Source of the DNA: a virus
IMG/VR virus record: IMGVR_UViG_3300023174_000465
Coordinates: 1-31,144 of that record
DNA length: 31,144 nucleotides
Direction: 5' to 3' (one strand)
This document shows positions 1 to 31,144 of this stretch, piece by piece; positions within the stretch are counted from its first letter, which is position 1; every line of letters starts with the position of its first letter. The notes beneath the pieces were generated by a model. That model was given only the letters and a program-made list of their open reading frames with translations, made no database searches and was not told the DNA's origin. The position numbers and the translations under genes are program-made.

Positions 1-2
1 TT

Positions 3-524
3 GATGGAGGGCTTACTTTCTTGCGAGAGTATAGACCAACTCATGTCTTGGATGGAAACCATGAGGATCGAATCCCAAGGATGCTCAATCACCGCAACGC
101 TGTGGTGGCCTACGCCGCCCAAAAAGCAACAGACTATATTGACAAGGTGTTTGTCGAGATTGGTTGCCGAAGGATTCCGTATGACGGAGTTTTTCAAAAG
201 TATGCTGTTGGCGATGTGACCTTCACTCATGGAACCATTTATAACGAAAATGCGGCTAGGGATATGGCAGAGACTTATGGCGGCAAAGTCATATTTGGAC
301 ACACGCATCGCTCATCGCAAGCAGAGGGCAGAACGATTAAAGAAAGCACAGGGTACTGCGTGGGTACGCTTACTCGCAGAGGCGAGATGGACTATGCAAA
401 ATGCCGCCGAGCAACCCTCGGATGGCGACAAGGGCTAGTCTATGGGGAGATCGGGCCAAAGGATAGTGCCGTGTGGCTAATCACCAGAGGCGAGTTTGAT
501 AAGGAATGGAGGCTACCAATATGA
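3..524 (+). CDS. Calcineurin-like metallophosphoesterase (5' partial)
   Basis: The frame is open from the first bases of the window, so the true start lies upstream; 173 residues are visible. Two hallmark metal-binding motifs of calcineurin-like phosphoesterases are present: GNHED at visible residues 18-22 and GHTH at about 99-102, with a THG motif between them. Such enzymes use two metal ions to hydrolyse phosphomonoesters or phosphodiesters, including nucleic acids and nucleotides. The substrate cannot be read from sequence. Phage copies often sit near structural or DNA-metabolism genes; here it heads the visible part of a plus-strand operon and its TGA overlaps the next ATG. The N-terminal first metal motif (DxH) lies outside the window. 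Confident on family, not on role. Confidence 0.85.
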   Translation, partial: DGGLTFLREYRPTHVLDGNHEDRIPRMLNHRNAVVAYAAQKATDYIDKVFVEIGCRRIPYDGVFQKYAVGDVTFTHGTIYNENAARDMAETYGGKVIFGHTHRSSQAEGRTIKESTGYCVGTLTRRGEMDYAKCRRATLGWRQGLVYGEIGPKDSAVWLITRGEFDKEWRLPI

Positions 525-760
525 GTGCTAACGAATGGGCTGACATTATTTCAGAGTATTCCACAATGGAGCCACAAAAGGTTCCTAAAGAATACAAAAC
601 TGCAAAAGAGCTTTCCGAAATATGGGGTTTGTCTGCAACAGCAACCAAATGCAGATTAAGGTGGGCAATTGAATCAAAAAAAGTTGAGACGAAAAAATTC
701 CGAATACCAATAGGCGAAAAGGTCTACCTCACATCACACTACAAGATTATAAAGAAATGA
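521..760 (+). CDS. Small winged-helix/HTH-like protein
   Basis: 79 residues. I chose the ATG at 521 because it overlaps the upstream TGA (ATGA) and has a GGAGG at 507-511 about nine bases upstream; the ATG at 506 would read through that ribosome site. The segment around residues 24-45 (KTAKELSEIWGLSATATKCR) has the spacing of a helix-turn-helix, followed by a basic, beta-like tail (KKFRIPIGEKVYLTSHY) that could be a wing. It may bind DNA as a small regulator; a terminase small subunit role is also conceivable from its position ahead of portal and terminase genes. I do not recognise a named family. The gene ends in an ATGA overlap with the next one. Confidence 0.65.
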   Translation: MSANEWADIISEYSTMEPQKVPKEYKTAKELSEIWGLSATATKCRLRWAIESKKVETKKFRIPIGEKVYLTSHYKIIKK

Positions 761-1008
761 ACCAAGAACCAAAACACATCCAGAACCACTACTACATCTC
801 CGACGAGTATCATGTTTTGGCTGGCCCTTATGAAGTCCACTCACCAACACAGCGTAAGATGCTGGATAATGTGGTTAGGGACATGAAGCGTGGAAATATC
901 GACTACCGCCTTGTATCGGAGACAATCAAGCGAGATGGAGTTGATATTGAGCGTATCAATGTGGAACGCAGGGGAATGATCCTGTCCAAAGGAGAGACCC
1001 ATGCTTGA
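757..1008 (+). CDS. Hypothetical protein, 83 residues
   Basis: Not recognised. A charged soluble protein with no membrane segment or signal peptide. The ATG overlaps the upstream TGA (ATGA at 757-760) and its own stop overlaps the next tiny gene, so it is part of a translationally coupled chain between the phosphoesterase and the portal. The C-terminal half (DMKRGNIDYRLVSETIKRDG, then a valine/arginine-rich stretch) is predicted mixed helix and strand. The only support for coding is context and the overlap pattern. Confidence 0.6.
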   Translation: MNQEPKHIQNHYYISDEYHVLAGPYEVHSPTQRKMLDNVVRDMKRGNIDYRLVSETIKRDGVDIERINVERRGMILSKGETHA

Positions 1009-1075
1009 CCTACTTATAGCCATTTTAACTGGCGTTGCTATCTGGTTCTATTTCAACACCTATAAACCACGATGA
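1001..1075 (+). CDS. 24-residue single-span membrane micropeptide
   Basis: This short gene overlaps its upstream neighbour by eight bases and its downstream neighbour by ATGA at 1072-1075. A ribosome site, AAAGGAGA, lies at about 988-995. The peptide is almost entirely one hydrophobic segment (LDLLIAILTGVAIWFYF) ending in a short basic tail (YKPR), as expected for a tiny inner-membrane peptide with its C-terminus inside. Tiny phage membrane peptides can act in lysis timing, superinfection exclusion or modulation of host membrane proteins; none of these can be assigned here. Without it there would be an unexplained 63-base gap in an otherwise gapless operon, which supports it being real. Confidence 0.55.
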   Translation: MLDLLIAILTGVAIWFYFNTYKPR

Positions 1076-1365
1076 AATTCAAAAAGATTGCTTCCCTCAC
1101 CATCAATGATGCAAAGTGGAGTATTGGATATGGATACCCCGGCAAAACAGATGGAAAAACCAACGATGGAATTTGCGATTACGAGAAGCGTAGAATCACA
1201 ATCAGTCGTGGATCTACTCGCAATCTCCTTGATGTGCTGGCACATGAAATACTCCATGCTCGTTTCATTGACCTTACAGAAGAATCAGTTAACGAAGCCG
1301 CTGGGATTATTGATGAAGCATATGGTGCTTTTTCCAAATTCCAGCTTGCCAGACATGGGGGATGA
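1072..1365 (+). CDS. Small zinc metallopeptidase-like protein (HEILH)
   Basis: 97 residues. The segment LAHEILHARF places a canonical HExxH zinc-protease motif at residues 58-62 (H58, E59, H62), as in the ImmA/IrrE, SprT and zincin superfamily. The downstream glutamate-rich helix (EESVNEAAGIIDEAYGAF) could supply the third ligand. The protein is short for a protease, so it may be a minimal domain; phage proteins of this size and layout are known next to structural genes. The start at 1072 overlaps the TGA of the 24-residue membrane peptide (ATGA). Substrate and role are unknown: possible uses are cleavage of a repressor or a host factor. Motif confidence is high, functional confidence low. 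Confidence 0.7.
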   Translation: MKFKKIASLTINDAKWSIGYGYPGKTDGKTNDGICDYEKRRITISRGSTRNLLDVLAHEILHARFIDLTEESVNEAAGIIDEAYGAFSKFQLARHGG

Positions 1366-1395
1366 TTGGGAAGAAGAAGACGAGGAGATATACAA

Positions 1396-1614
1396 ATGAA
1401 CGCTACAGATAAATTCGAGAATTGGTTTAACACCGAAGGTATCCGCACCTATGATGACAAGAATCATGGGACTGCCGATGGTCACAAGTGGTATATGAAG
1501 CAAGCCTTCATGCAAGGATACAAGCAGGGTATTGACCACGCCACGGAGATCCTTCTTGACCCGCTAAACGCCAACATTGTTGATGATGACTATTCGACAG
1601 AAACTTATAATTAA
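1396..1614 (+). CDS. Hypothetical protein, 72 residues
   Basis: Not recognised. The ATG at 1396 is preceded at eight bases by GAGGAG (1382-1387); a TTG extension to 1366 immediately follows the previous stop but lacks a ribosome site. The sequence has aromatic and charged residues throughout (for example HKWYMKQAFMQGYKQGID), typical of small soluble phage proteins. Its 3' end overlaps the start of the Cys-rich protein by about 30 bases. Confidence 0.55.
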   Translation: MNATDKFENWFNTEGIRTYDDKNHGTADGHKWYMKQAFMQGYKQGIDHATEILLDPLNANIVDDDYSTETYN

Positions 1615-2251
1615 AGACCAAGTAGTGCCGGGGCGGTTCAGATTTACTGTTCCCGAAACTGGATACAAGATAAAGGACGAGTTATCCATGAATGGGTTGC
1701 TTGCCCGTGTAAAGAAGCATTATGAAGACAACAACATTCCGCTCCCTAACGAATGGGAGGCCAGCGTGGAAGACCAAATATGCCGTCAATTACCCGAAGG
1801 TTGGTGCGAATACTCTGACGGACAACCAGCGAGAGGTGCTAGGTCGCTACTATCAGCGGAGAGCATTATTAAGGGCATCACTAGCCTTGCAACAATGGCA
1901 ACAGAGTCAGTTTCTGGAGGTGATGTTTTCGTTAATCAGAGCGAGGCCACTAGGAGGGCTGAAATCTGTGCTAGGTGCTATCAGAACATGACCACTAACT
2001 TCTGTGCTGGCTGTGGGGTCATGCAGAAGATAACCTCTATGGTAGCCAAGGTTAAGGGAAAACGCACAACTCCCTTGGACTCAAAGCTCTACACTTGTGG
2101 AGTGTGCGGATGTAGGAATGAAGCCATAGTTCATGTCAACAGAAATATCTTGCTTTCTGGAGAGAAATCAGAGACAACTAACTCTCGACCAGACTGGTGC
2201 TGGTTAAAAAACGACGACCTTAACCAAGCATCACAAGCCCTTCACATATGA
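1586..2251 (+). CDS. Cysteine-rich putative zinc-binding protein upstream of portal
   Basis: About 221 residues. The ATGs at 1583 and 1586 are both possible and neither has a good ribosome site; the gene overlaps its upstream neighbour. The C-terminal half has two Cys clusters: C128xxC131 and C140xxC143 (CARC ... CAGC), then C171xxC174xC176 (CGVCGC). These spacings suggest two zinc-binding knuckles. The N-terminal half (PETGYKIKDELSMNGLLARV) is a mixed helical region without motifs. The final TGA overlaps the portal ATG (ATGA), so it is coupled to portal translation. It could be a nucleic-acid-binding or packaging accessory protein, but no family is recognised. Confidence 0.65.
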   Translation: MTIRQKLIIKDQVVPGRFRFTVPETGYKIKDELSMNGLLARVKKHYEDNNIPLPNEWEASVEDQICRQLPEGWCEYSDGQPARGARSLLSAESIIKGITSLATMATESVSGGDVFVNQSEATRRAEICARCYQNMTTNFCAGCGVMQKITSMVAKVKGKRTTPLDSKLYTCGVCGCRNEAIVHVNRNILLSGEKSETTNSRPDWCWLKNDDLNQASQALHI

Positions 2252-4479
2252 TTACTTACGGACTTAACGACCCCAATGTAGGCGAGAAACCCCCGAAAAC
2301 AAGGGTGGAGGACGCTGGGTCGGCTAGGTCTATGCTTTATACTCTGATCGACGACGATCAGATTGCTTCCTATCGTCGTTCACAGATCCAAGGGATTATT
2401 GACGGGAATCCCCCATATAACGATCAACAGCTTCGGGAGATGGGACAGGCAGACCGAATCAATGTGAACTGGGGTCATGCCGAGGCCAAGGTTGAAACTG
2501 CCGTTATCCCCTACTTCGACATCCTGACATCCGTTGGTTCCTACGCCACAGTCAAGACCAAGTATGGTAAGGACATGGGCAAGCGTGAGGAGTGGAGCCG
2601 TATCATCACCGAAGAGTTCCACAGGCTTCTAGCCTCCTCTAATCCCAACTTCCTTGCACAACACCAAGTAGCCCAGAAGGAGCTTGTTATCCACGGACAG
2701 GCTTGTATGTATTTCCCCGACCAGACTGATTGGAGGGCAAAGGCTATTGAGCCTTGGGCGTTGGTTGTTCCCAAGGGAGCCAAGGTTGATTGGAACAACT
2801 GGGAGTTCTGCTATATCCTAGACGAGCTTTACTGCGAACAGCTTTATTCCTATATCGAAAACGAGGAAGCCGCCAAGCGTGGCGGATGGGATGTGGATGA
2901 GGTTAGGGAGGCAATTATGCAAGCTAGGGTTGACGAACAGGATCAGCGTCGCCCTTGGGAGTGGTATCAGAGAGAGCTTAAAAACAACGCTCTCTACTAC
3001 TCCTACGCCAAGAGCAAGGTTATCAAGGTGGCTCATTTCTATGTGCGGGAATACGATGGTCGCATCTCTCACTACATCTTTGACCGCCTTAACTCCACGG
3101 AGTTCCTATGCCAGAAGATCGGACGCTACAAAGATTTCTCTAACGCTTTCACAGTCTTCCTTAACGGAGTTGGTAACGGATATTACCACGGCGTTAGGGG
3201 CTTGGGTCAGAAGGTGTATAAGTATGCCGAGGCAATGAACCGAGTGAATAACGCTCTCCTAGAGGGTGTTATTATTGGTTCCTGTGTCATGTTCCAGCCT
3301 AACTCTGCCGCCGATGCAGAGAAGCTGAAGACTGTCCAGATTGGGCCTTATCGCATTCTCCCCCCCGGACTCAATCTTACCCAAGCCTCTGTCGCTTCCA
3401 ATCTTGGTGCGGCTATGCAGACTGCACAGTTCTTCCAAGGGCAAGAGTCTGATGACATTGGTAGCTTCATGCCATCCGTTTCGGGTGGAGGTCGCAAGAA
3501 GGGAAATAAGGAAGTTGAGATGGAGATCGGGGAGAAGTCCCGACTCACCAATACTAGGGCTGAAATCTACCTCCAAGCCCTTGATGTGCATTACGCAGAG
3601 GTTTATCGCAGGGCTTCCAACCCTAACCTTATTGAAGAGGATCATGGCGGTGCAGAGGCTCTTCGCTTCCAGAAGGCTTGCATGGACAGGGGCGTTCCTG
3701 CCGCCGCCTTGCTTGACATCGACACAGTTAAAGCCACCCGTAGTATCGGACAAGGTAGCTCTGCGGCTCGTATGCAAGCGATGGAGCTTATTGGTCAGTA
3801 TCTCCCTCAACTCCCAGAGTCCAATCGGAAACGAGTTATTAACGCCAACATTGCGGCGATTGCGGGACAAACTGGGGTTGAGACTTTCGGAATCCCAGAG
3901 GAAACCAAACCAGACGGCAACGATCTATCTATTGCGTCTCTTGAGAACAATGCACTCCAGAATGGGGGGCAAGTGCTTATCGACCCAGATCAGAACCACT
4001 TCACTCACCTTACTGTCCATATGCAGTTTGCAGGGCAGATTGTGCAGGGGGTGCAGGATAGGCAAGTTGATCCGATTGGTGCTGACAAGGCTATGCAGAG
4101 CATTATCCCCCATCTTCTGACTCACCTCAAATACCTTGAGGAAGATCCTACAAGGGCAGAGCAGTATGATGCCATGAACGAGCAGACTTCCGAGCTTATG
4201 AAGATTGCCGATCAGCTTTCTCGCATGGCACAGGATATGCAGGAACAGCAGATGAAGGCACAGCAGGAGGCTATGGCACAGCAGGGTCAGCAACAAGACC
4301 CGAAGGCTATGGTTGCCATGAATAAGATCCAGCTTGACCGAATGAAGTTCCAGAATGACGCACAGATCAAACAGGCCAAGGCTCAACACCAGATGCAGTT
4401 GCAAGATCGAAAGACGGCACAGCGTTTGATGGTTGACCGCATTAAGGTCGCACAAAAATATGGGGCAATTCAGCCCTAA
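2248..4479 (+). CDS. Portal protein (head-tail connector)
   Basis: 743 residues, the size of large podovirus-type portals. Portals form a dodecameric ring at one capsid vertex through which DNA is pumped in by terminase and later ejected. Evidence: the length; the position upstream of a scaffold-like gene and TerL; a central region rich in aromatic and charged residues typical of portal wings and stem; and a long C-terminal Gln/Met/Lys-rich helical tail (residues about 640-740, e.g. QDMQEQQMKAQQEAMAQQ) like the coiled-coil barrel or C-terminal tails of such portals. The start overlaps the preceding TGA (ATGA). I rely on overall resemblance rather than a single diagnostic motif, as portals have none. 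Confidence 0.78.
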   Translation: MITYGLNDPNVGEKPPKTRVEDAGSARSMLYTLIDDDQIASYRRSQIQGIIDGNPPYNDQQLREMGQADRINVNWGHAEAKVETAVIPYFDILTSVGSYATVKTKYGKDMGKREEWSRIITEEFHRLLASSNPNFLAQHQVAQKELVIHGQACMYFPDQTDWRAKAIEPWALVVPKGAKVDWNNWEFCYILDELYCEQLYSYIENEEAAKRGGWDVDEVREAIMQARVDEQDQRRPWEWYQRELKNNALYYSYAKSKVIKVAHFYVREYDGRISHYIFDRLNSTEFLCQKIGRYKDFSNAFTVFLNGVGNGYYHGVRGLGQKVYKYAEAMNRVNNALLEGVIIGSCVMFQPNSAADAEKLKTVQIGPYRILPPGLNLTQASVASNLGAAMQTAQFFQGQESDDIGSFMPSVSGGGRKKGNKEVEMEIGEKSRLTNTRAEIYLQALDVHYAEVYRRASNPNLIEEDHGGAEALRFQKACMDRGVPAAALLDIDTVKATRSIGQGSSAARMQAMELIGQYLPQLPESNRKRVINANIAAIAGQTGVETFGIPEETKPDGNDLSIASLENNALQNGGQVLIDPDQNHFTHLTVHMQFAGQIVQGVQDRQVDPIGADKAMQSIIPHLLTHLKYLEEDPTRAEQYDAMNEQTSELMKIADQLSRMAQDMQEQQMKAQQEAMAQQGQQQDPKAMVAMNKIQLDRMKFQNDAQIKQAKAQHQMQLQDRKTAQRLMVDRIKVAQKYGAIQP

Positions 4480-4496
4480 TAAAACAAACAAACCAA

Positions 4497-4688
4497 ATGG
4501 AAACGAACCCCTTCGATGCGGGGAAAGCAGAAGCAACGGAATTGATCGTAGCATTGATCTACGATAGGTACTTGTACCATCGCACCTTCCACGGAAGGGA
4601 TTCTGAACTCGCACTAGCTCACAAGCTACTGATACAAACAATTAGAGACAACCAAGCAAAGGAAATGGGGATTGAAGAAAATGAGTAA
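4497..4688 (+). CDS. Hypothetical protein, 63 residues
   Basis: Not recognised. It follows the portal after a 17-base, G-free leader (AAAACAAACAAACCAA) with no Shine-Dalgarno, a leader type repeated elsewhere in this window. The sequence is mostly helical and ends acidic (EMGIEENE). It overlaps the start of the ATP-grasp gene by eight bases, suggesting co-translation. In many phages a small protein sits between portal and capsid genes, but I cannot assign a role. Confidence 0.6.
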   Translation: METNPFDAGKAEATELIVALIYDRYLYHRTFHGRDSELALAHKLLIQTIRDNQAKEMGIEENE

Positions 4689-5961
4689 GTGCCTTGTAAT
4701 TGACCACGGAATCTTTACGGCATTTGCCGAGCGTCTGGCAGAAGATCATGAAGTGAGTTACTTCGTTCCTTATGCTGATCGCTCGTTCCCCAAGCATGGC
4801 CCTGCTATGGTTGGGACTGGACTCAAAGGAGTGGAGCGTGTTGAGGATATGTGGAGGCTTATCGACGAGGTGGATTTCATCGTCTTCCCCGATGTGGGCT
4901 TCTACCAGCTTCAAGAGTGGCTTCGTTCCAGAGGTTATAAAGTCTGGGGGGCAGGGCTAGGAGAGAAGCTGGAAGTTCAGCGTTGGAGGGCTAAAGAGAC
5001 GATGAAAGCCCTTGGGCTTCCCGTGGGAAAGTGCGAGCTTGTTACTGGTATGAGCAACCTCCGCAAGTATCTTGAGGAGAATGACGATGTGTATGTGAAG
5101 ATTAGCGGATTCCGAGGGCTTGCAGAAACCTTCCATTCCGCAAACTGGAAGGAAGTTGAGCCTCGCATGAACGAGCTTTGGGATGCCCTTGGTGGAGCCT
5201 GTGAGGTGTTCCCATTCATCGTGGAGCATAAGATTGATTCAGTTGTGGAGGCTGGATATGATGGGTATTCCGTTGGTGGGAAATTCCCATCCACTTGCCT
5301 TGTCGGTGTGGAGGTGAAGGACAAGTCATACCTTGGATGCGTGAGGGACTACGACAAAGTTGCGGAGCCAGTAAAGTATGTTAACGATTGCCTTACGCCA
5401 TTCCTTGAGGAGTCCGGGTATTCCCAGTTTTTCTCCACGGAAGTGCGGGTAACGGAGGATGGAACCCCCTATCTTATTGACCTTACGACTCGTTGCCCTG
5501 CACCTCCATCTGCCCTGTATTGGGAGATGATTGAGAATGTGGGGGAGATTGTTGAGCTTGGTGCTAACGGAGAGCTTGTGGAGCCTGTCTGGAGGGCTAA
5601 ATACGGAGCCTTGGCAATTATCACATCGGACTTTGCCAATGAACGCTGGTGTCCTGTGTCTGTCAAGCCAGAGGCTAGGCAATGGATCAAGTGGCGTAAC
5701 TATGCCGAGATCGAGGGACAGGGCTACATCGTACCTACGGATGGCGTTAAGATGTCAGAGATCGGGGATTGTATCGGGATTGGGGATACGCCAGAAGAAG
5801 CAATTAAGGCTTGTCAAGAACACGCCGAGGCTGTAAGTGGATTCAATGTAGTTGTTAATAGCGACTCCATCATTAAGGCACTAAATGAAATAGAAACTGC
5901 CGAGGAAGAGGGGATCATCTTCTCTGACGAGGAAATGCCAACTGAAAAAGAACTAATCTAA
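4681..5961 (+). CDS. ATP-grasp family enzyme in the head gene cluster
   Basis: 426 residues from the ATG at 4681 (a TTG at 4672 is less likely). ATP-grasp enzymes couple ATP hydrolysis, through an acyl-phosphate, to joining a carboxylate and an amine or thiol. The family signs are: VYVKISGFRG with a candidate ATP-binding lysine at K140; a segment EVFPFIVEHKI like the adenine-binding linker; and FFSTEVRV ... YLIDLTTRCPAPPS, where E254 and D267/R271 occupy the positions of the Mg-binding glutamate and the ExNxR-type loop seen in PurD and D-Ala-D-Ala ligase-like members. The N-terminal 90 residues look like a Rossmann-like pre-ATP-grasp domain. It sits between portal and scaffold, so it may modify a virion protein or a small molecule. 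The substrate is unknown. Its stop overlaps the next start. Confidence 0.7.
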   Translation: MSKCLVIDHGIFTAFAERLAEDHEVSYFVPYADRSFPKHGPAMVGTGLKGVERVEDMWRLIDEVDFIVFPDVGFYQLQEWLRSRGYKVWGAGLGEKLEVQRWRAKETMKALGLPVGKCELVTGMSNLRKYLEENDDVYVKISGFRGLAETFHSANWKEVEPRMNELWDALGGACEVFPFIVEHKIDSVVEAGYDGYSVGGKFPSTCLVGVEVKDKSYLGCVRDYDKVAEPVKYVNDCLTPFLEESGYSQFFSTEVRVTEDGTPYLIDLTTRCPAPPSALYWEMIENVGEIVELGANGELVEPVWRAKYGALAIITSDFANERWCPVSVKPEARQWIKWRNYAEIEGQGYIVPTDGVKMSEIGDCIGIGDTPEEAIKACQEHAEAVSGFNVVVNSDSIIKALNEIETAEEEGIIFSDEEMPTEKELI

Positions 5962-6239
5962 TGACATTACAAGACTGGCGAGCGGATGTAACTCTCGCCT
6001 CCGAACTGAAGAAGGCTTTGGAGCTTCCAATCATCCAGAAGGCTCTATCCGTTTGCGATGGTTTAACTGCCGCAAAGACACTTGGCACAAGCAACTCTCT
6101 TATCACCAACGCCAACAATGCTCATGTCCTATTTGGATTTGATGCAGGACGGGCTTCTATCCTAAATGACCTTAAGGGGCTTTCGATTGTCCCAGAGGAG
6201 ATTGACGAGATCCAGCCAACCTATACTGGAGAGTTCTAA
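5961..6239 (+). CDS. Hypothetical protein, 92 residues
   Basis: Not recognised. The ATG shares its first base with the upstream TAA (TAATG), so it is coupled to the ATP-grasp gene. The protein is soluble and helical, with a conserved-looking core (NNAHVLFGFDAGRASILND) and an acidic C-terminus. Its position between portal and scaffold-like genes suggests a virion assembly accessory, which is inference only. Confidence 0.6.
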   Translation: MTLQDWRADVTLASELKKALELPIIQKALSVCDGLTAAKTLGTSNSLITNANNAHVLFGFDAGRASILNDLKGLSIVPEEIDEIQPTYTGEF

Positions 6240-6652
6240 TGACAATTTATGACGAGTGGGAGCCTATTGGGGCTATGCCGAAAGTTCCAATGACAATTTC
6301 AAAAATACAAGTTATGAAAAAAACAACCAAAGCAACCAAGCCAACCGTTAAAAAGAAACCAGCATCCGCGCCACAAGCAGACACTCAGCATATTGTTGAT
6401 GAGCTTGCAAGGCTACGAACCAAGTACATGATCCTTGAGGACAATATGGACAAGGCCGTATCAGAGCTTCGCAACTCTGTAGCTATGCTTTCCAATCGAA
6501 TCCTTGAGAACTGGCATTACGAATCCACCAAAAACGCTTGGTTTGAGTCAAAGTCACCTGCTTGGGCTTACCCATCCCGCACATGGAATCAAATGAAAGA
6601 TAAAATAAAGATTGCTATTTTCGACAATATAATTTGCAAATTCAAACACTAA
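6239..6652 (+). CDS. Coiled-coil protein with basic N-terminus, 137 residues
   Basis: Not recognised. The ATG at 6239 overlaps the preceding TAA (TAATG). An internal ATG at 6291 is an alternative start, since both are preceded by the same 11-base sequence AATGACAATTT (6238 and 6290). The N-terminal part is Lys/Thr/Pro rich (KKTTKATKPTVKKKPASA), followed by a heptad-like helix (VDELARLRTKYMILEDNMDK) and a Trp-rich C-terminal part (KNAWFESKSPAWAYPSRTW). It could be a DNA- or capsid-associated structural protein. No motif supports an enzyme. Confidence 0.6.
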   Translation: MTIYDEWEPIGAMPKVPMTISKIQVMKKTTKATKPTVKKKPASAPQADTQHIVDELARLRTKYMILEDNMDKAVSELRNSVAMLSNRILENWHYESTKNAWFESKSPAWAYPSRTWNQMKDKIKIAIFDNIICKFKH

Positions 6653-6655
6653 TTT

Positions 6656-7855
6656 ATGTCAGACAACACACCAACACAAACCGTAACAGCAGACCCCATC
6701 ATCGCGCAGACTCAGCATGCTCCCGTGGAGCAGAGCTTTGAATCTGTATTGGAACGCCAGATTAAGGCTAAACCAAAGATTGAACGAACCAACCTCAAGA
6801 GCCTTGAGGATCTACCAGATGTAGCCATTCCAGTTCCAGCAGGGATGGATGAGGTGAACACGCAGGAGGCAGACTCATTCCTTAAGCAGATGGACGGGGG
6901 ATCTACAATCGATGAACCCGTTGAGGATAAGAAGCCTTCTTCTAAGCCAGAAAGTAAGACATCCTCTGACTTTGACATCTCTGATTTGGATCTTAGCAAA
7001 GATCCAGAGCCAGTTGAGGAAAAGAGCAAAAAGAAATCCAAAGAGGATAATATTGCAGAGCTTCGCAAGAAGGCAGAGGCTTATGAGGAGTCGCTCAAAG
7101 CCAAGGATACCGAGGTTCAGACTTACCGAGAAAAGCTGGAGAAGCTTGAGGGAGAGCTAGAGCGCACGGCGTTTGAGAAGTCTCCCAAGTTCCGCGAGCG
7201 TTACCAAGCCCCGTATAATACATCCATCGAAAACGCAACTGCATTTGCCGTTGAGTTCACGGATGACGCATCCATTGCTGAAAAGGCTCTCTCGCTAAAG
7301 GGCAAAGAGAGGCTTGAGTTTATTGATGAATCCTTCGGAGGCGGTGCGGCGGCGGCTCAGTTCCTGTCGCTTGTAAATGATGCTGACTCAAAGCGCGGTG
7401 CATTGGAGGGAGCCTTGGAGAATTACAAAGCTACTCACCAAGAGATCGTCGCCTCTGAACAGCAGGAACAATTCAAGACAGTTGAAGCTATCAATAAAAA
7501 CTTCGATCGTGTTGCGGCTCACCTTGCCAACAAGTCTGAGTTCTTCCGCATGACGGGAGATGACGAAAACGACAAGGCTGTTAAGGCTCGTATTGAGGCG
7601 GCCAAGAATATCATTCATGGAAATGCCTCGCAGAACGAGATGACTGTTGCTCCTTTCTTAGCCGTTATTGCAAAGGAAGCCGTGGAGGAGAACGCCAAGC
7701 TCAAGGCGGAGCTTGCCAAGTACAAGAACAGGGCGGCGGCTGATGTGGCGACTCAACCTAGGATCACTCGCGGGTCTTCCGATACCGAGGGTGATACCAA
7801 GGGCAAGCCCAAGTCTGCATTGGATAGCATTAGGTCACAACTGCGTTCATATTGA
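6656..7855 (+). CDS. Scaffold-like protein
   Basis: 399 residues, highly charged, with an acidic, Ser/Pro/Lys-rich disordered N-terminal third (e.g. SDLDLSKDPEPVEEKSKKKS), a long heptad-repeat coiled coil around residues 125-170 (RKKAEAYEESLKAKDTEVQT), a helical middle region and a second coiled coil near 350 (AVEENAKLKAELAKYKNR). The C-terminus is basic (SALDSIRSQLRSY), the usual capsid-docking end of phage scaffolds. These features and its position downstream of the portal fit a scaffolding protein, which shapes procapsids and then leaves. There is no sequence motif that proves it. It is followed by a strong terminator rather than a capsid gene. Its TGA overlaps an ATG at 7855. Confidence 0.65.
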   Translation: MSDNTPTQTVTADPIIAQTQHAPVEQSFESVLERQIKAKPKIERTNLKSLEDLPDVAIPVPAGMDEVNTQEADSFLKQMDGGSTIDEPVEDKKPSSKPESKTSSDFDISDLDLSKDPEPVEEKSKKKSKEDNIAELRKKAEAYEESLKAKDTEVQTYREKLEKLEGELERTAFEKSPKFRERYQAPYNTSIENATAFAVEFTDDASIAEKALSLKGKERLEFIDESFGGGAAAAQFLSLVNDADSKRGALEGALENYKATHQEIVASEQQEQFKTVEAINKNFDRVAAHLANKSEFFRMTGDDENDKAVKARIEAAKNIIHGNASQNEMTVAPFLAVIAKEAVEENAKLKAELAKYKNRAAADVATQPRITRGSSDTEGDTKGKPKSALDSIRSQLRSY

Positions 7856-7864
7856 TGCTTGACA

Positions 7865-7891
7865 GGCTCCCCGTAATTGGGGAGCCTTTTT
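7865..7891 (+). terminator. Rho-independent terminator after scaffold-like gene
   Basis: A perfect eight-base stem (GGCTCCCC at 7865-7872 and GGGGAGCC at 7879-7886) with a six-base loop is followed by five Ts at 7887-7891. It lies nine bases past the stop of the scaffold-like gene and ends two bases before the ATG of the next gene, so read-through would be needed for downstream expression unless another promoter exists. Confidence 0.85.
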
Positions 7892-7893
7892 GC

Positions 7894-8688
7894 ATGAAAA
7901 ATGAATTACCTATTGTTGTCGCTTATGGAGGCGGCACAAACAGCGTGGCAATGCTCTGTGGTTTCTTGGAGCGAGACATTAAACCAGAGCTAATAATCTT
8001 TGCAGATACAGGTGGTGAGCTTCCGCATACTTACAACCATATAAAAATGATGTCTGAAAAGACAATGGAATGGTGGGGGATGCCTATTGAAATTGTTGCA
8101 AAAACATATAAGAAGGAACAAACCTCGCTAGAGTCAGATTGCTTACGGAACAAAACGATCCCGTCTCTTGCATATGGAAGGAAGGCTTGCAGTATGAAGT
8201 ATAAGATTGACCCCAAAAAAAAATTCATGCTGAAGTGGATGGACTCTAGGAACCTCACGGAGATCGTGTCTGCCGTTGGATATGATGCAGGGGAGGGGCA
8301 TAGAGCAGTAGGCATAGAGTCCAATACCTATGGGAAGAACAAGCAGGAAACTATGTGGTATCCGTTGATTGAGTGGATGTGGAGAAGGCCAGATTGCGTG
8401 GATGCTATCAAGCGTCATGGACTACCTCAACCGGGTAAATCCTCATGCTTTTTCTGTCCGTCTATGAAAACTGGAGAGATTCTTCGCTTGAGAAAAGAAT
8501 ACCCAGAATATTTTGAAAGAGCCATCCAACTTGAGAAAAATATGATTGTTAAGGGACGGGTAGAAGGGCTTCACTTTGGAGTAAAGTGGAGTGACATCGT
8601 TTCTGCTGATGACGATCAAATGAAGATGTTTGAATGGCTTGACGAGAATGATGCGGCAAAAATCCCCTGCGGTTGTTACGACGGATGA
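7894..8688 (+). CDS. PAPS reductase/PP-loop ATPase-like phage protein
   Basis: 264 residues from the ATG at 7894. An in-frame ATG at 7855 overlapping the upstream TGA would add 13 residues but reads through the terminator. The N-terminus VVAYGGGTNSVAM (PP-loop at about residues 11-17) matches the adenine nucleotide alpha-hydrolase fold, where the usual signature is SGGKDS; here K-D is replaced by T-N. Further family signs are FADTGGELPHTY, and C185FFC188PS near the C-terminus, a Cys pair seen in many phage relatives of PAPS reductase and DndC. Such proteins activate a substrate by adenylation or reduce PAPS; some act in sulfur-based DNA or tRNA modification. The reaction here is unknown. The stop overlaps the terminase start (ATGA). 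Confidence 0.75.
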   Translation: MKNELPIVVAYGGGTNSVAMLCGFLERDIKPELIIFADTGGELPHTYNHIKMMSEKTMEWWGMPIEIVAKTYKKEQTSLESDCLRNKTIPSLAYGRKACSMKYKIDPKKKFMLKWMDSRNLTEIVSAVGYDAGEGHRAVGIESNTYGKNKQETMWYPLIEWMWRRPDCVDAIKRHGLPQPGKSSCFFCPSMKTGEILRLRKEYPEYFERAIQLEKNMIVKGRVEGLHFGVKWSDIVSADDDQMKMFEWLDENDAAKIPCGCYDG

Positions 8689-10373
8689 AGCTACAGACAT
8701 ACGGATTAGACTTCAGCAAGCACCCCAAACTATCACAACTTGAGATAGAGTTGTTGATGGTTGGGGATGCTGATCCGTCTAGGTTCTCTGGAATTTCCAG
8801 AGGGCAACATATGAAGCATGTGATTCATATGCTCTGGCCCGATGTCATTAAGACTTGGAACGACTGGAACGAGTTGGCTCTCTGGGCGTGGACAAACTAC
8901 GATGAAATCGGAGTTACTGGATGTGCGGCGGCTGGAAAGACCTTCACCTTCACCCTGCTTTCTCTGGTTGAGTATCTGGCGAAGCCGATGATGACTCGTG
9001 TGGCTTTAACGAGTACGACTGTTCCTTCTCTGCGTGGTCGCATCTGGTCGGAAATGATGCGTTTCGTGCGTCCTTGCGTCCCCTTATTTGGGTTGAATGT
9101 GGTGGACTCCCAGACCAAGATTCAGTTCCAGAAAGGCGACGATAGGAGTAGCGTTATTGCCTTGGCAGTCGATAGCGGGGCGGTGGAACAAGCCGTGGGT
9201 AAGTTACAGGGCGTTCACCTGCCTAGGATGGTTATCATGGTTGACGAAGCGGCACAGACCAATCCTGCGGTGTTCTCCGCTAGGGCTAACCTCCAAGTGG
9301 GTACGGACTTTTATCACTTTATCGCCATCGCAAACGCCTCGTCCATGTTCGATTCTCATGGGCTGTTCTGCGAACCGAAGATGGGATGGGGGAGTATCGG
9401 GGATGGAGACGAGCATTGGGAAACCAAGTCTGGTGTGTGCGTGAGGTTTGATGGACTCAAATCTCCGAATGTGAAGGCTGGTCGCCTCATCTATCCCTAC
9501 CTCTTCGGTCAGGACAATATCGACACGATTAAGAAGGTGTTCGGTGAAGGGAGCCTTGAGTGGAACAGCTATTGCCGAGGGATGTGGTCACGCTCTGGAG
9601 CGAGGAACACGATGCTGGACTCTGCCATGATTACAGAGGGCAAGGCTAGGGAGAGCGTTATTTGGCAGGGCGGCAACATCAAGACGATTGCTGGACTTGA
9701 TCCAGCATTCACCACGGAAGGCGACGATTGTATCCTCCGCTTTGCCAAGGTTGGTAGAGCAGATGACGGAGAGCTTACAATGCTTCTAACCGATGTCGTG
9801 AGGCTAAACCTACAAGACGATCCCAACTATCCGTTGTTCTACCAAGTTGCAGACCAGACAATTAACGAGCTAAAGTCGAGGGGCGTTGAGCCAGAAGACT
9901 TCGCCCTTGATGCTACTGGTGCTGGTGCCGGTATTGCCGACATCATCTCGCAGAGGTGGCAGTCTGGGTTTGTGCGGGTGAGCTTCGGCGGTGCGGCTAC
10001 GGATTCCCCTATCTCGGTTGAGGATACGAGGCCAGCGAAACAAGTTTATGCGAACCGAGTGACGCAACTCTGGGGTCAGATCAAGGTGATTGTGATGGGC
10101 GGAAGAATGCGGGGGATGGACGACCAGACGGCTAGGGAGCTTTGTGCTAGGATCTACACGCTCAAGAATGAACGAACCTTGCTAGAGTCAAAGAAGGATC
10201 TCAAGAAACGAACCAAGGGCAACTCGCCAGACAGGGCTGACGCACTCGCCCTCCTAGCTGAACTCTTTGTGGCACAAAACGGCATGGGGGATGCCTCTGG
10301 AAGTCAATCGCAAAATTCTTTGGATTGGGAGGAATATGCACTTGACCATGAGCTTGAGTCTGATTATCGGTAG
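8685..10373 (+). CDS. terL: Terminase large subunit (TerL)
   Basis: 562 residues from the ATG at 8685, which overlaps the preceding TGA; the upstream TTG at 8673 is unlikely. TerL is the DNA packaging motor: an N-terminal ATPase and a C-terminal RNase H-like nuclease that cuts concatemers. Walker A is GCAAAGKT at residues 79-86 (K85), Walker B is VIMVDEA with D187 and catalytic E188. The nuclease acidic triad is readable as D339 in AGLDPAF, D409 in LDATGAGAG and D516/D519 in SPDRADAL. Length and order of motifs fit the family fully. Unusually it lies downstream of the portal and scaffold-like genes, separated by the PP-loop gene and a terminator. Confidence 0.93.
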   Translation: MKLQTYGLDFSKHPKLSQLEIELLMVGDADPSRFSGISRGQHMKHVIHMLWPDVIKTWNDWNELALWAWTNYDEIGVTGCAAAGKTFTFTLLSLVEYLAKPMMTRVALTSTTVPSLRGRIWSEMMRFVRPCVPLFGLNVVDSQTKIQFQKGDDRSSVIALAVDSGAVEQAVGKLQGVHLPRMVIMVDEAAQTNPAVFSARANLQVGTDFYHFIAIANASSMFDSHGLFCEPKMGWGSIGDGDEHWETKSGVCVRFDGLKSPNVKAGRLIYPYLFGQDNIDTIKKVFGEGSLEWNSYCRGMWSRSGARNTMLDSAMITEGKARESVIWQGGNIKTIAGLDPAFTTEGDDCILRFAKVGRADDGELTMLLTDVVRLNLQDDPNYPLFYQVADQTINELKSRGVEPEDFALDATGAGAGIADIISQRWQSGFVRVSFGGAATDSPISVEDTRPAKQVYANRVTQLWGQIKVIVMGGRMRGMDDQTARELCARIYTLKNERTLLESKKDLKKRTKGNSPDRADALALLAELFVAQNGMGDASGSQSQNSLDWEEYALDHELESDYR

Positions 10374-10392
10374 TGGATGGAAAAAACAAAAC

Positions 10393-10408
10393 GGAGGTGT
10401 GATGCGTG
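10393..10408 (+). promoter_or_regulatory. Shared ribosome binding site for two overlapping starts
   Basis: GGAGG at 10393-10397 is followed by ATG at 10402 (four-base spacer, methyltransferase frame) and GTG at 10406 (eight-base spacer, +1 frame embedded ORF). One Shine-Dalgarno could therefore serve both starts, and the second has the more usual spacing. Confidence 0.55.
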
Positions 10409-11160
10409 AGCTACACCTATTTGCAGGAGCAGGAGGGGGAATCCTTGGTGGAATGCTCCTCGGACACACCACAGTTTGTGCTGTGGAAATTGAACCATAT
10501 TGCCGAAGAGTCTTGCTCCAACGGCAACGAGACGGAATCTTGCCAAAGTTCCCAATCTGGGATGATGTCTGCACTTTCGACGGAAAGCCGTGGAAAGGAA
10601 TGGTCGATGTCATCTGCGGAGGATTCCCTTGCCAAGACATCAGCTCTGCGGGGGGGGGGGCAGGAATTTCTGGAGCCAGAAGTGGTTTGTGGAAGGAGAT
10701 GTCCCGAATCATTGGTGAAATACAACCTAGGTTTGCGTTCGTGGAAAATTCTCCATTGCTTGTGGGAAGAGGACTTGCCGTTGTCCTCGCTGACCTTGCC
10801 GAATTGGGGTATGATGCACGATGGGGAGTGCTGGGAGCTAATCATGTCGGAGCTATCCATCATCGAACCCGCTTGTGGTTGGTTGCCTACCCCCGTAGCG
10901 TCGGAAAAGCACGATGGAATGGGAGTGGCTTGGAAATTAGCCAGATTATTCAAAGGAGAGCGCATAGCAAGGTATCTTGGGAAGATTTGGATCAATCGCA
11001 ATTTGCTGGAAAAAGATACAAAGATATGCCCAAACCCTTGCTGGCAGGAATGGAGGATGATGTGGCCTATAAATTGGACCGGATTAAATTCATTGGAAAT
11101 GGACAAGTACCTAGAGTGGCGGCAACAGCATTCAGACTTCTTGCAGAATCAGTAAAATAA
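10402..11160 (+). CDS. C5-cytosine DNA methyltransferase
   Basis: 252 residues. It transfers a methyl group from SAM to carbon 5 of cytosine in DNA, probably to protect phage DNA from host restriction. Motif I LFAGAGGG is at the N-terminus, the catalytic motif IV GGFPCQDIS has C77, motif VI is VENSP (E115, N116), motif VIII is RTRLWLVA and motif X is IGNGQVP at about 231-237. The target recognition region between VIII and X is only about 60 residues, making this a short but common phage form. The start ATG was chosen for its GGAGG; the longer frame to 10267 overlaps TerL and lacks motifs. A run of 11 Gs at 10650-10660 encodes Gly-Gly-Gly just after the PCQ motif. A second open frame covers nearly the whole gene. 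Confidence 0.92.
   Translation: MRELHLFAGAGGGILGGMLLGHTTVCAVEIEPYCRRVLLQRQRDGILPKFPIWDDVCTFDGKPWKGMVDVICGGFPCQDISSAGGGAGISGARSGLWKEMSRIIGEIQPRFAFVENSPLLVGRGLAVVLADLAELGYDARWGVLGANHVGAIHHRTRLWLVAYPRSVGKARWNGSGLEISQIIQRRAHSKVSWEDLDQSQFAGKRYKDMPKPLLAGMEDDVAYKLDRIKFIGNGQVPRVAATAFRLLAESVK
10406..11155 (+). CDS. ORF embedded in +1 frame of the methyltransferase gene
   Basis: 249 residues, GTG start four bases after the methyltransferase ATG and sharing its ribosome site; it stops five bases before the methyltransferase stop. The product is Ser/Glu/Trp-rich and carries ordered motifs that I associate with a recurring class of phage proteins next to C5 methyltransferases: an N-terminus SYTYLQEQ, then SSQSGMM, a SWK segment, LPNWGMMHDGECWEL, GWLPTPVASEKHDG, and a C-terminal block WQEWRMMWPINWTGL followed by WRQQHS. 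That recognition is from memory and was not searched. Apparent conservation could come from conservation of the methyltransferase frame. A 750-base uninterrupted alternate frame with its own well-spaced start favours true overprinting. Function unknown. Confidence 0.45.
   Translation: MSYTYLQEQEGESLVECSSDTPQFVLWKLNHIAEESCSNGNETESCQSSQSGMMSALSTESRGKEWSMSSAEDSLAKTSALRGGGQEFLEPEVVCGRRCPESLVKYNLGLRSWKILHCLWEEDLPLSSLTLPNWGMMHDGECWELIMSELSIIEPACGWLPTPVASEKHDGMGVAWKLARLFKGERIARYLGKIWINRNLLEKDTKICPNPCWQEWRMMWPINWTGLNSLEMDKYLEWRQQHSDFLQNQ
10650..10660 (+). repeat. G11 homopolymer inside the methyltransferase gene
   Basis: Eleven consecutive Gs encode Ala(last base)-Gly-Gly-Gly in the methyltransferase frame and Arg-Gly-Gly-Gly in the embedded frame. 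Loss of one G would join the N-terminal catalytic part of the methyltransferase to the C-terminal part of the embedded ORF. The tract could be a slippage site or a sequencing weak point. Confidence 0.8.
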
Positions 11161-11164
11161 AACT

Positions 11165-11875
11165 ATGGAAAAAACAAAACTAGTGCGTAATGCGCCTCAT
11201 CAAAAATACCATCTAGCCGATGGAACCCAAGTGCCGGGGGGTAGCACTATTTGCAAGATCGGTGACGACGCTGGGGCGTTGATCCATTGGGCTTGGAACC
11301 TTGGTCGAGAGGGCAAGGACTATCGCAAAGAGCGAGACAAGGCCGCTGACATTGGAACCATCGCCCACTTCTTGATTGAGTGCTATCTCAATGGTCAGGT
11401 GGCTGACCTTGAGGATTACTCGCAGGAGGACATTGACAAGGCGTTGGGTTGCTACACCAAGTTCCTCGACTGGTGGGAGCTTCAGAACCTCAAGGTGGTA
11501 GCCCCAGAGATCCAGCTTGTTAATGAGGAGTATCGGTATGGGGGGACGATTGATCTCATTGCTGTTGACGATGACGGCGACCATGTGCTGTTGGATTTCA
11601 AGACTTCCAAGAAGATCAGCGAGAGCTATTGGCGGCAATGTGCTGGGTATGCAAACCTTTGGAACCATAATGGATGGGAGGGTGATATTGATGCCGAAGA
11701 CCACAAGATCACCAACCATGCCATCGTCCGTATCGGCAAGGAGGAGGAAGGTGACTTTGAAGTAGTCTGGAAAGAAGACCTCTCAAAAGAATGGTTTGTA
11801 TTCCAGAAACAGGTTGAGCTTTACTGGGCTATGCAAGCCGCCAAGCCAGAGCCAAAGAGGAAGAAAAAAGCATGA
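11165..11875 (+). CDS. PD-(D/E)XK nuclease (RecB/Cas4-like exonuclease fold)
   Basis: 236 residues. The fold's motifs are in order: a helix with IGTIAHFLIE (conserved H, about residue 67), YGGTIDLIAV with D130, VLLDFKTSKK with D144 and K146, and a QCAGYANL helix carrying the usual motif QxxxY. This is the phage RecB-like/PDDEXK_1 class of nuclease used in recombination or DNA degradation. It lies directly before the sigma-4-like and DnaB-like genes, so it belongs to a replication-recombination block. No strong ribosome site is seen; the leader is A-rich. Its TGA overlaps the next ATG. The C-terminal KRKKKA tail is basic. Confidence 0.85.
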   Translation: MEKTKLVRNAPHQKYHLADGTQVPGGSTICKIGDDAGALIHWAWNLGREGKDYRKERDKAADIGTIAHFLIECYLNGQVADLEDYSQEDIDKALGCYTKFLDWWELQNLKVVAPEIQLVNEEYRYGGTIDLIAVDDDGDHVLLDFKTSKKISESYWRQCAGYANLWNHNGWEGDIDAEDHKITNHAIVRIGKEEEGDFEVVWKEDLSKEWFVFQKQVELYWAMQAAKPEPKRKKKA

Positions 11876-12117
11876 CAAATGAAATTAAACGAATGGAGGC
11901 AGTCGATTCAATCAACTACGCCTTATCGCTTTTGGACAAAAGGAGCAGATATGTAGTGGTCTGTCACATTTTACTAGGGTTCACATTACGGGAGATTGGA
12001 ATCTCTCTTGGAGTTCAATCTGAAAGAGTTAGGCAAATAGAGGCGAAGCCACTTCGCAAACTTCGCCATCCGAACAGATTAAAATGGATGCATGAGGCAT
12101 CGGAGGCATTAGCATGA
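11872..12117 (+). CDS. Stand-alone sigma-70 region 4-like protein
   Basis: 81 residues. Positions about 38-69 contain TLREIGISLGVQSERVRQIE followed by AKPLRKLRHPNR, which matches the region 4.2 helix-turn-helix of primary sigma factors, including the RQIEAKxLRKLRHP signature. Regions 1-3 are absent, so it cannot be a full sigma factor. Region 4 normally binds the -35 element and the beta-flap of RNA polymerase. A lone region 4 could redirect or block host polymerase, or act as a DNA-binding regulator. The gene is coupled on both sides (ATGA at 11872 and at 12114), between the nuclease and the helicase. Domain identity is strong, role inferred. Confidence 0.85.
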   Translation: MTNEIKRMEAVDSINYALSLLDKRSRYVVVCHILLGFTLREIGISLGVQSERVRQIEAKPLRKLRHPNRLKWMHEASEALA

Positions 12118-13361
12118 CCACTCCAGCCAACCTAGACGCAGAGAAAGCATTCCTTTCCTGTGCTATTCAGAACATCGGCATTCTTAACGAGGCCGCTGAC
12201 TATGCCACGCCCAAGCTATTCCATCACCCTGCCCACAAGCGGATCTTTGAGTCTGCCCTAGAGCTGTGGAAGGAGGGAAAGGATTGCGATCTAGTCACCC
12301 TCACCGATGCCATGAGCAACGCAGGGACGCTAGAGCTTGCAGGAGGTGCGTCGTTCTTAACCGAGTGCTTCGTCGCTCCTGCCGTAGTGGGAAACTGGCG
12401 TGAGTATTTGGAGATCCTTCGACATAAGCACACGGCTAGGCTCGCCATCTCTGCCGCAGAGCGGATCATTGCTTCTGCACAGAATCCAGCCGAGGCAGGG
12501 GAGCTATCCGAAGTGGTGCAGAAGGCTCTGGTAGCCGTAGCCGCTGATGCCGAGAGCAAAGGGCGTATTGAATCCGTTGCTGAAGTGGCAAACAATCGCC
12601 TAGCCGCATACGAGGAGATGGTAAAAAACAAGGGCAAACTCATGGGAATCACCACGGGGTTCAAGCCCCTAGACGACATCACAGGCGGTTTTCGCCCCGG
12701 TCAAGTGGTGGTTGTTGGTGCCCCAACGAAAGGCGGGAAGACCGCCTTGGCCTTAAACATGGCTATGAGGGCGGCAAATCATAGTCATCCTGTGGGTATC
12801 ATCTCCCTTGAGATGGGGTCAGGAGAGCTTCTGGACAGGCTTATAGCGGCTTATTCTGGTGCAGATATCTCCCTGCTCTCAAAGAATCCCACGCCCGACT
12901 TAATGAACAAAATCCGCTGGGGAATCAGTCAGGTATCCAAGCTACCCATCTACATCCGAGACGAGGCTGGGATTAACCCCCTCCAACTTCGTGCCGCCGC
13001 TAGGAGGATGGTGGCGGTTCATGGGATCAAGCTCCTTGTGATTGACTACCTCCAGCTTATCGAACCCCTAAACCGCAAGGATAGTCGAGAGCAACAAGTG
13101 GCAGAATCCAGTCGAACGATCAAGCTACTTGCCAAAGAACTTGGAATCCCAATCATCGCCCTCACACAACTTAACGCTGACGGCGAGAGTCGTGAGTCAA
13201 GGGCAATCCAGCACGATTGCGACCTCATGCTAAAGATCGCCAGAGACGAAGAGAACGAGAATGATTGGTGGCTGAATATAGTCTTGTCTCGCTCCACGCC
13301 AACAGGCAGAATACCACTTTCCTTCCGTTCCGAATACCTTCGGTTTGACGAGAGGGATTAA
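12114..13361 (+). CDS. dnaB: Replicative DNA helicase, DnaB-like
   Basis: 415 residues. The N-terminal domain (residues about 8-100, with LDAEKAFLSCAI and FHHPAHKRIFES) matches the DnaB N-terminal helical domain. The RecA-like C-terminal motor has Walker A GAPTKGGKT at residues 202-210 (K209) and Walker B LLVIDYLQL with D311, and the characteristic ISLEM and ALTQLN motifs. It unwinds duplex DNA ahead of the replication fork as a hexamer. A slightly short length is normal for phages. It is coupled to the sigma-4-like gene (ATGA at 12114) and followed by the SSB-like gene. No DNA polymerase or primase was seen in the window. Confidence 0.93.
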   Translation: MTTPANLDAEKAFLSCAIQNIGILNEAADYATPKLFHHPAHKRIFESALELWKEGKDCDLVTLTDAMSNAGTLELAGGASFLTECFVAPAVVGNWREYLEILRHKHTARLAISAAERIIASAQNPAEAGELSEVVQKALVAVAADAESKGRIESVAEVANNRLAAYEEMVKNKGKLMGITTGFKPLDDITGGFRPGQVVVVGAPTKGGKTALALNMAMRAANHSHPVGIISLEMGSGELLDRLIAAYSGADISLLSKNPTPDLMNKIRWGISQVSKLPIYIRDEAGINPLQLRAAARRMVAVHGIKLLVIDYLQLIEPLNRKDSREQQVAESSRTIKLLAKELGIPIIALTQLNADGESRESRAIQHDCDLMLKIARDEENENDWWLNIVLSRSTPTGRIPLSFRSEYLRFDERD

Positions 13362-13374
13362 CCAACAAACAACA

Positions 13375-13641
13375 ATGCAATACGATAACGAAAAGAGGTT
13401 TGTCCTCTTCCCAAAAAACAACGCAAACCCCAAGGCTCCTAATTGGAGTGGAACCATCACCATCGACGGCAAGGAGTGGGAGATGAGTGCTTGGAACAAG
13501 ACTGGAAAGAACGGCGGCGAGTTCCTGTCTGGCTCAATCAAGGAGCCATTCAAAAAGGGTGTTGACTCGCACAACAAGGCCAAGTCAAATGGCTATTCGC
13601 CCAAGGATCGTGCGAATGACGGGGATGACATCCCCTTCTGA
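13375..13641 (+). CDS. SSB-like protein with acidic DDIPF tip
   Basis: 88 residues from the ATG at 13375, with a leader CCAACAAACAACA and no Shine-Dalgarno; a TTG at 13345 would overlap the helicase. The C-terminus ends in NDGDDIPF, the acidic tip used by bacterial single-stranded DNA binding proteins to recruit replication partners. The N-terminal part (FPKNNANPKAPNWSGTITID) is beta-rich and basic with several aromatics, fitting a minimal OB-like ssDNA binder but too short for classical SSB. It follows the helicase, which supports a replication role. The tip could alternatively mimic SSB to bind host proteins. Confidence 0.7.
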   Translation: MQYDNEKRFVLFPKNNANPKAPNWSGTITIDGKEWEMSAWNKTGKNGGEFLSGSIKEPFKKGVDSHNKAKSNGYSPKDRANDGDDIPF

Positions 13642-13668
13642 TATTTAGCTCGCGCTGGTTGCAAAGAG

Positions 13669-13708
13669 CCCCCTCCTGTAGTCGTGTGCGGGAGGGGGTT
13701 TCTTTTTT
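13669..13708 (+). terminator. Rho-independent terminator after replication block
   Basis: CCCCCTCC at 13669-13676 pairs perfectly with GGAGGGGG at 13691-13698, with two further possible pairs inside, followed by TTT-C-TTTTTT. It ends the nuclease-to-SSB transcript. Confidence 0.88.
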
Positions 13709-13780
13709 AAAAAATAGTTATTGACGCACCACGATAATGTGAAAGACTCATCTAAACCGCTACAACAAGCGGCAATCAAA

Positions 13781-14032
13781 ATGAAAAACACACACGCAGT
13801 TATTGACAACATCAAGCCACTCCTCCATGTCGCCGTGAAAATGGCAGACAGGCATGGAATGGACGAAATCCGAATCAGCAAGTCACGAGCTAACGAGATC
13901 CTTCATCTCGCCATCGCCGCCGACAAAGAGCTAGAAAGCAACTACGCAGAACCAAAACACTTCGCCCACCTTGACAGCATCTTTGCTGGTGCTTCCTCCA
14001 TGAACAACGCAATCGCCGCCTCACTCAAATGA
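13781..14032 (+). CDS. Hypothetical protein, 83 residues
   Basis: Not recognised. I chose the ATG at 13781 over upstream GTG/TTG starts near 13739 and 13721, which fall close behind the terminator. The product is helical and soluble (VIDNIKPLLHVAVKMADRHG, then an Ala-rich C-terminus). It is the first gene after the terminator, with no clear promoter read in front of it. Its TGA overlaps the next ATG (ATGA at 14029). Confidence 0.55.
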   Translation: MKNTHAVIDNIKPLLHVAVKMADRHGMDEIRISKSRANEILHLAIAADKELESNYAEPKHFAHLDSIFAGASSMNNAIAASLK

Positions 14033-14277
14033 AAAACCTACTCGCACTCATCGCCCTCACAGGCTCCGCAATCGCCCAAGATTATTACGGCACACGATAC
14101 GACTATGATCGTCCGTATTGTGCAGACCCATACATCAGGGATCTTGAGATTTCCCATAGCTACCAGCGAGAGCAAGCCATACCAACGGCCTACTCAACGC
14201 AGATGCAAGCCTACTACGACTCCATCTGGAGGGAGCCAGTAAAGCCCCAAGTCATCATCATCCACGACCGCCACTAA
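14029..14277 (+). CDS. Secreted small protein with signal peptide
   Basis: 82 residues. The N-terminus MKNLLALIALTGSAIAQDYYG is a classical Sec signal peptide: a short basic start, a hydrophobic core and a likely SPase I site after AIA (residue 16). There is no lipobox cysteine, so it is not a lipoprotein. The mature part is rich in Tyr and Asp and is acidic. It would act in the periplasm or outside the cell, for example in envelope modification, lysis support or superinfection exclusion; none is proven. Coupled to the preceding gene by ATGA and followed at once by a membrane protein gene. Confidence 0.65.
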   Translation: MKNLLALIALTGSAIAQDYYGTRYDYDRPYCADPYIRDLEISHSYQREQAIPTAYSTQMQAYYDSIWREPVKPQVIIIHDRH

Positions 14278-14278
14278 A

Positions 14279-14503
14279 ATGACCATCCTAGTCATCGCCC
14301 TTGGAGCCCTCACGCTTGCCGTTGGTCTAGCAGTCTGGAGCTTCCAGTTGCTTGAGTATAGCCGCAAGCGCACCGAGAAGAACATTGCTCTCTTCTACAG
14401 AGACAAGCCTATGGAGGCCACCATGTTCCTTAATCGCATCTCGCTGGAGGAGACGAAGAAAGAGATTCACAACACCAAGCACAAACTAGAGCATGGGTAC
14501 TGA
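14279..14503 (+). CDS. Single-span membrane protein, 74 residues
   Basis: Residues 2-25 form one hydrophobic helix (TILVIALGALTLAVGLAVWS), followed by a basic, charged helical domain (YSRKRTEKNIALFYRDKP and a Lys/Glu-rich end). The layout (N-terminal anchor, helical soluble domain) resembles small inner-membrane phage proteins such as i-spanins, and the upstream neighbour is a secreted protein. It is not a classical overlapping Rz/Rz1 pair, and no endolysin or holin is recognised nearby, so a lysis role is only a possibility. Confidence 0.6.
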   Translation: MTILVIALGALTLAVGLAVWSFQLLEYSRKRTEKNIALFYRDKPMEATMFLNRISLEETKKEIHNTKHKLEHGY

Positions 14504-14681
14504 AAACGAATACATCAGAGACCGAAATATGGAACTTCAAAGCAAAGTCTTATGGCTACAAGGAGAGCTTGACGGCCTTCTCCGCACCCTAGAGGACATC
14601 CGATCCCTTAACTCTCTTGGCAAGACTAGGGAGATCACCGATGAAGTAATCAATCCAATACTTAAACACTACAACCGATGA
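14493..14681 (+). CDS. Hypothetical helical protein, 62 residues
   Basis: Not recognised. It overlaps the preceding gene by 11 bases and its TGA overlaps the start of the zinc ribbon gene (ATGATG at 14678). The segment MELQSKVLWLQGELDGLLRT has heptad spacing and likely forms a coiled coil. No other motif. Confidence 0.55.
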   Translation: MGTENEYIRDRNMELQSKVLWLQGELDGLLRTLEDIRSLNSLGKTREITDEVINPILKHYNR

Positions 14682-14851
14682 TATACGATCACACTTGCCA
14701 AAATGGTGACTGCCGTTTTGAGTTTCCAATCAGAGTAGATAGTGCTGGCGTTTGGGAAGAGAGCTGTCCTAAATGCGATCACGAGATCGACGCCGACGAG
14801 GTGATCGAATCAACGAAGCAAGACCCCGATTGTTACGAGGAGGAAGCATAA
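14678..14851 (+). CDS. Zinc-ribbon protein, 57 residues
   Basis: A short gene with TC-x4-C at C7 and C12 and CPKC at C30 and C33, the two knuckles of a zinc ribbon, and an acidic tail ending CYEEEA. The ATG overlaps the preceding TGA, and its TAA shares a base with the next ATG (TAATG). Small phage zinc ribbons often bind nucleic acid or a partner protein; the target is unknown. It fills exactly the gap between its neighbours, which supports coding. Confidence 0.6.
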   Translation: MIYDHTCQNGDCRFEFPIRVDSAGVWEESCPKCDHEIDADEVIESTKQDPDCYEEEA

Positions 14852-15192
14852 TGCAATCTGAACTAGACTTCACACCCCCTCTACCGGAGGAGAAGGAAAC
14901 CAGCATTTATGCTCGTTTTAAGCGGTTCCACGCCGCCAACCCCCATGTGTACGAAAACCTAGTTAAGCTGGCGAGGGACTTCCGAAGCAAGGGATCTAAT
15001 CACAATCGCAAGCTGGGCATAGGTATGCTCTATGAGGTTCTACGCTGGAATTACTATCTCACCACCGAAGGCGAGGAAGAGTTTAAGCTATCCAACGATT
15101 TCAGAGCCGCATACGCTCGCCTTATCATGGAACAAGAACAAGACCTAGCAGACGCATTTAACATCAAACAATCAGTAATCGACACAGAATAA
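14851..15192 (+). CDS. Conserved phage protein of unknown function (FHAANPHVY family)
   Basis: 113 residues. The ATG at 14851 has GAGGAGG at 14838-14844 upstream; the longer frame to 14773 reads back through the zinc ribbon gene. The text FHAANPHVYENLVKLARDF, then KLGIGMLYEVLRW, FKLSNDFRAAYARLIME and DLADAF, matches from memory a widespread conserved phage family often listed as hypothetical. No function is known to me. The high conservation of its Trp, Arg and Tyr positions suggests a small folded nucleic-acid- or protein-binding domain. It follows the zinc ribbon gene directly (TAATG). Confidence 0.75.
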   Translation: MQSELDFTPPLPEEKETSIYARFKRFHAANPHVYENLVKLARDFRSKGSNHNRKLGIGMLYEVLRWNYYLTTEGEEEFKLSNDFRAAYARLIMEQEQDLADAFNIKQSVIDTE

Positions 15193-15213
15193 ACCAACAA
15201 CAAACAAAACAAA

Positions 15214-15543
15214 ATGAGCAACATTATTATCCCATCTAACATTGACGAAGCATCCGTGAGGGTTCCCATGCAGTTCCCCCTTCGGGCACAGGACGATTCA
15301 GTAGTTGACGCTGAAGGCCGTGAAGTATTCACCATGAGCGAATCCATCTCTATCGGTGAAAGCCTCAAGTTCACAAAGCTGTTTGCAAAGGCTCCCGAAA
15401 TGTTCCAGATCCTAGGTGATGCCTATGTGCTTCTAACGCTAATCGCAAAGAATAGTGGCGAGACTGACCACGGAAGCGAAGGAGAGGACAAGGAGAAGTG
15501 CCTACTTTGCCGCATGGAATCCGTCTTGGGAGCGATGAAATGA
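15214..15543 (+). CDS. Hypothetical protein, 109 residues
   Basis: Not recognised. It is preceded by a 21-base A/C-only leader after the upstream stop, with no Shine-Dalgarno, like other genes in this window. The product is acidic with a helical middle (FAKAPEMFQILGDAYVLLTL) and a C-terminal CLLC pair that could bind metal. Its TGA overlaps the next ATG (15540). Confidence 0.55.
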   Translation: MSNIIIPSNIDEASVRVPMQFPLRAQDDSVVDAEGREVFTMSESISIGESLKFTKLFAKAPEMFQILGDAYVLLTLIAKNSGETDHGSEGEDKEKCLLCRMESVLGAMK

Positions 15544-15764
15544 GCAAGGGCAATCGCCCTCGCAACTATGTGCCCCACAACAAGTGGGCACACCGAGACA
15601 CAGCCAACGGGGACGATTGGGAAGCCTACCTTCTCAATCTGTCCCGCACAGTAGGATCCGCTTGCGACAAATGGCTTGCCGCCAGAGGTATTGAGTCACT
15701 TCAGTTCCAAGGGAGCAGGAGGTTCAACGATCAACTGGTGAAAATACCTAGTCAAAACACCTAG
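15540..15764 (+). CDS. Hypothetical protein, 74 residues
   Basis: Not recognised. The start at 15540 overlaps the upstream TGA (ATGA); a longer frame from 15498 overlaps more. The product is basic with several Trp and His residues (RNYVPHNKWAHRDTANGDDW). Its last codons and its TAG stop lie inside the first pair of 13-bp tandem repeats (ACCTAGTCAAAA), so its 3' end has probably evolved with the repeat array. It is the last gene of the plus-strand operon before the convergent minus operon. Confidence 0.5.
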   Translation: MSKGNRPRNYVPHNKWAHRDTANGDDWEAYLLNLSRTVGSACDKWLAARGIESLQFQGSRRFNDQLVKIPSQNT

Positions 15765-15946
15765 TCAAAAAGCTCCATGAAATCGGAAGCAGGAAAAGGG
15801 GACACTCCTCGACCATACAGCCCCACAAAGTACGCTGTCGGGTGGGATCTTATATTCAAAAAGAAGGGAAAAAGCCCCATGAAATCGTCGAAAAGACCTA
15901 GTAAAAAGACCTAGTAAAAAGACCTAGTAAAAAGCTCCATGAAATC
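15746..15946 (+). repeat. Tandem 13-bp repeats (iteron-like) with shared tail
   Basis: ACCTAGTCAAAAC/A occurs twice in tandem at 15746-15771, and GACCTAGTAAAAA occurs three times in tandem at 15895-15933. Each array is followed by GCTCCATGAAATC (15772-15784 and 15934-15946), with a variant GCCCCATGAAATC alone at 15874-15886. The regular 13-base period, and the copies sharing ACCTAGT and an A-run, look like iterons or protein binding sites. They could be a replication origin or a regulatory array. Nothing here proves replication. Confidence 0.7.
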
Positions 15947-15965
15947 ACCCATTCGTGCCGCGTGA

Positions 15966-16075
15966 TACGCTGGCGGGTTACTTCGCTCTCGTGGATTGAA
16001 GGCAATCCCCCAAAATCGCCTACGCTGGCGGGTTAGGTCGTGACAAGGGAGAGGCGGTAAAAACTCGCTGGCGGG
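15966..16075 (+). repeat. TACGCTGGCGGGTTA repeats
   Basis: The 15-mer TACGCTGGCGGGTTA occurs at 15966-15980 and 16021-16035 (55-base spacing), and a shorter copy, CGCTGGCGGG, at 16066-16075. A separate pair, CTGACGGCC, lies at 16133-16141 and 16173-16181. Together they fill the gene-free stretch 15765-16238, in which I see no coding potential. Confidence 0.65.
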
Positions 16076-16092
16076 GATTTACGGAGCAAGAA

Positions 16093-16130
16093 AAGGGGGA
16101 GGGGATCAATCCCCTCCCCCTTCTTTGACT
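16093..16130. terminator. Bidirectional terminator between convergent operons
   Basis: AAGGGGGAGGGGAT at 16093-16106 pairs with ATCCCCTCCCCCTT at 16109-16122; in practice the loop is the central ATCAAT. Ts follow on the plus strand and As (four, at 16091-16094) precede it, so it can work in both directions, separating the plus operon ending at 15764 from the minus operon ending at 16239. Confidence 0.8.
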
Positions 16131-16238
16131 AGCTGACGGCCCTTCTGATCCCTGCTAGGTAGAATCGCCACCCTGACGGCCTACGGATTAGGCAAACGAG
16201 GTGCAGGGCAATCTGTTGCGGTTTGCTCATGGTTTCAG

Positions 16239-16427
16239 TTATGCGGCGGCAGTGTTGGTGGTTACGGGTTGGATCATCCATTGGTGGACAAGTTCGTTCG
16301 GTTTAATTGGTGCGTCCCATTCGACGGGTGAGATAAAGCCTCGGTCTCCGTTCCATTCGGTGATGACATAGGTGATGCCATCGGGTTGCCAATCTTGGTG
16401 AATAGTTACAAGGTCGCCTGTTTTCAT
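16239..16427 (-). CDS. Hypothetical protein, 62 residues (last gene of minus operon)
   Basis: Not recognised. The ATG at 16427 overlaps the stop of the upstream gene (ATGA). The sequence starts MKTGDLVTIHQDWQPDGITY and then alternates strand-like and loop segments with several Trp residues, suggesting a small beta-barrel or SH3-like fold (inference). It is the last of twelve tiny genes on this strand. Confidence 0.55.
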   Translation of the reverse strand: MKTGDLVTIHQDWQPDGITYVITEWNGDRGFISPVEWDAPIKPNELVHQWMIQPVTTNTAAA

Positions 16428-16639
16428 TTGTTCAGGGAAGCGGCAATTTCGTCGGCAAGTTTGGCTGATCGTTCACAAAGGTCGATCAGGCGTTGCAAGC
16501 GTTCCTCTAGGGTGAGAGGGCGGGGCGGCGGTATCACTTGCCAATGGTCTCCTTGTGGCGCGATTGCAAGGGCATTTGTGGGCGTTTCTGGCGTGGTTTT
16601 AGGGCCATATACAATGGCGGCGGCGGTTTCTAGGTTCAT
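16424..16639 (-). CDS. Hypothetical helical protein, 71 residues
   Basis: I chose the ATG at 16639 (MNLETAAAIVYGPKT), since the frame to 16696 would overlap most of the next gene upstream. The second half (PLTLEERLQRLIDLCERSAK) is an amphipathic helix. It follows the stop of the 59-residue gene by four bases. Not recognised. Confidence 0.5.
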   Translation of the reverse strand: MNLETAAAIVYGPKTTPETPTNALAIAPQGDHWQVIPPPRPLTLEERLQRLIDLCERSAKLADEIAASLNK

Positions 16640-16643
16640 GGTT

Positions 16644-16823
16644 TCAACGATACTCCAAAGAATCTTCAAGTTGTTTCCTAGCCTTTGCGAGTGCATCGCA
16701 ATTTAAGAGGCCGTTGTGATTTGGTGATTGGTCAAGATCTTTTGCTTGGAAGTAAAGAAACTCAAGAGCTTCTCTTAGTTCTTTTATCTTTTTTACGTAT
16801 GCGGATTCGATTGTGATGTTCAT
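16644..16823 (-). CDS. Small helical protein, 59 residues
   Basis: Reading the minus strand from 16823 gives MNITIESAYVKKIKELREAL and a further 39 residues to a TGA at 16646-16644. The ATG overlaps the stop of the upstream gene (ATGA at 16823-16820). The predicted amphipathic helices (KKIKELREALEFLYFQAK) and exact filling of the gap between neighbours support it. Not recognised. Confidence 0.5.
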   Translation of the reverse strand: MNITIESAYVKKIKELREALEFLYFQAKDLDQSPNHNGLLNCDALAKARKQLEDSLEYR

Positions 16824-16957
16824 TGTATAAGGTCGGGTTGGGTTTCTGTGTTGGTGGTTTCCTGCGGCGGTTCGGGGGCTAGGGTTTCTCCTGCTAGGTT
16901 GAAGGGCAATTCCTCCTCGGGTATGAGTTGGAATTGCTCGGCGGTTTTAACTTTCAT
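16820..16957 (-). CDS. Small acidic protein, 45 residues
   Basis: I chose the ATG at 16957 (MKVKTAEQFQLIPEEELPFN); the longer frame from 17026 overlaps more of the upstream gene. The product is Pro/Glu/Thr-rich and probably disordered. It overlaps the upstream gene's end by 11 bases and the downstream start by ATGA. Not recognised. Confidence 0.45.
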   Translation of the reverse strand: MKVKTAEQFQLIPEEELPFNLAGETLAPEPPQETTNTETQPDLIQ

Positions 16958-17096
16958 AGGCGGCGCAGTAGTCGCGGATTTTATCGTCAAGGGACTCCCA
17001 TGGAATCCAGAAAGCAAGGATTTCACGCGCTTCTCTGTCCGTTAGGTGATAGCCTAGAAAGGCGGCGGTCAAGATGACGCTGTGTGGCGTTATCAT
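16947..17096 (-). CDS. Small protein, 49 residues
   Basis: The start at 17096 (MITPHSVILTAAFLGYHLTD) overlaps the stop of the upstream gene (ATGA). A Trp-containing C-terminal part (REILAFWIPWESLDDKIRDY) follows. Composition is that of a small folded, not membrane, protein. Not recognised. Confidence 0.45.
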   Translation of the reverse strand: MITPHSVILTAAFLGYHLTDREAREILAFWIPWESLDDKIRDYCAAYES

Positions 17097-17422
17097 TTTG
17101 AACCTCCTTCGGCGTTGGCGATTGCGGCACGAGCTTTGTCTATGGCTTGGGATATTATTCCCATGATGTAACCATTCCTTTCCCCTTGTTGCATTGCTTC
17201 CGCTTTCAATAATGCCTTGCAAGCGTCGAGGAGGTCGGGAGCGTGTGCGATCAGTCGGGCGTTCGCTTCGCTTTCCTGACCCATGCAGAGATTAACATTG
17301 GCAACGACCCATGTGGGCGCGATGTCGTCGGGCCTTGGTGCGTCTTTTTTCATTATTTGAATCCTGTTCTCATCTGGCAAAGGTTCACCAAGAATCCAAG
17401 GGGCGGGCGTGTGTGTGTTCAT
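17093..17422 (-). CDS. Conserved phage/prophage protein (HTPAPW...NARLIAHAPDLL)
   Basis: 109 residues. It begins MNTHTPAPWILGEPLPDE and contains ANARLIAHAPDLLDACKALL and a C-terminal KARAAIANAEG. This combination, HTPxPW at the start and NARLIAxAPDLL near the middle, recurs in many phages and prophages as a protein of unknown function, often expressed early. It overlaps its neighbours on both sides by ATGA (17422-17419 and 17096-17093). Role unknown. Confidence 0.75.
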   Translation of the reverse strand: MNTHTPAPWILGEPLPDENRIQIMKKDAPRPDDIAPTWVVANVNLCMGQESEANARLIAHAPDLLDACKALLKAEAMQQGERNGYIMGIISQAIDKARAAIANAEGGSK

Positions 17423-17814
17423 GCTGTCACCTCCTCGGAAAGAAAGTTGCGGGCTGATTCCTCAAGGGTTGAAAAGAAAGCATCGGAGACGGCCTGTTCC
17501 CAAGTCGTGCAAAGTGCGTCCATGATCTCCTGATGGTCGTCAATATCGGGGAAATACTCGTAGCCTGTGCAATCCTCGAAAAGGGTGTGAGGCGTGGGAT
17601 CTCCTGCCCATTCTCCCGAAAGGTCGGGGAGGGTGAAGGAATCGTATATGCGGGGATTTCCTTCGTCGAGTTGCTTCAATACTGATTCTGCCGTTTCCCG
17701 GTCCTCTCTGGTTGCCCTGCCTCCCCAAAGGTCTTGTATTGCCCATTGTGCGGCGTTTTGTCCTGCTTTAGTGCCGAGGATCTCGGCGCGTTCGGTTGCT
17801 TTGTCTGTGTTCAT
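17419..17814 (-). CDS. Hypothetical acidic protein, 131 residues
   Basis: Not recognised. Start at 17814 with an A/C-rich leader and no clear Shine-Dalgarno. The product is acidic (e.g. CTGYEYFPDIDDHQEIMDAL) with an N-terminal helix. It is among the largest genes in the minus operon and overlaps the next by ATGA. Confidence 0.6.
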   Translation of the reverse strand: MNTDKATERAEILGTKAGQNAAQWAIQDLWGGRATREDRETAESVLKQLDEGNPRIYDSFTLPDLSGEWAGDPTPHTLFEDCTGYEYFPDIDDHQEIMDALCTTWEQAVSDAFFSTLEESARNFLSEEVTA

Positions 17815-17832
17815 GTTTTAGGGTGTTTGGTT

Positions 17833-17970
17833 TTAGTTGGTGGCAAGGTATGCGAGACGGGCGACAAGGGCCGCAAGGATGGCAAGGAATACGGCTCCAA
17901 GGATCACAAGGTTCCTGATCTGCTTCTGTCGCTGGTAGGCTATAAGGGCGGGGCTTTTCTGGTAGTTCAT
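17833..17970 (-). CDS. Single-span membrane protein, 45 residues
   Basis: Reading the minus strand from 17970, a basic N-terminus (MNYQKSPALIAYQRQKQIRN) is followed by a hydrophobic helix (LVILGAVFLAILAALVARLA) and a short polar tail, so the N-terminus is likely cytoplasmic. It sits five bases downstream of the preceding stop. Not recognised; phage peptides of this layout can be antiholins, superinfection blockers or host modulators. Confidence 0.5.
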   Translation of the reverse strand: MNYQKSPALIAYQRQKQIRNLVILGAVFLAILAALVARLAYLATN

Positions 17971-17974
17971 AGGA

Positions 17975-18184
17975 TTAGAGGGTGACATTTTGGGCGAGTT
18001 TGTCGCTGATTTGCACGTTTCGGGATAGGCTTTCTACCCAGTCACAGAAGGTCATTCTGAAATCTGCTGTTTGGGCGTTTTGCCCTTTGGAAAGGGTGCG
18101 ATTCCGTCGCGCCTGCTCTTCTAGGTCTGGGAAGGTTTCCCAGAAGGCTTTTCTGACTTCGGTCTGATTGTTGTAGTGGTACAT
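17975..18184 (-). CDS. Conserved phage protein (TEVRKAFWETFP...ISDKLAQNVTL)
   Basis: 69 residues from the ATG at 18184; a longer frame to 18352 overlaps the upstream gene. It contains QTEVRKAFWETFPDLEEQ, then TADFRMTFCDWVESLSRN and a C-terminal ISDKLAQNVTL. This order is, from memory, that of a widespread small phage and plasmid family without known function. Typical length is about 65-75 residues, as here. It lies in the middle of the minus operon. Confidence 0.72.
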   Translation of the reverse strand: MYHYNNQTEVRKAFWETFPDLEEQARRNRTLSKGQNAQTADFRMTFCDWVESLSRNVQISDKLAQNVTL

Positions 18185-18203
18185 GGTCGGGAGTTGGTTA
18201 AGA

Positions 18204-18644
18204 TTAGAAGCAAACGGGAATCCCTCGTGAATAAAAAGCATGGACGCTTTCCCCTTCGGGGATGTCATTAGGGCGGATGATATAAACGGCGCACCCTCGG
18301 CAATCTCCTTGGATATAGGGTCGAACGGCTTTCCCTTCAAACAGGGCCGCAAGTTGCTTATGCAATCCCTTTTCCCTGTCTGGTGTTGGGTACTTGTTCT
18401 CTCTCCAATTCCCGCTGTGGTCTCTCCATTGGATGCGTCGAAAAGGTTTTCCTGTCACCTCGTCGCGCTCTACGCTTTCGGATCGCTTGGCGTTTCCTGT
18501 TCCACACTCCAATTCATGCCAGCGGGAGAGGCCTTTTTCGACCCTCAAGAGCTGGGCGGTTTCATCGTGTGAGAATCCGAAACTAGAAAGAACCTTAAAG
18601 AAGTGCTCTTTCCTCATCTGCTTTGTCCATCGTGTGCTTTTCAT
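18204..18644 (-). CDS. Conserved phage protein (LSRWHELECG...YIQGDCRGCAVY)
   Basis: 146 residues. AAAGGAG lies eight bases upstream of the ATG at 18644. The sequence has LSRWHELECGTGNAKRSESV, then RDEVTGKPFRRI, a Lys/Arg-rich segment and YIQGDCRGCAVYII followed by YSRGIPVCF. I associate this arrangement with a recurring phage protein family of unknown function. The Cys pair CRGC and terminal Cys could bind metal. It is the largest gene in the minus operon. Confidence 0.7.
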   Translation of the reverse strand: MKSTRWTKQMRKEHFFKVLSSFGFSHDETAQLLRVEKGLSRWHELECGTGNAKRSESVERDEVTGKPFRRIQWRDHSGNWRENKYPTPDREKGLHKQLAALFEGKAVRPYIQGDCRGCAVYIIRPNDIPEGESVHAFYSRGIPVCF

Positions 18645-18675
18645 GGTGTTTCTCCTTTGGTGTTGTTGGGTTGGG

Positions 18676-18873
18676 TTACTTGGTGAGTGCGCGATTTACC
18701 ATTATGCGTATCATGCCTATCTTTACTTGGTCAAAATCATTTCCCTTTAGAAGTTCTGAAATGTTCTGCAAGGTGATCTCCTTGTCATTGGTAACTTGTA
18801 CGGGGACATGATAGACGGCTCCATCTGCGTCGTGTGTTGTCATCAGGATCTTTTCTGCGGTCGTTGTTGTCAT
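18676..18873 (-). CDS. Hypothetical protein, 65 residues
   Basis: Not recognised. It starts at 18873 after an A/C-rich leader of the ACCAACCAAC type with no Shine-Dalgarno. The sequence (MTTTTAEKILMTTHDADGAV, then VPVQVTNDKEITLQNISELL) suggests a small beta-alpha fold. It is the second gene of the minus operon. Confidence 0.55.
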   Translation of the reverse strand: MTTTTAEKILMTTHDADGAVYHVPVQVTNDKEITLQNISELLKGNDFDQVKIGMIRIMVNRALTK

Positions 18874-18905
18874 GGTCGGTTCGTTGTTGGTTGGTGGGTG
18901 GGTGA

Positions 18906-19136
18906 TTAAAGGAAATCAGGGGAAACTTTGATGCCATGCTTCTGCAAGGCTTTGAAAACTGGCAAGGGAAGGGCATAAGATCCATCAGCGTCTACAAGCT
19001 CGAATCCTTCAATCTTTAGCCCTCCAGACTTTTCGAAGTAATCGTTGCCGACCTTGTGCAGAACATATCCCGACCAGTTGGCTCTCCAATAAATCGTCAC
19101 CTCAAAAAGGTTTTCGATCGTGTCTTGTGTTTTCAT
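18906..19136 (-). CDS. Hypothetical protein, 76 residues (first gene of minus operon)
   Basis: Not recognised. The ATG at 19136 is preceded by an A/C-rich leader (AACACACACCACCGAACCA) with no Shine-Dalgarno. The product has several aromatic residues and a strand-like pattern (NLFEVTIYWRANWSGYVL). As the first gene after the divergent control region it is probably expressed early. A possible upstream frame, 19102-19314, is not supported. Confidence 0.55.
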   Translation of the reverse strand: MKTQDTIENLFEVTIYWRANWSGYVLHKVGNDYFEKSGGLKIEGFELVDADGSYALPLPVFKALQKHGIKVSPDFL

Positions 19137-19480
19137 TGGTTCGGTGGTGTGTGTTGGTTACGCTCGGCAATAATCGCCTCGCTTCCGTAACAATGATCGA
19201 ACGGCTCCCGATGTCACGATCTTTTTTCATGCTCTCAAAAATCTTTTCCAAAATACCTCTTGACTCAACCGCAAAATCAAAGAGAGAAGCCCATTTGTAA
19301 GACAAAGAAAACATCGGTTTTTTTAACCACCTAGGGCATCAGCTCAATTTTTTTACCCCCCTTTTTTTCAATCCTCGTGCGTTAATAATATCAAGATAAC
19401 ACTTGCAACACTCCCTTTTCCCCTTGCGTCATTAAATTGTGGGACATAGTGTCACGCTGTCACGAGTCACCTTTTTCCTT
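19137..19480. promoter_or_regulatory. Divergent intergenic control region with T-tracts and GTCAC repeats
   Basis: This 344-base gap separates the minus operon from the plus-strand HTH gene. It has three T7 tracts (19318-19324, 19348-19354, 19362-19368) that would bend DNA, and three GTCAC copies at 19451-19455, 19459-19463 and 19466-19470 just upstream of the HTH gene start. I see no clean consensus promoter on either strand, so its role in promotion is inferred from the divergent gene layout. Confidence 0.5.
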
Positions 19481-19975
19481 ATGCCCTCCCCACTTGCAGT
19501 AGATCGAAACGCCGCACGATTAACCTACCTTCAAACGGGATCTCTAAAAGAGACTGCAACCCTTCACGGGATCAAACCAGCCACCATCCGACAATGGGCC
19601 AAGCGCGACAACTGGGAAACATCTTCAAACGCTAACAAGCTGGAACGAAGGGCACAGGAGATCAGGGAGGTTAAAAGAGACAGGGGACACTCTGACTCTG
19701 TGCCTGTATGTCACACCGCCGATGCTGTGCAGAGTCTGCTAGAGAAGAAAAAGGGAGAGACGCAGACAGCCCTCGCGGTTGCAGTAAGCAACGCCAGCGT
19801 GGCGGCATCAGAGTTGCACCCTCTTGAGGCGTTGGAGTCATCCCGAAAGCTGAAGGATCTTGCCGATACAATGGGAAAGCTGTGGCCCACGGAACAGGGA
19901 GCCGCACAGATCAGCGTAAATGTCCTCGGCCTATCTCTGGACGGATTCGCCCCCCGCCCTGTTATTGACCTATAA
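19481..19975 (+). CDS. HTH protein, possible terminase small subunit
   Basis: 164 residues from the ATG at 19481; an upstream start at 19439 would run through the GTCAC repeats. The segment LQTGSLKETATLHGIKPATI, followed by RQWAKRDNWETS (residues about 20-46), is a helix-turn-helix with the W-x5-W ending seen in many terminase small subunits, where it binds the packaging site. The middle is basic and the C-terminal half helical (SSRKLKDLADTMGKLWP). It is not next to TerL, so a transcription regulator acting on the divergent region in front of it is an equal option. Confidence 0.6.
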   Translation: MPSPLAVDRNAARLTYLQTGSLKETATLHGIKPATIRQWAKRDNWETSSNANKLERRAQEIREVKRDRGHSDSVPVCHTADAVQSLLEKKKGETQTALAVAVSNASVAASELHPLEALESSRKLKDLADTMGKLWPTEQGAAQISVNVLGLSLDGFAPRPVIDL

Positions 19976-20079
19976 CATCAGATAACAGCCAAAGTAGATA
20001 GTCGAGTTAGTAGGATGTTAACAGAGTAGATAAATCATTAACGCATTTACTTGCGGTCATTTGATAAATAAAAGCTATG

Positions 20080-20152
20080 TTAGCCTATGTTTAATAGGGT
20101 AAGTCGTCTCTGTAGCGTGACTCGTCCCGGTAGGCTAAAAGCATTCTTTTTT
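20080..20152 (+). ncRNA. Candidate structured RNA with terminator-like end
   Basis: TTAGCCTA at 20080-20087 pairs with TAGGCTAA at 20131-20138. Inside, GGG 20097-20099 pairs with CCC 20126-20128 and AGTC 20102-20105 with GACT 20119-20122. A T6 run at 20147-20152 follows. This nested arrangement could be a small RNA or an elaborate terminator for the HTH gene transcript that ends at 19975. No covariation evidence is available. Confidence 0.35.
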
Positions 20153-20154
20153 CC

Positions 20155-20220
20155 GTGGCGAGGCCGTGACGGGCACCCCCATCGGTGGCGAAAGTCTCGC
20201 CGTCGTGTTTGCGAGAAAAC
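20155..20220 (+). ncRNA. GC-rich element with mutually exclusive stems
   Basis: CTCGCC at 20196-20201 can pair with GGCGAG at 20157-20162 (closing a three-way structure that also has GCC/GGC at 20163-20165/20172-20174 and CACC/GGTG at 20174-20177/20184-20187), with GGCGA at 20187-20191, or with GCGAG at 20211-20215. Such competing stems are typical of attenuators or riboswitches, but there is no known riboswitch consensus that I recognise. Surrounding bases are much more AT-rich, which makes this block stand out. Confidence 0.35.
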
Positions 20221-20280
20221 CCCCATACAATTTTTCCACAAAATCCCAGAGTGACAACTTTATAGTTTCCTATATGGAAC

Positions 20281-20367
20281 TTAACTCCACATTCTGTAGA
20301 CTATAGCCAACAATAGGAAGGTATTGATTAGAGTGAAGGCTAAAATTATTTTGATGTGGTGTTTCAT
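20281..20367 (-). CDS. Putative 28-residue membrane micropeptide
   Basis: Reading the minus strand from 20367 gives MKHHIKIILAFTLINTFLLL and eight more residues, a single hydrophobic helix with a basic start. Its ATG overlaps the TGA of the 75-residue frame above it (ATGA). It is weakly supported, by the overlap and the clear membrane character. Confidence 0.3.
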   Translation of the reverse strand: MKHHIKIILAFTLINTFLLLAIVYRMWS

Positions 20368-20591
20368 TTGCGTTTATTTTGACGGGATTCGGATTGTTCT
20401 TTCCAATGGGCTTTCCCGTAGATGGTCTTGTTTGCTACGCTCCAAGGGAGGTCTTGAACGAAGAGTTTTAGGCGAAGGGCGTGGTCTGGGTTCATCAGCT
20501 GAAGCAGATGTGAGTATTCTTCGCCCGAAGCCGCTAGTTTTGTAGCGTCTTTGAATGAGTTGAATGAGAGGGAGTCGTGTTGGTGGAGCAT
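20364..20591 (-). CDS. Possible small protein, 75 residues
   Basis: Not recognised. It is a single frame from 20591 with no Shine-Dalgarno. The composition looks protein-like (FNSFKDATKLAASGEEYSHL, then QDLPWSVANKTIYG) rather than random. A fair promoter (TTGTTA, 17 bases, TATTAA on the minus strand) would start transcription almost at the ATG, which would make the message leaderless. It overlaps a micropeptide gene downstream. Chance is not excluded. Confidence 0.35.
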   Translation of the reverse strand: MLHQHDSLSFNSFKDATKLAASGEEYSHLLQLMNPDHALRLKLFVQDLPWSVANKTIYGKAHWKEQSESRQNKRK

Positions 20592-20955
20592 AAGAGGTAA
20601 GTGTTAATAAAGTGTATGGATATTTTTAACAAGGTTTTATTAAAGGAAATGGTGATTATCTTTAATAAGGAGTGTAGTGAATTACGCTCTCCGAGGGAAG
20701 ACAAAGCATGCCCCTTGGGGCTTTGGTGTCTTAAATCAAAGCGGTTCCAAGAGAGCATTCGCAACTTCGACCCCTCGCTATTTCCTTCAGGTCGTTGCAC
20801 TTGCCTCTATAGTGAGGTAGTATGCAAGCATTGCGTATGACAAAGATTAAGGCATGGCTGGGCGACCATCCACGAGGTATAACGATTTGCAGGGGAGTCA
20901 GAGACATCCTGTCGTTGAACAGACTTCCCGTTTGGGAAGGGCTTACTAATAGCAC
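20592..20955. other. Gene-free stretch, no convincing feature
   Basis: I see no supported protein-coding gene here. It holds a short GTG frame at 20677-20820 with an AAGGAG four bases upstream (47 residues, unconvincing), a CTTCCC-GTTT-GGGAAG hairpin at 20924-20939, and the minus-strand promoter candidate. It lies between the two candidate RNAs and the promoter of the right-hand operon. Confidence 0.5.
20604..20632 (-). promoter_or_regulatory. Candidate minus-strand promoter for the 20591 gene
   Basis: On the minus strand, TTGTTA (20632-20627) and TATTAA (20609-20604) are separated by 17 bases. The expected start of transcription is about six to eight bases downstream, near 20597-20594, only a few bases upstream of the ATG at 20591. 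Confidence 0.35.
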
Positions 20956-20984
20956 TTGCGTAGAATTTAGTCAAGTGGTATAAA
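20956..20984 (+). promoter_or_regulatory. Candidate promoter of the right-hand operon
   Basis: TTGCGT at 20956-20961 and TATAAA at 20979-20984 are separated by exactly 17 bases. The -10 matches sigma-70 at five of six positions, the -35 at three. Expected start is about 20991, 55 bases ahead of the first gene at 21046. Confidence 0.5.
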
Positions 20985-20990
20985 TAACAA

Positions 20991-21021
20991 GGCGAGAGAG
21001 AATGTGGTGTTCTCTCCCGCC
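20991..21021 (+). promoter_or_regulatory. Long hairpin at the start of the right-hand transcript
   Basis: GGCGAGAGAGAA at 20991-21002 pairs with TTCTCTCCCGCC at 21010-21021 around a seven-base loop, with one mismatch. It would lie at the very 5' end of the message if transcription starts near 20991. There is no T-tract, so it is not a simple terminator. A 5' hairpin of this type can protect messages from decay. Confidence 0.55.
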
Positions 21022-21045
21022 CCTAACCTCAACCCATAACAACCT

Positions 21046-21276
21046 ATGAGCGAAGCTGGTGATAATTTAGATCGTGGAGCCTTGGAGGGCAAGCGTAGAT
21101 TTAAGAATGGAGACATCCATCCTGACAACAATGATTTGGTATGCTGGGGGTATAGGGGGGATGATCCTTGGTGGGTTGATTGGGGTTCTTATTGGAAGAT
21201 GGCAAAAGGCCATAAAGGATTAGTAAGGCAAAGGAGGAGGGTTGATGGTGTGGTTAAAAGGGGGATGCTTAAATGA
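21046..21276 (+). CDS. Hypothetical Trp-rich protein, 76 residues
   Basis: Not recognised. Preceded by an A/C-rich leader (CTCAACCCATAACAACCT) with no Shine-Dalgarno. The sequence has NGDIHPDNNDLVCWGYRGDD and DPWWVDWGSYWKMAKG and a basic C-terminal tail (KGLVRQRRRVDGVVKR). The layout resembles small proteins encoded beside HNH nucleases. The stop overlaps the HNH start (ATGA at 21273). Confidence 0.55.
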   Translation: MSEAGDNLDRGALEGKRRFKNGDIHPDNNDLVCWGYRGDDPWWVDWGSYWKMAKGHKGLVRQRRRVDGVVKRGMLK

Positions 21277-21755
21277 AACTTACTATCAAGCAAGAGTTGC
21301 ATAGGGAGTATTTGAAGTCTCCTTTGTGGAAAAGGATTAGGCAGGTGGCATTGGATCATTATGGAAGCATTTGTGGTAAATGCGGGAAAGATGGATTTGA
21401 TGTGCATCATATTACTTACAAGAGATGGGGAGGTAATGAAAAAATTGAAGATTTACAGGTTTTATGCAGAGATTGCCATAGTGCGATTCATGCCATTGAA
21501 AGAGCGACCAAAAACAAGAATAGAAAGAGAAAGCGTGTAAATGTTCAGGCTTTGTTTGGTTATCTTACTGAATATCAGAGAAAAATAATTGAAAAGGAGT
21601 TTGGAGGTGTTTGTTACTCATTGTTATTTCAGAAAAATCATATTGGAGATAATGCTAGAGCCATGGCTAAAAAAATGCTAAATATTGATGAGGTTTACTT
21701 TTCTAAAAGAAAATCAAATAGAAATCATGGGAGGGCTAGAAGAATCCGTTATTGA
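21273..21755 (+). CDS. HNH endonuclease
   Basis: 160 residues. The nuclease core has ICGKCG (C34, C37), DVHHITYKRWGGNE with H45 and H46, and VLCRDCHSAIH with C65, C68 and H69: a zinc-bound HNH fold with four Cys ligands. It cuts DNA with a single metal ion. The C-terminal half is highly basic (NRKRKRVNVQALFG, then KSNRNHGRARRIRY) and probably binds DNA. It could be a free-standing homing-type nuclease or a packaging-related enzyme; HNH proteins next to terminase genes assist packaging, but here TerL is far away. Base composition is AT-richer than the left half of the window. Confidence 0.88.
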   Translation: MKLTIKQELHREYLKSPLWKRIRQVALDHYGSICGKCGKDGFDVHHITYKRWGGNEKIEDLQVLCRDCHSAIHAIERATKNKNRKRKRVNVQALFGYLTEYQRKIIEKEFGGVCYSLLFQKNHIGDNARAMAKKMLNIDEVYFSKRKSNRNHGRARRIRY

Positions 21756-21777
21756 TTACTTGCCATGATGGAGTTAG

Positions 21778-22443
21778 TTGTGGCAATGTCAAGCCGTGAA
21801 AATTCTTTCTAATGGAATAGCTGTATTGGATGGGGATTCCCATATTTCAAGGTGGGTGGAGGAGGAGGGTAGGTTGGATCACGACCAGAATGCACTTCCC
21901 CTTATTTTGGGGTATATCAAGGATGGTGATGTGGTGGTGGATGCAGGGGCGTTTATAGGAGATCATACTATTGCTTATACCAAGGCCGTTGGTAAGACTG
22001 GAAGGGTGATGGCTTTTGAGCCTAATCCATCGGCTTATGAGTGCTTGGTTCACAACTGCCCAGAGGCTATGGCATTGAATCTTGGGTTAAGTGACAGGAG
22101 TGAGGAGTTGAAGATGGCTATTGATGTGAATGCTGGTGCGTCTCATGTGGGCGATGGTGGGCAGTCGATTAATGTGGTGGCATTGGATTCCATGCCATTC
22201 CAGAGGTTGAATTTTATAAAGATGGATGTGGAGGGGATGGAATTGAGGGCGTTGTTGGGAGCAAAGAAGACGATTGAGGCTCACAGGCCGATCATGTGGA
22301 TAGAGATTAATGTTGGGGCATTAAAGAGGCAGGGTGTTGTTCCCTCCCAGATATTTGATGTTTTGCATGGAATGGGATATGAATTTGAGCCATATCCAGA
22401 TGAGGGAGGGATGCAGTATGACATCCTTTGCGTTGCGAAATGA
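21778..22443 (+). CDS. FkbM-family SAM-dependent methyltransferase
   Basis: 221 residues from a TTG at 21778, which follows a stop codon and has GGAG a few bases upstream; a GTG at 21796 is the alternative. The SAM-binding motif VVVDAGAFIGDHT (D55) and VMAFEPNP, followed by FIKMDVEGMELRALLGAKKT (D150, E152), are characteristic of the FkbM fold, which O-methylates sugars or other small groups. It sits between an HNH nuclease and a glycosyltransferase-like gene, so methylation of a glycan is the natural suggestion. The stop overlaps the next ATG. Confidence 0.85.
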   Translation: MWQCQAVKILSNGIAVLDGDSHISRWVEEEGRLDHDQNALPLILGYIKDGDVVVDAGAFIGDHTIAYTKAVGKTGRVMAFEPNPSAYECLVHNCPEAMALNLGLSDRSEELKMAIDVNAGASHVGDGGQSINVVALDSMPFQRLNFIKMDVEGMELRALLGAKKTIEAHRPIMWIEINVGALKRQGVVPSQIFDVLHGMGYEFEPYPDEGGMQYDILCVAK

Positions 22444-23126
22444 ATGTAGACATCTTTTACCGATCCTATTCTCAAGACTTTAACTGGTTGGCATTGTCTT
22501 TGCTTTCTGTGAAGAAGTATGCTCATGGATTTGGGAAGGTTCATATTGCTATTCCTGCCTCTGATATTGGGTTATTGCCGAAGGTTGATGGGGAGGTGCA
22601 TTTGGTTCATCCGAAGCACAGCGACGGATACATGGATCAGCAGATTACCAAGCTCCATGCCGACGAGTTCTGTAATAGCGAGTATGTGATGCACATGGAC
22701 TCGGATTGTATTTTGACAAAGGATGTGAGTCCTATGGATCTGTTCTTGGATGGGAAGCCTGTTTATTTGCGTGAGGATGGCTGTGTATCGCCTTGGATGG
22801 ATATATCGGCTAGATCGTTGGGGTGGAGGGATAGTTACGAGTATATGAGGCGTTTACCGATTGTTTTTCCTAGGTGGTTGTATCGGGAGTTTAGGGCATT
22901 TATGGCTACGAATCATGGGATGAGCGTGGATGATTGGATTTGCAATCAGCCGGGGCATGAGTTCAGCGAGTTCAACACGATGGGGCAATGGGCATATCGG
23001 TATCACAGGGATGCGTTCACTTGGATGGAGCCGAAGGATTGGCCTTCTTTTTGTAAGCAGTATAGGAGTTGGGATGGGCTAACCGACGATAAGAGGCAGG
23101 AGATTGAGAGAATCCTTGCGGATTAA
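22440..23126 (+). CDS. Glycosyltransferase-like protein (DxD motif)
   Basis: 228 residues from the ATG at 22440 (overlapping the TGA of the methyltransferase gene). It starts NVDIFYRSYSQDFNWLALSL, has a GT-A-like beta-alpha pattern, and YVMHMDSDCILTKDV with D87-x-D89, the metal- and sugar-nucleotide-binding DxD of glycosyltransferases. The C-terminal half (FPRWLYREFRAFMATNHGMS, then FSEFNTMGQWAY) resembles phage sugar transferase-like proteins of the DUF6492 type as I recall them. With the FkbM gene it could decorate a virion protein or modify a surface glycan. Donor and acceptor are unknown. Confidence 0.75.
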   Translation: MNVDIFYRSYSQDFNWLALSLLSVKKYAHGFGKVHIAIPASDIGLLPKVDGEVHLVHPKHSDGYMDQQITKLHADEFCNSEYVMHMDSDCILTKDVSPMDLFLDGKPVYLREDGCVSPWMDISARSLGWRDSYEYMRRLPIVFPRWLYREFRAFMATNHGMSVDDWICNQPGHEFSEFNTMGQWAYRYHRDAFTWMEPKDWPSFCKQYRSWDGLTDDKRQEIERILAD

Positions 23127-23150
23127 AGGCTTGTGTATTAAAAAGCAGGG

Positions 23151-23414
23151 ATGCTCACCGCCAAGCCCTACCCAGAAGATGACGGAGAGTTTGAGCGTAT
23201 TGATGAGGCTATCAATAAGATAAGGGCTATTGCTTCCGAGCATTTTGATGTGGGGGTGATTATGCTCTCAAGACAGAACGACGAGGGCATGACTTCTTAT
23301 CATGGGACGCAGTTTGGCAATAAGTTTGCTGTGACTGGGATGGTGGAGGCTTGGGCTAATGGGGAGTTTGATGATCCAACTATTAAATGTGAGATGGAAG
23401 ATGACGATGATTAG
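23151..23414 (+). CDS. Hypothetical protein, 87 residues
   Basis: Not recognised. It begins MLTAKPYPEDDGEFERIDEA and has a conserved-looking stretch (HFDVGVIMLSRQNDEGMTSY, then GTQFGNKFAVTGMVEAWANG), ending in a run of acidic residues (MEDDDD). The acidic tail resembles those of DNA-mimic or virion-associated proteins, but no function is recognised. Confidence 0.6.
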   Translation: MLTAKPYPEDDGEFERIDEAINKIRAIASEHFDVGVIMLSRQNDEGMTSYHGTQFGNKFAVTGMVEAWANGEFDDPTIKCEMEDDDD

Positions 23415-23457
23415 AGTTGACTTAACTGATGGTGATTGTTAGTTAGATAAGCTGATT

Positions 23458-24180
23458 ATGGCTTCCCTATCTTTCGCACAGGCTAAAACTCTTCTGGCTC
23501 CGTATGTTACGAGCCAAGGGGCTTCTGATCCTGCGGTTGCTAGTGCTATTAATTTTGTCAATGAGAGGTTCATCACTTCTGGTCAATGGAAGGGGAATCG
23601 GTTCATTCATTCCTTTAGCGTGAGCGTTGATGGGAGTGGGAACTACTACTTTGATACAGTCCCCGGCATTGAGAGTGTGTTAAAGGTTATTGCCATTGAC
23701 ACCACGCAGGGATCTCAACCTACTGGTGAGATTGTGGATATTATGAGTGACTGGTATCCTTGGAACGATGCTGGCCTTGGTTTTGTAGCCCCCAACTACG
23801 CAGGAGACACGCAGATTATCCGACAGGGGCAAACTCCTGCTAGTGCCTTGCCCTCTGGTTCTACTGCCGACACGCAGAGGTATAGGGTGATTGGAAGGGT
23901 TCCAGAGAACCGCACGATGTATTGTATTGTGAGGAGGGGGTATGTGCCTCTGGTTAACGATACTGACTTGCTTCTCCCATCGAACCGAAATGCTTACCGC
24001 TACGGAGTTCAAGCGTATAACTACGAGAATGTGAATGAGCTTGAGAGAGCCCAAGTGTATTGGGATCTTTCCTACAAGTGTCTGAATGAGGAGACCACTT
24101 CCTACGAGGAAGGGGACGCAAACCAAGTGGATATTCAGACAAAAGCATTTGCACCTTCACTTATTCAAAACTTAATCTAA
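23458..24180 (+). CDS. Structural adaptor / tail tubular A-like protein
   Basis: 240 residues. It starts ASLSFAQAKTLLAPYVTSQG, has a beta-rich middle (YYFDTVPGIESVLKVIAIDT) and a helical C-terminal bundle (RNAYRYGVQAYNYENVNELE, ending with Lys and Thr residues). Size, helix-beta-helix layout and position as the first virion gene of the late cluster match head-tail adaptor or tail tubular A-type proteins of podovirus-like phages, which join portal and nozzle. There is no single signature motif, so this is a fold and position call. A TTGACT lies upstream at about 23416-23421 without a clear -10. Confidence 0.6.
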   Translation: MASLSFAQAKTLLAPYVTSQGASDPAVASAINFVNERFITSGQWKGNRFIHSFSVSVDGSGNYYFDTVPGIESVLKVIAIDTTQGSQPTGEIVDIMSDWYPWNDAGLGFVAPNYAGDTQIIRQGQTPASALPSGSTADTQRYRVIGRVPENRTMYCIVRRGYVPLVNDTDLLLPSNRNAYRYGVQAYNYENVNELERAQVYWDLSYKCLNEETTSYEEGDANQVDIQTKAFAPSLIQNLI

Positions 24181-24181
24181 T

Positions 24182-24781
24182 ATGGGAGAAGAAAATAACA
24201 TACCTTGGTGGCAGAAGGGATTTGTTGGAGAGCAAAATCCTATGAGTGCATTTCAGCCGCAGAATCTTAACCCATCGCCTCTTGGTGGATTTAGCTTTGC
24301 TGGACTTGGGACTCTTCCCACAGGTTTAAGTGCAGGAACTGGAATTCCAGAGTCCGTTGGTATTTCTTCTGAAGCACCGATTGGTAATCAATCAGCACAG
24401 AACACAGCACAAAAAGGAAAGGATGGTTCCAATGCCCTTATGGAAGCATGGAAGGGAATTCAAGCCATGTATGAGCCGACTGGTGGTATGCCGTTTGCTG
24501 GGTCGGAAGACATTAGGGTGAAGCGTGATGTTTATGGCCGCCCTTACACCACTGTTCGTGTCAGCCCAACAGAGCATCGCGGATTAGGAGGGGAATTGAT
24601 TAAAGACCAACCAGAACAAGGATTTGGTCTGCGACCCGGAATTACTGGAACTTCTACTGCTTGGAAGGGGCCGCATAGCTGGGAAGACAAGCCAATGATG
24701 AGCGTTGGGGATCAAAATTCTTCTTGGAACAAAAAGCGTATTAATCCCTATACTGGAACTTCCGTTTCGCAAATATCGTAA
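24182..24781 (+). CDS. Hypothetical virion-associated protein, 199 residues
   Basis: Not recognised. The product is Gly/Pro/Ser-rich and low in charge (e.g. SPLGGFSFAGLGTLPTGLSA), with a Trp-containing C-terminus (EDKPMMSVGDQNSSWNKKRI). It begins one base after the preceding stop region and is followed at once by the next virion gene. Composition suggests a flexible internal or tail protein. Confidence 0.55.
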   Translation: MGEENNIPWWQKGFVGEQNPMSAFQPQNLNPSPLGGFSFAGLGTLPTGLSAGTGIPESVGISSEAPIGNQSAQNTAQKGKDGSNALMEAWKGIQAMYEPTGGMPFAGSEDIRVKRDVYGRPYTTVRVSPTEHRGLGGELIKDQPEQGFGLRPGITGTSTAWKGPHSWEDKPMMSVGDQNSSWNKKRINPYTGTSVSQIS

Positions 24782-24782
24782 T

Positions 24783-25610
24783 ATGGCACAAGAAGAATCC
24801 GCTCGCACATTTACCACCCATACCGCCGGAGGTTCACCATACCTTGAGGCATATGCTGGTGGAGATGCCATTAAATATCGTACTGGTCTTTTGAATGAGC
24901 AAATCAATGTGGCCCAAGAAGAAAGGGCTCAAAAAGCATTTGATCTTTCTAATTTAAGGGAGGCTAGACTTCAAAAGCAACAGGATCTTGAACTTGATTA
25001 CAAGGCTAAAGCGGAGGCCAGACAAGCAAGAATGGATGAAATCCGCATCCGTGAAGCAGAGCGTAAAGAAGAGGATGATTTGCATGAGATGGAGACTGCT
25101 AGTGAAGCTGCCGATGTTTATTCCTCAATTATGAGATTGCGTCCGACTGATCCAGATTATTTTCAAAAGGTTGATGAAATTGCAAAAACAGACAAGTTTA
25201 AGTCAGTTATGCTTTCCCCTCGTGGAACTTCTGTTAATTCTCTCCTTGAGCAGAAAAACAGTCAGTTTGCTAAATTGCGTGAAGCAGAGCAAAAGCAACG
25301 AGAAGAAATGCAAAAGAAGACCGAGGGTGAGTTATATCTGCAAAAGCAAGAGGAGTCTGGTCAATTAAAGCAAAAAACTCAAGCGGCCTTGGATTATGCT
25401 AGGACTTATGCCATGCCTCTTAAAGATGCTTGGAAAAATCTGTATGAAGAGGAACTTCCTCAAGCTGTAAGGCCATCAGTAACCGCCTTGCCACAACAGC
25501 CCAAACAGGCTACCATTCAACCCACAACCCAACCAACAACCCAACCTACTACTGCCTCCCCTGTAATGGTTTTCGATCCCGAAACTGGAACCTTGAAGCC
25601 GAAGGAGTAA
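24783..25610 (+). CDS. Coiled-coil internal virion-like protein, 275 residues
   Basis: The start is the ATG at 24783; an upstream frame from 24705 overlaps the previous gene. The product has a long, charged coiled-coil region (residues about 60-200, e.g. LQKQQDLELDYKAKAEARQA, REAERKEEDDLHEMETASEA), a Pro/Gln/Thr-rich linker with TTQP repeats near 250, and a small C-terminal tail. This layout fits an internal or ejection protein that assembles with the portal. The giant protein follows one base after its stop. Confidence 0.6.
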   Translation: MAQEESARTFTTHTAGGSPYLEAYAGGDAIKYRTGLLNEQINVAQEERAQKAFDLSNLREARLQKQQDLELDYKAKAEARQARMDEIRIREAERKEEDDLHEMETASEAADVYSSIMRLRPTDPDYFQKVDEIAKTDKFKSVMLSPRGTSVNSLLEQKNSQFAKLREAEQKQREEMQKKTEGELYLQKQEESGQLKQKTQAALDYARTYAMPLKDAWKNLYEEELPQAVRPSVTALPQQPKQATIQPTTQPTTQPTTASPVMVFDPETGTLKPKE

Positions 25611-25611
25611 A

Positions 25612-28600
25612 ATGCCAACGCTTGTAGAAGTCCCCGGATTGGGGAATATTGAATTTCCAGATGGGATGAGCAATGACCAAATTAGCTCGTCAATTAACAA
25701 TCTTTTATCCAAGAAAAAAGGAGGTGAACAAACAAATGAGCAAAATCAGCCAAAAGCCAACTCGGATCGCAATGCGGGACGAGAAGGCAACCAACAAATC
25801 CAACCTTCCGCTGAAGTCGGGATACAAGCCAATGGTGAACCCAGTTCCTTGTACGCGAGCGAAGAACGGAAAGCCTCTCGGCAAATAACAGGAGAACCAA
25901 GTGAAAGACTACAAGAAAATGAAGCCTTTGGAGTCCAAGGGGAAAAAGAAGGGGAAGGGCTACGAGGCGAAGTCCCTGCGGGGAACAAAGAGGAAGTAAT
26001 CAAGGGAAGCGTTCCATCCGCTCCCGAAAAACCCTTTTTACAAAAGGTTAAGGAAGATCCAAAGTCAGCCATTGTTGCTGGCGTTGCTACTGCCGCCGAA
26101 GCTGGCATTCCCTTATTGGCTGGAAGCATAGCCGCAAGGGTTGTTACACCTCTTGCTACAGGAGCCGCAATAGAGACTGGCCCAGCCGCTCCGTTTTTAG
26201 GTTTGACTGCTGGTTTGGCAACTTTTGCTGGAGTTGCTGATGTTACCAAGAGGATTGTCAAGCAAACCGAAAAAGCGTTGGGCATTTCCCCAATGATTGA
26301 AGAGGCACAAGCCAAACAACCAGAGATTACCAAAGGAACAGAGATAGCTACAATGGCTCCTTTCGTGGTTCAGTCTGGTGCTGGATTATTGAGAGCCGCC
26401 GCCAAGGGAAGCGTGGATGCCGCAATTAAAGGTGGTAGCCTAGCCGCAGGAGCCGCCAAGGAGGTTGGAAAGAGGGTTGCCGCTGGAGGAGCCGCAGGAA
26501 CGCTTTATGAGGCTGGGGTACGCTATCCAGTTGAGAAGGGAATCAAGATGGTAGCTGGTGGAGAAGAGCTAGTTAAGCCATCGCTTGAATCTACGGCAGA
26601 GTCGGCATTGATGATGGCGGCGTTGTCTGGTGCTGGTGAGGAGATTATTAGAAAAGCTGGTTTGCCAGAAACTGCTAAAGTTGCTGGATCAATGGCTCCA
26701 GATGAGGCTATTGCAAAGAGATTTGAAGAAGCTCCCGCCAAGCCAATATCGCTTGAGCCAATCACTCCAGAAGCACCCCCTTTAGCACCAAAGGAGGCGG
26801 CTCCATCTTTGCCAAAAGAGGAAGCCCAACCTCTTGTATCGGTTGCTGGAGAAACCCCTGCTGTAGAACCAATCGCTGAAGCTCCTGCTGAAGCACAACC
26901 AACCATACCAAGTGAAGAGCAAGTCAAAGAAACAAGTGGGATACCTACTCTCCAAAGGAAGCCCCCTGTCGCAGAAACAGCAGTCAAAGCTGAAGAAGGA
27001 GTTGCACAGCGGGAAGGTGAAGGTAAAGAAGAAGTAGCTTTTCTTGAAAATAAAGGCGTAACTACTCGTAAATTAGGTTCATACGAAAAAGGAACAGAGA
27101 TAGAAATCATTGGCCCTAAAAGCAAAGATCCTTTAGATCAGAATTTGCGAGTCAGATTCCCAGATGGGAAAGAAGACAAACTTCCTATTTCTTGGATTAA
27201 AACAACAAAGACAACTTTAGGAAAAAAAGAATCTCTTCCAAATTTAGTTAAAACAAGAGGAAGGGATGAAGTTAATGATTTGTTGGCAGAGTGGGATGAC
27301 GCTGAATTAAGCCAAGATGGAAAGTATATCATGGCTGTGGTTGATCCGAGGTCATCCATGAAAAAACAGCGAGTTCCAGTTAAGGATTTCCTTGATTGGT
27401 TGCAACAAAAGGAATCCGAAAAAATACAACCAAGCGGAAAAGAAACAATTCCTAAAGAAGAACCAGCCAAACCAAAAGTAACCACCCCCGAAGGAGCTAG
27501 GGTTGCCGCCGCCGCATACCTAGCTCCAGATGGCAAAACTTATGAAGGCTCCTCGCATCTTGACGCAATGCAGAAGGCAAAGGAAGCTGAAGCCATCACA
27601 CAAGAGCAGATTGACGCAAAGCAGACTCCAGAATCTCGCAACACAGATGAGTTTGGATATGCCATCACTCTACCAGATGGAACTCGCACAACCACCACCC
27701 GTGAGTTTGGTGGGAAAATAGCCAAGGCATCTGGTCAGTCCAAGGTTGAAGAATATCAGTTTGGCGAGAAAGCTCATAGCAATGAGATGACCAAGGATGA
27801 TTATCCAGAAACAAAAGCTGGAGAAGTCCCACCCACCATTCCACCGAAGCCTCCAGTAGAAAAAGGTGCCATTCCTCCTGCACCAGAAGGCGAAGGCGGC
27901 AAGGTTATGCGTGGCGTTTCAGAGCGTATTGCAGAATCTAAAGAAACAACTCCATCGCAAAAATATTTTATTGAGGCAGATGATCTTTCAACTAGGAAGG
28001 TATTGACAGACGAAGTTGCAGATGAATGGGTTTCTTCAGTTCCAACGGAGCATCTTGAGAACACATTTAACAAATCAATGGAGTCTATAGGGGCAAACGA
28101 AAAACTTGCAAGACTTCGTGTAAGACTTGGCTCTAGGCTTGCTAGTGAAAAATTTGCCAAGGGCGATGATGCTGGAGGTGCTGAAGTTATTAACAGGATC
28201 GCACAAACAGCAAGTGATGCCGCAAGCGTGTTGAGGAGCGTTCAGTTTCTTTACAATACATCTCCGAAGGGTTTTGTTAGAGTGGCTGAAAAACTCGCTG
28301 AAAAGGCTGGAGTTGAACTAAAACCAAAGGCAACGCAAAAGATACAAGAGCTTGCCAACGATTTTCTCTCCAAAAAGAAAACACACGAAGAATTTGCAAA
28401 CAAAGTTCAGAACGCCGGCACTAAAGAAGAGTTTAAGTCAGCGTTGAAAGAAATGAAGAAAGCTCAATCAGATGCCCTTCGCTCACAAAACGCTTTGTTT
28501 GGGTATGTAGACTCAATCTTGCCAAAGTCTTTTAAGGGCGAGGTTTACCCATCACTACTTAAAGGAAATCTTCTTACTCCGATTTCACTTGCTACCAATA

Positions 28601-30543
28601 TTCAAGCCAATGCTTTAAGGACTATTGTTGATATTCCATCAATGTCTATTGCCTCTGGTTTAGATGCGGCTAGGTCTTTATTGCTTGGAAAGCCTAGGGA
28701 GTTTGTATTTGGGGTTCCAGAAATTGTTGAATATTTCAAAACTCTTACAAAAGAATCTCCAACAATGTTAAAAAACGCTACAATGGCGTTATTTGGCAAA
28801 CATCTTGATGTTGGAAAAGTTTCTGATAAGGCAGAAATTAAAAGAATGCTTTCACCATTGTCAGCATTTAAGAGGCTAATGTCATCTGACAAAACTCGCT
28901 TATATGAGGGGGAATATACAATGGGAAATAGAGCGGCAGATTTCGCTGAAGCAACATTTGGAATCCCGGCAAATCTAATGTTTGATTTGCTTGCAGTTGG
29001 AGACAAGCCATTTAGAGAAGCATCGAAGCGTCTTACCGCATCTGGTATAGCTAGGCAAATTGGACTAAAGGGCTTGGATTATCAAAAGTTTGTAGAAATG
29101 CCAGAGATCGGAATTAAGGAATATGCAAAACGCACAGGAAAAGATTCGGCAGAGGCGGCTAAAATTCGCAAACAGCTTCTTGAGAACCTAAAATCAGATG
29201 TAAGCAAGGCCGTGTTTGAACAAGAAAACAAAGTGGCAGATGCAGTAAACAATGGATTAAATGCTTTAGATAAAGTCCCAGTTGCGGGGGTTGTTGCAAG
29301 GGCAACAATTCCATACACAAAGACTCCAATAAATGTTATTGATGAAGTTATTCAATATACAGTTTGGCCTTACACTCTTGCTAGGGTTGCGAGTGCAGTA
29401 AAAAAGGGTAACACAAGGGAGGCTCAACAACTTATTGGTAAGGCAACCATTGGAGCAATTGGGTCATTTGCCGCCGCATATCTATACAAGCAGGGAGTTC
29501 TTACCGCACCAGCAGATCCAAGAAGCAAGGAGCAAGAACTTGGATATGCTACAATTCCAAGCTCTTCTCTCAATATTTCTGGAGTCCAAAGATTAATGAA
29601 CGGAGAGTCTGGAAAACCTCAAGCTGGAGACAAAATACTTCGTGCTGACAAACTAGGTCTTCTTGGAGCTATCCTAGTTACATCTGCTATGAGACAGAAA
29701 AAGCAGGATGAGCTTAAACTTTCTGGTGGAGATAAATCATTGCCAGCAAAAATATCAAATGAGGTGGCTACTATTCTTCCAAAGGTTCTTTCGTTCTCGC
29801 TTAATCAAACATTCCTAAAGGGAGCAAACGATGTTCTACAATCTCTTATTAGGGGAGAAGGAGATAAATGGGCTAAAGGTGTGTTTGGAGCGGCTTCATC
29901 TGCATTTATTCCCAACACATTTTCTGCTATTAGCCGTTCAGTTAGGGATTATATGCCAGATGTGCAAGACGATAGTTTCTATAAATCAATGGAGAATACA
30001 ATTAGGGATCGTTTTGGGTTTGCTGGTGCAATGAAAGAAATTCAGCCTCGTGTTGATTTCTGGGGAAGGCCAGTAAAGCAAACCCCAGAAGGTGCCAATC
30101 CCGTTCTGTATAACTTCTTGGATATGTCTAAATCAAGGGACATACCGAATGATCCAGTTTCTCTTGAGATGCTACATCTGTTCCACTCCACGGGAGACAA
30201 GGAGATTATACCATCATCTCCACAAAATTCATATACCATTAAAAATACAACCTATGGACTTACTCCAGAGGAATATAATAAATACTCCACACTCGTTGGA
30301 AAGGAACGAAGGAGGCTGATTGAAAATCTTGTAAATTCTCCTTCTTACCTAAAAATGACCGATGAGACAAAAGCTGTCATTTTTAAGAAAATGATTGATC
30401 GTGGAGCATATATTGGCAGGGTAAAGTTTGAGAAGGATATAAGAGAATCTGGAGGATTAAAGGGAGAAATAAAGAAACTTTCTCCTAAAGAGATGGCTGA
30501 ACGGATGAAACAAATGAATGCAGAGCGAAATGCGATGGATTGA
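25612..30543 (+). CDS. Giant internal virion / DNA ejection-type protein, 1643 residues
   Basis: Proteins of this size in the virion cluster of podovirus-like phages are usually ejection proteins that leave the capsid and form a channel through the host envelope. The N-terminus has the short motif VEFPDG-like (GNIEFPDGMSNDQISSSINN) seen in this protein class. There are two hydrophobic Ala/Gly-rich regions at about 153-210 and 243-303, a disordered Pro/Glu/Ala-rich stretch at about 370-465, a coiled-coil middle, a membrane-like segment near 973-1010 (LLTPISLATNIQANALRTIV), and further hydrophobic helices near 1272-1298 and 1347-1361. No lysozyme or transglycosylase motif was seen. The C-terminus is basic and helical. 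The next gene is preceded by its own promoter candidate. Confidence 0.72.
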   Translation: MPTLVEVPGLGNIEFPDGMSNDQISSSINNLLSKKKGGEQTNEQNQPKANSDRNAGREGNQQIQPSAEVGIQANGEPSSLYASEERKASRQITGEPSERLQENEAFGVQGEKEGEGLRGEVPAGNKEEVIKGSVPSAPEKPFLQKVKEDPKSAIVAGVATAAEAGIPLLAGSIAARVVTPLATGAAIETGPAAPFLGLTAGLATFAGVADVTKRIVKQTEKALGISPMIEEAQAKQPEITKGTEIATMAPFVVQSGAGLLRAAAKGSVDAAIKGGSLAAGAAKEVGKRVAAGGAAGTLYEAGVRYPVEKGIKMVAGGEELVKPSLESTAESALMMAALSGAGEEIIRKAGLPETAKVAGSMAPDEAIAKRFEEAPAKPISLEPITPEAPPLAPKEAAPSLPKEEAQPLVSVAGETPAVEPIAEAPAEAQPTIPSEEQVKETSGIPTLQRKPPVAETAVKAEEGVAQREGEGKEEVAFLENKGVTTRKLGSYEKGTEIEIIGPKSKDPLDQNLRVRFPDGKEDKLPISWIKTTKTTLGKKESLPNLVKTRGRDEVNDLLAEWDDAELSQDGKYIMAVVDPRSSMKKQRVPVKDFLDWLQQKESEKIQPSGKETIPKEEPAKPKVTTPEGARVAAAAYLAPDGKTYEGSSHLDAMQKAKEAEAITQEQIDAKQTPESRNTDEFGYAITLPDGTRTTTTREFGGKIAKASGQSKVEEYQFGEKAHSNEMTKDDYPETKAGEVPPTIPPKPPVEKGAIPPAPEGEGGKVMRGVSERIAESKETTPSQKYFIEADDLSTRKVLTDEVADEWVSSVPTEHLENTFNKSMESIGANEKLARLRVRLGSRLASEKFAKGDDAGGAEVINRIAQTASDAASVLRSVQFLYNTSPKGFVRVAEKLAEKAGVELKPKATQKIQELANDFLSKKKTHEEFANKVQNAGTKEEFKSALKEMKKAQSDALRSQNALFGYVDSILPKSFKGEVYPSLLKGNLLTPISLATNIQANALRTIVDIPSMSIASGLDAARSLLLGKPREFVFGVPEIVEYFKTLTKESPTMLKNATMALFGKHLDVGKVSDKAEIKRMLSPLSAFKRLMSSDKTRLYEGEYTMGNRAADFAEATFGIPANLMFDLLAVGDKPFREASKRLTASGIARQIGLKGLDYQKFVEMPEIGIKEYAKRTGKDSAEAAKIRKQLLENLKSDVSKAVFEQENKVADAVNNGLNALDKVPVAGVVARATIPYTKTPINVIDEVIQYTVWPYTLARVASAVKKGNTREAQQLIGKATIGAIGSFAAAYLYKQGVLTAPADPRSKEQELGYATIPSSSLNISGVQRLMNGESGKPQAGDKILRADKLGLLGAILVTSAMRQKKQDELKLSGGDKSLPAKISNEVATILPKVLSFSLNQTFLKGANDVLQSLIRGEGDKWAKGVFGAASSAFIPNTFSAISRSVRDYMPDVQDDSFYKSMENTIRDRFGFAGAMKEIQPRVDFWGRPVKQTPEGANPVLYNFLDMSKSRDIPNDPVSLEMLHLFHSTGDKEIIPSSPQNSYTIKNTTYGLTPEEYNKYSTLVGKERRRLIENLVNSPSYLKMTDETKAVIFKKMIDRGAYIGRVKFEKDIRESGGLKGEIKKLSPKEMAERMKQMNAERNAMD

Positions 30544-30568
30544 CTTGACAATAAAATAAAGCAATAAT
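30540..30568 (+). promoter_or_regulatory. Candidate promoter for the last structural gene
   Basis: TTGACT at 30540-30545 and AATAAT at 30563-30568 are separated by exactly 17 bases, each matching sigma-70 at five of six positions. The expected start is about 30575, only two bases from the ATG at 30577, so the message would be leaderless. Confidence 0.5.
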
Positions 30569-30576
30569 CACCATTC

Positions 30577-31144
30577 ATGGCAACTTCCAAACAACCTAGA
30601 TTTCCAAACCCTCCTTTGGAGTGGGGCGTACCTCAATACCCCACCCCCAATGTACCAGACTTCTATACGAAGGATGGACATATTATTCTGGTTGAAAAAG
30701 TTAGTGCCGAAAAGGGTGCTTACAACCCACAGCCGCTAGACGGCTCCATTACCTACGACAAGAGGGACGCTAATAAATGGCCCTCTACGCTGTATCTGGT
30801 CTATCAAAATCCAGATGAGACTGGTCAATTTGTTTATAACTACTATGCCAATGACCGAACCTTGGCATCGCAAGACGCTTGGAACTTTGGATTGGACTAT
30901 AGTGCCAACAACCCCGAATATCCCATTACTAGCCGCACATATATTGTGCCTCGTGACCAATATGAGACCGTGGAACTGGGTACCAGCGATCCTATCTTTG
31001 GCGGGAATCAAATTATTGCACAACAAAAGAAGGTTGAGCTTGGCGAGGATAACCCACTTCACTCCCGCTATGTAGCCGTTCAAAGAGTTTATGAGACCAT
31101 CCCCGGCCCTGAACTCTCTGGTCAAAGGTTGAGCGAACGAGGGG
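30577..31144 (+). CDS. Virion protein, 3' partial
   Basis: An open frame starts at the ATG at 30577 and runs off the window end; 189 residues are visible. It begins MATSKQPRFPNPPLEWGVPQ and is rich in Pro, Asn, Tyr and Asp with beta-like segments (TYDKRDANKWPSTLYLVYQN, LGTSDPIFGGNQIIAQQKKV), typical of phage structural proteins. It follows the giant protein and has a promoter candidate in front. There is no Shine-Dalgarno. It could be a tail or head-decoration component; the major capsid cannot be excluded but nothing specific supports it. Confidence 0.6.
   Translation, partial: MATSKQPRFPNPPLEWGVPQYPTPNVPDFYTKDGHIILVEKVSAEKGAYNPQPLDGSITYDKRDANKWPSTLYLVYQNPDETGQFVYNYYANDRTLASQDAWNFGLDYSANNPEYPITSRTYIVPRDQYETVELGTSDPIFGGNQIIAQQKKVELGEDNPLHSRYVAVQRVYETIPGPELSGQRLSERG

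Follow-up and report, generated by a model that had tools for sequence, protein, structure and literature searches.

In Type I systems, catalysis and target choice lie on separate chains, HsdM and HsdS, which methylate adenine. In the multispecific C5-DNA-methyltransferases (C5-MTases) encoded by Bacillus subtilis phages (SPR, phi3T, rho11s), the interval from motif VIII to motif IX holds target-recognition domains of ~38-40 residues that are arranged in tandem and can be exchanged, and module shuffling is a feature of the target-recognition domains of multispecific phage C5-MTases. The small gene of M.EcoHK31I reportedly lies inside the large one and is read in a different frame. In this enzyme the large subunit holds motifs I-VIII and X and the small subunit motif IX, and both are required, while M.AquI is a C5-MTase with a natural split after motif VIII, whose second chain takes in the distal variable region together with motifs IX and X (PMC3404938). 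The methylase of the F1 mycobacteriophage ShiLan contains an out-of-frame HNH endonuclease (PMC11855218).

The locus described here lies in a viral stretch of 31,144 nt (IMG/VR record IMGVR_UViG_3300023174_000465), referred to as the window, and consists of a C5-MTase frame (alpha) and an overlapping +1 frame (beta). It is best read, by analogy, as related in logic to M.EcoHK31I (YGGCCR): in motif layout, without any sequence comparison, it meets the criterion of a large chain with I-VIII and X and a small chain with IX. The two differ in that the predicted target-recognition domain of M.EcoHK31I is on the large subunit, whereas the variable region of window-type loci is modular and selected in the +1 frame. 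With the SPR, phi3T and rho11s enzymes window-type loci share a phage-borne character and tandem exchangeable modules of ~40 aa between VIII and IX, but those enzymes have a single chain and a single frame, and the modules of window-type loci are in +1. The division between HsdM and HsdS is the one proposed for alpha and beta, although there the methylated base is adenine, the genes are separate and not overprinted, and the folds are unrelated. ShiLan likewise hides a gene inside a phage methylase gene, read in a different frame; it is, however, a mobile nuclease insertion and does not overprint a conserved part of the methylase itself. The arrangement of M.AquI resembles that of an overprinted Streptomyces plasmid locus treated below, but M.AquI is not described as overprinted in PMC3404938, whereas window-type chains share most of their DNA. 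Literature searches retrieved no description of this long-conserved overprint.

The overprinted locus

The alpha frame runs from ATG 10402 to TAA 11158-11160 (252 aa, + strand) and beta from GTG 10406 to TAA 11153-11155 (249 stop-free codons, + strand), with the following features.

10393-10397, + strand: Shine-Dalgarno sequence GGAGG, common to both starts, 4 nt 5' of the ATG and 8 nt 5' of the GTG
10402-11160, + strand: alpha, the C5-MTase frame, with motifs I-VIII and X and without IX; residues ~165-226 are an unconserved linker
10406-11155, + strand: beta, 249 aa in the +1 frame from the GTG start, overprinting alpha
10420-10440, + strand: alpha motif I (FAGAGGG), from sequence and alignment
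10618-10635, + strand: alpha motif IV (GGFPCQ, catalytic Cys), from sequence and alignment
10650-10660, + strand: G11 homopolymer within both frames, MTase codons 83-86
10739-10834, + strand: conserved SWK ... LPNWGMMHDG domain of beta, overlapping alpha motifs VI-VIII
10744-10755, + strand: alpha motif VI (ENSP), from sequence and alignment
10858-10884, + strand: alpha motif VIII region (HHRTRLWLV), from sequence and alignment
10883-11032, + strand: beta variable module LPTPVAS..., a putative target-recognition domain, single copy in the window; +1-phase substitutions, modules shuffled in relatives
11033-11086, + strand: beta motif IX (NPCWQEWRMMWPINWTGL); +1-phase substitutions, in-frame copy in a Candidatus Megaera plasmid, IX-X profile match to DRM
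11083-11112, + strand: alpha motif X (IKFIGNGQVP), where MTase-phase substitutions resume

The original prediction had proposed a +1 GTG frame of 249 residues, four bases after the ATG and using the same GGAGG, and these coordinates were confirmed; the segments it had picked out in the product (SYTYLQEQ, SSQSGMM, SWK, LPTPVAS) are all present. It had also regarded ENSP/SWK and RLWLVAY/GWLPTP as frame-shifted readings, and FVENSP/RSWKI and LWLVAYP/GWLPTP do correspond to identical nucleotides read in two frames. Its statement that the MTase frame contains all main C5-MTase motifs stands as regards the C5-MTase identity but fails on the word "all", motif IX being only in +1.

As a single chain, alpha has SAM-binding motif I, catalytic PCQ (IV), an ENV-like VI and RxR VIII. 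It aligns with M.HhaI (E=1.8e-23) and matches PF00145 (E=1.9e-29) at residues 2-179 only, corresponding to profile positions 2-169 of 324; since the match ends there, the C-terminal part, the place of motif IX, is unrecognised. With the match ending at residue 179 and the following region evolving in +1, the alpha chain is without the target-recognition region and motif IX. By motif assignment, the +1 block NPxWVEWLMGWPxGWT is the C5-MTase motif IX that is missing from the window MTase frame.

Searches on beta itself were less informative. Nothing significant was obtained for the +1 product in Pfam and NCBIfam, where the SWK/WPxxGM domain also had no counterpart, PF00145 gave no direct match to any beta, and a +1 profile matched PDB sequences only at chance level. 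AlphaFold2 models were of low confidence both for the window +1 product (pLDDT 54) and for a more typical beta core of 135 aa (pLDDT 62), and Foldseek found no structural match for the low-confidence beta model. Structure therefore weighs neither for nor against the proposed reading.

Selection on the two frames

Overprinting is real at this locus, as shown by the depletion of stops in the +1 frame. Homologous loci for the stop test were collected with the MTase protein alone (78 genes), and synonymous codons were permuted gene by gene so that the MTase protein stayed unchanged; such simulations draw on within-gene codon usage and are thus conservative for stop depletion. One interior +1 stop was observed where 331 were expected, and the +1 interior was open in 77/78 genes against an expectation of 1.4, with no depletion in the +2 and antisense frames of the homologue set. 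For the window gene alone, 0.7% of the permutations leave the +1 interior open. In E. coli, the ordinary C5-MTase gene dcm contains 14 +1 stops, with 19 expected. Across 176 unique genes, +1 stops numbered 48 against 572 expected in I-VIII, 0 against 171 in VIII-IX and 0 against 99 in the IX block. Frame 0 is also free of stops across the VIII-IX filler (0 against 166 expected; 61 genes, partly selected on an open frame), and the maintenance of both frames over the shared region fits a need for two full-length proteins. Third-base identity at conserved 4-fold codons was.44-.49 against.29 expected from composition at 30-60% MTase identity. Conservation of beta is weak in its N-terminal third, which is absent in 17/176 genes, where +1 stops fall within the first 59 codons.

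The phase of substitutions indicates which protein is selected along the gene. Mismatch rates per MTase codon position were calculated for the 176 unique genes; the pairs are related and their rates not independent, and the change of pattern between regions is internal to the same pairs. Rates at positions 1, 2 and 3 were.21/.13/.45 in I-VIII,.35/.18/.15 in VIII-IX and.28/.09/.08 in the IX block, and the MTase-type pattern returns 12 codons past EWLMG (X,.13/.10/.34). Because MTase position 1 is +1 position 3, the +1 protein is the one selected from VIII through IX, and the MTase frame is filler there. The selected frame therefore switches from 0 to +1 and back to 0, namely MTase for I-VIII, +1 from motif VIII through IX and MTase at X. 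Within I-VIII the MTase frame dominates, and +1 has strongly conserved residues near SWK and WPxxGM. In the beta SWK domain, P is kept in 101/105 and W in 95/105 sequences, whereas conservation of the MTase residues in those columns reaches only 0.66-0.76. The C-terminal block of the +1 product keeps E in 101/105, M in 102/105 and W in 99/105 sequences, against 0.58-0.85 for the MTase residues.

The start of beta is conserved as well, with a Shine-Dalgarno spacing of its own. The second MTase codon is AAT in 89 genes and AAC in 3, against 543 AAC and 361 AAT among the other Asn codons; AAT at this place creates the +1 ATG. The +1 ATG or GTG persists where the MTase-frame codon at the site is a non-start (CTA, TTA, CTT), and in relatives an SD-like 4-mer mostly lies 7-9 nt 5' of the +1 start.

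The sequence-based checks suggested with the original prediction came out in favour of the overprint: +1 stops are essentially absent from homologues (a single interior one in 78 genes), the depletion exceeds by far what a fixed MTase protein would give, and third positions are constrained even at 30-60% MTase identity.

Relatives and their arrangement

With the +1 product as query, tblastn matched 40 phage records; in the 12 that were inspected, the match was the +1 frame of a C5-MTase, with both frames open over the core and a stop-rich third frame. Viral contigs were scanned once with the MTase alignment and once with the +1 alignment; each scan returned 80 loci, both frames being present in every locus, and two more viral scans on the +1 sequence gave 97/97 overprinted. 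A +1 frame without MTase was found in 0/257 viral loci of these first four scans. In bacterial genomes, 75/80 loci, from many phyla, were overprinted; of the other five, three are decayed or rearranged remnants (L396, L399, L401), one is cut by a contig end (L426) and one is a reframed variant (L428). Standalone +1 relatives lacking an MTase were therefore rejected, there being none in the 257 viral loci and only these remnant, truncated or reframed cases among the 80 bacterial ones. What survives in L399, L401 and L396 is motif IX/X alone or a C-terminal part present in two frames; these loci are deletion derivatives or rearrangements. In the Flavonifractor locus (L428:2104-3250), IX shares the frame of I-VIII and X is in another, as in a variant or a decayed copy.

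Overall, the overprint (~750 nt) recurs in proteobacterial, firmicute, actinobacterial, bacteroidete and cyanobacterial phages, plasmids and chromosomes. Annotation of the inspected phage records calls one frame or the other, Paenibacillus phage Diva excepted; in this phage, gene 50 (L174:2108-2812), labelled "g49 internal gene" by its authors, is the +1 frame. The +1 product matches PHROG 1008 ("DNA methyltransferase") and PHROGs 26627, 35493 and 27243 (unknown). These four families are the +1 frame as predicted in phage annotations, and their descriptions mention neither overprinting nor a specificity subunit. The +1 product had been likened at the outset to a recurring phage protein beside C5-MTases, and that protein proves to be the same overprinted frame, in PHROG 1008 and the others; that the frame holds motif IX and the variable region of the enzyme it overlaps was not part of the original prediction.

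Motif IX, or IX together with X, shifts between frames among relatives, the total motif set staying complete. The locus of the Candidatus Megaera plasmid (L280:1646-2668) has I-VIII, IX (WVEWLMGYPISWT) and X in one frame, PF00145 spanning the whole protein, and its +1 frame still contains three LPTP modules. In a Streptomyces tubercidicus plasmid (L278:1727-2735), alpha stops after VIII and the overlapping +1 frame has the variable region, IX and X; five viral loci likewise have IX and X in +1. Actinophages (69/80 loci from a single scan) have IX-X in frame 0. The profile of the IX-X block matches plant DRM C5-MTases in the PDB (8.5e-4).

Between VIII and IX, the LPTPxAxD stretch is always in +1, in all three IX/X arrangements, and the actinophage mismatch rates for this region (.36/.15/.11) are in +1 phase. 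The stretch is modular, with 455 modules of median length 39 aa, and the number of xxTP motifs per gene is 0-5 in window-type and 0-6 in actinophage loci. There are 180 module pairs at least 75% identical between alphas less than 70% identical, and module families appear in different orders among relatives. On this basis the LPTPxAxD modules resemble target-recognition domains and are regarded as putative ones.

Readings of the locus

We propose that the locus encodes a two-polypeptide C5-DNA-methyltransferase with overprinted alpha and beta subunits, and place the probability of this reading at roughly three quarters; there are no expression, interaction or activity data. The division of labour between the chains is inferred from the motifs that each carries. 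Alpha, in frame 0, would provide SAM binding and catalytic motifs I-VIII, a filler linker and then motif X, and beta the conserved SWK/WPxxGM domain, at least one exchangeable LPTPxAxD target-recognition module and motif IX, which would organise the small domain. The two would assemble into one active enzyme, with catalysis from alpha and DNA target choice from beta, and starts 4 nt apart behind a single Shine-Dalgarno sequence may allow their co-translation. In the phage, the likely purpose would be the methylation of several sites, protecting the DNA from host restriction. Translation, alpha-beta assembly, the role of the modules as target-recognition domains and any benefit for phage host range or against restriction are all inferences.

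The original prediction had left two readings, a genuine overprinted gene and a shadow open and motif-like merely through conservation of the MTase protein. The first is supported by stop depletion and +1-phase selection. The second could draw on the nucleotides that some +1 motifs share with MTase motifs, and on GC-rich relatives, which chance alone leaves with few +1 stops; it is refuted by the stop simulation and the substitution phase, and can practically be dismissed, as the MTase protein was fixed in the simulation that gave 1 stop against 331, VIII-IX substitutions are in +1 phase, C-terminal block residues are more conserved in +1 than in the MTase, and dcm has its 14 +1 stops. A selected frame that passes from 0 to +1 and back, matching the succession of parts in a one-chain C5-MTase, would also suit programmed frameshifting, in which one MTase is read in frame 0 for I-VIII, then in +1 across the variable region and IX, and possibly back in 0 for X. 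Such an enzyme would have no need of an open +1 frame over I-VIII, where stops are nonetheless depleted (48 against 572), nor does it account for frame 0 remaining open through the variable region (0 against 166, partly conditional on gene selection) or for the conserved start and Shine-Dalgarno spacing of beta. With both frames kept open and this start signal, we judge frameshifting less likely than two subunits and, taken by itself, very improbable.

The remaining alternative, that beta is a separate overprinted protein outside the methyltransferase (e.g. an anti-restriction or regulatory factor), is allowed by the lack of a measured alpha-beta interaction, by a low-confidence beta model unlike the known MTase small domain and by an SWK/WPxxGM domain without a known counterpart. 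It nevertheless remains unlikely, since what alpha is missing, motif IX and the variable region, is precisely what beta has, IX and X change frame in relatives with the total set complete, and beta without MTase was never seen in the viral loci examined.

Should the two-subunit reading be true, many phage genes annotated as "DNA methyltransferase" or "hypothetical" would be corrected, and truncated-looking phage C5-MTases, which may fail if cloned as one frame, would be explained; the locus would also offer a system for measuring two-frame constraint with known protein roles. Annotation of double-stranded-DNA phages and bacteria usually drops long overprints on the same strand, and only a few of these have a function that can be tested; the role proposed here is concrete: the specificity part of the enzyme that the frame overlaps.

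A wider proposal is more tentative, and our doubts slightly outweigh our confidence in it. It envisages a large phage and prophage C5-MTase family with catalysis in one frame and exchangeable target-recognition cassettes in the other, in which specificity would evolve by swapping of +1 cassettes under a fixed catalytic frame, and in which a G9-11 tract, in some members including the window, would render the two proteins phase-variable together. At 10650-10660, the G tract of the window has the look of a phase-variable tract, and a one-base slip in it would fuse the N-terminal part of one protein to the C-terminal part of the other. Tracts of G9-G11 are found at the same site in 13 other loci (L025, L029, L061, L067, L074, L124, L128, L129, L156, L162, L164, L172 and L234). 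A G10/G9 tract in L140 and L362 is directly followed by a break of the MTase frame.

Two genes upstream of the window MTase lies a phosphoadenosine phosphosulfate reductase-like gene (7852-8688, phrog_424). An SGGKDS-containing ORF directly upstream of the MTase remnant in L396 is perhaps of the same kind. A second methyltransferase-like gene of the window is located at 21778-22443 (phrog_8156).
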